DNA of 64,000 nucleotides, from contig WQZB01000015.1 of assembly GCA_009780955.1 (NCBI GenBank), forward strand, positions 1-64,000, given 5' to 3'. Source of the DNA: Polyangiaceae bacterium (GTDB lineage Bacteria; Myxococcota_A; Polyangia; Polyangiales; Polyangiaceae). The notes beneath the pieces are model-generated. The model had not been told where the DNA came from and searched no databases. It saw nothing but the letters and a program-made list of their open reading frames with translations. How positions within the stretch are numbered: position 1 is the stretch's first letter; each line of letters begins with the position of its first letter. Both the position numbers and the translations under genes were made by a program. Of the stretch, positions 1 through 64,000 are shown piece after piece.

Positions 1-57
1 AGCCCGAAATCCGTGGCTCACGCTCCGCTTCTATTCGAGAGCCACGGCCTTCGGGCT
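1..57. repeat. long imperfect stem-loop at the window edge
   Basis: Bases 1-8 (AGCCCGAA) pair with 50-57 (TTCGGGCT), and 11-19 (CCGTGGCTC) pair with 39-47 (GAGCCACGG). This leaves a loop of about 19 nt. There is no T-run after either arm, so it is not a textbook intrinsic terminator. It could close a transcription unit lying left of the window. Confidence 0.5.
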
Positions 58-136
58 CAACGGAGCGCGACGTGTGCGCATCGCCTTGGATTTTCAAATT
101 CAGCGCAACTGAGTTGCGCTGTAGTAGACACCGAGC

Positions 137-544
137 ATGGCGGGTAAAACGCGGTGGCGCAAAGTACGTGAGCCACATGCAATGTTCGCATGCGGGCTCG
201 CCGCGCTTGTCGCGATGATCGCGCTGGGCGCGTGCGGAACCGACCCTGTCGGCGTTGAATCGTGCCGGACCATCGAGCAGGCGCGATGCGAGAATGCACC
301 ACGCTGCGGCATCGACTTGACCTACCCCGTGCATCGCGGCGACGACGTTAGCGAATGCATTCGCTACTACCACGATGCGTGCCTCCACGGCTTGGTGGCC
401 TCGGTCGATCCAGGGCAGACGATCGTTCAAGTGTGCGTCGACGCCATCAACAACGGCGATTGCAAGGTCGTTACGAATCCTGAAACAGTGCCAGCCTGCG
501 CGTTTCTCAATGCGGGCAATGCGAGTACCACGGACGGTTCATGA
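137..544 (+). CDS. small cysteine-rich lipoprotein, function unknown
   Basis: A 135-residue protein. A basic N-terminus (KTRWRKVRE) is followed by a hydrophobic stretch and a lipobox ending LGAC at about residue 33, so it should be exported and lipidated. The mature part is only about 100 residues and holds seven or more cysteines, which suggests a disulfide-stabilised periplasmic or surface domain. An internal ATG at 182 would give a shorter, more typical signal peptide and is equally plausible. The gene converges on the metallopeptidase gene with a gap of about 14 bp. I recognise no family. Small Cys-rich lipoproteins of this kind are common in myxobacteria (general knowledge). Confidence 0.65.
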   Translation: MAGKTRWRKVREPHAMFACGLAALVAMIALGACGTDPVGVESCRTIEQARCENAPRCGIDLTYPVHRGDDVSECIRYYHDACLHGLVASVDPGQTIVQVCVDAINNGDCKVVTNPETVPACAFLNAGNASTTDGS

Positions 545-558
545 GTCGGCCCTCTTCC

Positions 559-1992
559 TTATCTGCAGAATGGCGGAGGGTTCGAACAGGTGTTGGCAAG
601 GTACGGCGCCGGCTGGCGAGCGCAGTAGAAGTCGATCGCTTGGTCGCAGTCGACCGGACAGGCCAGGCAGCAGCCGAACTTCGACTCGCCGAGATCCGAA
701 CCGTCGCAGCTCTTCGTCACGATTGACTCGCATGCCAAGCATGGCCCTGATATACAGGCGAGGCCGCTGTGGCAGACCCCCGGAGGGGTGGAAGAGTCGC
801 AGTCGCCATCTTTCAGCTCCTCTTTGTAACCGCAGGCCTTCTTGCGGTCGACGTTGTCGGCGCACCTGTCACAATCCACGCTGCTATTTTCCGGTGCGCC
901 TTTCCCAGAGTGCGAACAGCCTGCACAGTAGCGCGCACACGAGTAAACCGCGTCCACGCCGTCATCGTGATTTGGTCCCGCCCTCTCACCGGCGAGGTGT
1001 AGGACCTCGTGAAGCACATCGTCACATAGCTCTATATCGCCGTCACTAGCAATGAAGTCAGGGTTGAAATTGATCCGCTGCCGCGTGTCGGGTGCGATGC
1101 ACTTGCGGTTAGGAGCGCATGGGTATGTAAACGCGATGTCACTGCACCCTGCCGGAATACCGCAGCTGATGTCAAAGGCTTCGCCCTTCACGAGAAACTT
1201 CATCACATTCTCGCTAAGCCTGCGGTTGACATCGTAAAGGCAAGTAGCCGCACGATTGAAGGCGCAGTCTAACGCGTTGGCGAGCTTTGCTGCCTGATCC
1301 GCGGTACAGTTTCCGTCTGAATTCAACGGATCAAAACTGGTGCTAATTTGAGCACCGCCAGGACCTAACATCGGGTATCCGGAAGCAGGCCGCACGTCGT
1401 TGAGGCATGGATCCAATGGAGATGGAATAGGTGGTTCGCCTACGGATTGCACCATGGGCTCGGTGAATGTTTCGACGACCGCGTATTCTCCGCTTCCATT
1501 CTCGTCGTATTCGACTGTGCCGTGCACCTGGCCCGCGGCGACGTCGAAGTCCAGCGTCGTGCGCCACTCGGGGTAGTGATCGCCGTCGCGATCCTCGAGC
1601 CGCACTTCGCGGTTCGCTTCGTAGGTGCCGTGGATCTCGATGTCTGCGTAGCCGTCGCCGTTACTGTCATAGGCGAGCTCGGTGTCACCGTTGGGATGGG
1701 TCGTCGATATGTAGATCAGGTTCTCGTCGGGATCGGTCACCTCCACCGTCACGGTGCCATCGTCCGCGACCGTCCGCTGAAACTCGGCGACACCATCGCC
1801 GTTGAAGTCGACCGCGACACCTTTTCGTGCCTGTTCGACTTTGTCGAGCAGCGCCTTCATTTCGGGCGAAGGTTCGTAGGAACTCGATGTGGTGCTGCTC
1901 CCACCACCGCCACCGCTCCCACCACCCCCGCAGTCGGTGTTGCACATCGCGATCGCGAAGCACGCGAAGACTGCTGCCGTGATTTTCGACAT
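559..1992 (-). CDS. secreted HExxH metallopeptidase-like protein with calcium-loop-like repeats
   Basis: A 477-residue protein with an N-terminal export signal (MSKITAAVFACFAIAM) followed by Cys and a Gly/Ser linker, possibly a lipoprotein. Residues about 60-145 contain three D-x-N/D-G-D loops (near 62, 109 and 134) that resemble EF-hand/dockerin or VCBS-type Ca sites. A zincin signature lies at H328-E329-x-x-H332, followed by LAGE and another His at 342, reminiscent of metzincins. The C-terminal ~130 residues are very rich in Cys, probably a disulfide-bonded domain. I infer a Ca-stabilised, zinc-dependent extracellular protease; the substrate cannot be told. It has its own start at 1992, 88 bp after the metallophosphoesterase stop. 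I do not recognise the exact family. Confidence 0.75.
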   Translation of the reverse strand: MSKITAAVFACFAIAMCNTDCGGGGSGGGGGSSTTSSSYEPSPEMKALLDKVEQARKGVAVDFNGDGVAEFQRTVADDGTVTVEVTDPDENLIYISTTHPNGDTELAYDSNGDGYADIEIHGTYEANREVRLEDRDGDHYPEWRTTLDFDVAAGQVHGTVEYDENGSGEYAVVETFTEPMVQSVGEPPIPSPLDPCLNDVRPASGYPMLGPGGAQISTSFDPLNSDGNCTADQAAKLANALDCAFNRAATCLYDVNRRLSENVMKFLVKGEAFDISCGIPAGCSDIAFTYPCAPNRKCIAPDTRQRINFNPDFIASDGDIELCDDVLHEVLHLAGERAGPNHDDGVDAVYSCARYCAGCSHSGKGAPENSSVDCDRCADNVDRKKACGYKEELKDGDCDSSTPPGVCHSGLACISGPCLACESIVTKSCDGSDLGESKFGCCLACPVDCDQAIDFYCARQPAPYLANTCSNPPPFCR

Positions 1993-2080
1993 CTGGATCT
2001 CCCTATTGGCAGATGGTGGGCGCTTGCACCCAGGGCCTCAATGAACCCTGGGCAGTGCGGTAATTTACACCGGGGACGGA

Positions 2081-3313
2081 TCATAAGTCATCGTCCACAT
2101 CGCCAACCGTCGCCAAATCCACCACCGAGTCGACAAGCCCTTCCACGGTCGACGACGGCGGATCCTCGTCTTGCGCAATGCCAAAATTCGGAACGCGCAC
2201 GCGTGCAGCATGCATGTGTTCGCCGAGCTCGATGCGCCAAAAGGATGGATCGTCGCCGCTACGGCAGCCGAGCGTTAGCGAAGGCGAAGCAAGAATCGTG
2301 AAGTTCGTTCCTGCTGGTTGACGCTGCTCGCTCACGTGCCTGTGCCCGTGAAGCACTGCGGTCACGCCAAGCTCGTCGAAGATCTCGGCAGCCTGCTGGG
2401 CATCGTCGAGACGCATGCCGATTTCGCTTGGCGGGCGACGACCAACGCCGTGAGGCAGTGGCACGACGTGGTGATGAAGGAGCACAAGGCGATGCCTTGC
2501 CGCGCGAAACTCGCGGCTCTTTCCGATTTCACGAAGGTAGGTGAATTGCTCAGGCCCAATGGCACCGTTGTGGCGGAAAAACCGACGCTGAGGACGAGCG
2601 CACGAATTTAGCCCAATGAGCACGGTCTCTTTGTCGGGCAAGGGTTTGTACCACGCGCCCGACGCGTCGAGATCCATCCCAATGCGTGCCGCAAAGGCTT
2701 GCCACGCCGCGTGCTTCGAGGCGTGCGTTGGCCGCGGCCGCCCGCTGCCGCGCATGGGAAAAAGGTAAAGATCATGGTTTCCGGGAACGGCAAAAAGCAT
2801 CCCCTTGCGCTTCCACCTGTCGAACACTGACTCGACGAGTTCCCATCCAACACCGTCGTCGGTGATGTCGCCGGTAACGACAACCGCGTCGGCGTCTTCG
2901 ATGGCATTCGCAGCGCGCACGAGGCGCACATTGGAGTTACGCGGTGTTCCCTCGTACAAGTGCTTGAGCGCGGCTTCGGAGGGAACATTGCTTCCTAGTT
3001 GCGACGCCCTTCGCGCCTCGAGATGGCATGCCTTTGCGGCCGCGCGCTCGACCGGATCCACCACACCGCCACTTGCTTTGAGCGACGGCACCGAGTGCGT
3101 GTAGCCTTGAGGGTCGACCAGAACGATCTTCCCTCGACGCTTGCCGCGTTCGTGCAAAACACGCCAGCCTGCTTCTTCCCACACGACCTCGAGTTTCGCA
3201 TCGCTATCGATCGCAATACGCGCGCTGCGCTTCACCACACGCAGGCGGTCGTGAAACGTATCGCCAAACTCGGAGATATGAAAATCCGAGACGTGCGCGA
3301 CGATGAAACTCAC
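2081..3313 (-). CDS. calcineurin-like metallophosphoesterase
   Basis: A 410-residue protein with the ordered motifs of the calcineurin-like phosphoesterase superfamily. They are D10-x-H12 (HVSDFHIS), GDITDDG, GNHD, a histidine cluster LLHHHV and C-terminal GHRHV, which together bind a dinuclear metal centre. It probably hydrolyses a phosphomonoester or phosphodiester; cyclic nucleotide and nucleotide-sugar substrates are possible and the sequence does not decide. I chose the GTG start at 3313 because it lies one base after the upstream lipoprotein's TGA and leaves the motif SFIVAHVSDFH near the N-terminus. A longer reading frame overlaps the neighbour without homologous-looking sequence. It is probably translationally coupled to the lipoprotein gene. 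Confidence 0.88.
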   Translation of the reverse strand: MSFIVAHVSDFHISEFGDTFHDRLRVVKRSARIAIDSDAKLEVVWEEAGWRVLHERGKRRGKIVLVDPQGYTHSVPSLKASGGVVDPVERAAAKACHLEARRASQLGSNVPSEAALKHLYEGTPRNSNVRLVRAANAIEDADAVVVTGDITDDGVGWELVESVFDRWKRKGMLFAVPGNHDLYLFPMRGSGRPRPTHASKHAAWQAFAARIGMDLDASGAWYKPLPDKETVLIGLNSCARPQRRFFRHNGAIGPEQFTYLREIGKSREFRAARHRLVLLHHHVVPLPHGVGRRPPSEIGMRLDDAQQAAEIFDELGVTAVLHGHRHVSEQRQPAGTNFTILASPSLTLGCRSGDDPSFWRIELGEHMHAARVRVPNFGIAQDEDPPSSTVEGLVDSVVDLATVGDVDDDL

Positions 3314-3314
3314 G

Positions 3315-3794
3315 TCACATGCCAGCGAGGATCTTGAACGACTCGCCTTCGGGCACGAGCTCGAGGCGATTGTCGGCAACGGTGTGCTTCCACTCTTCGC
3401 CCTTCAAGCCAGGGATGCGATAGCTTGCCGTGTAGCTAAACTCGACAAAAACTTTCTTGGTTTCGTCTTTGGCAATGCGCCGGTAGCGGATTTCGTAGCG
3501 GATAGCCTGCGTTTTCACGAACGTGGTGGTGAGGTAGCTTTTGAGGCCATCGTAGTCGAGATCGTCTTCGGGGTTCGTGTTGCCTCCGTCTTCGAAGTAG
3601 CGAAGGCTTGCCATCTTCAGCAGACGCCCGATGTTTTTTTCTTCAACGGCCTTTCGGTAGTCTTCGCAGAACGAGATCACCTTACGGTTGTCGCTCGTGT
3701 CTTCCACGTCGGTGTTGGGAATGTACGACTTCGAGCAGCCGATAGCGCCAAGCCAAACGACCAGCAGCATGGCAAAAAGAAAAAATTTGTGCAT
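3315..3794 (-). CDS. lipoprotein, SnoaL/NTF2-like fold possible
   Basis: A 159-residue protein from the ATG at 3794. The signal peptide MHKFFLFAMLLVVW leads to lipobox LGAIGC. The mature protein is charged and short (about 140 residues). The pattern 'FCEDYRKAVEEKNIGRLLKMAS' reads like the first helices of an NTF2/SnoaL-type fold, where a cone-shaped domain follows 'yr.A.e.kd...l..l.S'. That fold assignment is inference. Upstream in-frame ATGs (3842, 3818) would add residues before the signal peptide and are unlikely. The next gene starts one base after its stop, so the two are co-translated. No enzymatic motif is visible. Confidence 0.7.
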   Translation of the reverse strand: MHKFFLFAMLLVVWLGAIGCSKSYIPNTDVEDTSDNRKVISFCEDYRKAVEEKNIGRLLKMASLRYFEDGGNTNPEDDLDYDGLKSYLTTTFVKTQAIRYEIRYRRIAKDETKKVFVEFSYTASYRIPGLKGEEWKHTVADNRLELVPEGESFKILAGM

Positions 3795-3842
3795 CGCGCG
3801 CCCCAACACCGTTTCCATCACACCAATTCCAGCACGGCCCAA

Positions 3843-3881
3843 TTAGCACTACTGCCGGGAATTCCCAGGCAGTAGTGCTAA
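3843..3881. terminator. strong stem-loop at the 3' end of the ketosynthase operon
   Basis: A 14-bp perfect stem (TTAGCACTACTGCC at 3843-3856, its complement at 3868-3881) encloses a loop that is itself palindromic (GGGAATTCCC). The stem includes the TAG of the ketosynthase gene. No clear T-tract follows on the minus strand, so it may act as an mRNA 3'-end stabiliser or a Rho-assisted terminator. Confidence 0.5.
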
Positions 3882-5911
3882 CGAACTCGCGGGAGCGACA
3901 AGAACCGTGCATAGGCGCGGATCCCCCACGGCGTTACAACCGACAGCTCCAAGGGCCCACGAGCCGCGACATCGGCTGCACGCCGCGCTTCATTCTGCGC
4001 TTCATGGTGCCAAGGCACCCGGGCGAGAGGCAACAGCGCGCGGTGCGCGTCCATCGCGGAGGGAGCAGGGAGCGGGCCCGTTCGGTCGCTTTTTTCGAGG
4101 CGAACAGAGCACTCGACGAGTTCGCCAGCAAGCGGGGTTGCGGCAACCATGAGCGCGACGGCGCCGGGTACCGTGTCAGGGGCTACATGGCGCGATAAGT
4201 CACCTGCTTCGTCTGCCGCAACCACGATGATTCGATCGGCCGTGCCCGTGCGCACGAGATCAGCGGCAACGCTAAGCGCTTCGATACCGCCGTGCGGACC
4301 ACCACCAACAGCAAAAGCAGGTCCATTGAGCCCGAACGCCACCGCGCACTCGCCAGCGGCAGCGTTCGGTGTCGTGTACGGGAAGCGTCGAGGCTCACCG
4401 CGATGCGCACCGGCCGAGCGAATGCGCTCCAGGTATTTTGCGTTCGTGTCGAACGTGGCAAGGCCGTGACCAACGATGATCCCAGCCCCTCGAATGCGCG
4501 GTTGCTCTCGCGCCGAAAGCGCCTCGTCGAGCAACGCTACGGCCGCCATGGTGAGACGAACGAGATTGTCGGAGCGCAGAATGCGATCCTCGGCGTAGCC
4601 CGTGCGAGCCGCGAGAACAGACGGGCTAACGAGATCGCCGCGAGCGCCATCGCCCGAAATGGCAACCGCACGCGAAACGTAGACCGGCCGATCGCGACGC
4701 TCCAGGCCGGTGCATAGGCTTTTGCCGACTGCATTCTTCGCAAGGACGAGCGCAGCGTTCGCGCCACCAAAGGCTGCAGACAGCTTGAGCGTGATCGCGG
4801 CCGACGAGGCTTCGGCGACATCGAGCACGCGAACGCCATCCATCACCGTGCCTTCACCCGCGGATGCGGGTGCCAAGCCTGTGCGCATCGCAAAAAGCGC
4901 GGACAGCGATTCGAGCGCACCGGCAGCTCCAAGTGTGTGACCAACCGATCCTTTGAGCGCGTGCACGGCCACGCGCGATCGATGCTCGCCAAGCACGGTG
5001 GCAAGCGCGCGCGCTTCGGAGGCGTCGTTGAACTCCGTCGCTGTCCCGTGCGCACTCACGAGGTCGACATCGGCTGCCACGACACCGCAAGAGCCAAGCG
5101 CTTGGGCTGCTGCGCGTGCAAGCCCGCCACCCGTTCGATCGGGCGCAGTCAGGTGTATCGCGTCGCACGATGCACCAAAGCCCGTCACCCATCCATACGT
5201 GCGCAGGTGTCGGTCGGCCGCGCAATTGGCAGAAGCGAGAGCCATCACTGCCGCGCCTTCACCAAGCACCAGGCCATCGCGGCCGACACGAAATGGATCG
5301 GGCTTGCCGTCGGCCGACGTTGCGCGCAGCACTTCGAAACCGGAAGCAACGAAAACGCTCACCGCATCGAAGCCGCCCGCAAGCACCACATCGCATGCGC
5401 CGGTTTCAAGCCACGCGTGGCCAAGCCCCACCGCGAGTGTACTCGATGCGCATGCGCCGAGAACGAGCGCAAATCGTGCGAACGAGCACGGGCGATGAGT
5501 AGCGAGCACGGGCCCGAGGTAGCTGCCTTCGATCCAACCGCTTGGCGGCGGATCCGCAGTACTTGCAAAAGTCTCCTCGAAACGGCGCATTCCTCCGCTC
5601 GAAGTGCCGAGCACGAGACCCATGCGCACCTGGCTAAGGTCCGGCATGATCTCGCCGAGATCACGGACGCATGCATCGAGCGCACGCTCCAGCAGCACCG
5701 TGGCCCGATCAGGCGCTGCAGGTAGTAGGGGCGTATGGCCATACGCCCCTACGCGTGCGCAAAACGGACGCGCAAGCTTCGCTTCCAAAAGCTCCGCGTC
5801 GCGCGCGATCGCGAGCGGCGCTCGATGTCCTTCGGGCACGCAACCAAGGGCCTCTTGCCCCTCGCCAAGTGCCGACACAGCTCCAAATGCCACCACCGCA
5901 CTCGCTGTCAT
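3878..5911 (-). CDS. beta-ketoacyl synthase with degenerate second ketosynthase half and inserted palindrome peptide
   Basis: A 677-residue protein. Residues 1 to about 400 form a complete ketosynthase with the Cys-His-His triad: C154 (GACASSTLA), H288 (SAHGTATEF) and H325 (KGSVGHTLG). Residues about 415-677 look like an N-terminal ketosynthase half in which the active-site Cys position reads GGGPHGG, so it cannot condense. A chain-length-factor-like or structural role is an inference. Residues 54-62 (VGAYGHTPL) are encoded exactly by an A-type palindrome at 5725-5752, in a loop before the conserved helix. The start ATG overlaps the lipoprotein TGA (ATGA), indicating translational coupling. 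With the ACP and second KS it resembles the KS set of aryl-polyene-type lipid clusters. Confidence 0.85.
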   Translation of the reverse strand: MTASAVVAFGAVSALGEGQEALGCVPEGHRAPLAIARDAELLEAKLARPFCARVGAYGHTPLLPAAPDRATVLLERALDACVRDLGEIMPDLSQVRMGLVLGTSSGGMRRFEETFASTADPPPSGWIEGSYLGPVLATHRPCSFARFALVLGACASSTLAVGLGHAWLETGACDVVLAGGFDAVSVFVASGFEVLRATSADGKPDPFRVGRDGLVLGEGAAVMALASANCAADRHLRTYGWVTGFGASCDAIHLTAPDRTGGGLARAAAQALGSCGVVAADVDLVSAHGTATEFNDASEARALATVLGEHRSRVAVHALKGSVGHTLGAAGALESLSALFAMRTGLAPASAGEGTVMDGVRVLDVAEASSAAITLKLSAAFGGANAALVLAKNAVGKSLCTGLERRDRPVYVSRAVAISGDGARGDLVSPSVLAARTGYAEDRILRSDNLVRLTMAAVALLDEALSAREQPRIRGAGIIVGHGLATFDTNAKYLERIRSAGAHRGEPRRFPYTTPNAAAGECAVAFGLNGPAFAVGGGPHGGIEALSVAADLVRTGTADRIIVVAADEAGDLSRHVAPDTVPGAVALMVAATPLAGELVECSVRLEKSDRTGPLPAPSAMDAHRALLPLARVPWHHEAQNEARRAADVAARGPLELSVVTPWGIRAYARFLSLPRVR
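5725..5752. repeat. A-type palindromic module inside the ketosynthase ORF
   Basis: A perfect 28-bp palindrome: arm GTAGGGGCG, core TATGGCCATA, arm CGCCCCTAC. It is read in frame as VGAYGHTPL by the ketosynthase gene. Identical copies lie at 12642, 33787, 57980 and 62400. Confidence 0.95.
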
Positions 5912-6750
5912 TGGGAGGCTCCTTGCGGCTCGTCAGGATCGTCGAACGCAGCAGGATCGGGCGGCGCAGGGGCAACGTCTTCGACCACCACGTCGACGAC
6001 GAGACCCGTACGCTCGTCGGTATATCTGCCACGCGCACCAGCACAAGGCTTTATCCGGCTTTCGACTTGAAAGCGGTCGAGTGTGCAGGGCAGCCACGAA
6101 ATGCGTTCGACATTTTCGCCTTCACGGCGAAGGGCAATGAGCTCGCTGCTGCCCGCGCGCACAGTCACGATCGCGCGATCGTCTTTGAGCAAAAACGATG
6201 TCTCGTCTGGACGCGAGTGCGCCGCGAGCAGCCGACCGCTTAGTGGCGAGAGAAACCACCAGCGAAAAAAACCTACAGGCAGGCCACGCGTGAGTTCTGG
6301 CAAAGTGGCTCCTCGCTTTTCGAGATGGATGGCCGGCACAGCGAAGCGAAATCGATCCTCTCTCACCCAAAGATCGAGCGCGGTCGTGCCTGCTGGGCCC
6401 AAGAGGATCATGCGCACCGTAGAGCCAGGGCTGATGGCCACGGCGCCACGTGCTTCGTAACTGCTTTTCGTGCGCGGATCGGTGATGCGAACGCGAACAT
6501 GCTCGACGTACGGCGTGCGCGGCAGCTCTGCGCGAAGGGCATTCAGGCGCGCACGCGAAAGGCTCCACGCGGGCGACGTTGCATCCAATGTATCCATGCC
6601 CATTCGCTGGTCTTGCCGCCCTTGTCTCGAAGGCGGCATCGGCGCAAGCGATCCCCAAACGCGATCCGCATAGACCGGAGGACCACAGCCAATGGCGCCT
6701 GGCACAAGCAACATCGCAAGCCTCGCCCAATGCACACCAGCCCGGCGCAC
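5908..6750 (-). CDS. outer-membrane lipoprotein of the ketosynthase cluster (LolB/DUF3261-like)
   Basis: About 280 residues from a GTG at 6750, four bases after the upstream KS stop. The ORF is open further upstream and an ATG at 6714 is an alternative. The signal peptide MLLVPGAIGC is a lipobox. The mature protein has the layout of a LolB-like half-barrel: 'RVRITDPRTKSSYEARGAVA', 'VRMILLGPAGTTALDLWVRE', then 'FRFAVPAIH' and 'PVGFFRWWFL'. LolA-like and DUF3261 lipoproteins accompany KS/ACP genes in aryl-polyene clusters (established), where they are thought to help move the lipid product to the outer membrane. The same role here is inference. It lies between two KS genes with coupling on both sides. 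Confidence 0.7.
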   Translation of the reverse strand: MRRAGVHWARLAMLLVPGAIGCGPPVYADRVWGSLAPMPPSRQGRQDQRMGMDTLDATSPAWSLSRARLNALRAELPRTPYVEHVRVRITDPRTKSSYEARGAVAISPGSTVRMILLGPAGTTALDLWVREDRFRFAVPAIHLEKRGATLPELTRGLPVGFFRWWFLSPLSGRLLAAHSRPDETSFLLKDDRAIVTVRAGSSELIALRREGENVERISWLPCTLDRFQVESRIKPCAGARGRYTDERTGLVVDVVVEDVAPAPPDPAAFDDPDEPQGASQ

Positions 6751-6754
6751 GCTC

Positions 6755-8986
6755 TCACCCGAGCGGCTCGCGAAGCAAGAGCGCGTAGCCCGAGCCCCGC
6801 GCACTGCCCACGCATAGCGCCGACGTTGCCTCGCCGCGGGCAATCATCGCGGAGGCCACGGCCACGGCAATGCCCCCAACAGCTTCATGCGAACCTGCAT
6901 GATCGCTGCAAACCACACGCGGACAACCTGCCCACGATGACCGTGCGATATACTCGTCGACCGCATCGTTCGGGGCTCCCACAACGACGACGCTGCCCGC
7001 CTCGGGCGGCCTCGCGAGTGTCCGCTGGCCAGGATTGGCTTCATCGCCTGCCCACGCAACCACGTCTTCGATTTCGGCAAGAATCGGCGAGCCGCTCGCG
7101 CGCGCTGCTTGTTCTGAAGAAAGCAAGATGGCTGCGGCTCCTTCGCGACGCGCCGTGGTCGCGCCCGAGGTGGGCGCCCCAAACAGCACACTAAGCACCT
7201 GTTCGACAATCACGCTTCGCTCCTCGACTGCCACCACGACCGCGCGATCCATTTCGCCGGCGCGTACGAGCTCGAAGCCGTGCGTCACCGCGCACTCGCC
7301 CGACGTTGCGAGATCGGCAACGACCATCGCAGGGCCTTTCAGACCCAAGTAGATGGAAACGTGACCCGCTGGTGAGCTCGGAACAAGGCTCGGAAAATCC
7401 GCGGGGCTTACCAGGCGCGGGCCCTTTTCGGCAAGGCGGCGCATGAACGCCGACGTTGCGTCGACGGCGCCGAAGGCCGAGCCAAGGATCACCCCTGCGT
7501 CCTCGGCAACAACCCCTGCAAGCGCCTTGCGTGCTACCACGGTGGCAATACGCGATGTCCGGTCGAGCCGCCGCGCGCGATCCGCGTCGAGCCCGCCAAG
7601 CACATCGGCGTCGATTGCCTCGCCAGAAGGCGGCAGCAGCGGCAGCCTCGATACTTCGACGCCGTCGAGCAATCCGGCCGGCGTGAGCGTGGCAACGCGG
7701 GTGATAACGACACGACGACGTGCAGGCTGCCACGGTACTTGACCGTTTGCCGAAACCGCTGCAAGCGCATGGCCGAACAGAAGCACGGAATCCATCCCAC
7801 CAAAGCCGAACGAGTTCGAAAGTGCGGCGCGGATCGTGCGTTTGCCTGCAGTGCGCACATGATGCAAGGAGCACGCTGGATCGGGATCGACGAGGCCGCC
7901 GGTGGGCGGCACTTCTCCCTTGTCGATCGACATCGCGGTGAGGGTCGCTTCAATGGCGCCGGCGGCTGCCAGCGTGTGGCCGATTTGCCCCTTGCAACTC
8001 GAGACGGGCACCCGCGACAGGTCATCGCCGAAAACGCGGGCAAGTGCCGTTGTTTCCATGGGATCATTGAGTGGGGTGCCGGTGCCGTGCGCGTTGACGT
8101 AGTCGATGTCGGCCACGGTGAAGCCGGCACGTGTGAGAGCCGCCTCGATGGCGCGAGCAGGTGCTTGCCCGGAAGCGTCGGGGTTGGTGATGTGGTGCGC
8201 CTCGGAACGCGATGCCCAACCGCGAAGCGTGCATATGACACGCGCACCCCTGGTTCGGGCAGCTTCGACGCGCTCGAGTACGAGAAAGCCGGCACCTTCG
8301 CCGAGCGTGAGACCCTTGCGGTTCTTGTCAAACGGCCGAGCACCATTGGGATCGAGTGCGGACAATGCATGGAAGCCGCTCATGGTCACCTTGCAGAGCG
8401 CGTCGGCCGCCCCGCACACCACTGCGTCAACGAGATCTAACTCGAGCCATGCCGCGCCAACGATGATCGCGTTCGATCCGCTCGAACATGCGCTCGACAG
8501 GGAGCGCACGCGAGCAAACGGTCCGAGCTCACGCGCGAGCCTGTCGGTGGGCGCGCTCAACGGATGACTCAGCATGCGACAGAGCGCTTGTTCGCGTATC
8601 ACCGGATCGACCGTGCCCTCAGGACGGATAAGCACCGAGAGAATCGACTCGGTTTCGAACATTCCAGCGGTTGACCCGCCCATGACGAGCCCTACGCGAA
8701 GGCCCGCCCATGGCACGCTCGTGCCCACTACATCGCGCGCGAGCCCGGCGCACTCGAGTGCTTCGCGCGCAGCAGCGAGACCGATCTCGCTCGTTCGCGA
8801 AATGTCACCACCGGTCTGACGCGAGACCACGCCAGCCACCTCGCCTACAATCCGTGAGCGGTAACCGTCGGCCGCAAAAAGTGAAATTTCACGAAAGGCC
8901 CGGTCGCCGCGAAGCAAACGCTCCCACGTCTCGACGGCCGATCCGCCGAGCGCCGTGACAGCCCCAAGCCCAGTGACGGCAATCAC
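6755..8986 (-). CDS. beta-ketoacyl synthase (FabF-type) with degenerate C-terminal ketosynthase half
   Basis: A 743-residue protein. Residues 1 to about 405 are a FabF/KASII-like ketosynthase with triad C167 (SSACSSGSN), H300 (NAHGTGTPLND) and H337 (CKGQIGHTLAAAG), and the usual 'ITGLGAVTALG'-type opening. From about residue 425 a second ketosynthase-like region follows (VITRVATLTPAG..., GVILGSAFGA, 'LKGPAMVVADLATSGE'). In it the Cys position is Ala/Thr, so it is catalytically dead. The domain order matches the other KS of this operon, so the two are paralogues that diverged after the fusion. GTG start, overlapping the ACP stop (GTGA). Probable role: decarboxylative condensation on the neighbouring ACP. 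Confidence 0.87.
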   Translation of the reverse strand: MIAVTGLGAVTALGGSAVETWERLLRGDRAFREISLFAADGYRSRIVGEVAGVVSRQTGGDISRTSEIGLAAAREALECAGLARDVVGTSVPWAGLRVGLVMGGSTAGMFETESILSVLIRPEGTVDPVIREQALCRMLSHPLSAPTDRLARELGPFARVRSLSSACSSGSNAIIVGAAWLELDLVDAVVCGAADALCKVTMSGFHALSALDPNGARPFDKNRKGLTLGEGAGFLVLERVEAARTRGARVICTLRGWASRSEAHHITNPDASGQAPARAIEAALTRAGFTVADIDYVNAHGTGTPLNDPMETTALARVFGDDLSRVPVSSCKGQIGHTLAAAGAIEATLTAMSIDKGEVPPTGGLVDPDPACSLHHVRTAGKRTIRAALSNSFGFGGMDSVLLFGHALAAVSANGQVPWQPARRRVVITRVATLTPAGLLDGVEVSRLPLLPPSGEAIDADVLGGLDADRARRLDRTSRIATVVARKALAGVVAEDAGVILGSAFGAVDATSAFMRRLAEKGPRLVSPADFPSLVPSSPAGHVSIYLGLKGPAMVVADLATSGECAVTHGFELVRAGEMDRAVVVAVEERSVIVEQVLSVLFGAPTSGATTARREGAAAILLSSEQAARASGSPILAEIEDVVAWAGDEANPGQRTLARPPEAGSVVVVGAPNDAVDEYIARSSWAGCPRVVCSDHAGSHEAVGGIAVAVASAMIARGEATSALCVGSARGSGYALLLREPLG

Positions 8987-9279
8987 CTTTTGCCGCGGGC
9001 GCCACGGGCGAATTCTACGAATTCGGCGAGCGAGCTCACGGAGCGGAAAATCGGCCGGGCCTCGTCACCCTCCGGAACGCGGACGCCGAACCGCTCTTCC
9101 ATCAGCATGGCAACTTGCAGCGCGTCGAGTGAGTCGAGCCCAAGCCCGTTGGGCCCGCCCGCGCCGCTCTCACCGAAGAGCGGAGCGTCGTCATCGAGCG
9201 TAGCCGGATCCCGCCCCGCAAGGTTCAACTCGGAGACGAGAAGTTTCTTGATTTCGTATTTGAGGTCGGTCCGTAACAT
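8983..9279 (-). CDS. acyl carrier protein
   Basis: A 98-residue protein starting at the ATG 9279 (MLRTDLKYEIKKLL). The phosphopantetheine attachment site is S50 in GLGLDSLDALQ, followed by the usual helix 'VAMLMEERFGVRV'. Its length is a little above the housekeeping ACP, and it lacks the acidic FabC context (no fabD/G/F beside it). It therefore looks like a dedicated carrier for the two downstream ketosynthases, to which it is coupled by a GTGA overlap. The reading frame is open further upstream, but that part has no ACP character. It follows the DUF1704 gene by about 50 bp, so a shared transcript is possible. Confidence 0.9.
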   Translation of the reverse strand: MLRTDLKYEIKKLLVSELNLAGRDPATLDDDAPLFGESGAGGPNGLGLDSLDALQVAMLMEERFGVRVPEGDEARPIFRSVSSLAEFVEFARGARGKR

Positions 9280-9328
9280 GGAGGTGCGGTTCGCTGCGGC
9301 ATCCCCTACCACGAGTCGGGCGCCCCCA

Positions 9329-10918
9329 TCAATTGCGGGCGAAGAGCTTCGTGTAATACCCGCTAATGGCCTCACCGCCGAGGCGCGTGAAAAAAGTCGA
9401 ATACGCCATCCAAATGGCAAGGCCATTCAGGTCGCGAAACATTGGCGGCAAGAAACGGGGGGGCTTGACAACGCCTTCGTTGACGCGCCTGGCGAGGACC
9501 GGAACGTCTTCGTGCGCGACTTTGCCAACGAAGAGAAACGGAATCAAGTCAACGCGGTTGTGTTGAATGGCGCTGCGGATAAACGAGTAGTTGAGGACAA
9601 CGCCTTTGCAGTAGCACGCGTCTTTCGTGAACGGTGCGCCTCCGTCGACCACACCTCCGCGGAAAATGCGGCGTGTGTTGTGGAAGCACTCTTCTTCGTC
9701 GTAGCCTTCGGTGCGAAACCACTCGAAAACGTCGTGGAAGCTCGCACCGTCTTCGGCCTTGTCAACGGCGATGACGCGATCGTTCAAGCGGCGCGCACGC
9801 CTGGGGAACGTGCGAAAGGTAAAGATCTCGCAGAGTGCAGCGAGCCCTTCTTGCACCGTGGTCGTGCGCGGCGGCCCTTTGCTTAGCCACTTGGCAACGG
9901 TTTGCGCCTGGCCATTGAGCGATGTTGCAACATGCACCCAACCTTCATGCACCTCGAGAATGTCGATGTCGCGCTCCGAGAACTTTGCGCCCGAGCGCAC
10001 CTTGACGTAGTCGCTGCCTGCAGCGGCATCCGAAAGGATTGTGTCGTCGATGGCAACACGCACGGCCGCATCGTCGAAGTAATGCGAAAAGCGCCGGTTT
10101 AGCTCGGCAGCGGCGTCGACGGCCGCGATGTTGCGCTCGTAACGCAGGCCAAGCAGCGCGTCGTCGATGTTGGTGAGGATCTCGTAAAGAACGTGCCCGA
10201 GATCGCGAACCGATGTTTTGCCGTCGGGAAACTTGTCTTTCGGCGATCCGTAAAGCTTGCGCGAATACGCATAGAAAACCGGCGTGCCGCGCGCGGCGAG
10301 CATGCGAACGACATCGCGGTACTCGAGAGCGGTACGCGAGAGAATGGCACCGATGGCGTCGGACTCGCCGAGCTCGCGGTCCACGTCACGTGCAATTTCC
10401 TCGAAAAGCGCGGCCTGATCTTTCGGGTCGAACCCGAGCTCGGACGACTTGGCGTAGTAGTCGGCGTCGAGCTTCGGTAGCTCGCGGTACTTCGACTTGC
10501 GAAAAAACTCCTCGATGGAATTGTCCCAGCGCACGGCCTGCAGCACGCGAATGGGCCTTTGCGCTTCGACGATGCGGCCGGCAATCTGCGCGACGATTTC
10601 TTTGTAGCTACGCCATGGCCCCTCGACGGGCAGCGGAGGAATGGACGGATGTGGTACCTCGTCAGGAGGTTGCGCGGGCGCACCACCCTCGTGCGCCTCG
10701 TGCGGAACATGCTTTTCCGCCTTTGCGTCGCTTTCGGCGCGCTCGGCCTTGGCCTCTTTTCCCTCGCGTCCCTCGCGAGATTCGCGATCCCACTTGGCAC
10801 TCGACTCGCGGTCCGGCCTCGCGCTAGCGTCTCGATCGTCTTTACCTTTACGACGTTCGCTTTCTCCGACTGAAGCGCGTTCGCCCAAAGTAGCGTATCT
10901 TTGCCACGGAAATGCCAC
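9329..10918 (-). CDS. DUF1704 / QEGLA-motif putative metallo-carboxypeptidase
   Basis: Up to 529 residues. The first ~90 are a Lys/Glu/Arg/Asp-rich low-complexity stretch. The rest matches the DUF1704 (TIGR02421, 'QEGLA') family: zinc-site-like HEGWVH at 324-329 and the name-giving QEGLA at 356-360, whose Glu is the expected third ligand. The eukaryotic member of this fold, MATCAP, is a tubulin tyrosine carboxypeptidase (established). Bacterial substrates are unknown, and the older note 'flavohemoglobin expression-modulating' is weak. The start is uncertain: 10918 would overlap the start of the divergent gene at 10912 by 7 bp. A GTG about 50 bases further in (residue 17) would remove the conflict. 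The N-terminal charged tail may be disordered. Confidence 0.82.
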   Translation of the reverse strand: MAFPWQRYATLGERASVGESERRKGKDDRDASARPDRESSAKWDRESREGREGKEAKAERAESDAKAEKHVPHEAHEGGAPAQPPDEVPHPSIPPLPVEGPWRSYKEIVAQIAGRIVEAQRPIRVLQAVRWDNSIEEFFRKSKYRELPKLDADYYAKSSELGFDPKDQAALFEEIARDVDRELGESDAIGAILSRTALEYRDVVRMLAARGTPVFYAYSRKLYGSPKDKFPDGKTSVRDLGHVLYEILTNIDDALLGLRYERNIAAVDAAAELNRRFSHYFDDAAVRVAIDDTILSDAAAGSDYVKVRSGAKFSERDIDILEVHEGWVHVATSLNGQAQTVAKWLSKGPPRTTTVQEGLAALCEIFTFRTFPRRARRLNDRVIAVDKAEDGASFHDVFEWFRTEGYDEEECFHNTRRIFRGGVVDGGAPFTKDACYCKGVVLNYSFIRSAIQHNRVDLIPFLFVGKVAHEDVPVLARRVNEGVVKPPRFLPPMFRDLNGLAIWMAYSTFFTRLGGEAISGYYTKLFARN

Positions 10919-12051
10919 GCGAACAATTGAAAACGCTGGAGGAATTCAGCCTCGCCGATCTCGAGGCCGTACGCCTCACGCTGCGCGGGGACTCCGTCGT
11001 CGATTGGCATCGGCTAAACTTTAAAGACGACAGCGAGATTCGCGACCTCATCCTCGCACACGAGTTCCATCCAGACGAGCCCACCGACCGCAGCCGTATG
11101 GACGCGATCAAATTCGAGGCGGTGAACTACCTGCGGCGCCATTTCGAATACCCCATTCCGAAACCGGTGGAACAAGCAAGCATCGAGGAGCTTTTCTGGC
11201 TTGCGGGCCAGCATGGTCATCGCCAAACGTGCGCATGCACAATCCTGAAATGCATGCACATCATCCATCACCTCGACGGACGCGAGCTGCTTTTCATGAT
11301 GCCAATGTCCGACCAGGAAATCTTCCACCTCGTTGAAGAGAAGGTCTACCGCGTGATTGGCAGCATGCTCGCCGAGGGCTTCCCCATCACGGAGTTCATC
11401 GGCGGCCGTAAGAACAAAGATTCACTCTACACGAAGCTCTTATCGAAGCGCGCGGCCGTATCCACGCAAATCTATGACAAGCTTCGATTTCGAATCGTAA
11501 CGCGCGAAAAAAGCGATATTTTTCCGATTCTACAATATCTGCAAAAGAAGCTTTTTCCGTTCAACTACGTCATTCCAGGGCAAAGCATCAATTCGATATT
11601 TCATTTCAAGCATTATTGCCAAGAAAACCTGCATCTTGCCCAGTTCCTCCCTGAAATGCAGGCCGGCGCCGACGAAGACACCACCCCAAGCGACAATGTC
11701 TTTTCGGCCGACAACTACCGTGTCATCCACTTTGTCGTGGACATGCCGGTGCGGCTGCCGCGCCATCTGCTCGAGCGCGCGCCGCCCGATGCGTGGGCGA
11801 TCGGGCCCGTGGTCTTCGTCGTCTGCGAATTCCAAGTGATCGATCGCGCAACCGAAACAGCGAACGAGCAGGGGCAGGCATCCCATGCAAAGTACAAAGA
11901 TCGCCAAAAAAAGGCGGTCATTCGCCGTTTGCAGCTTGGAATGCGTGAGATGAAAGTTAAGGGCACACCGAAGCGAGAGCGCGCAGACACCATGCCGCCC
12001 CCGAGCGGCCGGCGCGTCGGCAAAAGGGGCCCGAACAGCGTTCGGGGTTAA
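10912..12051 (+). CDS. TIGR04552-type protein with RelA/SpoT-like nucleotidyltransferase region
   Basis: 379 residues. I recognise the general pattern of TIGR04552/TIGR04562, a family I know mainly from myxobacteria. Residues about 164-240 read like a RelA/SpoT synthetase core: basic 'GGRKNKDSLYTKLLSKR', then 'STQIYDKLRFRIVT' in the position of the usual 'i.D..G.Riv', then 'FNYVIPGQSINSIFHF'. Whether it makes an alarmone or only keeps the fold cannot be told, because the G-loop Tyr context is not clear. The C-terminus (after about 340) is basic and Pro-rich. It is followed 52 bp later by the DUF507 gene. Confidence 0.7.
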   Translation: MPREQLKTLEEFSLADLEAVRLTLRGDSVVDWHRLNFKDDSEIRDLILAHEFHPDEPTDRSRMDAIKFEAVNYLRRHFEYPIPKPVEQASIEELFWLAGQHGHRQTCACTILKCMHIIHHLDGRELLFMMPMSDQEIFHLVEEKVYRVIGSMLAEGFPITEFIGGRKNKDSLYTKLLSKRAAVSTQIYDKLRFRIVTREKSDIFPILQYLQKKLFPFNYVIPGQSINSIFHFKHYCQENLHLAQFLPEMQAGADEDTTPSDNVFSADNYRVIHFVVDMPVRLPRHLLERAPPDAWAIGPVVFVVCEFQVIDRATETANEQGQASHAKYKDRQKKAVIRRLQLGMREMKVKGTPKRERADTMPPPSGRRVGKRGPNSVRG

Positions 12052-12103
12052 CGTACATGGATTTGTTGGCTTTGCTTTTCGCCAAGGGTAAGCTTTTTTC
12101 TCT

Positions 12104-12625
12104 ATGCGACTCTACGCGGCCAAGATCCCATCGCTCGCGCAAGAAATCGTTCGCGAGCTTTCCTCTTCCAAGTCGATCGAGGTGAGCGGCGCGCGCGCAG
12201 AGCGCGAGGTCGTCACGGACGTCGAGTCTGTGCTCTCGAGCTACCTCGAAACCGAACGCACGGTCGACGGCAAAACGCGAGAGCTATTGCAAACAACGGG
12301 GCGCAGCACGTCCGAGTTTGGTCGCGTGCGTCGACAAATTGCCGAGCACCACGGCATCAAGGTTGGCGACGAAACCATCGACTACTTGCTCGACCAGGTT
12401 GTGGCCATGCTGATGCACTCGTCGCATGTGGACGAAGTCTTCGCCGAAGACGTCGACTTACGCCGTCGAATGGCGCCCATCTTCAAGCGCCACATGGCTG
12501 TCGACAGCGAAGTCGACGCAGAAGTTCGTGCGCAACTCAAGCACCTTCGCGAGGGCACTTCGCAATGGGACATCGAGTACGCCAGGGTGGTAGAGGCCGT
12601 TAAAAGAAAACACGGATTGACGTGA
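12104..12625 (+). CDS. DUF507 family protein
   Basis: 173 residues. It opens with the family signature MRLYAAKIPSLAQEIVREL and then repeats a similar helical unit, as DUF507 proteins do. It is all-helical and charged, has no signal peptide, and is probably cytoplasmic. Function unknown. It follows the TIGR04552-type gene in the same direction, and the two may form an operon. Stop TGA at 12623, followed within 20 bp by the first hairpin of the composite repeat at 12642. ATG start with upstream 'aaggg' as a weak ribosome site. Confidence 0.85.
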   Translation: MRLYAAKIPSLAQEIVRELSSSKSIEVSGARAEREVVTDVESVLSSYLETERTVDGKTRELLQTTGRSTSEFGRVRRQIAEHHGIKVGDETIDYLLDQVVAMLMHSSHVDEVFAEDVDLRRRMAPIFKRHMAVDSEVDAEVRAQLKHLREGTSQWDIEYARVVEAVKRKHGLT

Positions 12626-12641
12626 TCGCTTTCGATTGCGT

Positions 12642-12779
12642 GTAGGGGCGTATGGCCATACGCCCCTACGCACAATTCGCGTTTGGCGCGTTTTGTTGGT
12701 TGTAGGGGCGCGATTCATCGCGCCCCCGGATCGGCCAATGGTATGTGCCTCGGTGGGGCGCCATGAATGGCGCCCCTAC
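12642..12779. repeat. composite palindromic element, order A-B-C
   Basis: Three hairpin modules. A (12642-12669) has core TATGGCCATA. B (12702-12727) has core CGATTCATCG and lost the final TAC. C (12752-12779) has core CCATGAATGG and a slightly altered left arm. A and B are separated by 32 nt containing GCGTTTTGTTGGTT, the complement of the conserved spacer seen elsewhere. The element lies between the DUF507 and yicC genes, ending 14 bp before the yicC ATG, so it could sit in the 5' UTR of yicC. Confidence 0.93.
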
Positions 12780-12793
12780 GAAATTCGATAGCC

Positions 12794-13666
12794 ATGAGAA
12801 GCATGACAGGGTTCGGTGTTGGCGAGGCAAGCCATGTCACCGGCGGGAAGCTGATTGTCGAGATTCGAGCGGTCAACCATCGCTACCTTGATGTGCGGGT
12901 GCGGGCGGCACCGGAGCTCGCCGAGATCGGACCCACGGTCGAAGGGCTTGCGCGCGAACGACTGGGTCGCGGTCGTTTCGATATCGTCGTGCGGGCCGAA
13001 GGTGCAGTGGCTGGCGAAGTGGCCATCGACAGGCATCGCGCGCGCTCCGCTTATAGCGATTTTGTCGCGTTGCGTAACGAGCTCGCGCCTGAAGCAGACG
13101 TTCCTCTTTCGCTGCTCAGCGCGGTTCCGAATTTGTTCGTTGCAACCGCCCTACAAGGCCCTTTGGCACTCGCAGCGATTGCCTCCGCATTGGACGCGGC
13201 GCTCGGTTCGCTCGATGCCATGCGCCGTCACGAAGGGGCCTTGCTCGCCGAAGATCTCGTCCGTCGTCTTGGGGCCGTCCGCACCCTTGCGGCCACGATT
13301 GCCGAACGTTCTCCGGTAGTCATTAAAACCTACAAAACACGACTTTTGGAGCGCGCCGAACGGCTGCGCGCAGCCACCGACATAGAAGTGGATGGCGCAC
13401 GACTCGAACATGAAATCGCTCTTTTTGCCGACCGAATCGATATCGCCGAGGAGCTCACTCGGCTCGAGAGCCACGCGACGCATTTCGAAGAGATTTTGGG
13501 CGAAGTCGGCGCGGTGGGTCGCCGCTTCGACTTTCTACTGCAGGAGATGGCTCGCGAGGCAAACACCATCGGCGCGAAAAGCCAAGATGCAATCATTGCC
13601 CACGCGGTGGTTGACCTGAAAGCAGAAATCGAGAGAATGCGCGAACAAGTACAAAACATCGAGTAA
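12794..13666 (+). CDS. yicC: YicC family endoribonuclease
   Basis: 290 residues from the ATG at 12794. The N-terminus MRSMTGFG and the motif 'EIRAVNHRYLDVRVRAP' are the hallmark of YicC (YicC-like N domain), and the C-terminal DUF1732 shows 'EIALFADRIDIAEELTRLESH', 'GRRFDFLLQEMAREANTIGAKS'. E. coli YicC is a hexameric RNase acting on small RNAs such as RyhB (established). The frame is open back to 12767, but that part is palindrome DNA, so the later start is used. gmk follows after 15 bp, the common yicC-gmk pairing. Confidence 0.95.
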   Translation: MRSMTGFGVGEASHVTGGKLIVEIRAVNHRYLDVRVRAAPELAEIGPTVEGLARERLGRGRFDIVVRAEGAVAGEVAIDRHRARSAYSDFVALRNELAPEADVPLSLLSAVPNLFVATALQGPLALAAIASALDAALGSLDAMRRHEGALLAEDLVRRLGAVRTLAATIAERSPVVIKTYKTRLLERAERLRAATDIEVDGARLEHEIALFADRIDIAEELTRLESHATHFEEILGEVGAVGRRFDFLLQEMAREANTIGAKSQDAIIAHAVVDLKAEIERMREQVQNIE

Positions 13667-13681
13667 CTTATCTCGAGCCCG

Positions 13682-14344
13682 ATGATCACTGACCGCCCCT
13701 CTGCCTCTGTTTCCGTTGGCGCTGATCCGTTCTTGCTTCTCATCTTGTCGTCGCCGAGTGGGGCGGGAAAAACCACGCTATCGCGCAGACTTCTGGCAAG
13801 ATTTCCAGCGCTGAGGTTCAGCGTTTCCCACACCACGCGTAAGCCCCGTGGCGGCGAGGTCAATGGCAGCGACTACCACTTCGTAACGCGCCCCCAATTC
13901 GACACGCTCGTCGAGAACGATGCTTTCATCGAGTGGGCCGAAGTCCATGGCAACCGCTACGGCACTGCGCTCTGCGAAATCGATCGCGCGCGCGCAGAAC
14001 CCGGTTGCGCGGGAATGATTTTCGATATCGACCACCAGGGTGCCCGTCAAATCCGTGCCAAAAAGCCCGATTCGGTGGCCGTATTCATCTTGCCGCCGTC
14101 CATGACCGAGTTGCACCGGCGTCTGCGCGGGCGTGCGAGCGAGAGCGAAGAAATCGTTTTACGCCGCTTCCAAGCCGCAAAAATCGAAATTTCGCATTAT
14201 GGATTATTCGATTATCTCATTGTGAACGACGATGTCGACACGGCTTTTCGTCACCTCGAGGCCGTGGTGCTCGCAGAGCGCTCTCGACGCTCACGTCGCG
14301 CCGATCTTGCCGAACAACTGCTACGTGCCGGCACATTATCGTAG
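13682..14344 (+). CDS. gmk: guanylate kinase
   Basis: 220 residues. It catalyses GMP + ATP to GDP + ADP in the cytoplasm. The P-loop SPSGAGKTT is at about residues 25-33, the GMP-binding 'SVSHTTRKPRGGEVNGSDY' follows, and the rest of the fold ('FIEWAEVHGNRYGT', 'IDHQGARQI') is intact. Its length is normal, with a ~15-residue N-terminal extension. The TAG stop (14342-14344) lies in the first four bases, GTAG, of the adjacent palindromic repeat. The repeat has therefore supplied or replaced the natural end of the gene, and the last residue (S) shares the repeat's first G. Confidence 0.97.
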   Translation: MITDRPSASVSVGADPFLLLILSSPSGAGKTTLSRRLLARFPALRFSVSHTTRKPRGGEVNGSDYHFVTRPQFDTLVENDAFIEWAEVHGNRYGTALCEIDRARAEPGCAGMIFDIDHQGARQIRAKKPDSVAVFILPPSMTELHRRLRGRASESEEIVLRRFQAAKIEISHYGLFDYLIVNDDVDTAFRHLEAVVLAERSRRSRRADLAEQLLRAGTLS

Positions 14345-14482
14345 GGGCACGATTCATCCGGGCGCCATGAATGGGCGGCCCTACGGATCGGCATTTGTTT
14401 GGCGGTTGCAGTAGGGGCGCATGGCCATACGCCCCTACGAATCCGTTTTGTCGGATGTAGGGGCGCGATTCATCGCGCCCCC
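14341..14482. repeat. composite palindromic element between convergent gmk and lspA
   Basis: It has three parts. First, 14341-14384, a hybrid hairpin whose left half is B-like (CGATTCATC) and right half C-like (GCCATGAATGG). Second, an A-type module at 14411-14438 with one change in the core. Third, a B module at 14457-14482. The spacer 14385-14410 is the reverse complement of the ~25-nt spacer type, and 14439-14456 is the short type. Both flanking genes end inside it. Confidence 0.92.
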
Positions 14483-15202
14483 AGGATCGTCTGCGTGCGC
14501 GGCGCTTTTGCCGCGATGCGGTGTCAGCATATCGATGGCCATAAGCCCAACGCCCACGCAAATCGCAACGTCGGCGACGTTGAACGTGGGCCAGTGGTCG
14601 GTTGGAATATGACCGGGCGAGTACTTGGCATAAAGCTCGTTCAGTTTCAAAATCCACGCGGCGCGATAGTCGATGAAGTCGATGACGTATCCATAGCGGA
14701 TGCGGTCGAACACGTTGCCAAGCGCGCCGCCGAGCACGAGCGGCAAGCCCCACTTGAGCGCCCGCTGCTCAGGCCGAAGCCGCCTGTAGAGTGTGACGAT
14801 GAACGCGATGGCTGCAACCGAAACAAGAAGAAAAAACGGTCGGCGGACGTTTTCGCTTTCACCCTGAAGAAGACCCCAGGCTCCTCCTTTGTTCTTTGCC
14901 AGAACGAACATGAGATGTTCGTCGAAAACGTTTACGTAGCTTGGATAGCTTTCGAACCGCTTTTCGGCCCAGAGCTTCGTCACAATGTCGGCGACGAAGG
15001 ACAAGGTGGCCACCACGACCAAAAAAGTCGTTGAAGGACGCTCCGCCAGAATAGTCTCGGGAATTCCGCGCGACGTTCCCGTCGGGCGTGCGAGCCGCGG
15101 GGCTTCAGGGACAAGAGGCGGCGCTGTCGGTGGCGGGACCTCAGGTGACGGCACCTTCGGGACCTCAGTGGCTTCGGGAGCATCAGTAGGGATTTCGGAC
15201 AT
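14435..15202 (-). CDS. lspA: prolipoprotein signal peptidase (signal peptidase II)
   Basis: 255 residues from the ATG at 15202 (a GTG at 15229 is also in frame). It is an inner-membrane aspartyl peptidase that cleaves lipoprotein signal peptides. Four membrane segments follow a Pro-rich N-terminal tail of about 55 residues. Motifs: NKGGAWGLL, GGALGNVFDRIRYGYVIDFI (catalytic Asp about 166) and PTFNVADVAI (Asp about 211). The tail and a soluble loop make it longer than the usual ~165 residues. The last 15 residues (GGAMNRAPTSDKTDS) are translated B-type palindrome plus spacer, and the TAG stop lies in the A-type module, so the repeat has replaced the native C-terminus. The many lipoproteins in the window are its likely clients. 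Confidence 0.95.
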   Translation of the reverse strand: MSEIPTDAPEATEVPKVPSPEVPPPTAPPLVPEAPRLARPTGTSRGIPETILAERPSTTFLVVVATLSFVADIVTKLWAEKRFESYPSYVNVFDEHLMFVLAKNKGGAWGLLQGESENVRRPFFLLVSVAAIAFIVTLYRRLRPEQRALKWGLPLVLGGALGNVFDRIRYGYVIDFIDYRAAWILKLNELYAKYSPGHIPTDHWPTFNVADVAICVGVGLMAIDMLTPHRGKSAAHADDPGGAMNRAPTSDKTDS

Positions 15203-15393
15203 CGGCACAGCGCGTATGTTCAGCCTCACGCTTGGCGTTGGTATTCTCGATTCAGCGCCGGGACCTTACTCAATTGGGCATACCCTGTCATTTGATTCGC
15301 GGGCTGCGATCACCTTCGTTTCTTGCCCACGGCTTGGAGACCTGCTTGGATGTTCAGGCCTAGCCAGGATAACTCGTGGGAAGGGAATTGGAG

Positions 15394-17949
15394 ATGTCGG
15401 CCAACCTGAAATCAAATGATGAGTCGCGCGGCCCGCACATTCGCGGAGGCGTCGCGGCCCCCTGGCAAGTCAAAAAAGGCATCGACACCGTCCTTCAGCA
15501 TTGGCTCGAAAGCCGTATCGTAAGCCCGTGCTTCACCGCCGACGAAACCATTGCCGGGCGGCAGCCGCGCGTCGTCCCTTTTCCTGCCAACTTGCCCACG
15601 CCGATCGCGTTTGCGCTCCGCGGCCGCGGCGTCGCCAGTCTGTACGAACATCAAGCGCGCGCACTGCTCGCAGCGCGACCACTCCCACGCGCCACACGCG
15701 AAAGCGACGCAACCGGAGAAAGCGGCGCAGGGACGACGACGAAGCGCGCCATCGTCGTTGCCACGCCCACGGCAAGCGGAAAAAGCTACTGCTTTCACCT
15801 CCCTGTCCTTTCTTCGCTCCTCGAAGATCGCGATTCGCGTGCACTTTACCTTTATCCAACCAAGGCACTCGCACGCGACCAAGAGGCCGGTCTTCGCGAA
15901 CTCATGCGAGCAAGCGGTATCGAATCGAGCGCCGTAGTCTACGACGGCGACACGCCAGGCGATGCGCGGCGCGCGGCACGCGAGCACTCGGGCATCGTGC
16001 TTACGAACCCGGACATGCTCCACACGGCAATCCTCCCTTTTCACACGAGCTTTGCACGCACGCTGCAGAATTTGAAGTACATCGTCGTCGACGAGCTGCA
16101 CACCTACAAAGGCGTCTTTGGCTCGCACGTGGCCAACGTTCTGCGCCGACTCATGCGCGTGGCACACTTCCACGGGTCGAATCCCATGCTCATTGGCGCA
16201 ACGGCCACCATCGGCAATCCAGCCGAACACGCGATGCGCATGTTCGGTCTCGAAAGCCCGGGCGAGCTCGAAACCATCACCGACAGTGGCGCGCCGCAGG
16301 GTGAGCGGCGCGTGTTCATGTACAATCCACCCGTTGTAAACGCCGAGCTCGGCATCCGCGCAAGCTACGTGAAGCAAGCGGTCATGCTTGCGACCGATCT
16401 CGTGAAGAACGAGGTGCCCACGATTGTGTTCGGTCAGTCGCGAAACAACGTCGAAGTCATGCTTCGTTACCTGCGCGACAAAACTGCGCCCGACATCGAA
16501 GCATCACGCATCATGGGCTATCGTGGCGGCTACTTGCCCGAGCAACGCCGCGAAATCGAGCGCAAGCTGCGCAACGGCGAAGTGCTTTGCGTCGTCGCGA
16601 CGAACGCCCTGGAGCTCGGCATCGACATCGGCGGTCTCGATGCGGTCATCTGCGCTGGCTATCCGGGCTCGGTCGCTGCTACCTGGCAGCGATTCGGTCG
16701 CGCCGGCCGCCGCGGCGAGCGCTGCATCTGCGTTCTGGTCACATCGAGCGCGCCGCTCGACCAGTACCTCGCACGCGAGCCAGAGTACTTGCTCGGTGCA
16801 CCGGTGGAAGAGGCTCGCATCGATCCATTCAACCCCGAGATCCTCATCCAGCACCTGAAATGCGCCGCGTTCGAGTTGCCCTTCCGGCGCGGCAAAGGTT
16901 ACGGCGAGCTATCCGTCGACGAAACGACGAGCGCCCTCGAGTTTCTCGTTCAGCACGGCGTTTTGCACGAGTCGAGCGCCACGTTCCATTGGGCGGCCGA
17001 CGCCTACCCGGCCAACGATGTGTCGCTCCGATCGGTAGGGTGGGACAACGTCGTAATCATCGATGTCGAAAGTGACAAAGCCATCGCCGAAATCGACTGG
17101 CGCGGTGCACACGCCATGGTGCACGAGCAGGCTGTCTACCAGCACGACGGCGAGTGCTGGCAGGTCGAAAAGTTCGACTACGCAGGTCACAAGGCATTCG
17201 TTCGCAAGGTAAAACCGGACTACTTTACCGATGCCGTCACCTACACGACGGTGAGCGTGCTCGAAGACTTCGGCACGGGCGCGCTGCCCACCGAAAGCAC
17301 GCAGGGCGCAACGTCTGAAATGTGGCCTGTTGGCTGGGGCGAAGTCTCGGTCGTCGAGAAAGTTGTAGGGTACAAGAAAATCAAGTTTTACACCCATGAG
17401 AACGCCGGCTACGGCAGCGTGCGCCTGCCCGAGATGCAAATGCACACCATGGCCTTTTGGCTGACGGTGCCTGAGCGCGTGTGCGCCGCTATCTCATTTT
17501 TTGGCTCCTTGGGACGCAGCGCGACAATCGATGGCCTACGCGGCATTGGCATTGCCCTCGAAACGGTTGCAACGCTCGCCTTGATGTGTGATCCGCGCGA
17601 TCTCGGCGCAACGCTCGGCGACACGAATCTCGATCCAGAGAATGCCGCTCACCCGCATTCGCAGGACGACGCGCCTGTGCCGATTCCGCGCAAGGTCCGC
17701 GGCGGGCGCGGACTAGAAGAAGGGTACAGCCCCACACTTTTTCTTTATGAGCATACGCCCGGCGGCATCGGCCTTGCCGAACGCATTTTCGCAGAGCGCG
17801 ATGTGCTCATCGGACGTACAGAGCAGCTCATTCGAGGCTGTCCTTGCCCATCGGGCTGCCCAGCGTGCGTTGGGCCAACAGGCAGCGGCGCACGCAAGGC
17901 CATTGCTCTCGAATTGCTCGCTCGCTTGGCAAAAATCGCGTCAAAATGA
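15394..17949 (+). CDS. MrfA/YprA-like superfamily 2 DNA helicase with DUF1998 zinc-binding C-terminus
   Basis: 851 residues from the ATG at 15394, which has GGAAGGG about 8 bases upstream; a GTG at 15376 is a weaker alternative. Helicase motifs: Walker A ATPTASGKS, DEAH-variant VDELH, motif III GATATIG, and motif VI QRFGRAGRRG. The C-terminal DUF1998 carries the four-cysteine motif IRGCPCPSGCPACVGP expected to bind zinc. The order matches B. subtilis MrfA (3'-5' helicase in mitomycin-C repair) and the Hrq1 relatives (established); a DNA-repair role here is by homology. It ends in a 9-bp convergent overlap with the LD-carboxypeptidase gene. Confidence 0.93.
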   Translation: MSANLKSNDESRGPHIRGGVAAPWQVKKGIDTVLQHWLESRIVSPCFTADETIAGRQPRVVPFPANLPTPIAFALRGRGVASLYEHQARALLAARPLPRATRESDATGESGAGTTTKRAIVVATPTASGKSYCFHLPVLSSLLEDRDSRALYLYPTKALARDQEAGLRELMRASGIESSAVVYDGDTPGDARRAAREHSGIVLTNPDMLHTAILPFHTSFARTLQNLKYIVVDELHTYKGVFGSHVANVLRRLMRVAHFHGSNPMLIGATATIGNPAEHAMRMFGLESPGELETITDSGAPQGERRVFMYNPPVVNAELGIRASYVKQAVMLATDLVKNEVPTIVFGQSRNNVEVMLRYLRDKTAPDIEASRIMGYRGGYLPEQRREIERKLRNGEVLCVVATNALELGIDIGGLDAVICAGYPGSVAATWQRFGRAGRRGERCICVLVTSSAPLDQYLAREPEYLLGAPVEEARIDPFNPEILIQHLKCAAFELPFRRGKGYGELSVDETTSALEFLVQHGVLHESSATFHWAADAYPANDVSLRSVGWDNVVIIDVESDKAIAEIDWRGAHAMVHEQAVYQHDGECWQVEKFDYAGHKAFVRKVKPDYFTDAVTYTTVSVLEDFGTGALPTESTQGATSEMWPVGWGEVSVVEKVVGYKKIKFYTHENAGYGSVRLPEMQMHTMAFWLTVPERVCAAISFFGSLGRSATIDGLRGIGIALETVATLALMCDPRDLGATLGDTNLDPENAAHPHSQDDAPVPIPRKVRGGRGLEEGYSPTLFLYEHTPGGIGLAERIFAERDVLIGRTEQLIRGCPCPSGCPACVGPTGSGARKAIALELLARLAKIASK

Positions 17950-18831
17950 GAGCGTATCGGCTTCGAGCGTTGCCTCGCTTCCGAGAACGAACGCCTCGTT
18001 TTTTGCACCATGCCCGAACGGCGCATTCATCACCACAGGCACGCCTAGATGGCACGTGCGATCCGACAGAACATCGGCCACGGTCACGCCGTCTTCTGCG
18101 GGATCGCACTGCGTGAAGCTGCCAAAAACGATGGCGCTCGCGCGCGCGAGATGTCCACCAAGGGCAAGCGATGTCAGCATGCGATCGATCCGATACGGGC
18201 GCTCGGTTACATCTTCGAGGACCAAAATTGCACCCGGCGGAACGACAAAACGACATCCTGCGGCCATCGCACAAGCTACCGTTAGGTTGCCCCCAACGAG
18301 CGTACCTCGTGCCCGGCCTCGCGAGAGAATCGTGAGCCCGCTCCAGCGTCGTGGGGCTTTCGCACGCTCGAGGGCATCGATAAATGCCTGCCGCTCGAAA
18401 GGTGTGATGGAACGACCAAGGCCCGTCACGTTCGGACCGTGAATCGAAGCAATGCCATGCGCATTCGCCATCGCATGCAGCGCCGTCACATCGCTAAACC
18501 CGACGATCCACTTCGGCGCTCGCGCGAACGCGTCCCACGGCAGCTTGTCGACGATGCGCATCGCGCCATAGCCTCCGCGCGAACACACGATCGCCGAGAC
18601 TGCGGGGTCGAGCATGGCGCGCGCAAAATCGTCGGCGCGCTCGGTGTCCGTCGCAGCGAGATAGCCGCACCGGCCGACAACGCTACGCGTTAGCCTGACT
18701 CGATAGCGCATGCGGAGCCATGCAAGACCGCCAAGGATTTCTTTGCGCGGAGCGGGACTTGACGGCGCGCACACGGCCAGAAGCGATCCGGCCGGAGCGG
18801 CGGGTGGGTACACTTGTTCCCTTGACCTCAT
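17941..18831 (-). CDS. ldcA: LD-carboxypeptidase (murein tetrapeptide carboxypeptidase, S66)
   Basis: 296 residues. Family S66 catalytic triad positions are visible: Ser113 in GFSDVTALH, Glu206 in LVLEDVTE and His274 in APFGHGAKN. Further S66 motifs include SRGGYGAMR and GTLVGGNLT. It would remove the terminal D-Ala from murein tetrapeptides during wall recycling. No signal peptide, so it is cytoplasmic, as is usual for LdcA. It is transcribed divergently from the acyltransferase gene (30 bp apart) and overlaps the helicase 3' end. The start GTG/ATG near 18831 keeps the N-terminal 'LLAVCAPSSP' strand. Confidence 0.93.
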   Translation of the reverse strand: MRSREQVYPPAAPAGSLLAVCAPSSPAPRKEILGGLAWLRMRYRVRLTRSVVGRCGYLAATDTERADDFARAMLDPAVSAIVCSRGGYGAMRIVDKLPWDAFARAPKWIVGFSDVTALHAMANAHGIASIHGPNVTGLGRSITPFERQAFIDALERAKAPRRWSGLTILSRGRARGTLVGGNLTVACAMAAGCRFVVPPGAILVLEDVTERPYRIDRMLTSLALGGHLARASAIVFGSFTQCDPAEDGVTVADVLSDRTCHLGVPVVMNAPFGHGAKNEAFVLGSEATLEADTLSF

Positions 18832-18861
18832 TTGGCGACCCGGTGATAGCTTGATTCTTCT

Positions 18862-19782
18862 ATGGCATCGCGGTCTCTCGCTCGCCTTGGCGGAACGCTG
18901 AAAACAGTAGCGCCGTTTGCGCAGAGGTTCATGAACTCGGTCACGTCGAGCGTCGACGACTGGATGACAGCCAAACTCGGCGAAGAATTCAACGAGCGGC
19001 TCTCGCGCGTGCCGGTCAATCTCACATCAACGGGTGTCGACCCTTTCGGTCTCGATCCGCAATGGACAAAGTACACACTCGCCACCGCAGCCTTGTTGCA
19101 TCGGCACTACTTCCGAAGCGAGGTTTTTGGCGCGGAAAACCTGCCGAAAGATCGCATTCTGTTGGTCTCCAACCACTCAGGTCAGATCCCGATAGACGCA
19201 GTGCTTATCGGCGCCTCGCTTTTCATGGATGTCGAGCCGCCACGATTCATACGCGCCATGGTCGAGAAGTGGACGCAAACGTTGCCCTTCGTTTCGCTCT
19301 TCTTCTCGCGTGTTGGCCAAGTCGTTGGTGTACCCGAGAATGCCCGCCGGCTGCTCGAAAACGAACAGGCGTTGCTCGTTTTTCCAGAGGGCACGCGGGG
19401 CGTGTCGAAAACATTCGACAAGCGCTATCAGCTTGTCGATTTCGGTCTCGGTTTCATGCGCCTCGCGCTCGAAACGGGCACGCCCATCGTGCCTATGGCG
19501 GTGATCGGCGGCGAGGAGCAGTACATCTCGATTGGCACTTTTGACTCGCTCGCAAAGCTTTTGCGCATGCCTGTTTTGCCCATCCTTCCGCAGCTCGCCC
19601 TGCCCTTTGGCGCACTGCCGTTGCCAACGCGCTATCGCATTTACTTCGGCGAACCCATGCGCTTCGCCGGCGATCCCGACGACGACGACGCCGTCATCGA
19701 AGAGAAGGTCTTCGTCGTGAAAGCCACGATCGAATCGATGATCCACCGCGGTCTCAAAGCCCGAAAGAGCATCTTTTTCTAA
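18862..19782 (+). CDS. PlsC-family acyltransferase
   Basis: 306 residues. Acyltransferase signature: NHSGQIPID (catalytic His with a spaced Asp, the subfamily form of HX4D), FPEGTRG (glycerol-phosphate/acceptor binding), and 'GTPIVPMAVIGGEEQYIS' (motif IV). It probably transfers an acyl chain to a lysophospholipid or another lipid at the inner membrane. The HSGxxPxD form differs from housekeeping PlsC, so the acceptor may differ. The stop TAA overlaps the next ATG by one base, so it is coupled to the epimerase-like gene. The start lies 30 bp from the divergent ldcA start. Confidence 0.88.
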   Translation: MASRSLARLGGTLKTVAPFAQRFMNSVTSSVDDWMTAKLGEEFNERLSRVPVNLTSTGVDPFGLDPQWTKYTLATAALLHRHYFRSEVFGAENLPKDRILLVSNHSGQIPIDAVLIGASLFMDVEPPRFIRAMVEKWTQTLPFVSLFFSRVGQVVGVPENARRLLENEQALLVFPEGTRGVSKTFDKRYQLVDFGLGFMRLALETGTPIVPMAVIGGEEQYISIGTFDSLAKLLRMPVLPILPQLALPFGALPLPTRYRIYFGEPMRFAGDPDDDDAVIEEKVFVVKATIESMIHRGLKARKSIFF

Positions 19783-20783
19783 TGTCCGCGCGCACGCCGA
19801 CGTCAGAGCCTCCCTCTTCGGATCCGAGTGCATCCATGCGGGCAGCATGCGCACGCGGGCAAGGCACGATTCTCATTACGGGCGCATGCGGGCGCCTCGG
19901 CAAGCACCTGGTGCGGGCACTTCATCGTGAACGAAGGGTCGTCGCCGTCGACCGACGCCCCTTTGCCGACAAGCCGAAAGATGTCATCCACGAGCGGGTC
20001 GATTTACGCCGCAAGAAACTTAGAGACGTCTTTCGCTCTGAACCCATTGAGGCCGTCGTGCATCTGGGCGTCATGCATGATCCACGTGCCTCGCAGGCCG
20101 AGCACCACGCGTGGAACGTTGCAGGGTTTCAGAAACTGCTTGAATACGTCACACACTTCCAAGTGCCGAAGCTCGTTGTGTTGTCGAGCGCCAACGTTTA
20201 CGGACCACAACCAGGCAATGCGCAATTTCTCGACGAAGAAGCGCCACTTCTCGCGAGCGCGCGCTTCAGCGAGATTCGCGATCTCATCGAGGTCGACATG
20301 CTCGCGCAGGGCTTCTTTTGGAAGCACCCTGACACCGAGACCGTCATTTTGCGCCCCGTCCACATTCTTGGCGTCGTACACAACGCCGCATCGAATTTTT
20401 TGCGGCTGCCAACCATTCCAACGCTCATGGGCTTCGACCCCATGGTGCAGGTCGTACACGAATTGGACGTCGTGCGTGCGCTCGAACAAACGCTCAGCCC
20501 AGGGAAACGTGGAATTTACAACATTGCGGGACCCGAGCCGCTGCCGATCTCACACATCATCAAGCTGCTCGGCAGACCGAGCATTCCGGTGCCGTACATG
20601 TTCGGCAAGGCGGCGCTCAAGCGCCTTTGGAATTTGCGGCTTTCAACCTTCCCCGCACCCGAGCTCGATCACATCCGCTACGTCTGCATGGTCGACGACC
20701 GGCGCGCGCGCGACGAGCTTGGCTACACGCCAAAAACATCAATCGAAGATACGGTGCGCAGCGTCGATCTGGGTCGCTGGTAA
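19782..20783 (+). CDS. extended SDR / NAD-dependent epimerase-like protein with substituted catalytic pair
   Basis: 333 residues. The Rossmann signature TGACGRLG (33-40) and 'VVLSSANVYGP' mark an extended short-chain dehydrogenase/epimerase. The expected catalytic Y-x3-K is F162-SEI-R166, so both residues are conservatively replaced. This argues against normal Tyr-Lys proton relay, although 'RPVHILGVV' for substrate binding is kept. It may be a binding or regulatory SDR, or use altered chemistry. It is coupled to the acyltransferase by a one-base overlap and converges with the ATP-grasp gene (45-bp overlap). Start: ATG 19782; ATG 19836 would give a typical short N-terminus. The ~18-residue leader is Ser/Pro-rich. 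Confidence 0.85.
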   Translation: MSARTPTSEPPSSDPSASMRAACARGQGTILITGACGRLGKHLVRALHRERRVVAVDRRPFADKPKDVIHERVDLRRKKLRDVFRSEPIEAVVHLGVMHDPRASQAEHHAWNVAGFQKLLEYVTHFQVPKLVVLSSANVYGPQPGNAQFLDEEAPLLASARFSEIRDLIEVDMLAQGFFWKHPDTETVILRPVHILGVVHNAASNFLRLPTIPTLMGFDPMVQVVHELDVVRALEQTLSPGKRGIYNIAGPEPLPISHIIKLLGRPSIPVPYMFGKAALKRLWNLRLSTFPAPELDHIRYVCMVDDRRARDELGYTPKTSIEDTVRSVDLGRW

Positions 20784-21656
20784 GCCTACCGAGAAGCCCA
20801 TGGTGTACCTCGCGTTGATCTCGCTGCGTGGCTGCCATCCGATGCCACCGTGGCCGTTGTTGTAAGTGAACGCGTCGATGCCGAAAGGACCAAAGTAGCC
20901 GGCCATGGTGAGAGCCGCGGCAACGCGACGAGCTTCGCTCACGAGCGAGCTCCGACGGACACCATCCGGATCGTCGTGATCGCCGGTCACCCGTTCGGTA
21001 GAGAGCCATTGCCCGTAGCGATCGCACCTTTGCGTGACAAGATCGCCAAAGGTAGCCTCGCCATTTTGCTCAATCCATCCGTGAATCGCGTACTCGGTAA
21101 CGAGCACGAGGTTCGGCTCGATTTGTACTCCACCGTCGCGTATCGCGGCCTCGACAAAGGCGCGGTCGGCCACGTTTCCGTGCGCCACTGCAACCACGCG
21201 TTGCCCGCGCCCAGACATACCGAACGCACGCTTGACTCGCCACGCATGGCCCAAAGGAGGCACAGCATCGAGCTTCGCCAGGGCGTCGTCCCGTGTGGTG
21301 ACGAACGCTGCACCAGGCAGAGTCACGCCAAATGACGAACAGAACGCCCGGCTATTGACCGCACGCAAGACGCTGGTGGGTGGGCACGGCTCTGGCTCGG
21401 CTCCTGCGCGCCGGAGTAGCGCAAGGGCTCGCGGCGTTGGACAGAACGCCCGCCCAACGAACCCACGTGCCGAGCCTATCGCGGCGTCGTCACCAACGAG
21501 CACATCGCCCTGGCCAAGCAGCACTTTTGCGAGCCGCTCGATCTGCGGACGCATCGCAGAAAGCACGGCTTTTGTCGGTGTGTAAGAGCCGCGCGCGCCG
21601 AGCTCGAGATCGGCATCGAGGTTCAGCACCCAGGCGAATCGGGCATCCATCTCCAT
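20739..21656 (-). CDS. ATP-grasp-like protein
   Basis: About 305 residues from the ATG at 21656. 'WRVKRAFGMSGRGQRVV' resembles the phosphate-binding Lys/Gly-rich loop of ATP-grasp enzymes, 'LVTEYAIHGWIEQNGEATFGDLVTQ' the following strands, and 'YFGPFGIDAFTY ... PRSEINARYTMGFSVG' the metal-binding end (E and N). ATP-grasp enzymes join a carboxylate to an amine or thiol with ATP; the substrates are unknown. It follows the DUF455 ferritin-like gene in the same direction with a 34-bp overlap, so the two are probably co-translated. The frame is open to 21812, but that upstream part is Arg/Ala-rich shadow sequence of the neighbouring gene. Confidence 0.72.
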   Translation of the reverse strand: MEMDARFAWVLNLDADLELGARGSYTPTKAVLSAMRPQIERLAKVLLGQGDVLVGDDAAIGSARGFVGRAFCPTPRALALLRRAGAEPEPCPPTSVLRAVNSRAFCSSFGVTLPGAAFVTTRDDALAKLDAVPPLGHAWRVKRAFGMSGRGQRVVAVAHGNVADRAFVEAAIRDGGVQIEPNLVLVTEYAIHGWIEQNGEATFGDLVTQRCDRYGQWLSTERVTGDHDDPDGVRRSSLVSEARRVAAALTMAGYFGPFGIDAFTYNNGHGGIGWQPRSEINARYTMGFSVGLPATQIDAAHRIFD

Positions 21657-22426
21657 GCCTCGAGCTCGTCGACGAATGCGCTCGGCTGCCCTGCTTGCAT
21701 GCGCGATGGACGATCGAGATTGGCTCCGCGCATGAGCATGGGCGACAGCGGCTTTGGCAGCGACGCGCGCCACGCCGCAAAGGTAAGACTGCCTTTGAAG
21801 CGCGAAAACCATTCAACACCAAAGCGCACATGATCGATCTCTTCGTGCCCAATGATTTCTTGCACACGCGCGCCGTCGTCATCGCCGGCTGCGCGAAAGC
21901 GTGCGGCGAACGCAGCGCTGTGCTCAACATTTGCGCTTTCGAGCCCTAGCCCCATCACGGCGACGAACGCCGCCGGATCGACGCTCGCAGGCACACGTGC
22001 CCAGAACCAATCGCGCACCGGGAAATCGCCGACGCGATAACCAAGTCGCTGGATATATGCAGCATACATGTTCATGTGGCGAATTTCGTCGAGCGCAAGG
22101 CGTAAAAGCCCACGTCGAAAATCACGCGGTGCGTCAGCAAACGCGAGCAACGCCCATGCCATGAGTTCAGCAGCCTGTAGCTCGTGGTGCCAAAAGGTAT
22201 GAAGGGCGCGCGCGCGACCGAGTGGTGAGCGCAGGCCGCGCACTTTTCGGGCGCGCGCAACAACGACGAGCTCCGGCGGCCTTCCGGGCGCTGCAATCCG
22301 CCGTACCGGAGGGTCATTTTCCCACAAATCCGGCACCAGAGGAGGAGTCATTTTCGACGCGAGCGAAGTCCCGAGAACGTAATCCCAAGCCCAACGCTCC
22401 ACTGTGCCGAAAGGAGGATGATGCAT
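21623..22426 (-). CDS. DUF455 ferritin-like protein
   Basis: About 267 residues from the ATG at 22426 (MHHPPFGTVERWAWDYVLG). A ferritin-type four-helix bundle is indicated by carboxylate/His pairs in successive helices: HHELQAAELMAW, LDEIRHMNMY, GLESANVEHSAAF and HEEIDHVRFG. These would hold a di-iron or Mn/Fe centre. This is the DUF455 pattern; related ferritin-like enzymes hydroxylate or oxidise small molecules or tRNA bases, but no function is established here. It starts 81 bp from the divergent accA start. The ATP-grasp gene overlaps its 3' end, which suggests a two-step modification. Confidence 0.85.
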   Translation of the reverse strand: MHHPPFGTVERWAWDYVLGTSLASKMTPPLVPDLWENDPPVRRIAAPGRPPELVVVARARKVRGLRSPLGRARALHTFWHHELQAAELMAWALLAFADAPRDFRRGLLRLALDEIRHMNMYAAYIQRLGYRVGDFPVRDWFWARVPASVDPAAFVAVMGLGLESANVEHSAAFAARFRAAGDDDGARVQEIIGHEEIDHVRFGVEWFSRFKGSLTFAAWRASLPKPLSPMLMRGANLDRPSRMQAGQPSAFVDELEAWRWMPDSPGC

Positions 22427-22507
22427 TGCGCAAACTGCGAGAGTATACTGTAATTGTATAGCAACAGCGTTTGGCTTGACCGAAACCTCGGTGTATAGCG
22501 AATTGAA

Positions 22508-23461
22508 GTGGTTGCTCACGTCCTGCCCTTCGAGAAGCCCGTTGTCGATCTCGTGGCTCGCGTGCGCGAGCTACGCACCCTGGCGGAAAGCGACAAGCGC
22601 TTCGAATCCGAGCTTCGCCGTCTCGAAGAAAGGGCCAATCGCATTGCACGCGAGCTCTTTGCGGATTTGTCGCCTTGGCAGAAAGTCCAGCTTTGCCGCC
22701 ACCCGAACCGCCCTTACACACTCGATTACATCGGGCACCTTCTTGAAGACTTCGTCGAGCTGCATGGCGATCGCCGCTTTGGCGACGACGCAGCCATCGT
22801 CGGTGGCATAGGGCTTTACCGTGGGCGCAGTGTCGTTGTTGTCGGCCATCAAAAAGGCCGCACCACGAAGGAAAAGGCCGCCCGCAACTTTGGTCAGGCC
22901 CAACCAGAAGGCAACCGCAAAGCCTGCCGCCTCTACGAGCTCGCCGATCGCTTCAACATGCCCATTCTTACGTTCGTCGACACTCCCGGCGCCTACCCAG
23001 GCATTGGCGCCGAGGAGCGCGGGCAAAGCGAAGCCATCGGCGCGTGCCTCGCCGCCATGGCGCGCGTCCGCGTGCCCATCATCGCCACGATCATCGGTGA
23101 AGGCGGCTCGGGCGGCGCGCTCGCCCTCGGTGTTGCCAACCGCGTGCATGTCCTCGAATACGGCGTCTACAGCGTGATCTCCCCAGAAGGGTGCGCCTCC
23201 ATTCTTTGGAAAGACGGCTCGAAAGCCGACGAAGCCGCGCTCCGGCTGCGCATCACCGCGCCCGAGCTGCTTCACCTCAAGGTTGTCGACCGCATCATCG
23301 AGGAGCCCGTCGGCGGCGCCCACCGAGATCCTGCCAATGCCGCACGTTTCGTCGACGAGGCCATTGGCGACGCGCTCAGCGAGCTATCGCAAAAAACTGC
23401 GAGCGAGCTCGTTCAAGACCGCTACAACCGTTTCCGGGCGCTCGGCGCGTTCGTTTCCTAA
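22508..23461 (+). CDS. accA: acetyl-CoA carboxylase carboxyltransferase subunit alpha
   Basis: 317 residues, close to the usual ~318. It is the carboxyltransferase alpha subunit that, with AccD, moves CO2 from biotin-BCCP to acetyl-CoA to form malonyl-CoA, the first step of fatty acid synthesis. Hallmarks: HGDRRFGDDAAIVGGIG, GHQKGRTTKEK, FVDTPGAYPGIGAEERGQSEAI, GEGGSGGALAL and SPEGCASILWKD. GTG start at 22508. TTGGCT at 22471 and TATAGC at 22494, 17 bp apart, could be a promoter giving a nearly leaderless transcript, but this is weak. The product would feed the KS/ACP operon at 3.9-9.3 kb as well as bulk lipid. Confidence 0.97.
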   Translation: MVAHVLPFEKPVVDLVARVRELRTLAESDKRFESELRRLEERANRIARELFADLSPWQKVQLCRHPNRPYTLDYIGHLLEDFVELHGDRRFGDDAAIVGGIGLYRGRSVVVVGHQKGRTTKEKAARNFGQAQPEGNRKACRLYELADRFNMPILTFVDTPGAYPGIGAEERGQSEAIGACLAAMARVRVPIIATIIGEGGSGGALALGVANRVHVLEYGVYSVISPEGCASILWKDGSKADEAALRLRITAPELLHLKVVDRIIEEPVGGAHRDPANAARFVDEAIGDALSELSQKTASELVQDRYNRFRALGAFVS

Positions 23462-23490
23462 TCGATACCTCATCGACGCCTGATCGAAAG

Positions 23491-24252
23491 ATGCCTTCCA
23501 CCAACATCCGCCTGGATAACAAAGTCGCCATCGTCACGGGTGCCAGCCGTGGCATTGGTGAATCCATCGCACGCGCCTTTGCAGAAAGCGGCGCGAATGT
23601 CGTCCTTGCCTCCCGCAAGATCGACGGCGTCACGAAAGTCGCCGAATCCATCGGCCCAAGCGCCCACGCCGTCGCCGCGCACACCGGCCGGCAGGGCGAC
23701 TGTGTCACGCTCGTGCAAGCTGCCATCGAGAAGTTCGGCAAGGTCGACATCCTCGTCAACAACGCGGCAACGAACCCGTACTTCGGTCCTATGATCGACA
23801 TCGACGAAGGCGCATGGGACAAAACCTTCGAGGTGAATGTAAAAGGCTACTATTGGCTCATTCGCGAGCTCGTCACTCACCTCCGGGCGCGCGAAGCCGC
23901 GGGCTCAATCGTCAATGTTGCCAGCGTTAGCGGCCTCATTGCGGCTCCTGCCCAAGGCGTTTACGCCATGACAAAGGCATCGATCATCTCGATGACCAAA
24001 ACGCTCGCGTACGAGCTTGCCGCGAACAGCATCCGCGTGAACGCGATCGCGCCTGGTTTCGTCGACACACGCTTTGCGGCAACCATTCTCAAAAACGACA
24101 TGCTGCTTGGCGAGGTGCTGCGCATGACTCCCATGAATCGCTACGCTCAGCCGAACGAGATCGCCGGCGGTGCGCTTTACCTCGCGTCCGACGCGTCAAG
24201 CTACGTCACGGGGCATACGCTGGTGATCGACGGCGGCATGACCATCGCCTAA
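23491..24252 (+). CDS. short-chain dehydrogenase/reductase (FabG-like)
   Basis: 253 residues from the ATG at 23491; the frame is open much further upstream inside accA but without SDR sequence. Classical SDR: TGASRGIGES for the nucleotide, NNAATNP, catalytic Ser in NVASVSG, YAMTK (Tyr-x3-Lys), and the end 'GHTLVIDGGMTIA'. 'NVVLASRK' after the second strand, with an Arg, suggests NADP(H). The substrate is not determined; such proteins act on beta-ketoacyl, hydroxy-fatty-acid or steroid substrates. It follows accA by 29 bp, consistent with a lipid role. The B-type repeat begins 23 bp after its stop. Confidence 0.9.
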   Translation: MPSTNIRLDNKVAIVTGASRGIGESIARAFAESGANVVLASRKIDGVTKVAESIGPSAHAVAAHTGRQGDCVTLVQAAIEKFGKVDILVNNAATNPYFGPMIDIDEGAWDKTFEVNVKGYYWLIRELVTHLRAREAAGSIVNVASVSGLIAAPAQGVYAMTKASIISMTKTLAYELAANSIRVNAIAPGFVDTRFAATILKNDMLLGEVLRMTPMNRYAQPNEIAGGALYLASDASSYVTGHTLVIDGGMTIA

Positions 24253-24275
24253 GGCGCGGTCCTCTGGCCAATCCC

Positions 24276-24348
24276 GAGGGCGCGATGAATCGCGCCCCTA
24301 CGATGATGCGTTTTGTTGGTTGTAGGGGCGCCATTCATGGCGCCCTAC
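24276..24348. repeat. two palindromic modules (B then C) between SDR and kinase
   Basis: A B module in inverse orientation (24276-24301, core CGATGAATCG) and a C module (24322-24348, core CCATTCATGG, one base missing on the right arm) are joined by a 20-nt spacer, GATGATGCGTTTTGTTGGTT. The spacer is the complement of the short spacer elsewhere. The C module supplies the TAG (24345-24347) of the convergent kinase gene. Confidence 0.95.
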
Positions 24349-27300
24349 TGCGCACGGCGTGAGGCTCGCCACCGCGACGACACTGGCTCGTCAGGGTTGA
24401 CGTTCTCGACGAGGTCGAGCCACTCTGAAACCTTACCCGATGCGGGGCCGAGCCATTCCATGCGGGCAAAACGCTTGAGCAACTGCGGGGTATGATCTCC
24501 ACACCGCGCCGTGTCGCCGAAGGCCGAGCGAGCTAGGTCGATCTCGATCGCGGCGTCTCGCCATCGCTCTTCGGTCTGCGCGAGCCACGCGAGCGTGAGG
24601 TGGCGGTGCTGTCTTGGCTCGGCTTCGTCGACCACAATTTTCTCGCAGTCGAGAGCAAGCTGCTTGGCCTGTGGATCGCCCTTTGCGAGCGCAACTTGCA
24701 CGAGCAAGAGCTTTGCTTCGAGATCACCCCATGGATCTTGAAGGCGCTCGAAGATCTTGGCAGCGACCGATGCGTGGGCGCCACCGGCCGGCAGGTCGCC
24801 TGTATCGATGGCGACAAGGGCGAGCAGTCGTTCGCATGCGGCTTCGCCGCGCGGGTTGGTGAGTTCACGAAACGCGGCGCGCGCCGAGAGCGCTCGGCTG
24901 CGAGCTGTATCCATCTCGGCGGCACGATGAGCGGCATGGCCAAGCACCACATCACACTGGGCCATGCCGAGCCGGTAGCCGATCGCGTCGAACGACTGGT
25001 GAGCGAAATTGGCGAGCTTGCATGCAGAGCGGTAACGACCGGCCGCTGTTTCGATCATCGCGAGAAGAACAAAACACTGCGCGCGGCCGAGCACATCGCC
25101 GACGGTCGCCGTGAGCATGCTGGCCTCGTGCAGCACCGCGCGCGCGCGCGTGTGCTCGCCGAGCAAGTAGTCGATCTCGCCGAGCACGACGAGGGCAGCA
25201 GACAGACCGCGCTCGTCTTCGAGCTCTTTGAACCGTGTGGCGGCGAGTATTACCTGCTCGCGTCCCTCTGCCGGCGCTCCCAGATCGCTCGAGAGATGCC
25301 CCAGGAGCAGAAGCGCGTGCGCCTCCCTCGTTCTGTCGCCAGCCTGCTGAAAGGCACGCTGAGAGCTTTCGCCAAACGCGCGTGCCTCTTCGAGCTTGCC
25401 AATGTGCCGGAGCGCCTCGGCGCGCCAGTACGCATACTCGGCCGCCGTAGCGCCGGAAACGCGCCCTTCGAGCAGCGTCAAATCTTTAAATGTTGCTGCT
25501 GTGTCGCGACCGCGCGCCCAGGCGCCCTCGATGAAGTCGAACATCACGCGCGCCGCCGCGTCGTTGTCGCCTGCACGCAGAAGGTTGCGCACGCGATGCT
25601 TCATGATGCGGCGGGAACCGACCTCGGGGTGATGCGCAAGCGCATCGGACGCAAGCCGAAAGATCGTGGGCGCATTGCTTTGCTCGTGCAAGCGTCCAAG
25701 CAAATGCTCGAGCAGTAGCGCGTGCGGCCAACGAAACTGATCGTTACCCGATGCGAGAAGGATCTGCGCGCGCGTGAGAACCACGAGCGCTTCGCGTGGG
25801 TCGATCTCGAGCGCCGTGAGTAGCGCTGTCAGCACCGGACTGCGCACGTCGTCACCAATGGCCGCTGCCGCGTACGCGGCAAGGTGCAGATGGACGGGCA
25901 CCGCACGCAGGCGCTCATCCCACAGATCGGCCGTCGTGATGGCGCGCCCATGCAGCGCGTCTTCCGGCACCGTGTACTTGCCACCCTCGAGCGTAAAGTA
26001 ACCACCGCCTGCCCACGCATGCAAAAGCTGCAGCGCGAAAAGCGGATTGCCGCGGCTTCGCGCGACCGCCGCGCGAACGGCGCTTTCGCGAAGCGGCAAG
26101 GTCGCACGAAGCAGCACCTCGGTTTCCTCCACACCGAACGGGCGCAGATCGACGACCTTGCCATTCCACTCGGCACGGAGCGCCTCCATCCGCGCGGCAG
26201 CATCGAGATCGGTCTCGAGCGCTTCGCTGCGCGCCGTTGCCACGATGATGAGCCGCAGGCGCGGACTATCGCGCTTGATGCGCGAGAGCGTTTCGAAGGT
26301 GTTCGCGCTCGTAAGGTGCAAATCGTCGAGCCAGATCAAAATGGGGCGATCTGTGCCAATGCGCTCGAGAACGCGACGCGCAACAGAAAAACGCAGCTCC
26401 GGCGTGTCGAGCACAAAGTGCTTGCCTGTTGGACCAGGCGGCAAAGCGGCGCCAGGTGGCGTTGGTCGTAGCCACTCGGCCGTGGCACTAACCCACGCGA
26501 GCTCGTCGCCCGCAACTCTGTCGATCCCCCAACGATCGAGAAGCGTTTGCTCGACCGTGTCGCGATCGGCACCCTGCAAACCGTAGAACGAATTGACAGC
26601 GCCCGTTAGTCCATCGAGCGGTGAAGGCGTACGGCCGTAGCGAGCCCGCAGCGGCCACATGAGTCCGCGCTCGTGGACCTGCTCGCACATCCACTCGGCA
26701 AGCCGGCTCTTGCCAACACCGGCTTCGCCAACGAGCAAAACCATGCGCTGCTTCGGCGAGTGCCCTGCGCACACCGAGAGCGCAAGATCCATAAGCTCTT
26801 GGCGCTCGCGATCGCGCGCTACCATTGGCGAGGGGCGAAGCGACAGGAGCCCTGGTGCAAGCGATTTCGCAGCCGCTAGGGCACGCCCCACATCCGGTGT
26901 GCTCGATGGCTCGGGCGGAGCCGCCGGCGTGCTTGCCACGGTCTCTTCGAGCGTGGGGCTGTGGCGAGGCCGGAATTGCGCCCATACTCGACGAGCATCG
27001 GCCGCAAGCTCAAAGCGATGCCACGGTTTTTTTGCGAGCAGGCGCTGGATGAAAATCGCAACCTGCGAAGGAACACCCTCGGGCAGCAAAGGCCGTGCAA
27101 CAGGAACACGCTTGTGGGCGCGGAGAACTTCCTGCGTGGTGCCCTCGAAAACCTCCTTACCCGTGAGCACGCGGTAAACAATGCAGCCAAGCGCGTAGAG
27201 ATCGGTTGCGGGGCCAACGAGTGTGGCCTGCTTGCGAATCTGCTCTGGCGCTACCCAGCCAACCGTGCCAGCGCCTGCGTGAACTGCGAGTTCTGGTTCG

Positions 27301-27899
27301 GGTGTGCCGTGAAGACGCGAATCGTGTCGGGACTCGCGAAGCCATGCAAGCCCCAAGTCGAGAACGTAAGCGCGTGGTCCCTTGCCCGTTGACGCGAGAT
27401 CGAGCATCACGTTCGACGGCTTGAGATCGCCGTGGATCACGTGCCGCGCATGTGCATGCGCAAGACCGGCGAGCACCTGATCGACAAGAGCCCAGATGAC
27501 AGGCCACGGCATTGTGGTCGTGTGCATCCACTCGTGGACGCTCCGGCCGGGCAGCACGTCCATCACGAGGTACGGTGAACCGTCGTGCAGTATGCCGAAG
27601 TCGCGAGCACGAACTAGCGCTGGGTGTTCGAGCGATGCAACGGCTCTTGCTTCTTGGTGGAACCACCAGCACTCATCGGCACGCGCAGCCTTTGCCTCCT
27701 CAGGGGGACGCAATCGCTTGAGCGCCACGCGCTCGCGACTTACCGAATCTTTGCAAAGATAAACAACACCCATTCCCCCGCGACCGAGCTCTTGAATCAC
27801 CTCGTAGCGGTTTGCGAGGATCGTCCCAATCTCAGACGTTTTCTTTTCGGACGCTTTCGCGTCGTCTGCGCTTTTGGGTGCCTTCTGCCCCTGCATCAT
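24345..27899 (-). CDS. Ser/Thr protein kinase fused to AAA ATPase and TPR-like region
   Basis: 1184 residues. Kinase domain about 30-310: Gly loop LGRGGMGVVY, Lys61 in ALKRL, HGDLKPSN at 156 (HGD rather than HRD), DLG at 181 (for DFG) and VAPEQ. Residues about 355-400 open an AAA/STAND ATPase with Walker A GEAGVGKS (391-398) and 'ILIWLDDLH' as Walker B. The C-terminal ~500 residues are helical TPR-like repeats. This is the AcoR/PknK-like design common in myxobacteria: signalling kinase, ATP-driven switch and protein-binding scaffold in one chain. No membrane segment is visible. It follows the FA-hydroxylase gene by 21 bp. The stop TAG lies in the C-type palindrome at 24322-24348. Confidence 0.9.
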   Translation of the reverse strand: MMQGQKAPKSADDAKASEKKTSEIGTILANRYEVIQELGRGGMGVVYLCKDSVSRERVALKRLRPPEEAKAARADECWWFHQEARAVASLEHPALVRARDFGILHDGSPYLVMDVLPGRSVHEWMHTTTMPWPVIWALVDQVLAGLAHAHARHVIHGDLKPSNVMLDLASTGKGPRAYVLDLGLAWLRESRHDSRLHGTPEPELAVHAGAGTVGWVAPEQIRKQATLVGPATDLYALGCIVYRVLTGKEVFEGTTQEVLRAHKRVPVARPLLPEGVPSQVAIFIQRLLAKKPWHRFELAADARRVWAQFRPRHSPTLEETVASTPAAPPEPSSTPDVGRALAAAKSLAPGLLSLRPSPMVARDRERQELMDLALSVCAGHSPKQRMVLLVGEAGVGKSRLAEWMCEQVHERGLMWPLRARYGRTPSPLDGLTGAVNSFYGLQGADRDTVEQTLLDRWGIDRVAGDELAWVSATAEWLRPTPPGAALPPGPTGKHFVLDTPELRFSVARRVLERIGTDRPILIWLDDLHLTSANTFETLSRIKRDSPRLRLIIVATARSEALETDLDAAARMEALRAEWNGKVVDLRPFGVEETEVLLRATLPLRESAVRAAVARSRGNPLFALQLLHAWAGGGYFTLEGGKYTVPEDALHGRAITTADLWDERLRAVPVHLHLAAYAAAAIGDDVRSPVLTALLTALEIDPREALVVLTRAQILLASGNDQFRWPHALLLEHLLGRLHEQSNAPTIFRLASDALAHHPEVGSRRIMKHRVRNLLRAGDNDAAARVMFDFIEGAWARGRDTAATFKDLTLLEGRVSGATAAEYAYWRAEALRHIGKLEEARAFGESSQRAFQQAGDRTREAHALLLLGHLSSDLGAPAEGREQVILAATRFKELEDERGLSAALVVLGEIDYLLGEHTRARAVLHEASMLTATVGDVLGRAQCFVLLAMIETAAGRYRSACKLANFAHQSFDAIGYRLGMAQCDVVLGHAAHRAAEMDTARSRALSARAAFRELTNPRGEAACERLLALVAIDTGDLPAGGAHASVAAKIFERLQDPWGDLEAKLLLVQVALAKGDPQAKQLALDCEKIVVDEAEPRQHRHLTLAWLAQTEERWRDAAIEIDLARSAFGDTARCGDHTPQLLKRFARMEWLGPASGKVSEWLDLVENVNPDEPVSSRWRASRRAQ

Positions 27900-27920
27900 C
27901 GCGTAAGTGAAAGACTAACA

Positions 27921-28634
27921 TTATGGCGATGCTTGCTCGACGGCTGCCTTCTTCACCGTGTTCGCCACGGGTCTAATACGGGGCATCGTGCGGAAAACGA
28001 CATCCCAAGCTGGTGATGACACGCCGAAAGCGCCTTCGTAATCTCGATAATGATGGAGCATGTGGTGACGTCGAATGTACTTGCCGGCGCGCGACCTCTG
28101 CCTGAAGTGATGCACCGCATAGTGTGTGCCGTCGTAGCAGAGGTAGCCCGCAACGAAGCCCACGAAGATTGGTGGCGCCGCCGCTGCCCCGAACACGAAA
28201 TAAAATAAACTGTAGAAGATGACAGCCAACGGCGCGCTCATGAGCAGCGGCATCACAAGACGGTCTTTGTCGTTCGGGTATTCGTGGTGAACGCCATGCA
28301 TGAAAAAGTTGACTCTTTTGCTGAACGCCGTGCCGTTGTCCCAGTGGAAGACCCAGCGGTGGAGCACATATTCGGCAAACGTCCAAAGCAAGCCGCCACC
28401 CAACACCAGCCCGACATAGATGCCTGCAGACAGCCAATGCCTCATCCAGCTCCAATAGAGCACCCCAAGGGCAACCGGAATCCACACGACAAATGGCGTG
28501 GCCGGGTGGATGCGCGAGAGTTTCTCGAGCAGCTCGTTTTCGAACATGCGGCAAGTTTCAGGACGCTTCGCCCCACCGCGCGATGGACTCGATGGTGCCG
28601 CGTCGTCCATGTTGGAGTCAGCATTCATGCTCAT
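27921..28634 (-). CDS. fatty acid hydroxylase / sterol desaturase family membrane protein
   Basis: 237 residues from the ATG at 28634, which follows a GAGGAG ribosome site. The longer reading frame upstream lacks membrane or His character. Diiron His boxes of the family: EYVLHRWVFHW, HGVHHEYPND, THYAVHHF and RRHHMLHHYRD. Four membrane-like stretches alternate with them. Relatives are the ceramide fatty-acid 2-hydroxylase (FA2H/Scs7) type, and 'NDKDRLVMP' after the HGVHH box is typical of that branch. The likely role is 2-hydroxylation of fatty or sphingolipid chains in the inner membrane; myxobacterial sphingolipids make this plausible (inference). It is in one operon with the kinase and divergent from marR. 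Confidence 0.9.
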   Translation of the reverse strand: MSMNADSNMDDAAPSSPSRGGAKRPETCRMFENELLEKLSRIHPATPFVVWIPVALGVLYWSWMRHWLSAGIYVGLVLGGGLLWTFAEYVLHRWVFHWDNGTAFSKRVNFFMHGVHHEYPNDKDRLVMPLLMSAPLAVIFYSLFYFVFGAAAAPPIFVGFVAGYLCYDGTHYAVHHFRQRSRAGKYIRRHHMLHHYRDYEGAFGVSSPAWDVVFRTMPRIRPVANTVKKAAVEQASP

Positions 28635-28848
28635 TGCTCCTCGAGAAAAGCAGAGAAGACAGACCGCCTCGTTAGCACGACCCTGATTTTGGCGCACGCG
28701 CTTGCCGCGGCCGCGCGCGGCGGCCACGACTCCGCCGGATTTTACATTTTCGAAGCTCTTCGAATACCCGACAAAACAGGCTGATCGCACGTCTTGCAAA
28801 CTCGAGACTTGACGCGGCACCAAGAGTTGTAGAGTACAGGGGCCTCTC

Positions 28849-29277
28849 ATGGCCGACCAGGATAGGTTCGCGCGCGCACTCGTAGCTCTTGCCCGTGGTC
28901 TTGGACGCATCGGGCGGGAACGAGCACGTGCGGGCGATGTAACACCGCAACAAGCCGAAACGCTCGAACTCATCGCAGAGCACGGCGCGCTGTCAACTTC
29001 GATGCTTGCCACACTGCTTGGCATCGACCCGTCGACGGCAAGCCGCAACCTCTCTGGTCTCGAACGTTCAAGCCTCATCGCGCGCCAGAAAGGCTCTGAA
29101 GACGGTCGTCAGACCGACGTGCGCCTGACACCGCGCGGCCGCCGAACAGCTCAGTCCGTCGGTTCGAGCACGAACTCGGCCTTCGGTTTATTGCTCGACA
29201 AAATTCCCCGCAACGAGCGTACCCGCGTTGTGGAAGCGCTGGAAGTGCTGGCGCGGGCGCTCGAGGCAACTAAGTAG
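28849..29277 (+). CDS. MarR family transcriptional regulator
   Basis: 142 residues. The winged helix is visible as 'LSTSMLATLLGIDPSTASRNLSGLERSSLIAR' (recognition helix) and the wing 'GSEDGRQTDVRLTPRG'. It is a cytoplasmic dimeric repressor or activator. It lies divergent from the FA-hydroxylase/kinase operon with about 210 bp between, so control of that operon is a reasonable guess. The TAG stop (29275-29277) is formed by GTAG, the first bases of the palindrome at 29274. Confidence 0.92.
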   Translation: MADQDRFARALVALARGLGRIGRERARAGDVTPQQAETLELIAEHGALSTSMLATLLGIDPSTASRNLSGLERSSLIARQKGSEDGRQTDVRLTPRGRRTAQSVGSSTNSAFGLLLDKIPRNERTRVVEALEVLARALEATK

Positions 29278-29397
29278 GCGCCCACAAGGGGTGCCCCTAC
29301 AACCATCAAAACGCATATTCGCAATCGGGCGCGATGAAAATCGCGCCCCTACATCCAACAACGCAAATCGTAGGGGCGCCATGAATGGCGCCCCTAC
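29274..29397. repeat. composite palindromic element between convergent marR and KGG genes
   Basis: Three modules: 29274-29300, a diverged hairpin beginning GTAGGCGCC and ending GTGCCCCTAC; 29326-29352, B-like (core CGATGAAAATCG); and 29370-29397, perfect C. Spacers are 25 nt (AACCATCAAAACGCATATTC plus 5) and 17 nt (ATCCAACAACGCAAATC). The first hairpin provides the stop codon of the MarR gene. Confidence 0.93.
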
Positions 29398-29415
29398 TGC
29401 GTTTTCGCGAATTCT

Positions 29416-29700
29416 CTAGCTTTCCGCCGCCGCGCCACGCGGACCACGCCCACGCCGTACGTGCGGGGCAATGCCCCCTTTGCGGCCAGCGTCGCGCGCC
29501 TCGGCACTTGTGAACTGATGCGCGGTTCCAGCAGCGTGAGCGGCCTTGCCACCTTTGCTTGCGATTTCGCTTACTTTGTTGCGATCCATCGCGGCAAAAC
29601 CGCGAGGACGACGCGGACGCGGAGCAGGCTCGACGACCACCGGAGCTTCTTCCGAAGCAACAGGGACGGAGGACGTGTTCGAATCGAGGACGGAATTCAT
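29416..29700 (-). CDS. KGG-domain (GsiB/Con-10-like) stress protein
   Basis: 94 residues from the ATG at 29700, with GGAG eight bases upstream. A Pro/Arg-rich spacer leads into the stress-induced KGG motif. It appears twice: 'MDRNKVSEIASKGGKAAHAAGTAHQFTS' and 'ARDAGRKGG', a repeat also seen in GsiB, Con-10 and plant LEA-related proteins (established). These are small, hydrophilic, probably disordered proteins made on desiccation, sporulation or starvation. The C-terminus is basic (RRGRGPRG), which could bind nucleic acid. The frame is open upstream to 29733 but starts later. Confidence 0.85.
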   Translation of the reverse strand: MNSVLDSNTSSVPVASEEAPVVVEPAPRPRRPRGFAAMDRNKVSEIASKGGKAAHAAGTAHQFTSAEARDAGRKGGIAPHVRRGRGPRGAAAES

Positions 29701-30085
29701 GAAATCTCCATGAGAGTAAGAGCGCGCGGTCACCCGCCCCCGGGGGAGGCCGCATTGAGGACCTCCTCGGACCGAACGGCGCGTTGTCTAGCACGGTTCT
29801 GCTCCGAGGCAATTGATGAGACGCGTGAGGCGTCCAATTTATTCTGTGCTTTGCAGAACGAAACGCTTTGGCCACCTACGCGCTCAACAGCAACAGAAAA
29901 TTGCACCCACGCTAGCGACGTAAGGCAGGCACAGGGGTCTGCCCCTACGTCCAAATACGAAAAATCGTAGGGGCGTATGGCCGTACGCGCCTACGCGCAA
30001 CCGCCAACAGAACATATTCGTAGGGGCGGCCCCCCGTGGCCGCCCTAACTGGGGCTTTGTGAATTCGCCGTCGCGCCCTAATTCC
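29701..30085. other. intergenic gap (385 bp) with palindromic modules
   Basis: No gene is supported here. The right half holds the repeat element at 29924-30049. The left half (29701-29900) is the likely promoter region of the KGG gene; on the minus strand TTGCCT followed 16 nt later by TAGACA is a possible but weak sigma-70-like pair. Confidence 0.6.
29924..30049. repeat. composite palindromic element with divergent cores
   Basis: Modules are 29924-29948 (GGCAGGCACAGGGGTCTGCC then CCTAC), 29967-29994 (A-type with two changes) and 30020-30049 (GTAGGGGCGGCC, then CCCGTGGCCGCC and a final CTAAC). The spacers fit the two spacer classes: 18 nt GTCCAAATACGAAAAATC, and 25 nt beginning GCGCAACCGCC and ending AACATATTC. 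The cores here are new variants. Confidence 0.85.
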
Positions 30086-30373
30086 CTAATTGAGGTAGCG
30101 ACGCGAAAGGTGACGCACGGCTTCGGCTGTTCCTCGCTCGATTTGGGCTTGGATTTCGGGCGGAGGAGCTGCGTCGTCAACAAGAATTCCGAGCTGGCCA
30201 TTGTCGGCAAAAAACCCGCCCGCGCGCTTGTGCCCATCCCGGTCAACCGAAATCGCCTGAACTGCAAGATCGTGAACACGACCACCAACAAGTACCCGGA
30301 CGAAGCCGAGCAAACGACCCGCACCGGGCGTGCCTACCTGGGCTCCGTTTTGCATAAAGAGCAAACTAAGCAC
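30086..30373 (-). CDS. small conserved-looking hypothetical protein
   Basis: 95 residues (an ATG seven codons in is an alternative start). The second half reads as a folded, coherent sequence: VHDLAVQAISVDRDGHKRAGG, 'FFADNGQLGILVDDAAPPP', 'EIQAQIERGTAEAVRHLSRRYLN'. It ends in a charged amphipathic helix. It has no signal peptide and no known motif. I think it is real because the sequence is balanced, whereas the overlapping frames are arginine-rich shadows. It lies on the opposite strand to gnd, starting about 85 bp from the gnd GTG. Confidence 0.5.
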   Translation of the reverse strand: MLSLLFMQNGAQVGTPGAGRLLGFVRVLVGGRVHDLAVQAISVDRDGHKRAGGFFADNGQLGILVDDAAPPPEIQAQIERGTAEAVRHLSRRYLN

Positions 30374-30458
30374 GGAGGATACCGAGGCAAGGGGCGACAG
30401 ACAGCCTTTGCATCACGCTCGAGCCGTGTATCCTTGGAGGGTTTTTTAAGGAGGGCCC

Positions 30459-31355
30459 GTGCAAATTGCAATCGTTGGGTTAGGCAGAATGGGTGGCAAC
30501 ATGGTCACGCGCCTGCTCGGTGGCGGCCACCATGTCGTTGCGTTCGATCGCGATCCAAGCGCGGTCAGTCGGCTGGCGCAACAAGGGGCAACGCCGGCGT
30601 CGTCGCTCGCCGACGTGGTTGCGAAGCTCGCAGGCCCGCGCACGGTCTGGGTGATGGTCCCATCCGGCAAGCCAACGGAGGCAACCATCTCCGAGCTCGC
30701 GACGCTTCTGTCTCCGGGCGACATCGTTGTCGACGGCGGCAATTCGAACTTCCGCGATTCGACTCGCCACTCTGACGAACTCGCGAAAAGGCAAATCCGC
30801 TTTCTCGACGCAGGAACCTCGGGCGGCATTTGGGGACTCGAGGTCGGTTACTGCCTCATGGTTGGCGGCGACAAAAGCGCGTTTGACCACGTGCTACCAG
30901 CTATGACCACGCTCGCACCAAAGGGCGGCCTCGGCTACTTCGGCAAAGCCGGAGCAGGCCATTTCGCCAAAATGGTCCACAACGGCATCGAATACGCAAT
31001 GATGCAATCGTACGCGGAAGGCTTCGAGCTACTCAAGGCAACCGACTACGGCTACGACCTTCGCGAAATCACCAAAGTGTGGAATCACGGCAGCGTCGTG
31101 CGCAGCTGGCTCCTGGAGCTCGCCGAACGTGCGTTCAACGCCGACCCGGAGCTAAGCGGACTCAAAGCCTATGTCGACGACTCGGGCGAGGGGCGCTGGA
31201 CGATCAACGAGGCCGTCGCGCACGCTGTGCCGGTGCCAACCATCGCCGCGTCGGTCTTTGCTCGCTTTACATCACGGCAAACCAATTCGTTTGCGATGCG
31301 CGTGCTTGCAGCCTTGCGCAACGAGTTCGGTGGTCACGCGGTCCGCAAAACATGA
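30459..31355 (+). CDS. gnd: 6-phosphogluconate dehydrogenase, decarboxylating (short type)
   Basis: 298 residues, the short (~300 residue) class rather than the ~470-residue E. coli type. Oxidises 6-phosphogluconate to ribulose-5-phosphate and CO2. Motifs: GLGRMGGNM (nucleotide), 'VDGGNSNFRDS', 'LDAGTSGGIWGLEVGYCLMVGG' and 'GHFAKMVHNGIEYAMMQ' (catalytic Lys/His/Asn). After the second strand the sequence is AFDRDP. An Asp there usually favours NAD+ over NADP+, so this may be a NAD-linked enzyme (inference). GTG start with a very strong AAGGAGG site at 30448-30454. The stop overlaps the zwf start (ATGA). Confidence 0.95.
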   Translation: MQIAIVGLGRMGGNMVTRLLGGGHHVVAFDRDPSAVSRLAQQGATPASSLADVVAKLAGPRTVWVMVPSGKPTEATISELATLLSPGDIVVDGGNSNFRDSTRHSDELAKRQIRFLDAGTSGGIWGLEVGYCLMVGGDKSAFDHVLPAMTTLAPKGGLGYFGKAGAGHFAKMVHNGIEYAMMQSYAEGFELLKATDYGYDLREITKVWNHGSVVRSWLLELAERAFNADPELSGLKAYVDDSGEGRWTINEAVAHAVPVPTIAASVFARFTSRQTNSFAMRVLAALRNEFGGHAVRKT

Positions 31356-32908
31356 AAACCTTGCCCGTGCACCTCGACAATCCACTGCGAAAGGGACTCA
31401 TCGAAGACCGCACAGGCGATGCGTGCGCGGTCGTCATTTTTGGTGCATCGGGGGATCTCACGCGCCGCAAATTGGTACCTGCACTCTACAACCTTGCGGT
31501 GAGCCGATTTCTGCCGAGCGGCTTTGCCATCGTGGGCGTTGCGCGACGCGAGAAATCCGACGACAGCTTCCGCGCCGAAATGAAAGAGGCAGTATCGGCC
31601 TTTTCACGGCGCCAGCCCATTGACCCTGGCGTGTGGTCGGACTTCGAGCGCGGCATCGGTTACGTTGCCGGAACCTTCGAGTCGCCCGAAACGTACGAAA
31701 AGCTCCGCCAGCACCTCGATCGAATCGACGCCGAGCGAGGCACTCGAAAGAGCCGTCTTTTCTATCTCGCGGTGTCGCCAAATGACTTCGGCGTCATCAT
31801 GCAGCGCCTCAATGCAGCCGGTCTCGTTTCGCCTGCCGTGACAACGCCAGGCGGGCCCTTTGCGCGCGTGATTATCGAAAAACCCTTTGGTCAAGATCTC
31901 GCAAGCGCACGCGCACTCAACATGGCCGTGGCCGAGACCTTCCAGGAGAAAGATGTTTTTCGCATCGACCATTACCTTGGCAAAGAAACGGTGCAAAACT
32001 TGCTCGTTTTTCGTTTCGCCAACAGCCTGTTCGAGCCGCTCTGGAACCGCGAACATATCGATCACGTCCAGATTACCGTTGCCGAGGAAATCGGCGTGGA
32101 AGGCCGCGGCAAGTTCTACGAGCAAGTTGGAGTGACGCGCGACATCGTCCAAAACCATCTCATGCAGCTTCTTTGCCTGACGGCCATGGAGCCGCCGATT
32201 TCGCTCCATGCCGATGCCGTGCGCGACGAGAAGGTCAAGGTGCTGCGCTCGCTTCGCCCAATGGAACCGCACAGTGTGCAACAGAACGTAATTCGCGGAC
32301 AGTATGCGCGCGGATACGTCAAAGGCGAAGAAGCCCTTGGTTATCGGGACGAGCCGAACGTCGAGAACGACTCGCGCGTCGAAACTTTCGTGGCCATGCG
32401 TGTTTTCGTCGACAACTGGCGCTGGGGAGGCGTGCCTTTCTTCGTGCGCGCGGGCAAGCGCCTCGCGCGGCGCGTGACAGAAATCGCGATCCAGTTCAAG
32501 CAAGTGCCCCACGGGCTGTTCCATTCGCCCGACGGCGGCATCGCCCCCAACGTGCTGTCGATGCGCATCCAACCCGACGAAAGCATCGCGCTGCGCTTCA
32601 CGACGAAAGAGCCGGGGCAGCACACGATCCTCCGCAACATGGCGATGGACTTCCACTACGGAGCGGCATTCGGCTCGAACACGCCCGAAGCCTACGAGCG
32701 CCTTTTGCTCGATGCCATGCGCGGAGACGCCACGCTTTTCACGCGTCACGACGAGGTCGAAGAGCAATGGGCCTTTGTCGACCAGGTGTTCGATGCATGG
32801 CGCAAAGAAGCCAGCATCCCCCCGCCCTTTTACCCTGCCGGAAGCTGGGGTCCCGAGCAAGCCGACGACCTCATTGCACATAGCGGGCGCCGGTGGAGAA
32901 AGCCATGA
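31352..32908 (+). CDS. zwf: glucose-6-phosphate 1-dehydrogenase
   Basis: 518 residues from the ATG at 31352, overlapping the gnd stop. Its length is normal. It oxidises glucose-6-phosphate to 6-phosphogluconolactone. Nucleotide site FGASGDLTRRKL (about 30-41), active-site 'RIDHYLGKETVQN' with catalytic His, and 'VPFFVRAGKRL' for substrate. The frame is open far upstream inside gnd, but that part is shadow sequence. It is followed by opcA at an ATGA overlap, consistent with activation by its assembly factor. Together with pgl and gnd it makes the complete oxidative branch. Confidence 0.97.
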   Translation: MKTLPVHLDNPLRKGLIEDRTGDACAVVIFGASGDLTRRKLVPALYNLAVSRFLPSGFAIVGVARREKSDDSFRAEMKEAVSAFSRRQPIDPGVWSDFERGIGYVAGTFESPETYEKLRQHLDRIDAERGTRKSRLFYLAVSPNDFGVIMQRLNAAGLVSPAVTTPGGPFARVIIEKPFGQDLASARALNMAVAETFQEKDVFRIDHYLGKETVQNLLVFRFANSLFEPLWNREHIDHVQITVAEEIGVEGRGKFYEQVGVTRDIVQNHLMQLLCLTAMEPPISLHADAVRDEKVKVLRSLRPMEPHSVQQNVIRGQYARGYVKGEEALGYRDEPNVENDSRVETFVAMRVFVDNWRWGGVPFFVRAGKRLARRVTEIAIQFKQVPHGLFHSPDGGIAPNVLSMRIQPDESIALRFTTKEPGQHTILRNMAMDFHYGAAFGSNTPEAYERLLLDAMRGDATLFTRHDEVEEQWAFVDQVFDAWRKEASIPPPFYPAGSWGPEQADDLIAHSGRRWRKP

Positions 32909-34170
32909 CCACCTCGAAAGAGACGTCCGGCGGGGAAAAGCCCCAAGACCTCATCGCGCGACTCGAACGAGAGCTCACCGATCTCTGGAAGCCGCCTACG
33001 AATCCGACCGAATTGCCCATGTCGCGCGTCTGCATGATGAACCTCGAAGTCATCGCAGAGTCTGCCGATGTACTCGACCATTACATGTCCGTGGTGGACG
33101 CAGTCACAGCCGCCATTCCCTCGCGGGCGATCGTCGCATCTGTCGAACCGAACGCGCCGGACGATCCTGACAATGAGCTTGAAGGATCGGCCACGGCGAT
33201 CTGCTCAGTCGAGGGCCAAAGAAAGATTTGCGGCGAGCGCATCACGCTTTCGGCAAAAGGCCCGGGGTGCGCTCGACTGGCAAGCGCCATTCTCTCGCTA
33301 CGCATTGCGGAGATCCCAACGGTGCTCGTGTGGCTCGGGCACGTGCACCTGGGCAATCCAATCTTCGAGGATCTCGCACAAAGCGCTGACCGCATCATCA
33401 TCGACAGCGAATTCACCTCGCTTGCCTCGCTCGTGCATCTTGCATCTTGGGCGCGCAAACGCCGCGAACGCGGCGAACGAGATGCGCGTGGGCCCAACGT
33501 GGCCGATCTTGCGTGGACACGACTTGCGCCCTGGCAAGAATTTCTCGCGCGATTCTTCGACAATGGCGCGCATGACGCGCATGCGGGCCTCGCGATGAAG
33601 ATTACAAAGCTCGAACTCGTTCAGGCCTCGGAACCTGGAGAGGACCTCGGCCCCGAACCTGCGCTACTTCTTGGATGGCTCGCAACGCGCCTCGGTTGGA
33701 AAATCTCGCCGCCCGTAGGGGCGCCATTCATGGCGCCCGACCAGGGCGCGATGAATCGCGCCCCTACAATCAACCAAACGCAATTCGTAGGGGCGTATGG
33801 CCATACGCCCCTACTCGAGCGCCCCGACGGCGTGCCCGTTGTACTCGCTTTGCGTTCGGTGGCGCGCCCTTCGGGCGTTGCCCCCAAGGCCCTTGCTGCC
33901 CTAGCGATCGAAGCGCAAAGCGACAATCAAAAAGCTAGCTACCGAATCGTGCGCGAGCTTGCGAGCGGAATGGAAGGCAACACGCCCGACAACGACATGG
34001 TTTCTTGGCGGAAAGAGATCACGGGCGCTGCGCCTGTCGAGCAGCGCTTTCGCCTTGGCTCGAACAAGGCAGCCAAGTGGCTCGAGCGAACGCTGCATCG
34101 AAGGTCGCACGATCCAGCGTTTGACGAGTCCGTCGAATTTGCTGAGCACCTAATAGGGATTTCGCCATGA
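32905..34170 (+). CDS. opcA: OpcA, glucose-6-phosphate dehydrogenase assembly/activator protein, with in-frame palindrome insertion
   Basis: 421 residues from the ATG at 32905 (ATGA overlap with zwf). The OpcA family allosterically activates G6PDH in cyanobacteria and actinobacteria (established). The two family blocks are visible: an N-terminal part (MSRVCMMNLEVIAES..., 'VLVWLGHVHLGNPIFEDLAQSADRIIIDS') and a C-terminal part ('VVLALRSVA', 'ASYRIVRELASGMEGN'). Residues 271-303 (VGAPFMAPDQGAMNRAPTI, then NQTQFVGAYGHTPL) are exactly a fused C/B plus A palindromic element (33715-33814) read through in frame. The stretch is not expected in homologues and probably forms an exposed loop. The gene otherwise looks intact, with no stop or frameshift. 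Confidence 0.9.
   Translation: MTTSKETSGGEKPQDLIARLERELTDLWKPPTNPTELPMSRVCMMNLEVIAESADVLDHYMSVVDAVTAAIPSRAIVASVEPNAPDDPDNELEGSATAICSVEGQRKICGERITLSAKGPGCARLASAILSLRIAEIPTVLVWLGHVHLGNPIFEDLAQSADRIIIDSEFTSLASLVHLASWARKRRERGERDARGPNVADLAWTRLAPWQEFLARFFDNGAHDAHAGLAMKITKLELVQASEPGEDLGPEPALLLGWLATRLGWKISPPVGAPFMAPDQGAMNRAPTINQTQFVGAYGHTPLLERPDGVPVVLALRSVARPSGVAPKALAALAIEAQSDNQKASYRIVRELASGMEGNTPDNDMVSWRKEITGAAPVEQRFRLGSNKAAKWLERTLHRRSHDPAFDESVEFAEHLIGISP
33715..33814. repeat. composite palindromic element inside opcA
   Basis: A 100-bp element. The C half-module (33715-33739, core CCATTCATGG) is fused to an inverse B module (33742-33767, core CGATGAATCG). A 19-nt spacer, AATCAACCAAACGCAATTC, leads to a perfect A module (33787-33814). 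It is translated in frame within opcA with no stop codon. Confidence 0.97.
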
Positions 34171-34988
34171 CGAGTAGAGACGTCAGGATCAAGTACACGC
34201 AGCCAGTGATCACCCTCATAGGAAATGCCGCCAACGCCGCGCGCGTAGCCGCTTGGGACATGGCAGAGTACGTGCGCGAAGCCATCGCCGATCATGGCGC
34301 GGCGTACATCGCGCTTTCCGGAGGCTCGACGCCAATTCCAGCCTACGAGGCTTTCGCGCAAAACCCGCATGACGAGCAAAACAAGGAAGAGTCGATCGAT
34401 TGGTGTAAGGTGCATGTTTTCTGGGTCGACGAACGCGCCGCTGCACCAACGAGCGATCGAAGCAACTACTTTGCTGTGAAAAAAGCTCTTGTGGATCGAG
34501 TGAATATCCCCGAGGCAAACGTTCATCGAATGCTCGCCGAGGCAGAGAACCTGGAAGCGGCCGCTGCGCAATACGAAGCCGTCTTGCGCGCATCCATTCC
34601 CAACGTGGCAGAAGGAATGCCCCAGCTCGATCTCGTCGTGCTCGGCGTGGGCGACGATGGGCACACCGCCTCGCTTTTTCCGGGGGATCCCGCGGTGCAC
34701 GTACGAGACAAGTTGGCCGTCGCCGTGGCTGCCAACGCCGAGCATGGGCGCGAGGCGCGCATGACACTCACGGCGCCGATCCTCGAAAACGCCCGCGACG
34801 CCATCATCATCACGCTCGGCAAATCAAAGTACGAACCTTGCGGGCGTGCGTTGGCAACAGAAGGAAGTGTCGACGAAACGCCCGCACGCATCATCCAAAA
34901 CTTCCGCGGATGCACGACGTGGCTTTTCGATTCCGAGGCCCACTGCAATCTCACACAGGAAGAGCTACTCGAACACTCGATCCTTTAA
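34167..34988 (+). CDS. pgl: 6-phosphogluconolactonase
   Basis: 273 residues. Hydrolyses 6-phosphogluconolactone. Family (NagB/DevB fold) motifs: 'AYIALSGGSTPIPAYEAF', 'VFWVDERAAAPTSDRSNYF' and 'VVLGVGDDGHTASLFPG' with the catalytic His. ATG at 34167 overlaps the opcA stop (ATGA). The stop TAA is shared by overlap with the convergent TPR gene. The last ~35 residues ('GCTTWLFDSEAHCNL...') are a little atypical but in frame. It completes gnd-zwf-opcA-pgl as one four-gene unit with all three junctions overlapping. Confidence 0.95.
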   Translation: MTSRDVRIKYTQPVITLIGNAANAARVAAWDMAEYVREAIADHGAAYIALSGGSTPIPAYEAFAQNPHDEQNKEESIDWCKVHVFWVDERAAAPTSDRSNYFAVKKALVDRVNIPEANVHRMLAEAENLEAAAAQYEAVLRASIPNVAEGMPQLDLVVLGVGDDGHTASLFPGDPAVHVRDKLAVAVAANAEHGREARMTLTAPILENARDAIIITLGKSKYEPCGRALATEGSVDETPARIIQNFRGCTTWLFDSEAHCNLTQEELLEHSIL

Positions 34989-37900
34989 GCCGAAAGCGGT
35001 CGCGCCGCCACCTCTCGAAGGCGGGCGTCGAACGCTGGGAAATAGGACGTTGTCTCTGTTTTCGCTCGCTCGGCGAAGCCTCGCTCGAGCCCCGCAACGT
35101 CACGCTCGATCGCGCAAAGCATCATGCGCGCGTCCGAATCTTCGTCGGACGAACCGCTGATTGCCAAATGCTGCTTGGCATGAGCCGTCGCGAGATCGAA
35201 TCGACCCGCTACGAAATAGGCGAGAGCCGCACTCTCCTGCGCGTGATGGCAATACGGAGCGGCGTCCACTGCCTGAGCCCCGAAAGGGACGGCTTCTTCG
35301 GCGCGCAGCATTTTGGCGAGCAGGATCCCCAGGCGCTCGGGACCAACGTGTTCGTACGGGTGAAGCTCGAAAAGCTTGCGAGCGAACTCGAGCGCCTGGT
35401 CGATTCTGCCATGATGGGTAGCGCGATCTTCCATCGCTGAAAGTGCTTCGCGATCTTTTGAATCGAGCGCGTAAGCCTTCTCTGCGGCCACGTCAGCCTC
35501 GGCTTCCCGATCGTTGATCGAATAGGCATACGAGAGCTCTGCCCAGATACTCGGTGTGTCAGGAAGGTGGCTCGCCATCGCGTCAAGCATGGCCGAATCG
35601 CCAGCCTCCGCGCGCTGGCCACTCTCACGGATCTTCCAATCGAGCTTTTCTTCTTCGTCGTCCTCGTGCTCCGCGCATACCGCGGCCGCGGCTGCGGCAA
35701 GCTCCGGTTCCGAGCTCCTTGCGCCCCAGTAGATGTTGAAGGCGAGGTGCTTGGGGACGACTCCGCCGTTGGCTTCGAGGATCGCGCGCACCGTCGGAAG
35801 GGCCTCGTCCATGCGCCCGGCGAGGCGCATCGTCGAAAGCCAGTCGGCTTGCGCTTTTTCTTCGAGGGATGCGCCGAGCTTACTTTTGCCCTCGGCGTCG
35901 ACGAACGTGCGACACAACTCGAGAGCGCGTTCGTAGCGTTGGTAGCCCCGATGCCATGAGCAGAAACGAAGCGTCGCCTCGGCGGGTTTCTCGCTTGCCT
36001 GCAACGCTCGTTTCCGAGCTCGCTCTGCCTCCTTGGGGCGACCGAGCTTGCCCAGCACCATGCCCTGAACCTCGAGATCCCACTCGTACGGATCTTTCGT
36101 TTCCGCGATCGGCGTGATGATGTCGAGCGCGCGCTCGGGATCGGACATGTAAAGAAGCAGCGCGAGCTCACGACGGGAAGATACCCACGTCGGTTCGCTC
36201 GCAATCACTCGCTCGAACAGCTTGATCGCCTCGTCGCGCGTCGCCAGGTTCCGTGCGAGGAGCAGGGCCAACCTGTGGGCGAGCCAGGTGTCTTCGGGCG
36301 CTGTTGCCAACGCGTTGCGGTAGACGGCGATGGCGTGACCTCGTTGCCCAGCCTCGTCGAGCTCGGAGGCAACTGCACGCTGAAAGGAACCATCGGAGGC
36401 GCAGGACTCGGCGAGCTCCCTCAGTTTGCCAGCCGCCGTCTCCGTGCTGTCTTGCTCGCACATCAACGCGAATAGGGGCGCAACCAATTCGCATCGTGAA
36501 TCAAGCGCACGGATGGCTTTCGACAACGCGGCAATTGCCTCCGCCCCTTTGCCTCGCCGCGCGAGAACATCGGCGAAGGCAAGCCACGTCGTGGCGTCTG
36601 CGTCGCGGGCCGTTGCCTCCGACAGGAGCCGCTCGGCGCGTTCTCGGTCGCCACTCGCTTCGCACGCGAATGCCAGACCGCGGATGGACGTAAGCCGGTT
36701 CGGAGCGATCTTCGTTGCAGCCTCGAAAGCGGCGACGGCGTCGGCGTTGCGAGAGGTGCGAAGCGCAAGGATGCCAACGAGCTCGTGAACGAATTCATCG
36801 TTCGGCGCGAGCTCCCGGCCAAGCAACGCAAAGTGCATCGCGCGCCGCAGGAGCTCCTCTTTGGAGCGTTCGATCGGATGAGTGACTTCGACGTTCGGCT
36901 TGGTGAGGAGACGACGGCGCTCGGCATCTTCGAGGTCGGTGTCGAGCTCCTGAAGCTGGCGCACGTACACATCTGCGAGCCTGATGTACGCACTCGCAGA
37001 GTCGGGCGAAAGGCGCAGCCCACGTAGCAGGTGACGTTCCCCGGCTGCAAAATCACCGGCTAAGGCACGCGTGTATCCCATCCCCATGACGTTGTTTCCG
37101 TCGCCGGGATCTTTCGTGCTTGCCTCGAGATATTGCACGAAGGCCTCGTCGAAACGGTTTCTGCTCATCAGCCAGCTCGCGTGCAGCTGATGGGGCCACT
37201 CGTCGCCGGTGAAACGCGTGCGGATCTCGAAGAGCCCTGCGAGCGCTCGCGACTCGGCCTCCTCGGTGCCACGCACCGACGCAAGCGCCTCGAGCGCCCG
37301 CCACTTGCGATGCCACGCGAGCTTGAAGTTAGGGTGAAGCGCGATGGCGCGATCGGCGATTCGGATGATCTCGTCGAAGACCGCATCCGCCCCGCCGGAA
37401 AATGAGCCCTGATCTCGGCGGCGATCGCAATCGTCGAGCACCACGAGGTGTTCTTGGTCGACGAGATCGCTCTCGTCGCAACGCCGAGCGAACTCTTCTG
37501 TCGCCGCTTCTCCCGCACGACCGAGCACCAGCAGCGCGCCGTTGCCGAACAGATCGCCGGCCGCTTCCGTCCACGCAAACGGCTTGTAGATAGGGCGATG
37601 CGTGGCCGGATCGCTCGTGATGAAGAGCCCCAGGCCAGCGTCGTAGCCCGTGAGCACCGCAACGTGCGATGTCATCGAATACTCCTCCTGCAAGATGACG
37701 GGCAGGCCGATGTCGATCGCGCGCTTGAGTCGTGCCCTTGTCGCCGCGATGCGTCGGGCAACGACGCCGTGATCGGCGAGGAACGTGACGATGGCACGCA
37801 TGGGCGTCCCTGTCTCACGCTTGACGGTTTTCGCGATGTCATCCTGCGTGATCTCGATTCCGAGATAACGCAGGCACAGCTCGAGAACCGCCGGACCGCA

Positions 37901-38764
37901 ATAGTTATGCTTCTGGTAAGTCGACGGGAAAACAAGTGCTCTGCGGGGAGCTTCCTCCGGGCGGGCGAGCGCTGCTTCGAGAGCTTCGATGCGGTCCCAC
38001 GCGTAGCGACCTACAGGGGTATCCGGAGCGCTTCGCCACACCACGCGAAGCTGCTCGAGCGCATCGCTTCGGCGTCCGGCTGCAGCGAGGGCGATGGCGT
38101 AACCGATCCTGTCGTCGCCTGCCCGATCACTGCGCGCACCACGCTGGGCGATCTCCTCGCGAAGGCTCCGCTCCGCGGCGTAATCCTGAACGGCAGCGTA
38201 GGCCGACGCACGAAGACGAGCACCGCGAAGCCAATCAGGCGACGTCGACGGAATCGGTGCAAGCGTCGCGTGGCATTTTTCGAAGTCACCAACCACATAG
38301 GCAAGGTCGGCATCGAGGACACGAGCCAACGTGGCTTCCGGTGCAATGCGCCGTGCCTCTGCGGCGAGGACAGCAGCGCGTTCGCGATCGTCGGCCCACT
38401 GGGCAAGCCTTGCCTCCGCGCACACGAGCTCCACGCGAGTACCCACCGCCTCTCGACCAGCACGGGCCCATTTCGCTCCCGATTTAAAAGCGCGCTTGAT
38501 GCCGTACGAGTGAGCGACAAGAGCATACGCTCGGGCGCGGTCGTCCGTGGACAGCGGCGTTTCGCTCGCGAGAAGGTCCTCGAGGGCAAAAATAGCATCG
38601 TCGAGATCACCCTCCCCCGCGTACAGCGTGACGCTTGCACGCGCGACAATCGCAGAGCCCTCGGTGGACGTCATGCCCTTGGAGAGCTTGATGGCTTGCT
38701 GGTATTGCTCGGCATCGAGCAGGCGAAGGATCTCGGCAGCAGCGTCGGTCTCAGGTGTGCTCAC
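34985..38764 (-). CDS. giant TPR protein with C39-like cysteine peptidase domain
   Basis: 1259 residues. The first ~270 are helical repeats. Residues about 280-400 form a papain-like/C39-type domain with C289 (NYCGPAVLEL), H367 (SHVAVLTGYD) and D385 (TSDPATHR), a complete Cys-His-Asp set. C39 domains cut leader peptides of exported bacteriocins, but here there is no ABC transporter, so another substrate is likely. After about 430 it is a long series of TPR-like helical pairs. No signal peptide or membrane segment, so it is probably cytoplasmic. It overlaps the upstream paralogue by ATGA and its stop overlaps pgl. Cysteine-peptidase-TPR giants are frequent in myxobacterial genomes (from memory). 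Confidence 0.85.
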   Translation of the reverse strand: MSTPETDAAAEILRLLDAEQYQQAIKLSKGMTSTEGSAIVARASVTLYAGEGDLDDAIFALEDLLASETPLSTDDRARAYALVAHSYGIKRAFKSGAKWARAGREAVGTRVELVCAEARLAQWADDRERAAVLAAEARRIAPEATLARVLDADLAYVVGDFEKCHATLAPIPSTSPDWLRGARLRASAYAAVQDYAAERSLREEIAQRGARSDRAGDDRIGYAIALAAAGRRSDALEQLRVVWRSAPDTPVGRYAWDRIEALEAALARPEEAPRRALVFPSTYQKHNYCGPAVLELCLRYLGIEITQDDIAKTVKRETGTPMRAIVTFLADHGVVARRIAATRARLKRAIDIGLPVILQEEYSMTSHVAVLTGYDAGLGLFITSDPATHRPIYKPFAWTEAAGDLFGNGALLVLGRAGEAATEEFARRCDESDLVDQEHLVVLDDCDRRRDQGSFSGGADAVFDEIIRIADRAIALHPNFKLAWHRKWRALEALASVRGTEEAESRALAGLFEIRTRFTGDEWPHQLHASWLMSRNRFDEAFVQYLEASTKDPGDGNNVMGMGYTRALAGDFAAGERHLLRGLRLSPDSASAYIRLADVYVRQLQELDTDLEDAERRRLLTKPNVEVTHPIERSKEELLRRAMHFALLGRELAPNDEFVHELVGILALRTSRNADAVAAFEAATKIAPNRLTSIRGLAFACEASGDRERAERLLSEATARDADATTWLAFADVLARRGKGAEAIAALSKAIRALDSRCELVAPLFALMCEQDSTETAAGKLRELAESCASDGSFQRAVASELDEAGQRGHAIAVYRNALATAPEDTWLAHRLALLLARNLATRDEAIKLFERVIASEPTWVSSRRELALLLYMSDPERALDIITPIAETKDPYEWDLEVQGMVLGKLGRPKEAERARKRALQASEKPAEATLRFCSWHRGYQRYERALELCRTFVDAEGKSKLGASLEEKAQADWLSTMRLAGRMDEALPTVRAILEANGGVVPKHLAFNIYWGARSSEPELAAAAAAVCAEHEDDEEEKLDWKIRESGQRAEAGDSAMLDAMASHLPDTPSIWAELSYAYSINDREAEADVAAEKAYALDSKDREALSAMEDRATHHGRIDQALEFARKLFELHPYEHVGPERLGILLAKMLRAEEAVPFGAQAVDAAPYCHHAQESAALAYFVAGRFDLATAHAKQHLAISGSSDEDSDARMMLCAIERDVAGLERGFAERAKTETTSYFPAFDARLREVAARPLSA

Positions 38765-41727
38765 GATGCGTTCTCCTCGTTCGTGATGCGGACTCCGGGG
38801 GCTATTCGCAAGAGCCGTTCGCGATCCGGTGCCAAGTGGACACTGCCGAGGATCTTCTCAATGCGTACGAGCATGAGCAACGCATCGGGGTGTGCTCCGG
38901 CAACGGCAAGCAACTCGTCACGCCCCGATTCGTCGCCGCGCGCGAGAAGCGCTCCGGCGCGCGCACCTTTGGCGCCCCACACGCTTCCGAAGGGCAGGCT
39001 GTCGCGAGAGATGGCGTCGATCCACGTCTCCGAAAGACGTTCGACGTCGGCCCATCGCTTTGCAGTAATCGCTGCGAATATGGCCGGTTCAAGGTTGAAC
39101 GAACCTGGCTTTGCCCGTTCGGCCGCGATATAATGCTCAGTTGCGCTGTTTGCGTCACCGAGATCTGCAAGCAATCGCGCGAGGCCAAAGGCAATGTCGA
39201 AGTGATCGCTGCGTTCGGCCGCTTCCGCTCGCAAAAGGAGGTCACGTGCGAGCTCGCGGCAACCGACCTGCACTAGCACCGAGCTCGCGTAGAGTGCACC
39301 GTTGGGAAGAACATCGGTAATGCGCGCGCGGACGGCGGCAGCGTCTTCCGTGCGTTCGGTCCTCTCGAGCGCACGCGCGGTGATCTCCCAGAGGGCTGCC
39401 GGCGCGAGCGCGGGATCCAGCGGTTGGATGAAGGCTAGCGCCCCTTGTGGATCGCTCGCGAGGAGGTCATACGCGCGCAGCAGGATAAGCGGAGGGAACC
39501 CGGGAGCGCGCTCGAACAGATGTGCAGCGAGCTCGCGTTGTCGTGCAATCTCGACCTCGCTTGGATGCGTGACGCGAGCGAGCCCCTGCAAGAGCCACCA
39601 ACTCGTGGTGATGTTGCCCATGCCCTGCTCCGCGACCACCGACTCCAGCAACCGAACGGCGTCGTTGTCGTAGCCAAGGACATGCAGCGTGAAGGCGATG
39701 TCGTACTCCGGCCCGCCGTCGCCCCTGCAAAGTGAGACCACCTCGGCGATGCGTCGATAACGTTCTTCGGCCGTCCAGCCATACGCGGCCGCCCGCACAG
39801 CAGTAGAGGCGATGGTGATGTCTTTGGTGTGGCGCAGGGCTTCGGTGAAAACACCATAGGCACCTTGGATGTCGCCGGTGGCCCAGCTGGCGGTGCCGAG
39901 GGCGTGCCATGCCGCAGCGTGGCTTTTATCGAGCGCCAACGCCGCCTCTGCCGCGGCGCGCGACGCCTGCCATTGCCCGGTGATCGCCATATGGCGCGCC
40001 ATGCGGACATGGGGCCAGACGGCTTTTGTGTCCACTTGGCTCGCAGTGCGTAAGGCTGCTAAAGCCTCGTCGGTTTCTCCTTCGGCTTCGTGCACAGACG
40101 CGAGAACCATCCACGCATTGGCATCCGTGGATTCAAGCTCTGTGGCGATCTCTGCGCAGATGCGCGCCGACTCGTATTTGTTGCTCGCGAGCGCCAGGCT
40201 CGCGAGACGCGTGTATCCCACGGGCAAATCGGGGCGGAGGGCAACGGTGCGCCGAAAGAGCCGCTCGGCGAGTCCGTCCCAACCGAGATACGAAACGAGG
40301 CGCGCCTCACCGAGGACATTGCGATCGTCGAACGGATCGCGCGCAGCGGCCTCGGACCAAGCGAGCGCCGACTCTTCGTGGCGGCCTTCGTAGCCAAGCG
40401 TTTCTGCGTAGAACTGCAGCGGCCACTCCGCGTCGAGCAGACGCTCGCGAGTCCGCGCGTACCAAGTGTATACTACGGAACACGGGGCGTGGCCGTCTCT
40501 TACCTGCTGCAGGAGCGCTTCGCCGAGCAGCTTGTGGGCGACCGGCAGGCTCTCCGCCCCTTCGACGGCGTCGCTCATCGTCCTCACGATGAAACCTACC
40601 GGCGGAACGGCACCATCATCGCCACAACGGCACGCATCGATGGCAACAAGGCGTGGATCGTCGGCGAGCTCCTTGTCGTCGACCGACGTGGTGGGAAGAA
40701 CGAGCGCCCCGCGCCCAAACATCTCGCATCTGCGCCACTGCTCGTCGGCGCTCGCAAGTTGCACCTTGGCCGTTTTGATGTCTTGCACGAGGAGCACCCG
40801 GCCGACCGCGTCGAAACCGAGCACCCGCACGATTCCATCCGTTGTCGGACGTTCCTCTTCGAGAAGGACGGTACATCCTCGGGCCAGCAAGCCGGAAAGC
40901 TGTTTCTCGTCGACAACGATCCTCGCACCCTCCATCGGGCGACGAGAAGAAGCTGGCGAAGCATCAGAGTCCGGCCCGCTCGGCGTGAGGGCCCGACGCA
41001 GCTCGGCAAGCGAACCCATCGCATCCACCGGAAGCGGTGGGCTGGGCACCGCAAACGCCCAACTTGGTCCTCGTTCGACTGTGCCCACCTCGCGATCGAG
41101 CGCCGTCATCAGGTCGCGTGCGACGGCATGCACACGTCGTGCAGCGAACGTTCCGCTGCGGGTGGCGTCGTCCACCAACTTGCCCAACTGCTCGCGCGCC
41201 TCGGCGCCTGCCCCTCCTGCCCACCGCGCAAGCGCCGCTGCCAGGCGCGGCTCGAGAGCCAACTCGCTCGATCCAAGCAGAGCGGCAGCTTCGTCGAAAC
41301 GCGCTGCTGCTCCAGCGAAGTCGTGCGCACCGAGCAGCACGGAGGCTTCGTTCGTTCGCTCGTCGCTTTGTACGAGCTCGTCGACCGTGGATTCGGACGC
41401 CTGCGCATGGGTCGTCGGAATTCGACCGAGTAGTCGCTCGGCGCTCCGCCGGGCCCCAGCTCGGCGGAGCCGGTGGGCGGTTGCATGCGCCAGGACCGCC
41501 GCATCCTCAGCGCCGGTGGCGATCCGCTCGTGCGCATAGAAAACGAGATCGACGAGAGCACCCGCGTCACGGCGAGCAAGCTCTGCGCGAAGTCGCCGGA
41601 CATGCCCGACCACCGACTCGGACCTCGCGTCCCTCCCATCCTCCAAGCCACGAAGTTCGAAGGCGAGCAATCCGAGCTTGCCCGTTGCGAGCAGATCGTC
41701 GAGCTCCTCAATCTTTGGCTGGCCCAT
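38761..41727 (-). CDS. giant TPR protein, paralogue with degenerate peptidase domain
   Basis: 988 residues, homologous along its length to the next gene. For example, its 'ERLFRRTVALRPDLPVGYTRLA' matches 'ERHLLRGLRLSPDSASAYIRLA'. The region about 272-345 aligns to the C39-like domain's second half ('CTVLLEEERPTTDGIVRVLGFD'), but the catalytic His is replaced by Gly and the Cys half is missing. It is therefore a pseudo-peptidase with TPR-like repeats. The N-terminal ~240 residues are a helical region of different composition. A scaffold or inhibitor partner of the active paralogue is inferred from the ATGA overlap. It lies 45 bp after tkt in the same direction. Confidence 0.82.
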   Translation of the reverse strand: MGQPKIEELDDLLATGKLGLLAFELRGLEDGRDARSESVVGHVRRLRAELARRDAGALVDLVFYAHERIATGAEDAAVLAHATAHRLRRAGARRSAERLLGRIPTTHAQASESTVDELVQSDERTNEASVLLGAHDFAGAAARFDEAAALLGSSELALEPRLAAALARWAGGAGAEAREQLGKLVDDATRSGTFAARRVHAVARDLMTALDREVGTVERGPSWAFAVPSPPLPVDAMGSLAELRRALTPSGPDSDASPASSRRPMEGARIVVDEKQLSGLLARGCTVLLEEERPTTDGIVRVLGFDAVGRVLLVQDIKTAKVQLASADEQWRRCEMFGRGALVLPTTSVDDKELADDPRLVAIDACRCGDDGAVPPVGFIVRTMSDAVEGAESLPVAHKLLGEALLQQVRDGHAPCSVVYTWYARTRERLLDAEWPLQFYAETLGYEGRHEESALAWSEAAARDPFDDRNVLGEARLVSYLGWDGLAERLFRRTVALRPDLPVGYTRLASLALASNKYESARICAEIATELESTDANAWMVLASVHEAEGETDEALAALRTASQVDTKAVWPHVRMARHMAITGQWQASRAAAEAALALDKSHAAAWHALGTASWATGDIQGAYGVFTEALRHTKDITIASTAVRAAAYGWTAEERYRRIAEVVSLCRGDGGPEYDIAFTLHVLGYDNDAVRLLESVVAEQGMGNITTSWWLLQGLARVTHPSEVEIARQRELAAHLFERAPGFPPLILLRAYDLLASDPQGALAFIQPLDPALAPAALWEITARALERTERTEDAAAVRARITDVLPNGALYASSVLVQVGCRELARDLLLRAEAAERSDHFDIAFGLARLLADLGDANSATEHYIAAERAKPGSFNLEPAIFAAITAKRWADVERLSETWIDAISRDSLPFGSVWGAKGARAGALLARGDESGRDELLAVAGAHPDALLMLVRIEKILGSVHLAPDRERLLRIAPGVRITNEENAS

Positions 41728-41772
41728 TCATCCTCCTCACATCCGATGAGGCAGAATGTACCAGATAGCGGA

Positions 41773-43767
41773 CTAAAGCCAGGCTTCGATCTTTTGGACG
41801 ACCGCATCGACCGTAAGGCCAAATTTTTCAGCAAGCACCTTGTCTGGTGCGCTCGCGCCGAAGTGGTCGATGCCAATCGACAAGCCGCCGTCTCTAACCC
41901 ACTGGCGCCAAGGGCCCGTGACACCGGCCTCGATCGACACGATGCGAGCGCCCTTCGGAAGGACGGCTTCTCGATACGATGCATCTTGCATAGAAAAGAT
42001 TTCAAGGCACGGCGCACTGACGACGCGCACCTTTTTGCCGGCCTTCTCGAGCTCTACGCGCGCCCCCACGGCAAGGTGGACTTCGCTGCCCGTAGCAACC
42101 ATGACGATGTCGGGGCTTGCGCCTGTGGCTTCTTGCGCAACGTAGGCGCCACGAAGAACGAGGTTCGGGTCAAAGCCCGCATCACGCTCGATGGCTGGAA
42201 GCTTCTGGCGCGAAAGCGCAAATGCCGTTGGCGCTTTCTTGCGCGAAAGAGCCATCACCCACGCAGCAGCGCACTCGATGCCGTCGGCAGGGCGCACCAG
42301 CGCAAGGTTCGGGATGACACGCAATGCCCAGTAGTGCTCGATGGGCTGATGTGTGGGACCGTCTTCGCCGAGAAACACCGAGTCGTGCGTGAAGATCCAC
42401 AAGCAGGGCAACTCGCTCAGCGCCGACAGGCGAATGCTTGCGCGCATGTAGTCGCTAAAAACGAGGAACGTTGAACCGAAGGGAATGACTCCCCCGGAAA
42501 GCGCCATACCGTTGCACACTGCACCCATGCCATGCTCGCGAATGCCGAAGTGCAGGTTGCGTCCTGAAAACGCGTTTGCATCGATGCTTCCACCCTTTTT
42601 GATGAGCGTTTTGGTGGAAGGCGCAAGATCGGCCGAGCCACCCATGAGCGACGGCACTTGATCGGCAACGACTTGCTCGAGAACGCCGGACAGCGAGCGC
42701 GTTGCGTCGTCTTTGGCCGGCACGGCTGCAAGCAGCTTGGCGAACAAGTCGGCCGGAACGTGGCTCGACTCGAATCGATCGAGCTGACCCGCGAGATCGG
42801 CATTCGCGCGGCGCCACGCTTCGTACTTGGCAACCCAAGCTTGCTTGTCTTTCGCGAGATCGCCCGCGCGATCTTGGAAGAGTGCATAGACCTCGTCGGG
42901 CACGAAAAAAGTTTTGCCGGGATCGACCCCGATGTTCTTCTTCGTGGCCGAAACTTCTTCGTGGCCAAGAGGAGCGCCGTGCGCTTCGGCGGTGTCGTGG
43001 GCGTGAGGCGCGCCGTTGGCGATGTGCGTGCGCGCAACGATGAACGACGGCCTACTTTTCTCGGCCACCGCGTTGTCGAGTGCAACGCGGATCTGCTCGT
43101 GGTCGTGGCCGTTGATACGCTGGACGAACCAGCCATATGCCTCGTAGCGACGGCCTACGTCTTCGCTGAACGCAAGACTGGTTTCGCCTTCGATCGTGAT
43201 TTTGTTGTCGTCGTAGATGGCAACGAGGTTCGACAAACCAAGATGCCCGGCAAGGCTCGACGCCTCGCCACTCACGCCTTCCATCATGTCGCCGTCGGAA
43301 CAAATCGTGAAAATTCGCACGGCGTCGAAAGGCTCACCGAAATGCCCTTGCTTCACTTTGGTCGCAAGCGCAAGGCCCACGGCGTTGCCGATCCCTTGGC
43401 CGAGTGGCCCTGTGGTTGCCTCGACGCCCACGGTGTGACCGTGTTCCGGGTGGCCGGGTGTTTTGCTTCCCCACTGGCGGAATTGCCGAAGCTCGCTCAT
43501 CGGCAAGTTGTAACCTGCAAGATGAAGCATGGAATAAAGCAGCATGGACGCGTGCCCGGCCGAAAGAACGAAGCGATCGCGCCCCAGCCAGTTGGGATCG
43601 GTCGGGTCGTAGCGCAAGGTGCGCGTCCAGAGCTCGAAGGCAATGTTGGCAAGCCCCATTGGCGTGCCGGGGTGGCCGCTATTCGCCTTCTCGACCGCGT
43701 CAATCGAAAGCGTTTTGATGGTGCTCACCACAACGTCAACTTGCTTCGGCGTGTACACGCGCGTCAT
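41773..43767 (-). CDS. tkt: transketolase
   Basis: 664 residues, normal length. Thiamine-diphosphate enzyme moving C2 units between sugar phosphates in the non-oxidative pentose phosphate pathway. Motifs: N-terminal '[11 protein letters not shown]' with His, '[22 protein letters not shown]', the ThDP/Mg motif [21 protein letters not shown]...DDNKITI, and C-terminal '[19 protein letters not shown]'. It belongs to the ruvX-mltG-glk-tkt-TPR unit (minus strand), 37 bp after glk. Together with the opposite-strand gnd-zwf-opcA-pgl operon it forms a pentose-phosphate neighbourhood. Confidence 0.97.
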
Positions 43768-43804
43768 GGCCCCCTCCTAGAAAGCACGCACGCTATCACG
43801 AATG

Positions 43805-44896
43805 CTAACGTCCAACCGTGCGGGCAACCGCTCTGGCATGTGCCGCTGCGCCGAGCAACCCCACCTTTGACTCGGTCACAACGGCAATAGGAATTTTCTC
43901 GAGCAGCGAACGCATTCGCCCTTTGTCGACAAATGCCTCGACGAACGGGGAAGCCGCGGGAGCGGCTTTGCCTTGACGACGCGCGGGCAGCCCGAAAGCA
44001 AGCACGCTTGCGAGGTGTGCGGAAACGCTGCCGCATACGTAGATGCCACCAGTAGCAAAACACTTGAGCGCAAGGTTTCCCGCCTCGGCCCCATAAACGC
44101 TCGCCCAAAGATCGACCGCGCGCATGGCGGCTTCGCTTGAACCTGCAAGGGCTAGCTCGACGACGACTGCGTTCTTGTCGCGCGCCGACGCAACGTGCGC
44201 AGCGTTGTCGTTCGATTCCTCGACATGCTGATCACGCACGAAGAAATCGTAGATCATGGCAATGCTCGACGCCGAGGCAACGCGCTCGTAGCTGACATGA
44301 CCGTAGGTGGAGCCAAGTTTGGCGCGCAAATCGCTTTCAACGGGCGTGCGCGGTGCGAAGTCGACATGGGCGCCTTCGGACGCGCAAGGTACATGCTTGG
44401 CTCCGTCCCAAACCAAGGCGGCTTCGCCGAGTCCCGTACCCGCAGAGATCACGCCAAAGTTGCCGCATTCACGTTTTGGGGCGCGCTTGGGGCGACCGAG
44501 ATGAATCACGAAGAGCTTGCGCGCTGCCATGGCGCCAAGACCAACGGCCACCAGATCGTTCATGAGCGTCACGTTTTGCAAATCGAGATCGAGATGGCGC
44601 GCCACGACGCGTGCGTCGATGCGCCAAGGCAGATTCGTGGCATCGACACGCCCGCCAATCGCGGGGCCAGCAATGCCAAAGCTTGCCGCGCGAATGCGCG
44701 GCGCGGCCGGGGCCTCGCTCAGGAAGTGCCGCAGTGCGGAGTGGAACGACGGATAGTCGCGACTCGACAAGACCGCCTCGTGGAGGGTCTTTTTGCTTTC
44801 GACTTCAACCATGGCGAAACGCGAGTGCGTGCCGCCAACATCGCCTGCCAGCACGGCGTTTACGCGCACGCTACCTTTGCGACGAGTCTTTCGCAT
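43805..44896 (-). CDS. glk: glucokinase
   Basis: About 363 residues from the ATG at 44896; the frame is open to 44917 and an internal GTG near residue 10 is possible. ASKHA-fold bacterial glucokinase: phosphate-1 motif AGDVGGTHSRFAMVEV, 'FGIAGPAIGGRVDATNLPW', 'LMNDLVAVGLG' and 'GVISAGTGLGEA' (phosphate-2). Phosphorylates glucose with ATP to glucose-6-phosphate, the substrate of zwf in the neighbouring unit. It lies 32 bp after mltG and 37 bp before tkt in one minus-strand unit. The N-terminal ~12 residues are basic and may not be translated. Confidence 0.92.
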   Translation of the reverse strand: MRKTRRKGSVRVNAVLAGDVGGTHSRFAMVEVESKKTLHEAVLSSRDYPSFHSALRHFLSEAPAAPRIRAASFGIAGPAIGGRVDATNLPWRIDARVVARHLDLDLQNVTLMNDLVAVGLGAMAARKLFVIHLGRPKRAPKRECGNFGVISAGTGLGEAALVWDGAKHVPCASEGAHVDFAPRTPVESDLRAKLGSTYGHVSYERVASASSIAMIYDFFVRDQHVEESNDNAAHVASARDKNAVVVELALAGSSEAAMRAVDLWASVYGAEAGNLALKCFATGGIYVCGSVSAHLASVLAFGLPARRQGKAAPAASPFVEAFVDKGRMRSLLEKIPIAVVTESKVGLLGAAAHARAVARTVGR

Positions 44897-44928
44897 TTTG
44901 TCCGCGTCTCCATGCACGGGGGATCGAA

Positions 44929-46191
44929 TTACGGGTGATCGAGGCGATCGAGGCGATCGAGATTGGTGCGCTCGCGCAGATCCTTGACCGCCGTGTTGTG
45001 CTCCTCGAAAGTCTCGCTGAAGGTATGCTTACGGCCTTCGCGCGCAACGAAATAGAGATACTTCGTATTCGCTGGCTCCAGCACTGCCAAAAGCGATTTG
45101 ATGCCCGGATTGGCAATTGGGCCCGGGGGCAGGCCCTCGTGAACGTAGGTGCTATATGTGTTGAGTGGATCGGTATTGACCGCTCGCGTGATCTTTCCCG
45201 CGAATCCTTTGCAGCTCGGCACACGATCATGCAGCACGAGGCAGCCGTAGCCTGCCGTGGGATCGCTCTGTAGCAATCGAGGCTTGAAGCTCGGATCGCG
45301 CAAGCGGTTCAGAAAAACACTCGCCACCACCGACCGTTCGTCGTCGACCGCGGCTTCCTTCTCGACCATTGAGGCAAGCGTGACAATTTCTTTTCGCCCC
45401 CAGCCGAGCGTGCTTTCGAGTGCAGCGCGCCCGAAGCGATAGTCTTTTTCGAGCGAGCCAAAGCGCTTGTCGAACTCGCTCTTCATCCGACGCACGACGT
45501 CGCGCGGATCTGTGTCTTTGCCAAACTCGTAGGTTGCGGGGAACAAGTAACCCTCGAAGCTATCGGAATCGATGGCGAGCTCGCGAAGCAGATTCGCGTC
45601 GATGGTAGCGTCGAGGAATGCGCCGTGGGATGCAACCTGCATGCTTTCGAGTCGTTTCGCGATGTCGAAACGAGTAAAGCCCTCGGGGATGGTAACTTTC
45701 GCCTTCGAGCTGCGGCCGCGCCTTTCAAGTCGGTGAATGAGCTCGTCGGCGCTTACGTCGTCGGTGAGAAGGTGCACGCCGGGTTGTACACGGAGACTCA
45801 CCAGGCGCGCGTAAAGCGAAAACAAGCGTGGGCTTCGGATAAGACCCGCACCTTCGAGCTTGGCTACAACGCTTGTCATTGGCTCGTCGCGCTCGAAAGT
45901 GAGTTCCACGGTGCGCCCCCCACCAGGACCTCGAGAGGCTGAAAAAATCAAGAAAAGGTAGATCGAAGCAAGCGCCACGAGCACGCCGAAAGCCGCAAGC
46001 AGCCACCAGACGAGAGTGCGAATGCGAGATTGTGAATCGGCTGAATCGACCCCGGTGCTCCTGCGAAGGCGCCGGGGAGATCGATCGCTCTTCTCGCTTT
46101 TCGGTTCGCTCGCCGGATTGACACGTTTGCGACGGCGTGGCGAGCCGGACTTGCCGGAAGAACCGGAACGCGGTCGCTCGGCATCGCTCAT
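44929..46191 (-). CDS. mltG: endolytic transglycosylase MltG
   Basis: 420 residues from the ATG at 46191, two bases after the ruvX stop. A Ser/Arg-rich basic cytoplasmic tail of ~50 residues precedes one membrane segment (WWLLAAFGVLVALASIYLFLIF). A LysM-like subdomain ('VELTFERDEPMTSVVAKLEGAGLI') and the YceG/MltG catalytic domain follow, with 'TLASMVEKEAAVDDERSVVASVFLNRL' containing the catalytic Glu, and 'AGYGCLVLH...NTYSTYVHEGLPPGPIANPG'. It cuts nascent glycan strands at the inner membrane. The extreme C-terminus (LDRLDRLDHP) comes from a 9-bp tandem repeat (44937-44961). Confidence 0.95.
   Translation of the reverse strand: MSDAERPRSGSSGKSGSPRRRKRVNPASEPKSEKSDRSPRRLRRSTGVDSADSQSRIRTLVWWLLAAFGVLVALASIYLFLIFSASRGPGGGRTVELTFERDEPMTSVVAKLEGAGLIRSPRLFSLYARLVSLRVQPGVHLLTDDVSADELIHRLERRGRSSKAKVTIPEGFTRFDIAKRLESMQVASHGAFLDATIDANLLRELAIDSDSFEGYLFPATYEFGKDTDPRDVVRRMKSEFDKRFGSLEKDYRFGRAALESTLGWGRKEIVTLASMVEKEAAVDDERSVVASVFLNRLRDPSFKPRLLQSDPTAGYGCLVLHDRVPSCKGFAGKITRAVNTDPLNTYSTYVHEGLPPGPIANPGIKSLLAVLEPANTKYLYFVAREGRKHTFSETFEEHNTAVKDLRERTNLDRLDRLDHP
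44937..44961. repeat. 9-bp tandem repeat at the mltG 3' end
   Basis: GATCGAGGC occurs twice in tandem, followed by a third partial copy. On the minus strand it codes for the Leu-Asp-Arg repeats at the MltG C-terminus. Slippage here would change tail length in steps of three residues without frameshift. Confidence 0.8.
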
Positions 46192-46193
46192 CG

Positions 46194-46637
46194 CTATCGC
46201 TGCCTTCGCTGCCTGGCCCTGGCATCGAGCCAAGCCTGCAAAATGATGGTCGCCGAGGCTTCATCGATGCGTGCGCGCGCTTTTACACCTACTATTTCGC
46301 TTGCCAAAAGCGCCGTGTACGCTTCCTCGGTGGAGAGCCGCTCATCGAAAAGCACGACCTCCAAGTTCGTTGCGTTGGCAATGGCTTGTGCAAGATTGCG
46401 CGTGCGACGAGCCGCTTCCCCTTCCGTGCCAAGCATGTCGAGCGGAAAGCCCACAATGAGCTTGCCCACGTTCTCTGCGACAACGAGATCGCTCAGCGCT
46501 TCGAGAAGCTTCGCGCGAGGCTTGGCAGCAAGACAGCCGTGCGGGTGAGCCAAGAGGCCGAGCTCGTCGGAAAGCGCCACGCCCACGCGTACCGCTCCCA
46601 AATCGAGCGCACCAATTCGCCTAAGCGGAGTCGTCAT
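46194..46637 (-). CDS. ruvX: Holliday junction resolvase-like RuvX (YqgF)
   Basis: 147 residues from the ATG at 46637 (MTTPLRRIGALDLGAVRVG). RNase H-like fold of YqgF/RuvX: Asp in 'ALDLGAVRVGVALSD', 'LIVGFPLDMLG', Glu in 'LFDERLSTEEA' and the final Asp in 'RIDEASATIILQAWLD'. Acts in 16S rRNA 5'-end maturation and possibly resolves junctions (established for the family). The frame is open upstream, but that part is Cys/Arg-rich shadow sequence of the divergent region. It is commonly followed by mltG, as here. Confidence 0.93.
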   Translation of the reverse strand: MTTPLRRIGALDLGAVRVGVALSDELGLLAHPHGCLAAKPRAKLLEALSDLVVAENVGKLIVGFPLDMLGTEGEAARRTRNLAQAIANATNLEVVLFDERLSTEEAYTALLASEIVGVKARARIDEASATIILQAWLDARARQRRQR

Positions 46638-46753
46638 GAATTGTCCAGCCTTAGATACCCGTGGCCGGCCTGCTCTGCAAACGCCACGCGCCTCGAATTG
46701 CGTGTCGCTGCATTCGCTTGACCCCGCACGCCAGGCCAGGTGATAAGCCCACC

Positions 46754-48124
46754 GTGACCGAACCGCGTCGCGAAGATGCACCTGCCGTCAATCCCGTTCG
46801 TGCCGTTCGTGCCGTCAAAGGCATGAACGACGTGTTGCCGTGCGAAGTCGGCCGTTGGCATCGAATCGAAGCGGCGTTTCGTACGTCGATGGAGCGACTC
46901 GGCTACCGCGAAGTGCGCACGCCTTACGTGGAAGCTACGCCGCTCTTCGTGCGAACCATCGGCAGCAGCACCGATGTCGTCGAAAAAGAGATGTTCTCGT
47001 TCTCGCACCGTGACGAGCCTCTAACCTTGCGGCCCGAAGCAACCGCAGGCATCGCGCGCGCCTACGTCGAGCACAAGGTTCACAACAGCGAACCCGTCTC
47101 GCGCTGGTACTACCTTGGCCCGATGTTCCGCGCCGAACGGCCTCAACGCGGGCGCTACCGGCAGTTTAGCCAAGTCGGCGCCGAGTGCTTCGGCGACGCG
47201 GGCCCTGGCTGCGACGCAGAAATGATCGACGCACTTGTGGCTTTTCTCGGCGACATTGGCATCGCAAGCCCTGAAGTTTTTGTCAACTCGATCGGTTCGA
47301 GCGATACGCGTGCACGATACAAGCAAGCGCTCGTCGCGAAACTCGAGCCCGTCAAAGACAAGCTGAGTGAGGACTCGCAGCGCAGGCTCGTGACCAACCC
47401 ACTGCGCGTTCTCGACTCGAAAAACCCGGTGGATCTCGAACTCGTTCAAGACGTGCCCTCGGTCCTCGACTTTCTTGGTAACGAAGACCGCGCGCACTGG
47501 GACGGGCTTCGCCGTCATCTCGACGCTCTTGGCACGCCGTACCAGGTTGACCCGAAACTCGTTCGCGGTCTCGATTATTACGGCCGCACGCTCTTTGAGA
47601 TCAAAGGCGCGTACGACAAGCTCGGTGCAGGCAGCACGCTCATCGGCGGAGGCCGCTACGACGGCATGGTGGCCGAGCTCGGCGGCCCAGCTGTCCCGGC
47701 AATCGGGTTTGCCGCAGGCACTGAGCGGCTGCTCATCGCAAGCGAGCTTGGTAGTGAAACGAGCGTGGTCGATGTCGTTGTCGCGCCCATAGGCGAAGGT
47801 GCCGTTGACGCGGCGCTCGTCTTGGGCCGCGACGCTCGCCGTGCTGGCATCCGCTGCGAAGTCGACACGCGCGATGCGTCCATCAAGGCAAGGCTGCGCC
47901 GGGCCAATGCCCTTGGTGCGCGCATCGCCCTGCTCATCGGCGATCGCGAGCTCGCCGAAGGCGTCGCCGTACTGAAAGATCTCGCGGGCCACGCACAAGA
48001 AACCATTGCGCGAGCCAATGTCATCACGCGCGTAGCGGACCTACTCGCGACACCCGCGCCGGCACCTGCCACGATGCCTGGCGCCACCCAAGCCGCAAGC
48101 GCCGCAAGCGAGAGGGCTCCGTGA
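46754..48124 (+). CDS. hisS: histidine--tRNA ligase
   Basis: 456 residues from the GTG at 46754. Class II synthetase charging tRNA-His. Motif 1 near 'GMNDVLPCEVGRWHRIE', motif 2 'GPMFRAERPQRGRYRQFSQVGAECFG', HisA loops 'LVRGLDYYGRTLFEI' and 'GGGRYDGMV', motif 3 'PAIGFAAGTERLL', and an anticodon-binding C-terminal domain. The final ~20 residues (Ala/Pro-rich) are an appendage. An ATG at 46661 would add a Cys/Arg-rich leader with no HisS similarity. The stop overlaps the next gene's GTG (GTGA). It is divergent from ruvX over 116 bp. Confidence 0.97.
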   Translation: MTEPRREDAPAVNPVRAVRAVKGMNDVLPCEVGRWHRIEAAFRTSMERLGYREVRTPYVEATPLFVRTIGSSTDVVEKEMFSFSHRDEPLTLRPEATAGIARAYVEHKVHNSEPVSRWYYLGPMFRAERPQRGRYRQFSQVGAECFGDAGPGCDAEMIDALVAFLGDIGIASPEVFVNSIGSSDTRARYKQALVAKLEPVKDKLSEDSQRRLVTNPLRVLDSKNPVDLELVQDVPSVLDFLGNEDRAHWDGLRRHLDALGTPYQVDPKLVRGLDYYGRTLFEIKGAYDKLGAGSTLIGGGRYDGMVAELGGPAVPAIGFAAGTERLLIASELGSETSVVDVVVAPIGEGAVDAALVLGRDARRAGIRCEVDTRDASIKARLRRANALGARIALLIGDRELAEGVAVLKDLAGHAQETIARANVITRVADLLATPAPAPATMPGATQAASAASERAP

Positions 48125-49902
48125 CGAACGCACGCGCGTTGAGACTGCGTGTGGCGCTGCTTGTCGGCTCCGTGGGCGCCGCGCTGCTTGGCAGCAGCGA
48201 GGCAATGGCTCAGCGCGGCGGGGCACCAAGCCAAGGGCCAACGCAGTCCGCGCCAACGCGAAACCTACAAGTTGGCCCGCAACGCGGTGGCTCACCGGAC
48301 GACGAAGCGAGTGGACCTTCAGCCTCGTCACCTTCAGCCCAGCCAACGGGTGAACCAACGGCGCAAGCTCCAGCCGACCCTCTGGCCATGCCAGAAGACG
48401 TGCGAGACCGCATTGGAACCGACCACGACGAGCGCCCGCCGTCGCCCCAAGGTTCACTCCATCAATCGTTTTTTCCGGTGTACGAAGAGCGCCGCGGTGA
48501 CTACCGCCTGCGCCTTTTGCCACCCTTTTTCTTTGAGCACACGCGCGGCGTCGATTCCAACGGCGCATCAACCGACAAAACGGATACCGAACGACTTTCG
48601 GCGCTGCTCTTCTACCAGCGTCGCTCGCCGAACAAGGACGCGGACGTTCTTTTCCCTCTCGCCTGGCGCGTGCGCGATCGGCAAAATCATGTTTTGGTGC
48701 TCGGGCCACTCGTGCATCGCGAGGCACCGAACGAGCACGACAACTGGCTCGCACCTCTCTATTTCCAAGGGTCGCGCGAACACGGCGGCTATTTTCACGC
48801 ACCCCCGCTTCTCACCACATCGCACTGGGACGACAAGGGAGCCTTCACAATCGTTGGACTGTACTATCGCGATCGCACCGCAAGCGACGTGGATTGGGGC
48901 ATCGTTCCGTTCGTCTTTCGAGGCGACAACGGCAACGAAGACGGCGCGCGCAAGAAGTATACGCTCATCCCGCCGCTGCTTTTCTACAACCGTTGGCGCG
49001 AAAACGATGAAAGCCGCATAACAGTCGTCGGCCCGGTCATCTCCGAATCGAACCCGAAGCGCTCGGTGTTCGACGTGGCACCTCTATTTTTTTCGATCAC
49101 GGGTCGCCCCGACACAGGCGGTGTAAAAGAGGCGCACTACACGCTTTTCCCGCTCTTCCATTACGGCAACAAACCGGACCAATCGCTTTTCGTACTTCCG
49201 GGCTACCTAAGGCGCGTCACGAAAACGACCGATACGCTGCTCACGCCATTTTTCTCGCATGCAACGACGCGCAGCGGCGCAACCTCACTCACGGTGGCAG
49301 GGCCCATTTTACCCATTTATTACCGCGCAACCGATACCGATATCGACTACAAAGCCACGGGCATTTTCCCTTTTTATTATGGGTCGAGCAGCCCCACGGG
49401 CACGGCCCTCGCCACGCCACTTTTCGCGCGATTCGAGAGCTACAACGTTTCGCACACGTATTGGGCCTTTCCTACCATCGTTTACGCGCACGACATCAAA
49501 GGCTGGGAAGTCGACGTTCACCCCATCATGTACGTTGGCAGGAGGGAGCAATCCACCCACACGGTGCTAGCTCCTATCTTCTGGGACTTCGCAAGCCCCA
49601 CGGGCAGAACCACGATTGGCTTTCCCGTCTATTGGCGATTTTCTGAAACCATCGACGACTCGGTCACACAAGTGGCAGGCAACACGCTTTATCGTCAAAA
49701 GCGCGTGTCAGGCGGCCTTGATTGGGAATTCCATTTCTTGCCGCTCTTCTCGTATGGGCAGAACCCAGCTGGTTACTTTTGGAATGTTCTTTTTGGCCTC
49801 GCGGGTTACACACGCAACGGAGAAACTGCAACGGCACGCGCGCTGTGGGTACCGTTTACGGTGGCCGGAGGCACGACGCGCACCGCTTCGGTAACACCTT
49901 AG
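48121..49902 (+). CDS. exported repeat protein with beta-strand-rich Tyr/Phe/Pro repeats
   Basis: 593 residues, GTG start overlapping the hisS stop. N-terminal signal peptide (MTNARALRLRVALLVGSVGAALLGSSEAMAQ, cleavage near AMA-Q), then a low-complexity Gln/Pro/Ser stretch to about residue 100. From there, 12-14 copies of a ~30-residue unit of the type 'LTPFFSHATTRSGATSLTVAGPILPIYY' recur. Each has an aromatic/Pro strand, a charged turn, and 'T.VV.P.l'. Alternating aromatic strands suggest a beta-barrel or solenoid at the outer membrane or surface. I know of no named family. Its coupling to hisS is odd and probably only positional. Confidence 0.7.
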   Translation: MTNARALRLRVALLVGSVGAALLGSSEAMAQRGGAPSQGPTQSAPTRNLQVGPQRGGSPDDEASGPSASSPSAQPTGEPTAQAPADPLAMPEDVRDRIGTDHDERPPSPQGSLHQSFFPVYEERRGDYRLRLLPPFFFEHTRGVDSNGASTDKTDTERLSALLFYQRRSPNKDADVLFPLAWRVRDRQNHVLVLGPLVHREAPNEHDNWLAPLYFQGSREHGGYFHAPPLLTTSHWDDKGAFTIVGLYYRDRTASDVDWGIVPFVFRGDNGNEDGARKKYTLIPPLLFYNRWRENDESRITVVGPVISESNPKRSVFDVAPLFFSITGRPDTGGVKEAHYTLFPLFHYGNKPDQSLFVLPGYLRRVTKTTDTLLTPFFSHATTRSGATSLTVAGPILPIYYRATDTDIDYKATGIFPFYYGSSSPTGTALATPLFARFESYNVSHTYWAFPTIVYAHDIKGWEVDVHPIMYVGRREQSTHTVLAPIFWDFASPTGRTTIGFPVYWRFSETIDDSVTQVAGNTLYRQKRVSGGLDWEFHFLPLFSYGQNPAGYFWNVLFGLAGYTRNGETATARALWVPFTVAGGTTRTASVTP

Positions 49903-50018
49903 ACCACTTTCGATTTGACGCTGCCTCTTTTCGTTGTCCCATTGGCGGCTGCGGTGCGGTCCTCAAACTCATTTTCGACGCTCACTGTCGCGATCGGGGC
50001 GTGGTAAATGCGGACGCC

Positions 50019-50405
50019 ATGATCGATCACACAGGGCTGCACATCAGTGACCCGAAGAAGAGCCGTGCATTTTACGACGAGGCACTAAAGCCACTTGGCT
50101 ACTCCGTATTGATGGAGATCCCGCGCGAGCACACGGGAGGTCTCACCATTCTCGGTTACGGGATCGCTCCAGTGCCCGATTTCTGGGTCACCGAAGGGAC
50201 CCCCGAGAAGCCGACGATTCACATCGCCTTTCAAGCCAAAACGCGCGCTCAGGTCGATGCATTCTACAAGGCAGCGATGGCCGCTGGGGGTCGCGATAAC
50301 GGACAGCCAGGACTACGCCCTCACTACCACCCAAACTACTACGGCGCGTTCGTGCGCGATCCGGACGGCCATAACATTGAAGTCGTCTGTCACCTGCCGG
50401 CCTGA
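50019..50405 (+). CDS. VOC-family (glyoxalase-like) protein
   Basis: 128 residues from the ATG at 50019 (MIDHTGLHISDPKKSRAFYDEALKPLGY). Beta-alpha-beta-beta-beta VOC fold: 'TGLHISDPKKSRAFYDEAL' carrying the first His, 'KPTIHIAFQAKTRAQVDAFYKAAMAAGG' and 'PNYYGAFVRDPDGHNIEVVCH' with the metal Glu. Such proteins are glyoxalase/lactoylglutathione lyase relatives acting as lyases, dioxygenases or resistance proteins. Substrate not evident. It converges with the desulfurase gene 20 bp away. The frame is open upstream into the previous gene without VOC features. Confidence 0.9.
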   Translation: MIDHTGLHISDPKKSRAFYDEALKPLGYSVLMEIPREHTGGLTILGYGIAPVPDFWVTEGTPEKPTIHIAFQAKTRAQVDAFYKAAMAAGGRDNGQPGLRPHYHPNYYGAFVRDPDGHNIEVVCHLPA

Positions 50406-50425
50406 GCCCGCGTTTGATTGGCGGT

Positions 50426-51628
50426 CTAGCGAGTCACGACGCGGTGGAATGCTTTAATGGCTCTTTCGATATCGTCCATTGTCGTCTCGTCGCCAAGCGA
50501 CACGCGAACGCTGGAAGATGCATCGGCCGGACCGAGCATCGCAAGGACTACCGGCGACGGCTCGACAGTGCCCGCGCTGCATGCCGAACCACTCGACACG
50601 CTGACGCCTTCGAGATCGAGCGCAGCAACGAGCTCGGCGCCAACCCATCCGGGCCACACAAGCGTTGAAACGTGTGAGACGCGGCGAGCCGAAGCTCCAA
50701 TTGCACGCGGAGCACGCGCGGGATCGCGAGCGAGCATCGCTAGCAAGGCGCTCTCGAACGCATCGCGAAGTGCTGCAATCTCGCTCCATCGCACGGGCGA
50801 TATTTGCGCGCGGCGTGCGGCAACGGCGAGGCCTGTCGCGAGCGCAGGATCCACCGTGCCAGGCCGCAAGCCTTTTTCTTGCGCGCCTCCGACGAGCACC
50901 GGCTCGAGGGCAAGACCCGGCCGCGCGACAAGCGCGCCGATCCCTTTCGGCCCACGGATTTTGTGCCCTGCAAGACTCACGGTGTCCCACGGCAACGCGG
51001 ACGGATCGAAACCTAATCCGCTTTCGAGTTGTTGAAAGCGGATTTTGCCCCAGGCTTGCACGGCATCGACGTGTATGCGCGCGCCATGGCTACGCGCAAG
51101 CGTGGCTATCTCGTCGAGCGGCTGCACCACACCCGTTTCGTGGTTGACGGCTTGCGCGGTAACGAGCCCAATTCGCTCCTGGCCGTCGCTCAGCGTGTGG
51201 GCAAGATCATCCAAATCGAGCGTGCCGCTACCGTGCACGCGCACCCAGCGCACGGTAGCCTTGCCCTCGGCTTCGAGCGCCTCGGCAACGCGCGTAACCG
51301 ATGGATGCTCGAGCCTGCTGGTAACTAGCCATCGCTCGCGCCCGTTTCGTTCTCGAAGGGGGGATGGCCCAAACGCCGACCGAATTGCCAGGTTGTTCGC
51401 CTCCGTAGCACCGGAAGTGAAAACCACATCGCGCGCATCAGCCCCGCACAAGGCACCCACCGCGGCACGTGCATCTTCCACGATGGCGCGCGCTGCCCGG
51501 CCGTGCGTGTGGATGCTCGACGGATTACCCCACGCGCGTAATGCAGCGTCGCGCATCGCATCGAGCACTTCCGCAAGTGGCGGGGTGGTCGCGTTCCAAT
51601 CGAGATAGATTTGACGCGATTTGCCCAT
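50426..51628 (-). CDS. cysteine desulfurase (NifS/IscS-like)
   Basis: 400 residues from the ATG at 51628. PLP enzyme taking sulfur from cysteine for Fe-S clusters or thiolation. PLP Lys223 in 'SLAGHKIRGPKG', 'FTSGATEANNLAI', 'QAVNHETGVVQPL' and the catalytic Cys350 in SSGSACSAG. The short active-site loop is of the class II/NifS-like kind. The tail after the Cys ('TVEPSPVVLAMLGPADASSSVRVSLGDETT') is normal. No iscU, iscA or cluster partner genes are adjacent, so I assign no gene symbol. The upstream frame to 51793 is not homologous. Confidence 0.94.
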   Translation of the reverse strand: MGKSRQIYLDWNATTPPLAEVLDAMRDAALRAWGNPSSIHTHGRAARAIVEDARAAVGALCGADARDVVFTSGATEANNLAIRSAFGPSPLRERNGRERWLVTSRLEHPSVTRVAEALEAEGKATVRWVRVHGSGTLDLDDLAHTLSDGQERIGLVTAQAVNHETGVVQPLDEIATLARSHGARIHVDAVQAWGKIRFQQLESGLGFDPSALPWDTVSLAGHKIRGPKGIGALVARPGLALEPVLVGGAQEKGLRPGTVDPALATGLAVAARRAQISPVRWSEIAALRDAFESALLAMLARDPARAPRAIGASARRVSHVSTLVWPGWVGAELVAALDLEGVSVSSGSACSAGTVEPSPVVLAMLGPADASSSVRVSLGDETTMDDIERAIKAFHRVVTR

Positions 51629-51644
51629 CACCGGGTCTGCGTGT

Positions 51645-53402
51645 CTACCTTCTGATCTGGTTCGAATTCTCTTCAGAGACGATCTTGAAATCGACGCGGC
51701 GGTTCTTCGCGCGGCCTTTCTCGGTTGCGTTGTCTTCGATCGGACGCTCGAGGCCATAGCCGTGGGCCTCGAGCCGATCGGCGTCGATGCCATGCTGAAC
51801 GAGCCAACTCATGACCGAATCGGCGCGTCCTTGCGACAGCTTTTTGTTCATGTCGGCGCCGCCGCGATTGTCGGTGTGGCCTTCAATGCTCATGCGCTTG
51901 ATGCCTTTGTTCGCTTTGAGCAGATTCGCAATCTCCTGCAGCATGGGGAAGCTGTCAGGCAGAATCGTCGTTGAACCCGTTTTGAAGTGCACTTGTTGCA
52001 AAACGCGTACAACGCTGCCTTCGACTTTGATGAGAGTGGGGCAGCCGTTTTTCTTGGGATCCGGGTTCTTCGGCCCTGGCTCTTTCGGACAAGCATCAAC
52101 CGCGTCGGGAATGCCGTCGTTGTCGGCGTCGTCCTCGGGGCACCCGTCGCCGTCGTCGATGCCGTCTTTGTCTTCGGGCTGGTCAGGGCAAAGGTCGTAC
52201 TGATCGGGAATGCCATCGCCGTCGCGATCCGGCGGCAGTGGACACCCATCGTTGGGATCGGGATCTTGATGATCTTCGGGCTCGTCCGGGCACGCATCGA
52301 TATCGTCCGGGATCCCGTCATGATCGCGGTCGGACACGTGCTCGTGGCGCCAGCGTGCGCGCTCCTGCGTTCTGCTTTCTCGCACTGGCGGGCCTGCATC
52401 GAGAATCGGCACCTCTGCACCAACGAGAGCCACGGCACGGAAGTCAGGCGCGCCGTAGCCATTCAAGATGCGCGTTCCTGCGCCTAGACCAACCCAGAAT
52501 TGATTGGCCGTGCCAAAGCGCATTCGGCCTTCGGCCTGCCACTCGATGGGCGTGTTTTGCTTGGTGAAGACTGTGTTGCCGATGACGTGATCGTTTTCGA
52601 TGCCGGTTTGACCGAAAATCGTGGCACCAACGCGATATTTTCCCTGCTTGAGCGGGACAAACGCGCCAACCGCCCATCGCCACTCGTTGCCAATGCCAAG
52701 ACCCGAGCCACCCACCGGATCGTTGATCTCGCGACGCGGCCGGAAAACAATCCCCGTGTTTGCGACGAGCGTGACCCACCGAATCGTGTGCTCGCCCGTC
52801 ACCATGACCATCGCGCCCGTGCCAGCGTCGCCGCCAAGATTCCAGCGGCTACCAGTAGGCGCGAAAATCGAAACCTGAGCGCCAAAAGCCGACTTGCGAT
52901 CTTCGCTACGGAGGATCGTGCCGCGAAAATCGATGCGAAGGTCGGAGGCCGTTGGCCCGCCGGTTGAAATGAATGTCGTTCTGGCCTGGCCAACACCTTG
53001 AATGCCGCCCGTGCCGTAGTTTGGGTTCTCACCTGTTTGCACGGGCGCAAACGGGAAGGTAAGACCAAACGTAACGCGATCGAGGATTTGAAGACCTGCG
53101 CTGCCGTAAACGGTGAGCTGGTCTTGGATGACGCTCGATCGATTCGTGCGCGCGACCACGGCATTGTCGGTCGTGATGTTTCGCACGCGCAGCGGCCGCA
53201 GCGAATAACCAAGAGCAAGCTGCCCGTAGACGATGTTTTGTTGGCTGGTCTCCGGGCGGAACAACGCAATGCCATCTTCCGGCGCGCCAGGTATTTCAAG
53301 GCGGTCGAGGTGGAAGGTTTTCTGCTGTGCGTACGCCAACCCGGGCACAACGAGCACCCCGAATCCAACGCCAAGGGCGATTGCTGGCCACATGCGCCAC
53401 AT
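51645..53402 (-). CDS. OmpA-family outer-membrane protein with thrombospondin type 3 repeats
   Basis: 585 residues. The signal peptide (MWRMWPAIALGVGFGVLVVPGLAYAQ) ends at AYA-Q. The N-terminal ~330 residues form a beta-rich barrel-like part (e.g. 'TFGLTFPFAPVQTG', 'TLVANTGIVFRPRREI'). About 335-440 are Asp-rich thrombospondin-3/calcium repeats (DRDHDGIPDDIDACPDEPED, then similar units). The C-terminal OmpA domain ('FKTGSTTILPDSFPMLQEIANLL', 'EGHTDNRGGADMNKKLSQGRADSV') binds peptidoglycan. A cell-envelope anchor protein. It lies 16 bp upstream of the cysteine desulfurase, both minus strand. Confidence 0.93.
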   Translation of the reverse strand: MWRMWPAIALGVGFGVLVVPGLAYAQQKTFHLDRLEIPGAPEDGIALFRPETSQQNIVYGQLALGYSLRPLRVRNITTDNAVVARTNRSSVIQDQLTVYGSAGLQILDRVTFGLTFPFAPVQTGENPNYGTGGIQGVGQARTTFISTGGPTASDLRIDFRGTILRSEDRKSAFGAQVSIFAPTGSRWNLGGDAGTGAMVMVTGEHTIRWVTLVANTGIVFRPRREINDPVGGSGLGIGNEWRWAVGAFVPLKQGKYRVGATIFGQTGIENDHVIGNTVFTKQNTPIEWQAEGRMRFGTANQFWVGLGAGTRILNGYGAPDFRAVALVGAEVPILDAGPPVRESRTQERARWRHEHVSDRDHDGIPDDIDACPDEPEDHQDPDPNDGCPLPPDRDGDGIPDQYDLCPDQPEDKDGIDDGDGCPEDDADNDGIPDAVDACPKEPGPKNPDPKKNGCPTLIKVEGSVVRVLQQVHFKTGSTTILPDSFPMLQEIANLLKANKGIKRMSIEGHTDNRGGADMNKKLSQGRADSVMSWLVQHGIDADRLEAHGYGLERPIEDNATEKGRAKNRRVDFKIVSEENSNQIRR

Positions 53403-53504
53403 GCACGCGAGCGTACTCGGTCAATTGCACCGGGCGCAAATGAAGAAAGAGCAATTCGCACGCGCGCTCGCGGCCAACGCGACGAGGCGGCATGAGCGAT
53501 CTGC

Positions 53505-53533
53505 TTGACATGCAAGTACGTAGGCGGTTTACT
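53505..53533 (+). promoter_or_regulatory. putative sigma-70 promoter of rpmH
   Basis: TTGACA (53505-53510), a 17-nt spacer, and TTTACT (53528-53533), 37 bp before the rpmH ATG. The -35 box is perfect and the -10 box is moderate. Confidence 0.5.
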
Positions 53534-53569
53534 TCCGCTTCTTTTTCGTGGTCTCTCGAAATTTTCGTC

Positions 53570-53728
53570 ATGGCAAAACCCAAACGTCCATATCAGCCCC
53601 ACAATACCCGCCGGCTTCGCACGCACGGCTTTCGCGCGCGCATGTCAACACGTGGCGGCGCCAAAGTTCTGTCGAACCGCCGTCGCAAAGGCCGCAAGCG
53701 TCTCACGGTATCGATTTACAAAAAGTAA
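53570..53728 (+). CDS. rpmH: 50S ribosomal protein L34
   Basis: 52 residues from the ATG at 53570 ([12 protein letters not shown]...). Basic, with the L34 pattern '[41 protein letters not shown]'. Part of the 50S subunit. The first 20 residues are slightly longer than the E. coli protein. It is the first gene of the rpmH-rnpA-yidD-yidC-khpB unit that is conserved in bacteria, usually next to the origin; here dnaA is not beside it. Confidence 0.95.
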
Positions 53729-53769
53729 CGCCCCAAAAAACGCGTCCCAAAACGCAACAGAAAAAGCCA

Positions 53770-54147
53770 TTGCCTTTCGCTTTTGGTTCCGAACGGCGTA
53801 TCTTACGACGAAGGGATTTCTTGCGCGTTCAGGCCAACGCAACGCGGGCTACAACCAAGCACTTTGTACTTCTCGCCGCACCGCGTGATATCAAAGATAG
53901 CAAAAGCACACGCTTTGCGCGTGAACGTGGCTTTGCGCGCCTTGGCATTATCGTCACAAAAAAAGTTGGTAATGCTCCCACGCGAAATCGCATCAAGCGG
54001 CTCTGCAGGGAGTGCTTTCGCTTGTGGCCCAAGTTCGTGCCAACCGGCGTCGATCTCGTCGTTATTGCGCGTGCAGGCGCAGGCGAGCTCGGTCTTCGCA
54101 ACGTCCAGGCCGAATGGTCGCACGCTCGGCCCGCGCTCATAACATGA
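53770..54147 (+). CDS. rnpA: ribonuclease P protein component
   Basis: 125 residues from a TTG at 53770 (LPFAFGSERRILRRRDFLRV). C5 protein of RNase P that with the M1 RNA matures tRNA 5' ends. Family signature 'FARERGFARLGIIVTKKVGNAPTRNRIKRLCRECFR' and 'VDLVVIARAGAGEL'. No good ATG is near; the same frame is open without stop back to an ATG at 53548, spanning the whole of rpmH in another frame, as in the Thermus rnpA/rpmH overlap. A longer N-terminally extended product cannot be excluded. The stop overlaps the yidD start (ATGA). Confidence 0.85.
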   Translation: MPFAFGSERRILRRRDFLRVQANATRATTKHFVLLAAPRDIKDSKSTRFARERGFARLGIIVTKKVGNAPTRNRIKRLCRECFRLWPKFVPTGVDLVVIARAGAGELGLRNVQAEWSHARPALIT

Positions 54148-54398
54148 ATGCAATGGCAAGCCTTTTCACCCGAATTCTGATGAGCATCGTTCGGCTCTAT
54201 CAGCTTGTAGTGTCGCCGCTTTTAGGCCGATCATGCCGATTCGAACCCTCATGCTCACGCTACGCGATGGCGTGCCTCGATACGCACGGCGCTGTTCACG
54301 GCAGCTTGCTTTCGCTAAAGCGCCTGTGTAAGTGCCACCCGTTTCACCCGGGCGGATACGATCCGCCTCCCGGGCCTCGATTCGCTCGCGACGGCTGA
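54144..54398 (+). CDS. yidD: membrane protein insertion efficiency factor YidD
   Basis: 84 residues from the ATG at 54144; ATG 54153 is an alternative. Signature 'YQLVVSPLLGRSCRFEPSCSRYAMACLDTHG' with conserved Cys residues, followed by 'GSLLSLKRLCKCHPFHPGGYDPPP', the normal end. An amphipathic helix associates with the membrane; it helps YidC/Sec insertion (established). It overlaps rnpA by ATGA and precedes yidC by about 58 bp, the standard order. Confidence 0.95.
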   Translation: MNAMASLFTRILMSIVRLYQLVVSPLLGRSCRFEPSCSRYAMACLDTHGAVHGSLLSLKRLCKCHPFHPGGYDPPPGPRFARDG

Positions 54399-54456
54399 TA
54401 AACATGCTCTGAGGCAACCACTCACCGGAAACGGCCCTAGCCGAAAGAAGCTCTGA

Positions 54457-56214
54457 ATGGATCGAAGCAGTATCCTGCGTTGGGTCGTTATCTTCGCGGC
54501 CATCGTCCTCATCTGGAAGGTGGTTCTTCCGAAGTTCACGGGCTCGAGCGACAAGGGCCAGGTTCTCCCTCAAGAAGTCTATGTCAACGCGCCAGGCTTC
54601 GCGCCCGACATCGTTGACCCGGGCGCGTCACTCGAAAAGCCAGACGACGGCGAAATTTGCACGATCAAAAGTGATCGTTTCGAAGCAACGTTTGCATCGC
54701 GCGGCGCGGGCCTGATGCACCTGCGCCTGCAGGGTGCGCAGTACATGGGTCCGGACGGGCCTTTCGACCTGTCGACCACACCCGACATCGAACGATGGCG
54801 TTCGCTTCGCACGCTGTTTCGCGGCCCCAATGCCGACGATCAGGTCCAATACGATCGCTTCCCGTGGAAGCTCGAGCCGCGTTCCGCAAACGAGGCGGAC
54901 CAGCAAAGCTGCACCTTCAGCTACGACGACGGCACGGTTCGCATTGTCAAGGCGATTACGCCAAGCGTCCGCCCGTTCGAACTCGACGTCACAACCACGG
55001 TGACGAACCTTGCCACAACTCCGAAAAAGCATCGCTTCTCGATTGGCGCGTATGCATTTCGGCGCAACCACGAGATCAAAGGCAGCCTTGGTCGCGTGTC
55101 ACCATTTCAAACCGAGCTGTCGTGCGCGGCTGGCAGCGAAGTCGTACGAAAAAGCAAAGACGATTTCAAAGCTGGGTCGATCACCGTAGCGGGCGCCGAT
55201 CGCTATGCCGCGGTGACGAGCCACTACTTCGCGCAAGCCATCATGCCCGAGCCGGGTGATGGCGCCATCGCTGAAACGCCAACATGCGAGATTCTCGCGG
55301 AGGAATGGCTCGCCGCGGGTCAAGCACACGACGCCGACGATGCGGCCGCTGTTTACCACGCGAAGCTTGTGTATCCTACACAAGAACTCGCGTCGCAAGC
55401 CTCGGTCACGTACCGCCAGAGTGCCTTTTTCGGGCCGAAAGAGCGCGATGTGCTGGCGAATGCAGGCGGTGGCCACTCCAAACTTGGCGACCTCATCAAC
55501 CTTGGCTTTTTCTCGCCGGTCGCCAAGTTCCTTGTTGGCGTTCTTGTCTTTTTTCACGACAAGATCACCTTCGGGAATTGGGGCATCGCCATCATCTTGA
55601 TGACGATATGCCTGAGAATTCTGCTTTTCCCTCTTACGTTTAAATCAATCAAAGTGACCATCGGCATGCGGCGCCTCAAGCCCGAAGTCGACGCGCTGAA
55701 CGAGAAGTTCAAAGACGACCCTCAGGCGAAAAACCTCGCCATGATGGAGCTCTGGAAGAAGAACGGCGTAAACCCGTTTGGCGGATGCCTTCCGCAGCTC
55801 GTTCAAATGCCTGTTTGGTTTGCGATGTACACAACGCTGCAAACAGCCGTCGAGATGTACCACACGAGATTTTTGTGGTTTACCGACTTGTCGGCGCCTG
55901 ACAAATTCTACATTTTGCCGTTTCTGCTCGGCGTATTCATGATCATTCAGCAGCGCATCGTTCCGCAGCAAGGTATGGATCCGGTGCAGCAGAAGATGAT
56001 GATGTACATGATGCCGGCAGTGTTCACCGTCATGATGCTCTTTCTCCCTGCAGCGCTGGGTGTCTACATGCTGACCAACAGCATTCTTGGCATTACCCAG
56101 CAGCTCGTCGTGGAACGCATCGCTCCCAGTTCAAAGGGCCCCACAAGCCCCACAAAGCCAACAAGCATCGCGAAGCAAGCCAATGGCAAGCCCGGTAAGG
56201 GCTCACAGATTTAG
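54457..56214 (+). CDS. yidC: membrane protein insertase YidC
   Basis: 585 residues. N-terminal membrane helix (SILRWVVIFAAIVLIWKVV), a large periplasmic domain (about 40-340), then the conserved core: 'FFSPVAKFLVGVLVFFHDKI', 'GNWGIAIILMTICLRILLFPLTFKSIK', 'KKNGVNPFGGCLPQLVQMPVWFAMYTTL' and a C-terminal set of helices ending in a Pro/Lys/Gly-rich tail. It inserts inner-membrane proteins with Sec or alone. Length matches Gram-negative YidC. It is followed by a 161-bp intercistronic region containing an 18-bp inverted repeat before khpB. Confidence 0.97.
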   Translation: MDRSSILRWVVIFAAIVLIWKVVLPKFTGSSDKGQVLPQEVYVNAPGFAPDIVDPGASLEKPDDGEICTIKSDRFEATFASRGAGLMHLRLQGAQYMGPDGPFDLSTTPDIERWRSLRTLFRGPNADDQVQYDRFPWKLEPRSANEADQQSCTFSYDDGTVRIVKAITPSVRPFELDVTTTVTNLATTPKKHRFSIGAYAFRRNHEIKGSLGRVSPFQTELSCAAGSEVVRKSKDDFKAGSITVAGADRYAAVTSHYFAQAIMPEPGDGAIAETPTCEILAEEWLAAGQAHDADDAAAVYHAKLVYPTQELASQASVTYRQSAFFGPKERDVLANAGGGHSKLGDLINLGFFSPVAKFLVGVLVFFHDKITFGNWGIAIILMTICLRILLFPLTFKSIKVTIGMRRLKPEVDALNEKFKDDPQAKNLAMMELWKKNGVNPFGGCLPQLVQMPVWFAMYTTLQTAVEMYHTRFLWFTDLSAPDKFYILPFLLGVFMIIQQRIVPQQGMDPVQQKMMMYMMPAVFTVMMLFLPAALGVYMLTNSILGITQQLVVERIAPSSKGPTSPTKPTSIAKQANGKPGKGSQI

Positions 56215-56356
56215 AGCATGTTTACCAGCCGTTGCGAGCGACGCGAGACCAAGGCGGGCCCGAGGAGCCCGCGTAAGCGTACTTTTCGTACGTGCGCAGG
56301 CACCGCAGGGCTCAACGAAGGCATCGCGGCGCGCAGTAGGCTGGTAAACATGCTCT
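56213..56356. repeat. 18-bp perfect inverted repeat spanning 144 bp between yidC and khpB
   Basis: AGAGCATGTTTACCAGCC (56213-56230) pairs with its complement at 56339-56356. The ~108-nt interior has further pairing potential: GCGGGCCCGAGGAGCCCGC, and GTAC-TTTTC-GTAC. The left arm begins over the yidC stop, and the right arm ends 18 bp before the khpB start. It could be a non-coding RNA, an RNA processing site, or a MITE-like element. Confidence 0.75.
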
Positions 56357-56374
56357 TAGGAAAGGGTAACGCCC

Positions 56375-56989
56375 GTGTCTAGTAGCACTACGGAAGAGAA
56401 TGAGACGCAAGAGAACGAGGCAAAACAAGGCGAGCCAGCCGAACAAGGCGAGCAACCTGAGGTGGCCTCGCCCGCTGATCTCGTGAGCGGCGACGATGAG
56501 CCTCTCGATCCGCAAGTCGAGCGCGCGCTCGGCTTCGTTCAAATGCTCATCGAGCACATGGAGATGGATGCCGAAGTTTCTCTCGCACCCGACGACGGAG
56601 AGGGCTCGGCCGACGAGATCCGCCTCGAGATCGAAGGCCCCGACGCCGGTCGCATCATCGGCAAGCGTGGCAGCGTGCTCGAGGCGATTCAGTATCTGAC
56701 CACGCGCGTGGTGCACAGACCGGGCGAACCGCGCAAGCACGTTGCCGTCGACGCGGAAGGCTACCGCGCCAGGCACGAAGACCAGCTTGCCGACATGGCC
56801 AGAAAGCTTGCACGCCGCGTCGCGAGGGAAGGCAAGATCATCACGTTCGATCCCATGACCGCGCGCGATCGGCGCATCGTGCACGTGGCTCTGAAAGACA
56901 TGCAGGGTGTGCGCACGGAAAGCCACGGCGAAGGTCAAGACCGCCGCGTGCAGATCATTCCGGTCAAGGGCAACACGCCCGCGGTGTGA
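56375..56989 (+). CDS. khpB: RNA-binding protein KhpB (Jag), KH-R3H
   Basis: 204 residues, GTG start with AGGAAAGGG upstream. An acidic N-terminal tail of ~45 residues precedes a KH domain with GRIIGKRG at 92-99 ('VLEAIQYLTTRVVHR') and an R3H domain ('DPMTARDRRIVHVAL', 'VRTESHGEGQDRRVQI'). It binds small RNAs/mRNA and in Gram-positives affects cell elongation and division. The order rpmH-rnpA-yidD-yidC-khpB is preserved. The Jag_N domain is reduced here to the acidic stretch. Confidence 0.95.
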   Translation: MSSSTTEENETQENEAKQGEPAEQGEQPEVASPADLVSGDDEPLDPQVERALGFVQMLIEHMEMDAEVSLAPDDGEGSADEIRLEIEGPDAGRIIGKRGSVLEAIQYLTTRVVHRPGEPRKHVAVDAEGYRARHEDQLADMARKLARRVAREGKIITFDPMTARDRRIVHVALKDMQGVRTESHGEGQDRRVQIIPVKGNTPAV

Positions 56990-57008
56990 TCCCAGCACCG
57001 CACCTAAC

Positions 57009-57932
57009 TTGACAACTTACACGAATCTCGATGGAACGACGCCCGACAAGAGACTCGGCGCGATTCTAAAATGGCAGATTGGCGACAGGCTCACCGGCAG
57101 GCGAACGAAGCCTGGGGCCCCGTTCGAAACGCCACACCGCAAGAGCGACGGGCGCGCCCTGTTCAACCGCTCCCCTCACCTGACCTGGATTGGGCATGCC
57201 ACCTTCGTGCAAAGGCTCGGCGGCAAGCTCCTTGTAACCGATCCAATTTGGTCGCCTCGCATGCATACGGTCAAGCGGCTCGCTCCTCCGGGTGTCGCGC
57301 TCGAGGCGTGCCCAGCCATCGATATCGTGACGATCTCACACGCCCACTACGACCATCTGGATCTGCCCACGCTGAGGCGCATCGGAAAAGATGCATTATA
57401 CATTGTTCCGAAAGACAACGGAGAGATTCTGCGCCGCGCAGGGCTGCCCAAGGTTATCGAACTTGGCTGGTGGGAATCGCACCAAGTGAACGATTTGCGC
57501 ATCACGCTCGTGCCGGCACAACATTGGTCCATGCGCACGCCGTGGGATAGAAACACGCGTCTTTGGGGCGGTTTCGTTTACGAATCACACGAGGGAACGA
57601 GCTACCACGCGGGCGATACCGGTTACTCGGAGCGCATTTTTTCTAAAATCAGAAATCGTTTTCCGACGATCGACTGGGCCATGCTGCCCATCGGCGCCTA
57701 CGATCCTGCTTGGTTCATGCAGCCTCAGCACACAAGCCCCGAACAAGCGGGGCGCGCGTGGGAAATCCTTGGCGCAAAGAACTTCGTTGCCATGCATTGG
57801 GGCACCTTCAAGCTCTCCGATGAGCCGATGTGCGAACCGCCTTCGCGTATTCGCGCCTTCTGGAACGAGCGATGGCACGATCCGGCGAGGCTGTGGGTCA
57901 TGGATCTTGGCGAGACGCGCGCCCTCCGATGA
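57009..57932 (+). CDS. MBL-fold hydrolase (NAPE-PLD / UlaG-like)
   Basis: 307 residues from a TTG at 57009 (LTTYTNLDGTTPDKRLGAILKW). The frame is open back to 56907, but that part overlaps khpB. Zn-binding HxHxDH: H111-A-H-Y-D-H116, then 'PAQHWSMRTPWDRNTRLWGGFVYE', 'YHAGDTGY' and 'VAMHWGTFKLSDEP'. These match the NAPE-PLD-like branch that acts on phosphodiesters or lipids. Relatives hydrolyse N-acyl-phosphatidylethanolamine in animals (established); the bacterial substrate is unknown. A B-type palindrome begins five bases after the stop. Confidence 0.87.
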   Translation: MTTYTNLDGTTPDKRLGAILKWQIGDRLTGRRTKPGAPFETPHRKSDGRALFNRSPHLTWIGHATFVQRLGGKLLVTDPIWSPRMHTVKRLAPPGVALEACPAIDIVTISHAHYDHLDLPTLRRIGKDALYIVPKDNGEILRRAGLPKVIELGWWESHQVNDLRITLVPAQHWSMRTPWDRNTRLWGGFVYESHEGTSYHAGDTGYSERIFSKIRNRFPTIDWAMLPIGAYDPAWFMQPQHTSPEQAGRAWEILGAKNFVAMHWGTFKLSDEPMCEPPSRIRAFWNERWHDPARLWVMDLGETRALR

Positions 57933-57936
57933 ATTC

Positions 57937-58007
57937 GGGCGCGATGAATCGCGCCCCTACATCAAGAAATGCATATCCGTAGGGGCGTATGGCCATACGC
58001 CCCTACA
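57937..58007. repeat. palindromic modules B and A between convergent MBL and SprT-like genes
   Basis: An inverse B module (57937-57961, core CGATGAATCG), an 18-nt spacer, ATCAAGAAATGCATATCC, and a perfect A module (57980-58007). The spacer resembles the one at 33768. Downstream of A the sequence ACGCAACCGCGAACAAAACG continues the longer spacer type. Confidence 0.95.
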
Positions 58008-58034
58008 CGCAACCGCGAACAAAACGCTGTCGAA

Positions 58035-59141
58035 TCACGGGCCTAGTAGCAAACCGCGGTTGGTGGCTTTTGCTTTGATGCCTTTGTGAAGAACGATCTG
58101 GCGGCCAGCTTCACGGCCGTGCGCGTAGGCATCGGTGCGTTTTTGCCCGGCGTAGCGCATATGCCGGACATGCGGGTGACGCTTGCGGAAAAACGATGCA
58201 AGATCTCCGTCGGCAACCCAAATGAGACCGGCTTTCTTGCTGCTTTTCGCTTCACGCGAAAGCTTGTCGTTCATGCCGGTCATCACACCCGCAAGGTATG
58301 TGCGCCGATCGCGGTTGGAGCGAATGCCGTGGGTTTTGCGGTGCTCGTTCCACAACCTTTCGGCAGTTTCGACGAGATAGCCATGAACGTATTCGGCGAT
58401 CTCGAGGTTCTCTTCGGTTCCGCAGATCTCGAGCACACTCCCCCGCTTACCTTCGAGCGGGCGATAAACCGGCACCCAAATCGCTTCTACGAAAAAATGC
58501 TTACCTAAAATGAGCGAAAGAGTGCGCTCGGCCTCGGTGGTGCGCCCTGTGGGTTTGCCAAGGTGCAAAAACGCATAGCCTTGGGCAAGCTTCGCTTTTT
58601 GCAGCATGACGTTGTGTTTGAGCAAAAGGCGCTGCGCGGCCAGCATGGCGGCTTCGGCTTCATGAACGTTGGGGCTTTCGGCGAGTGCAAGCAGGTGCGC
58701 AATGCGCTCTCCGATCTTGCGGTGCGTGGATCCAGACGTGTCTTCTGCGCGCTCGGTACTGCGAACGGCAGGCTTGCCCGTTGCAGCGGCGTCGATCCCC
58801 AGTTTGTTGCACACTGCACGAAAGGTTGGTCCGTGCGCTGCTTCTTGCCGCTCGCCGAGGACTTCGCTCGTGTACTGATGCGCCATCTCGTGCTTCAGCA
58901 CTTCAACGACCACGCCCCACGACTCTTCGAGCACCAGCGGGCGCGAGAGCTCGATGGTGCGCGTGTCGTCGACCCACCGACCAAGGTGCGTACGCGACAT
59001 CACGAGCTCAAACTGCGGTAGGGCAAGGGCACCTTTGAAATACGCCTGTGCGAGGAGGCGATATTGCTCGACGATCTCGCGCAGCAAGGCTGCCTCGAGC
59101 TTCGCAGTCAGCACCGGCCCAGCATCAGCGCTTGGAGGCAT
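58035..59141 (-). CDS. SprT-like / DUF2786 metallopeptidase-like protein
   Basis: 368 residues from the ATG at 59141; the frame is open far upstream but without family sequence. Residues about 45-130 carry a SprT-like HExxH (H84-E-M-A-H88, with His103 in 'EAAHGPTF') for zinc. The rest matches DUF2786 ('RIAHLLALAESPNVHEAEAAMLAAQRLLLKHNV'). The C-terminal part (DYAHGREAGRQIVLHKG type) is the DUF7168-like extension. SprT proteins are putative DNA-protein-crosslink proteases. The stop lies 27 bp after the A palindrome. The 5' end overlaps the GTPase gene by 17 bp (same strand). Confidence 0.82.
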   Translation of the reverse strand: MPPSADAGPVLTAKLEAALLREIVEQYRLLAQAYFKGALALPQFELVMSRTHLGRWVDDTRTIELSRPLVLEESWGVVVEVLKHEMAHQYTSEVLGERQEAAHGPTFRAVCNKLGIDAAATGKPAVRSTERAEDTSGSTHRKIGERIAHLLALAESPNVHEAEAAMLAAQRLLLKHNVMLQKAKLAQGYAFLHLGKPTGRTTEAERTLSLILGKHFFVEAIWVPVYRPLEGKRGSVLEICGTEENLEIAEYVHGYLVETAERLWNEHRKTHGIRSNRDRRTYLAGVMTGMNDKLSREAKSSKKAGLIWVADGDLASFFRKRHPHVRHMRYAGQKRTDAYAHGREAGRQIVLHKGIKAKATNRGLLLGP

Positions 59142-60408
59142 CGACGTAAGCCTTTTTTGCTTCTTCAATACTTGCATTGCGCAAGAAATACGCCTGCGCT
59201 GCCGATCCGATGGCAAGCGTTCCGGCAAACGCGACGCCGCCCGACACCATGCTTCCCCCACCGGGAAATACAAATTTGATGAGCGCGCGAGCGCCCTCGC
59301 GCAGCGCGAATGCAGCCCCCACGTTGACGCCCATGGCACCGAGAAATTCGGCCGCGGCCTTCCGATCGAGCGTGCGCCCTGCAATCCAGGCGATGGCTGC
59401 GATAAGTGTAACCTGCAGCATTGTGATCGGGACAAGGTCGGCCACCGGAACGGGCAAGGCCGCAACGCCCGCGCATATCGTAGCCGTTGCGCGCGTCAGG
59501 TTGCTGGCGAGCTCCTCTTGCAGTCCGCGCACGCGTGCGATGCGCGCGAACGTTCCTCGCCCTGCATCCGGCAGGTTTTTGAAGAGCGTCGTGATGAGCT
59601 CGCCGATGCGCCAGCGCTCGTCGGCGCGCAGAGCGCCGCCGTCTTTGAAAGACATGTACGTCGAGATCCCGCGCGTCCAGACAAGATGGGAAACAAGCTT
59701 TGGTCGGTCTTTGATTTTGTCTTCGAGGTGGCGCTCGACACGACTGACGTGAAAAAGCTTCTCTTCGACATCTTCTGGTGGCTCGTGCTCCGCCCGGTCG
59801 AGGCGCGTGCCTTTCGGCTCGAGCACGTCGCAATGAGTGGCAAGCGCGACGAGCGGCGGCCGGAAGCGATGTTCTCGCTCGATTTCTGCGTACACGCGCT
59901 CGAGCGCTTCGAGATCCGCGTCGACAGCGCTGTCGACCTCGCTCGCTTTGATCAGAAACACAATGACGTCGGGCGCCTTCTTTTTGAGTTGAGCAACAAT
60001 TGACGAAACGGCATCGCGTGCATTGTCCACCTCTTCGGGTGTTGAGCCCTCTTGCATTCCGCGCGTATCGAGGATCTCGATCGTGCCGCGCTCGGTTTTG
60101 TGCGAAAACCAACTTGCGCGCCCAGTCTGCGATTTGACATGACCAACTTCGGCCATTTTCTCGCCGAAAAGTGCATTGACGAGAGAGCTTTTGCCCGCAC
60201 CGCGTCGCCCGACGAGCGCCAATGCCGGCGCTCGCTGCTCGAGCACAATGGTGCGAAGAAGGCCGATTTTTGCCTTTAGATCGTTCACGGTCGAGTCGCC
60301 CAGTGGCAGATATCGAAGCAGCTCTTCGATGCGCCGAATGTTGTCGGCCATGATGCGGAGCGTTTTTGCTTCCTCGTTGTCGTGGTCACCATCGTCCGCG
60401 GAAGGCAT
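59125..60408 (-). CDS. Era-like GTPase with DUF697 membrane region
   Basis: About 427 residues from the ATG at 60408 (60432 and 60351 are also in frame). TRAFAC GTPase: G1 GRRGAGKSS (67-75), G3 'LDTRG', and G4 in 'THCD'. The C-terminal third is hydrophobic ('VPVADLVPITMLQVTLIAAIAWIAG'), the DUF697-type region that associates with membranes. It is related to the YcjF/YeeP-like or dynamin-like bacterial GTPases. Role unknown; possibly membrane-stress or division control. It shares its operon and a 17-bp overlap with the SprT-like gene and is divergent from hydA by about 95 bp. Confidence 0.83.
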   Translation of the reverse strand: MPSADDGDHDNEEAKTLRIMADNIRRIEELLRYLPLGDSTVNDLKAKIGLLRTIVLEQRAPALALVGRRGAGKSSLVNALFGEKMAEVGHVKSQTGRASWFSHKTERGTIEILDTRGMQEGSTPEEVDNARDAVSSIVAQLKKKAPDVIVFLIKASEVDSAVDADLEALERVYAEIEREHRFRPPLVALATHCDVLEPKGTRLDRAEHEPPEDVEEKLFHVSRVERHLEDKIKDRPKLVSHLVWTRGISTYMSFKDGGALRADERWRIGELITTLFKNLPDAGRGTFARIARVRGLQEELASNLTRATATICAGVAALPVPVADLVPITMLQVTLIAAIAWIAGRTLDRKAAAEFLGAMGVNVGAAFALREGARALIKFVFPGGGSMVSGGVAFAGTLAIGSAAQAYFLRNASIEEAKKAYVDASKR

Positions 60409-60504
60409 GACGAACATCCACGGTAACGCCAATTTCGCGGCAAGCGAGCTTCACTTGCGGCCGTCCTTGCTTTTCCATGGCCACGGCGAAAAACTCCCGC
60501 GGTC

Positions 60505-61911
60505 ATGCTGAGCACATTGATCAAGGGGGGCACTGTCGTAACGGCCACAGATACGTACGCCGCCGATGTTGTCATCATCAACGACAAAATTGCTGCGATT
60601 TTCGGGCCAGAAGCTTCGCCACCTGGTCCGTGGGACATCACCATCGACGCCGTGGGCAAGTTCGTCATGCCCGGTGGCATCGACGTCCACACCCACCTGG
60701 ACATGCCGTTCGGTGGCACCACGGCAAGCGACGATTTCGAGTCGGGTACGCGCGCGGCGGCTCACGGCGGAACGACATGCATCGTCGATTTCGCCATTCA
60801 ACCGAAAAACAATGGAGGTCACGGATCACTTCGTAGTGGGCTCGATGCGTGGCACCGCAAAGCCGAGGGCAAGGCGGCCATCGACTACGCGTTTCACATG
60901 ATCATGACGGACGTGACCGACGACACAATCGCCGAGATGGGACGAGTCGTCAGCGAAGGCGTCACGTCGTTCAAAGTGTTCATGGCCTACCCAGGCGCCT
61001 TGCTCGTCGACGACGGGCAGATCTTTCGCACGATGCAGCGCAGCGCCGAACTCGGCGCGCTCATCTGTGTGCACGCCGAAAACGGGTTCCCGATCGACAT
61101 TCTCGTAGAAGAGGCCATCGCGAAAGGCCACACAGCGCCCGTTTACCATGGGCTCACGCGCCCTGAGATTGCCGAAGCCGAAGCCACGCACCGCGCCATC
61201 TGTCTCGCTGAAATGGCGAATGCACCTGTGTACATCGTGCACCTGTCGGCCGAGCGATCGCTCGACGAAGTTGTCAGGGCACGCGACCGCGGCCTGCCGG
61301 TATTCGCTGAAACATGCCCGCAGTATTTGTTCCTTTCGGACGACGATCTCGCGCGCCCTGATTTCGAGGGAGCCAAATACGTGTGCAGTCCACCGCTGCG
61401 CCCCCGGCACATGCAGGAAGATCTCTGGCGCGGCCTTCGCACTGGCAACCTGCAGGTTGTCTCAACCGACCACTGCCCTTTCAACCAGAAAGGACAGAAA
61501 GAAATGGGCAAGAATAACTTTGCCAAAATTCCAAACGGTTTGCCGGGTGTTGAAACGCGCCTTTCTCTCTTATGGAATAGCGGCGTTCGTCAAGGGCGCA
61601 TTAGCAAAAACCGCTTTGTGGAGATCACATCCACGGCGCCTGCGAAAATCTTCGGACTATATCCAAAGAAAGGCACGATTGCGGTTGGGGCCGATGCAGA
61701 CTTGCTCATTTGGGACGGCGACAAGCGCCATACGCTCAATCACGCGAACTTGCACATGCGCGTCGATTATTCGCCGTACGAAGGCGTGGAAGTCATGGGT
61801 GCCCCCAGCCACGTGATTTCACGCGGCAAGCTCGTGGTCGATCACGGCCAATACATCGGCAAGAAAGGCGATGGGCAGTTTGTCAAGCGCGCCACGTTTA
61901 GCTACATTTAA
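60505..61911 (+). CDS. hydA: dihydropyrimidinase (D-hydantoinase)
   Basis: 468 residues, normal length. Amidohydrolase-superfamily dizinc enzyme that opens dihydrouracil/hydantoin rings. Metal ligands H62/H64 in GGIDVHTHLDMP, carbamylated Lys157 in TSFKVFMAY, later His in 'LICVHAENG' and 'VYIVHLSAE', and Asp in 'VVSTDHCPF'. C-terminal 'GADADLLIWDGDK' is the small beta domain. It could act in pyrimidine catabolism; no other genes of that pathway adjoin. It is followed by the small membrane protein after 6 bp. Confidence 0.95.
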   Translation: MLSTLIKGGTVVTATDTYAADVVIINDKIAAIFGPEASPPGPWDITIDAVGKFVMPGGIDVHTHLDMPFGGTTASDDFESGTRAAAHGGTTCIVDFAIQPKNNGGHGSLRSGLDAWHRKAEGKAAIDYAFHMIMTDVTDDTIAEMGRVVSEGVTSFKVFMAYPGALLVDDGQIFRTMQRSAELGALICVHAENGFPIDILVEEAIAKGHTAPVYHGLTRPEIAEAEATHRAICLAEMANAPVYIVHLSAERSLDEVVRARDRGLPVFAETCPQYLFLSDDDLARPDFEGAKYVCSPPLRPRHMQEDLWRGLRTGNLQVVSTDHCPFNQKGQKEMGKNNFAKIPNGLPGVETRLSLLWNSGVRQGRISKNRFVEITSTAPAKIFGLYPKKGTIAVGADADLLIWDGDKRHTLNHANLHMRVDYSPYEGVEVMGAPSHVISRGKLVVDHGQYIGKKGDGQFVKRATFSYI

Positions 61912-61917
61912 CTTGAC

Positions 61918-62379
61918 ATGAAGCACTTAAATGAAGGGTCCGAGAGGAGCGAACAACGATACGTCAGGCCGACTGTGGGAGGGTGGCTTCTCCCTGCGCT
62001 CGTTGCACCGTGGATCTCGGTTTATGTCGCGGTCACGGCCGTTGCGACGTTCGGCATCGAGCGCGGCGTGTTCGGCAAGGTGCTTGGTTGGGCGCTTGGC
62101 ATGCTCGTTGGCAGCGTGTGGGCATTCGTGTACTGCCTTATCGGCATTGCCGTCGACCTTGCGCTGCTCAGCGTGAAGCTGCGCACGCTGCCCATCGGAA
62201 GGCGCGCCTGGATCTCTGGCCTTGCCTCGCCGCTCGTGGTGTTCGGAGTCTACACGCTGGCGCCGCCTTACACGTTTTATCCGCTTGGCATTCAGGCAGT
62301 GCTATTCGCCATTTTGATTCCGATGGCCACAGTTGTCCTTGTCGGGAGGGTCGTTGCGGGCCAAAAACCTCCTCGCTGA
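61918..62379 (+). CDS. small membrane protein, function unknown
   Basis: 153 residues. A hydrophilic N-terminus of ~20 residues is followed by four predicted membrane segments (about 22-45, 55-80, 95-118, 122-147), with Arg-rich loops (SVKLRTLPIGRRAW) suggesting cytoplasmic sides. No known motif. It starts 6 bp after hydA and is thus probably co-transcribed, but no transport role can be stated. The gene ends 20 bp before the A-type palindrome at 62400. Confidence 0.7.
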   Translation: MKHLNEGSERSEQRYVRPTVGGWLLPALVAPWISVYVAVTAVATFGIERGVFGKVLGWALGMLVGSVWAFVYCLIGIAVDLALLSVKLRTLPIGRRAWISGLASPLVVFGVYTLAPPYTFYPLGIQAVLFAILIPMATVVLVGRVVAGQKPPR

Positions 62380-62399
62380 CAACATTGGTGCCGACGTGG

Positions 62400-62427
62400 G
62401 TAGGGGCGTATGGCCATACGCCCCTAC
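62400..62427. repeat. single A-type palindromic module between membrane protein and argG
   Basis: A perfect 28-bp palindrome (GTAGGGGCG, TATGGCCATA, CGCCCCTAC) between the convergent membrane-protein and argG genes, 11 bp from the argG stop. Confidence 0.97.
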
Positions 62428-62437
62428 GAATGCGCGA

Positions 62438-63790
62438 TCAGTTGATGTTGATATCCACATCAATATCAAATACGTGGCCGCCATCGGCCTCGGCCATGGC
62501 TGCGCGGTGAGTAAGCAGCGAACGACTGTCGAGAATCGACAAAGTCTGCATTTCGAGTGCGCCGATGCGATCTTCCGGCAGAAAAGGCGCATCGTGCGTT
62601 TTTTCCATCGAAAGCTTGCTAGGCGCATAGGTTGCGGCCAATGCTTGGGTATTGGCAATCGAGTAGTCGTCGCCACGACGAAGCTCGAGTTCCACCTGTC
62701 CCGTGACAAAAGCAGCAATGCCGCGCACGAGCGCGTCTTTCAAGAGGCGCGCCTCGGGATCGTACCAGCGGCCTTCATAAAGCAAGCGCCCGAGCCGGCG
62801 GCCGAGCGTGAAGTATTGGTCGAGTGTATTTTCGTTATGAATTGCGCTGAGCAATCGCTCGTAAGCAATATGAAGTAGCGCCATGCCGGGCGCTTCGTAA
62901 ATTCCCCGGCTTTTTGCCTCGATAACGCGGTTTTCGATTTGGTCGCTCGTGCCCAGGCCATGGCGACCGCCAACCTTGTTGGCCTCGAGAACGGTGTCGG
63001 CAAGCGTTGAAAAGCGGCTTTGGCCGCGCGAATCAGAGGCAATCGACACGGGCACGCCGCGCTCGAAGGCAATGCGCACGCGCTCGGTTTTGATGACTAC
63101 GTCGCTTTTCCAATGGGAAACTCCCATGATTGGCTCGACGATTTCAATCCCGCGATCGAGCTCTTCGAGATCTTTGGCTTCGTGCGTTGCGCCGAGCATG
63201 TTGCTGTCGGTGCTGTAGGCCTTTTCGGCTTTCATTGAATACGGAAGATTCATACTCTCGAGAAAGCGGCTCATTTCGATGCGCCCGCCAAGCTCGCGCA
63301 CGAATTCGGCATCGAGCCAGGGCTTGTAGATGCGCAGGCTCGGCTCAACGAGCAAGCCATAGCGGTAGAATCGCTGGATGTCGTTGCCTTTGTGCGTACT
63401 GCCATCGCTGAAGATGGTGACGCCGTCTTCGCGCATTGCACGGACAATGGCCGTACCCGTTACGGCTCGGCCAAGCGGCGTTGTGTTGTAATATTTGCGG
63501 CCCGCGGTCGACAGGTGAAACGCCCCGCATGCAATGGCAACGATGCCTTCGTGTGCAAGCGCCTCGCGGCAGTCGATGACGCGCGCGCTCTTGGCGCCAT
63601 GACGTAGGGCTTGCTTGGGAATGTCGCCCACGTCTTTTTCGTCTGGTTGCGCAAGATCGGCCGTGTAAGCAAAGACCTTGAGCCCTTTTTTGTTGAGCCA
63701 CGCAACGGCTGTGCGGGTGTCGAGACCGCCTGAGAATGCAATGGCGATCGATTCGCCTTTTTCAGGAAGCTTGCGGAAAATACGAGCCAT
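62438..63790 (-). CDS. argG: argininosuccinate synthase
   Basis: 450 residues from the ATG at 63790, the E. coli-type (447 residue) length. ATP-driven condensation of citrulline and aspartate in arginine synthesis. PP-motif '[12 protein letters not shown]', '[14 protein letters not shown]' for citrulline, and the '[14 protein letters not shown]' region. The frame extends upstream to 63859 but without homology. The C-terminus ends in 'DIDVDININ', an acidic short repeat, slightly unusual for ArgG. No other arg genes are adjacent. Confidence 0.95.
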
Positions 63791-63936
63791 GGTGCGCGCA
63801 CCTAAGCACGCCGCGCCCCGCTGGTCGAGGGGGGGTCGAAGAGAAGCGATCGAGTGCAATCTACATGAGCGCTTGCGGGCGCAAGCCGGGTCGGCTACCG
63901 CCGGAAGTTCACCGAAGGTTCCTCCGGAGCGACGCG

Positions 63937-64000
63937 ATGACCCGACACTTCAACACTGCTGGTCCCAACCACCCCTCGGACCACTACAGCATCGACTCCT
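63937..64000 (+). CDS. ATP-binding protein, N-terminus only (partial)
   Basis: Incomplete: only 21 codons remain before the window ends. The opening [19 protein letters not shown] resembles the usual start 'RYFNTAGPCDP..HYM' of a widespread family of AAA+-like ATP-binding proteins with a nuclease-like C-terminus (recognised from memory). The rest lies outside the window. Start ATG at 63937. Confidence 0.55.

Follow-up and report, generated by a model that had tools for sequence, protein, structure and literature searches.

A ketosynthase (KS)-chain-length factor (CLF) heterodimer is usually formed by two separate proteins. In the PUFA synthase PfaC, KS and CLF are instead joined in tandem and followed by further domains, for example a FabA-like dehydratase. 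In aryl-polyene systems elongation is attributed to ApeO-ApeC, complemented by ApeR, in two studies (PMC8358021; PMC8253772). Lee et al. 2021 describe ApeC as a single thiolase domain with the second nearly lost, and propose that its Arg30/Arg31 dock the ACP (PMC8358021). A KS with a short partner is reported in a third study for a single C2 elongation plus cyclisation (PMC10698177).

The window analysed here is a stretch of 64,000 nucleotides from the 4.2-Mb draft genome of a Polyangiaceae bacterium (G000; 98.7% complete, 112 contigs). Its features of interest are as follows.

9279-8983, minus strand: ACP, 98 aa, PF00550 at 32.2 bits
8986-6755, minus strand: KS-A, 743 aa, PF00109 and PF02801
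7751-8986, minus strand: N half of KS-A, complete ketosynthase, Cys167/His300/Lys332/His337
6755-7750, minus strand: C half of KS-A, fused CLF-like domain, Cys absent, Arg-Arg kept
6750-5908, minus strand: lipoprotein c3, 280 aa from a GTG start, probable, lineage-specific family
5911-3878, minus strand: KS-B, 677 aa, PF00109 and PF02801
4718-5911, minus strand: N half of KS-B, complete ketosynthase, Cys154/His288/Lys320/His325
3878-4717, minus strand: C half of KS-B, fused short CLF-like domain, from hhalign against the KS-A C half and the CLF block
3843-3881, minus strand: hairpin, 17-nt arms, 94% complementary, 5-nt loop, no T-run
3315-3818, minus strand: SnoaL/NTF2-like lipoprotein c1, conserved partner downstream
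2081-3379, minus strand: calcineurin-like phosphoesterase, PF00149 at E 6.9e-14

The joints between ACP, KS-A, c3 and KS-B are -4, +4 and -4 bp when c3 is read from its GTG start, which bears out the earlier note's description of an ACP-KS-lipoprotein-KS unit with overlapping or nearly overlapping joints. The longest ORF for the window c3 begins at 6843, and several c3 start positions are uncertain. Our home-made gene caller skipped genes in lower-GC loci, including c3 and KS-B of the window itself, and the window gene models were therefore taken from separate ORF calls. The hairpin covers the KS-B stop codon, occurs once in the window and is a possible transcript boundary. The immediate neighbours of the unit encode a MATCAP protein, the SnoaL-like protein, the phosphoesterase and a 477-aa FG-GAP-like ORF; as named from reading of the sequences, the surrounding genes are housekeeping rather than biosynthetic.

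Gene order was compared across 42 loci (W, L007 and L038-L077), a non-random set selected by a match to KS-B. The order was ACP, KS-A, c3, KS-B, c1, with ACP, KS-A and KS-B coupled. ACP and KS-A were spaced by -4 to 67 bp at 30 of 31 loci and by 246 bp at the remaining one, and the gap between c3 and KS-B was -4 bp in 17 of 29. At seven loci c3 was missing and KS-A directly adjoined KS-B, with a gap of -4 bp in five of the seven, and in two genomes of family f5 KS-A and KS-B lay at separate places (L058-L061); joint action of KS-A, KS-B and c3 is therefore not obligatory. The C half of KS-A scored at least 244 bits in 21 of 377 genomes of the phylum, the next score being 122, and these 21 genomes comprised 19 from the window's own family and two from f5. 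c3 was found in 17 of the 377 genomes, one of these matches being marginal and in a genome of a different family. The Polyangiaceae and one sister family share the unit as a conserved trait. Since these fused genes recur, in matching order, across dozens of genomes, it is not a chance arrangement. The nearest named record found, the Polyangiaceae metagenome-assembled genome WQYX01000034.1, has the same gene order and 72% identity over KS-B.

PF00109 and PF02801 scored above their cut-offs in the N halves of both KS-A and KS-B, establishing their identity as ketosynthases. The active site residues are intact: C167/H300/K332/H337 were kept in all 37 KS-A models covering the site, a 38th, incomplete model (L043) having been dropped before counting, and C154/H288/K320/H325 in 38 of 38 KS-B models. 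The N halves nevertheless scored below the cut-off of every specific family compared. KS-A and KS-B respectively reached 311.4 and 184.5 bits with fabF TIGR03150 (cut-off 493.75), 276.5 and 182.8 bits with the ApeO-type PRK09185 (cut-off 407), 205.6 and 136.7 bits with the ApeR-type PRK09116 (cut-off 470), and 248.6 and 168 bits with AmcF (cut-off 325). Control proteins passed their own cut-offs (Pseudoalteromonas ApeO, 458.5 bits; Pseudoalteromonas ApeR, 728 bits; FabF of G000, 542.4 bits).

Rahn_KS and Persi_KS2, whose branches are long, were kept out of a carefully built tree of 30 rows, as were six rows from Polyangiaceae to save time. This tree contained a branch with 100/99 support. On one side of it stood KS-A, KS-B, the ApeO-type KS and the Skermanella KS. 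On the other stood FabF, ApeR, Persicobacter KS1, the Streptomyces KS and its CLF, the fused N halves from Streptomyces and Lachnospira, and a second KS of G000. A quick tree that included the two long-branch rows gave the same split (SH-aLRT 99); this tree and the C-half tree drew on only part of the Polyangiaceae halves, and an initial 93-row tree was also made by the quick method. By tree only, and with few references, the KS halves of KS-A and KS-B thus appear to group with the ApeO-type KS, the branching order among KS-A, KS-B and ApeO being uncertain. The tree is the sole basis of this class assignment because the halves fall below the ApeO, FabF, ApeR and AmcF cut-offs.

In the C halves the position of the catalytic Cys is taken by other residues: Ala (17), Gly (11), Ser (5), Glu (3), Phe (1) or Gln (1) in the KS-A set, and Leu (16), Pro (14) and others in the KS-B set. 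The C halves of KS-A and KS-B are homologues, both of one another (hhalign probability 99.3 over 190 columns) and of chain length factors; their grouping in the tree has a support of only 81. In that of KS-B the first thiolase domain is recognizable and the second is reduced. Both contain the block P-x-x-F-P-x-x-x-P-(S/N)-x-x-x-G, which aligns with SPTxFxxSVHNAAAG of ApeC; specifically, SPADFPSLVPSSPAG of KS-A and EPRRFPYTTPNAAAG of KS-B align with SPTGFGLSVHNAAAG of Pseudoalteromonas ApeC, and the same block is found in a Streptomyces fusion as SPAVFPNTVFNAAAG. An Arg-Arg pair is invariant in the 21 KS-A C-half rows at the position of the ApeC pair, and the C half of KS-B retains one Arg of such a pair.

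PF13723 (the ApeC CLF family, cut-off 25) matched the C half of KS-A at 24.1 bits, or 26.3 bits in a second search, and the AmcG match of the KS-B C half was 26.8 bits against a cut-off of 80. Scores of the two C-half profiles with ApeC were low (11.5 and 2.9 bits), and their best non-self matches were the corresponding halves of the fused proteins from Streptomyces and Lachnospira. Together with the support of only 81 for the grouping of the two C halves, these scores tell against reading them simply as a fused ApeC. A plasmid search with the Skermanella CLF matched only itself. Both AlphaFold models, built from two-sequence alignments, failed, with pLDDT values of 36 and 34 (the latter for a C half).

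Across seven pairs dN/dS was 0.12-0.33 for the C halves and 0.07-0.33 for the N halves. Because the CLF block is kept and dN/dS is near that of the active halves, the C halves are best regarded as CLF-like working partners rather than decaying copies, inactive only as to KS chemistry. The earlier note had recognized two ketosynthases, each with an intact Cys-His-His domain and a Cys-less half, as the residue counts confirm. It had called the second halves dead; this holds for KS chemistry and fails as a description of decay, the halves being CLF-like and under purifying selection. With a complete KS as N half and a CLF-like C half, KS-A and KS-B would therefore each constitute a KS-CLF dimer within one chain.

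The attachment serine of the unit ACP is Ser50, in the motif GLGLDS. Residue and motif were invariant in all 11 ACPs of the alignment, which included three encoded in plasmid clusters of the aryl-polyene type. The window ACP scored 60.9-61.3 bits with PRK09184 (NF006617) against a cut-off of 70. In each of 11 unit-bearing genomes searched, the best PRK09184 match was the unit ACP, above the cut-off in seven. A tblastn search of plasmids with the ACP returned 37 records, every one below 60% identity. The four records inspected were all KS/ACP clusters, and three were aryl-polyene or related: a classical aryl-polyene cluster (Pseudoalteromonas) and related clusters (Persicobacter, Roseomonas), the fourth being a different ACP/KS cluster (Rahnella). 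By these matches the unit ACP appears to be a dedicated ACP of the aryl-polyene (PRK09184-like) type.

Other components of aryl-polyene pathways were sought in G000 and 10 further unit-bearing genomes. Neither the ApeP dehydratase (PF22817) nor the LolB-like DUF3261/ApeN (PF11659) gave any match in these 11, several of which (G146, G148, G165, G129, G070) are assembled in one or two contigs; both were present in the outgroup G180, the only genome with matches. In G000, PF13723 matched KS-A only, with no stand-alone copy, and FabA/FabZ-type proteins (PF07977) were represented by one gene on another contig. Next to the unit in the window we recognized no ketoreductase (KR), AT, dehydratase (DH) or thioesterase, no aromatic starter or other ligase, and no RND or other exporter, in keeping with the earlier characterization of the locus as stripped-down. 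The unit is not an aryl-polyene cluster: its KS halves score under the family cut-offs, and neither ApeP nor DUF3261 turned up in this genome. The kinship with the aryl-polyene kit that the earlier note had perceived is nonetheless borne out by the ACP family, the ApeO-side KS and the CLF halves.

Compared with ApeO-ApeC of Xenorhabdus, Acinetobacter and E. coli, the unit likewise has a KS on the ApeO side by tree, a short CLF with one recognizable thiolase domain, an aryl-polyene-type ACP and a lipoprotein gene within the operon. In contrast to these systems, its KS and CLF are fused, there are two such fusions, the KS halves lie under the family cut-offs, and its neighbours include no ApeR-type KS, KR, DH, ligase, thioesterase or exporter. 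As in type II KS-CLF systems, a KS with Cys-His-His intact is joined to a Cys-less KS homologue. With the PfaC-type tandem of PUFA synthases the unit shares a KS and CLF in one polypeptide. However, those are megasynthases with further domains, whereas KS-A and KS-B are stand-alone proteins of 743 and 677 aa served by a separate ACP, and only KS- and thiolase-type families were detected in them, with no PfaC-like extra domains. Discrete KS-CLF fusions adjoining an ACP also occur on Streptomyces plasmids (a protein of 788 aa, L079) and in Lachnospira eligens (797 aa, L081). In the tree, however, the KS halves of these proteins sit on the same side as FabF, and their loci hold FabD, FabG and FabZ-like genes and one fusion each. 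KS-CLF fusion itself is thus not new, being found in PUFA synthases and in the deposited Streptomyces and Lachnospira loci. What is new, as far as the searches show, is the occurrence of ApeO-side fusions, two per operon and with no dedicated tailoring enzyme beside them, in one bacterial family. Among the titles, abstracts and passages covered on fused KS-CLF proteins, Sorangium/Polyangiaceae aryl polyenes and myxobacterial type II PKS, there was no paper on the unit.

Taken as a whole, the data are probably best explained by a pared-down type II condensing module of the polyketide/fatty-acid kind, consisting of two single-chain KS-CLF enzymes and a private ACP. KS-A and KS-B, each presumably a KS paired with its own CLF inside one chain, would elongate chains attached to their own ACP of aryl-polyene type. 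Malonyl loading, like the ketoreduction and dehydration steps, would fall to FabD/FabG/FabZ of the primary fatty acid synthase, acting in trans. The likeliest product would be a dedicated acyl chain or polyene destined for the envelope, which the lipoproteins may handle or seat; this last is the weakest step. By analogy, the two enzymes may split labour as ApeO-ApeC and ApeR do, although KS-B itself is not ApeR-like.

We consider it unlikely that the unit, in the manner of AmcF-AmcG in cispentacin formation, performs one or a few condensations and then cyclizes or directly releases the product instead of building a long reduced chain. The two systems have in common a KS with a shortened, Cys-less partner acting on a dedicated ACP, though AmcF and AmcG are separate proteins. 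Such a reading would accommodate the short CLF partners, the weak AmcG match of the KS-B C half (26.8 bits), the absence of a dedicated KR or DH nearby and the reported single C2 elongation. However, both KS halves of the unit lie under the AmcF cut-off (249 and 168 versus 325 bits), the AmcG cut-off is likewise not reached, and the adenylate-forming starter ligase of the cispentacin pathway was not seen beside the unit.

That KS-A and KS-B are divergent FabF/FabB duplicates for bulk fatty acid synthesis is more doubtful still. FabF is indeed the top NCBIfam model for both, but they score 311 and 184.5 bits against a cut-off of 494, and the true FabF is encoded on C12 (542 bits). The two proteins also have their own ACP and fused CLF halves and stand apart from FabF in the tree. 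The earlier note had named membership of the ordinary FabF/FabB subfamilies as grounds for abandoning its proposal; the KS halves lie below the FabF and FabB cut-offs, as they do for ApeO and ApeR.

A functionless, decayed remnant of an ancestral aryl-polyene cluster might be expected to keep an aryl-polyene-type ACP and an ApeO-side KS and to lack ApeP and DUF3261, as seen in each of the 11 unit-bearing genomes examined, yet the retention of every catalytic residue, dN/dS far below 1 in both halves and a coupled gene order maintained across the family make this reading very improbable. An intact aryl-polyene pathway with its remaining genes elsewhere is hardly credible either: a draft assembly such as this one (98.7% complete, 112 contigs) may lack a gene, but G000 has no ApeP or DUF3261 match and PF13723 in KS-A only, and the one- and two-contig genomes G146, G148, G165, G129 and G070 likewise lack ApeP and DUF3261. 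The earlier suggestion of a distributed variant with its reducing enzymes elsewhere is therefore unsupported, no ApeP-type dehydratase having been found and the genome having a single FabA/FabZ-type gene; nor was a full aryl-polyene cluster, the other finding that would have told against the note's proposal, present elsewhere in the genome by the same searches.

Returning to the condensing module, a broader proposal can be made tentatively. The unit might be a vertically kept second condensing system of the Polyangiaceae that borrows FabD/FabG/FabZ and makes an undescribed acyl or polyene chain of the envelope in place of aryl polyenes. Aryl-polyene predictions are reported for some Polyangiales (PMC11821767), and these could rest partly on this unit. 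Should the proposal hold, talented producers throughout an entire family would be making a lipid or polyene with a core of two genes and an ACP, which standard cluster rules may miscall or overlook. The single-chain ApeO-side KS-CLF would also be a convenient system in which to study chain-length control by a CLF, since the pairing is fixed at 1:1 and the halves are separately mutable.

Delivery to the envelope is suggested solely by the lipoproteins, one of which appears evolutionarily dispensable. Among 29 c3 gene models the lipobox was relaxed in 19 and strict in five. No Pfam family beyond chance-level matches, and no DUF3261 match, was found in the 23 c3 members searched. The c3 and c1 profiles gave nothing significant in hhalign comparisons with 46 proteins of four annotated plasmid clusters, the best c3 match being a Rahnella lipoprotein-sorting protein (P 0.013, not significant), and no usable match among PDB sequences. 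By Pfam and by hhalign against the four plasmid clusters, c3 is not detectably DUF3261 or LolA.

The interval 3878-9279 excludes c1 (3818-3315), which lies directly downstream and is conserved with the unit. c1 was called in 33 of the 42 loci examined. SnoaL_2 was detected in 12 of 20 members of its family (best E 3.6e-4), and the mean column identity was 56%. The phosphoesterase follows c1 in 12 loci; it is a neighbour by gene order and a candidate member of the functional unit.

An enoyl-CoA hydratase-like gene adjoins the ACP or KS-A gene divergently in 19 related loci (for example at 4985-5779 of the relative's locus L039). No such neighbor lies beside the unit in the window, where the following gene is found instead:

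9329-10918, bacterial PF08014 member, MATCAP (microtubule-associated tyrosine carboxypeptidase), E = 1.8e-128

A MATCAP gene is close to the unit in several Polyangiaceae. In the sister family f5 the unit itself is divided between sites (loci L058-L061 of genomes G052 and G050), with the lipoprotein c3 and KS-B genes together and the KS-A and ACP genes elsewhere. The c3 and KS-B genes of f5 adjoin a putative CdsA-like gene, named by reading of its sequence.

The window contains seven copies of a perfect 28-bp palindrome, GTAGGGGCGTATGGCCATACGCCCCTAC, against an expectation of 0 (up to 3 mismatches allowed):

5725-5752, copy within KS-B
12642, copy
14411, copy
29967, copy
33787, copy
57979, copy
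62400, copy

Its 22-bp core occurs 89 times genome-wide. The copy within the KS-B coding sequence corresponds to residues 54-62, a position at which the orthologue in the relative's locus L007 has a different sequence. Palindromic elements are found within coding genes in Rickettsia, and the palindrome is reminiscent of these. The KS-B stop codon is covered exactly by a strong hairpin (3843-3881) that lacks a T-run.

A second KS-CLF pair, unfused, was observed on contig C46 of the window's genome (L001:8676-13275). It is followed by a BioF/serine-palmitoyltransferase-like gene close to the contig end, and an ACP gene lies close by on the opposite strand.

On a Rahnella plasmid (L085), a two-partner secretion pair adjoins genes for AcpS, an SDR, FabZ, an ACP, a KS, an ABC transporter and a lipoprotein-sorting protein. 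This ACP/KS cluster is of a different kind and may serve in modification of an exported protein or lipid.

Follow-up and report, generated by a model that had tools for sequence, protein, structure and literature searches.

How a perfect palindrome comes to encode part of an enzyme is the question raised by one ketosynthase (KS) gene in the 64,000-nucleotide stretch of Polyangiaceae DNA analyzed here (the window). The palindrome, GTAGGGGCGTATGGCCATACGCCCCTAC, is 28 bp long and folds into a hairpin with a 12-bp stem and a 4-nt loop (z -5.7). Read on the minus strand, it supplies residues 54-62 (V54-L62, VGAYGHTPL) of the KS, as the first-pass annotation of this DNA had claimed and as the sequence and the ORF translation agree. 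The host is a real ketosynthase: profile searches found PF00109 and PF02801, the motifs GACASST, HGTATE and KGSVGHT are retained, and full-length relatives are present in the same genus. Its nearest ortholog, 72-74% identical, comes from the MAG Polyangiaceae bacterium Emb289P4bin34 (G010). Over the 647 codons outside the insert, the NG86 method gave a dN of 0.19 and a dS of 1.07 for this pair, which indicates that the KS was under purifying selection in the past.

The nine residues lie in a linker between the conserved segments FCAR and DRAT, which is 14 residues long in this KS and varies from 7 to 28 residues in the 19 homologs aligned, so that a repeat can be tolerated there. The first-pass annotation had reasoned that an insertion would be contradicted by the same peptide in KS genes devoid of the palindrome, and none of the 19 homologous KS genes has a VGAYGHTPL-type peptide at this site. 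Together with the 115 copies of the repeat in the genome, this absence makes it well supported that the repeat was inserted. Linker length alone gives no proof of insertion at this site, since the G010 linker, free of the palindrome, reaches 16 residues and exceeds the one found here. The insertion is judged here against orthologs at most ~74% identical, rather than against a strain-level empty site. The features discussed below are collected in Table 1.

Table 1. Position of the repeats and of their host or associated genes (window coordinates, except for the last line).
Feature	Position	Strand	Remarks
KS gene, host of the repeat	3878..5911	minus	ATG start, 677 aa
Variable linker FCAR-DRAT	5711..5752	minus	KS residues 54-67, holds the repeat; alignment with 19 homologs
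A-type palindromic repeat GTAGGGGCGTATGGCCATACGCCCCTAC	5725..5752	none	within the KS gene; VGAYGHTPL from the minus strand
A-type repeat	12642..12669	none	intergenic; B-type units come next, near 12702 and 12756
A-type repeat, one mismatch	14411..14438	none	beside B unit 14457-14480 at an ORF end
Degenerate A-type repeat	29967..29994	none	clustered with other GTAGGGGC units
B'/B pair, canonical GTAG REPs	33715..33767	none	same opcA insert, translated VGAPFMAPDQGAMNRAPT
A-type repeat in opcA	33787..33814	none	translated VGAYGHTPL; opcA ORF 32884-34170, plus strand
A-type repeat	57979..58006	none	intergenic, beside B unit 57937-57960
A-type repeat	62400..62427	none	intergenic
RAYT-type gene	G000 C60:25451-26011 (L211:3451-4011)		PNHLHG (HUH) and WQRNY kept

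The KS palindrome belongs to a large repeat family. Its own genome (G000; 4.2 Mb in 112 contigs, 98.7% complete) contains 115 copies at up to 2 mismatches, whereas the reversed control sequence does not occur, which excludes chance. When the 10-base core was left free and one mismatch allowed, the search gave 155 copies in this genome and, among 57 relatives, copies only in G010 (13, all with the core CAGCATGCTG) and in one other genome (1). At up to one mismatch, the A form occurs 102 times in its own genome and not at all in the other 376 of the 377 Myxococcota genomes searched. A census of 1.94 Mb (46% of the genome, partly picked around known copies, so that densities are biased) counted 96 A units, 91 B units (cores CGATTCATCG, CCATTCATGG and their complements) and 40 C units (core CAGCATGCTG). 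These units stand singly or form arrays together with further GTAGGGGC hairpins, a linker like CAACAAAACGCATATTC connecting them. Folding showed that the B units are canonical GTAG REPs, a hairpin with an unpaired GTAG, and that the A and C units are complete palindromes in which GTAG pairs with CTAC.

Several properties that define GTAG REPs are found in the A copies: they are short (28 bp, within the 20-40 bp of such repeats) palindromes in high copy number genome-wide (115), they are mainly intergenic, and they lack target-site duplications. The unpaired terminal GTAG is absent from A and C units and present in the B units of the same arrays; for this reason A is classed only as a REP-like, fully palindromic variant, one that probably works in the same system as the canonical GTAG REPs. 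In the 1.94-Mb sample, 79 of the 96 A copies fall outside coding segments, as called by a simple codon-usage gene finder, and 17 inside. With a coding share of 87%, this amounts to a strong depletion of A units from coding DNA.

Translated modules are nevertheless carried by at least about 20 genes of this genome: in the sampled 46% alone, 20 ORFs have A, B or C units lying 90 bp or more within a coding segment. Profile searches identified among them TruB, an acyl-CoA synthetase, a BioF-like protein, RibE, a GltD-like oxidoreductase, a LuxE-like protein, a PP2C phosphatase, OpcA, TrpF, TamB, a metallophosphoesterase, an M1 peptidase, a menaquinone/CofH-like fusion and a PD-(D/E)XK protein adjoining a RecB/AddA-like helicase. 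The G010 orthologs of most of the decorated genes compared align on both sides and do not have the insert (TruB, BioF-like, RibE, LuxE-like, OpcA, CofH/MqnC-like, RecB/AddA-like, the PD-(D/E)XK protein, TrpF and TamB). G010 TruB carries a C unit of its own, translated VGAQHAAPL. The first-pass annotation had counted the KS as the second in-frame case, with the same peptide as in OpcA (TIGR00534; PF10128/PF20171 in profile searches); in OpcA the shared VGAYGHTPL is indeed there, not as a lone palindrome but as part of a longer composite insert, VGAPFMAPDQGAMNRAPTINQTQFVGAYGHTPL. A palindrome of the A/C kind has three distinct frames, one of which contains a stop (TAG), and of the two open ones the VGAYGHTPL/VGAQHAAPL frame is that of 22 of the 23 well-placed A/C units (binomial probability 6e-6, only a guide since the units of one composite insert are not independent). 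Both the depletion from coding DNA and this one-frame bias are as expected from purifying selection on insertions.

Two further observations concern the decorated proteins. TruB is decorated independently in both sister genomes, at different sites (G000 L059:5528-6757; G010 C32, L159). A longer repeat that accompanies C units is also translated, as PAPQPPTMKSRQIESG and variants, in TrpF, TamB and a PPIase-like protein and, in G010, in a LuxE-like protein (L138:8202-9026, L140 near 5330, L150 near 12369, and L160 in G010).

How did the repeat enter a coding sequence and keep the frame? The first-pass annotation invoked a frame-neutral insertion of 28 bp, give or take a duplicated base or two. 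That a mobile-type repeat was inserted in frame holds; the clean event is unsupported, since 28 is not a multiple of three and removal of 28 bp shifts the frame. The short direct repeats that the annotation suggested looking for at the ends, as marks of target duplication, are not there: over 96 A and 40 C copies, flanking direct repeats of 2-10 bp did not rise above shuffled flanks. The most telling footprint comes from the LuxE-like gene, whose 10 homologs have a nearly constant length between conserved blocks: the net gain is only 5 residues (15 bp), which means that 28 bp came in, ~13 bp went out and native bases were replaced. In the KS, a linker deprived of 24-30 bp would keep 4-6 residues, fewer than in all 19 homologs. 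The data agree better with an insertion in which some target bases were lost, and after which selection acted on the frame, than with a clean 28-bp insertion; what preserves the frame seems to be selection among imperfect events and not the length of the element. A model in which each insertion adds exactly 24 bp at GTAC and duplicates TA was considered as well; it fits RibE compared with G010 (+8 aa) and not LuxE (+5 aa). Joining the flanks of the repeats gave no clean empty site among the matches listed, only other module mosaics.

A candidate mobiliser is encoded in the genome. A profile search of G000 with Y1_Tnp (PF01797) gave no match, probably because in-frame REPs split the domain. The NCBIfam profile of REP-associated tyrosine transposases (RAYT), NF047646, picked out three loci, all below its curated cut-off, with weak matches (E 6.5e-16 and 2.9e-13; 58 and 50 bits, the cut-off being 80) to a domain split by REPs. 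RAYT-like genes on contigs C60 of G000 and C44 of G010, both genomes with these repeats, have the HUH motif PNHxHG, the conserved tyrosine and flanking repeats. C and A units lie upstream of the C60 gene and B' and B units downstream; B' and B are also found downstream of the C44 gene, so that both genes, as in REPtrons, are flanked by the REPs of their genome. The C60 gene contains a B'-B pair in frame, and the C44 gene, 67% identical, has such a pair at the same internal place. The other two copies in G000 are split into two frames (C56) or contain, in frame, three units of a different GTAGGGGC type (C12). Among relatives, G002 has a RAYT 46% identical to the C60 gene with no internal B'-B pair and none of these repeats, and G005, G008 and G009 gave no RAYT match. 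RAYTs of other Myxococcota families also present a palindrome at the same place (e.g., GTAGGGGCGGGTTTTAAAACCGCCCCTAC in G280), and three others have none.

Where RAYT genes hold GTAG repeats in their own ORF, these sit in the stretch that links the HUH half to the tyrosine half (L211:3451-4011, L133:3205-3734, L212:3107-3946, L214 and L227). A RAYT with its own in-frame REPs could have kept the REP sequence compatible with protein, pre-adapting REPs as harmless linkers that then spread into at least 20 proteins, nearly always in the same frame, a scenario that we consider doubtful.

The reading we favor, with a probability of about 0.83, is that the palindrome is a GTAG REP-like copy, likely mobilised by a RAYT, which landed in a tolerant KS linker and is likely neutral. 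The single-stranded DNA hairpin of the repeat would most likely have been moved by a RAYT-type (HUH/Y1) transposase encoded here, would have landed in the length-variable linker near the KS N terminus, where it probably replaced a few native bases, and may have survived through a preserved frame, the lack of a stop in that frame and a tolerant loop. We consider it most likely that the KS remains functional and that the nine residues have no role. The paired GTAG in A and C units, the weak RAYT matches and the G002 RAYT without repeats are points against this reading.

The clean insertion proposed by the first-pass annotation would correspond to a small inverted-repeat element (MITE) moved by a DDE transposase that leaves a short duplication of the target. 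Such an element would share the high copy number, the near-identical copies and the palindromic ends, but the duplication typical of DDE-type MITEs (1-10 bp) is missing over the 96 A and 40 C copies, 28 bp is below the usual MITE size, no longer element ending in these palindromes was found in the sampled 1.94 Mb, and the LuxE-like gene gained only 15 bp; we regard this origin as very improbable. It is just as hard to believe that the palindrome was selected inside the gene, as an mRNA hairpin or protein-binding site tuning KS expression or as a useful peptide. The strong hairpin and the one-frame bias of translated copies would suit a function, which is difficult to reconcile with the same module occurring in unrelated proteins and mostly between genes, with its strong depletion from coding DNA and with a linker that is variable in relatives.

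Slightly less probable still is a decaying KS gene in which the insertion was not selected against. For its genus the genome is small, at 4.2 Mb against 6.6-11.9 Mb in most relatives, as in genome reduction, but the ORF is full-length with its catalytic motifs, dN/dS against G010 is ~0.17, and the adjoining second KS and carrier-protein-like ORF are both retained.

Rickettsia and a few further bacteria are already known to have proteins decorated by repeats, and the palindrome described here is a variant of this phenomenon. According to the main text of Di Nocera et al. 2013 (PMC3733652), intragenic GTAG REPs exist in Opitutus terrae, Thauera and Stenotrophomonas, some are read in frame, singly or as dimers, into 20-30 aa, and the TruB and RecBCD genes are decorated repeatedly. 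Compared with the repeats described in that text, those studied here are likewise short GTAG-ended palindromes in arrays or dimers, mostly intergenic and sometimes in frame, and they also decorate TruB (in G000 and G010, at different sites) and a RecB/AddA-like gene; in contrast, A and C are complete palindromes with a paired GTAG, and no other of the 377 Myxococcota genomes searched yielded the A family. Neither 'myxo' nor the string GTAGGGGC occurs in the main text of that article, and a literature search for the string GTAGGGGCG returned, among the papers listed, nothing relevant. The same text describes Rickettsia palindromic elements (RPE) as in-frame repeats in many unrelated proteins, TruB included. 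This likeness is one of behaviour only: the tag of RPE-4 and RPE-6 is CGTC and RPE-1 exceeds the present repeats in length, whereas a GTAG tag and RAYT-like genes are found here. REPtron/RAYT (TnpAREP) systems of E. coli, Stenotrophomonas and Marinomonas (PMC2817692, PMC6006769, PMC8266576) have an HUH/Y1 transposase gene with flanking GTAG repeats, which the RAYT-like candidates here resemble; unlike those systems, the present genome has REP units also within the RAYT frame, in the HUH-Tyr linker, and three RAYT loci, one of them broken into two frames. Enterobacterial RU-1/RU-2/RU-3 (PMC2759123) are also small mobile repeats read as protein, with open frames fused into genes, but are MITE-like and longer (103-168 bp).

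With the present case, many REP-decorated proteins, including core enzymes, become known from a lineage of Myxococcota, together with a candidate mobilising transposase, and the notion that the insertion was clean and frame-neutral is corrected. TruB being decorated again and again, both in unrelated bacteria and at different sites of two sister genomes, target tolerance versus target preference becomes testable.

Two minor observations concern repeats at gene ends. A long autonomous element ending in A palindromes had been suspected from repeats of 1.7-2.5 kb and was dismissed, those inspected being paralogous secreted-protein genes with GTAG-type repeats near their 3' ends. In these paralogs (~67-77% identical; L124:11000-15500 on G000 C49, L072/L073 at C2:143600-145500, and L157 on C80) the repeats often stand right at the 3' end. 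At 14411-14480 of the window, an ORF named by eye as lspA-like (14435-15266, minus strand) has a translated B repeat, GGAMNRAPTSDKTDS, at its end, and its TAG stop is supplied by the GTAG of the next A repeat.
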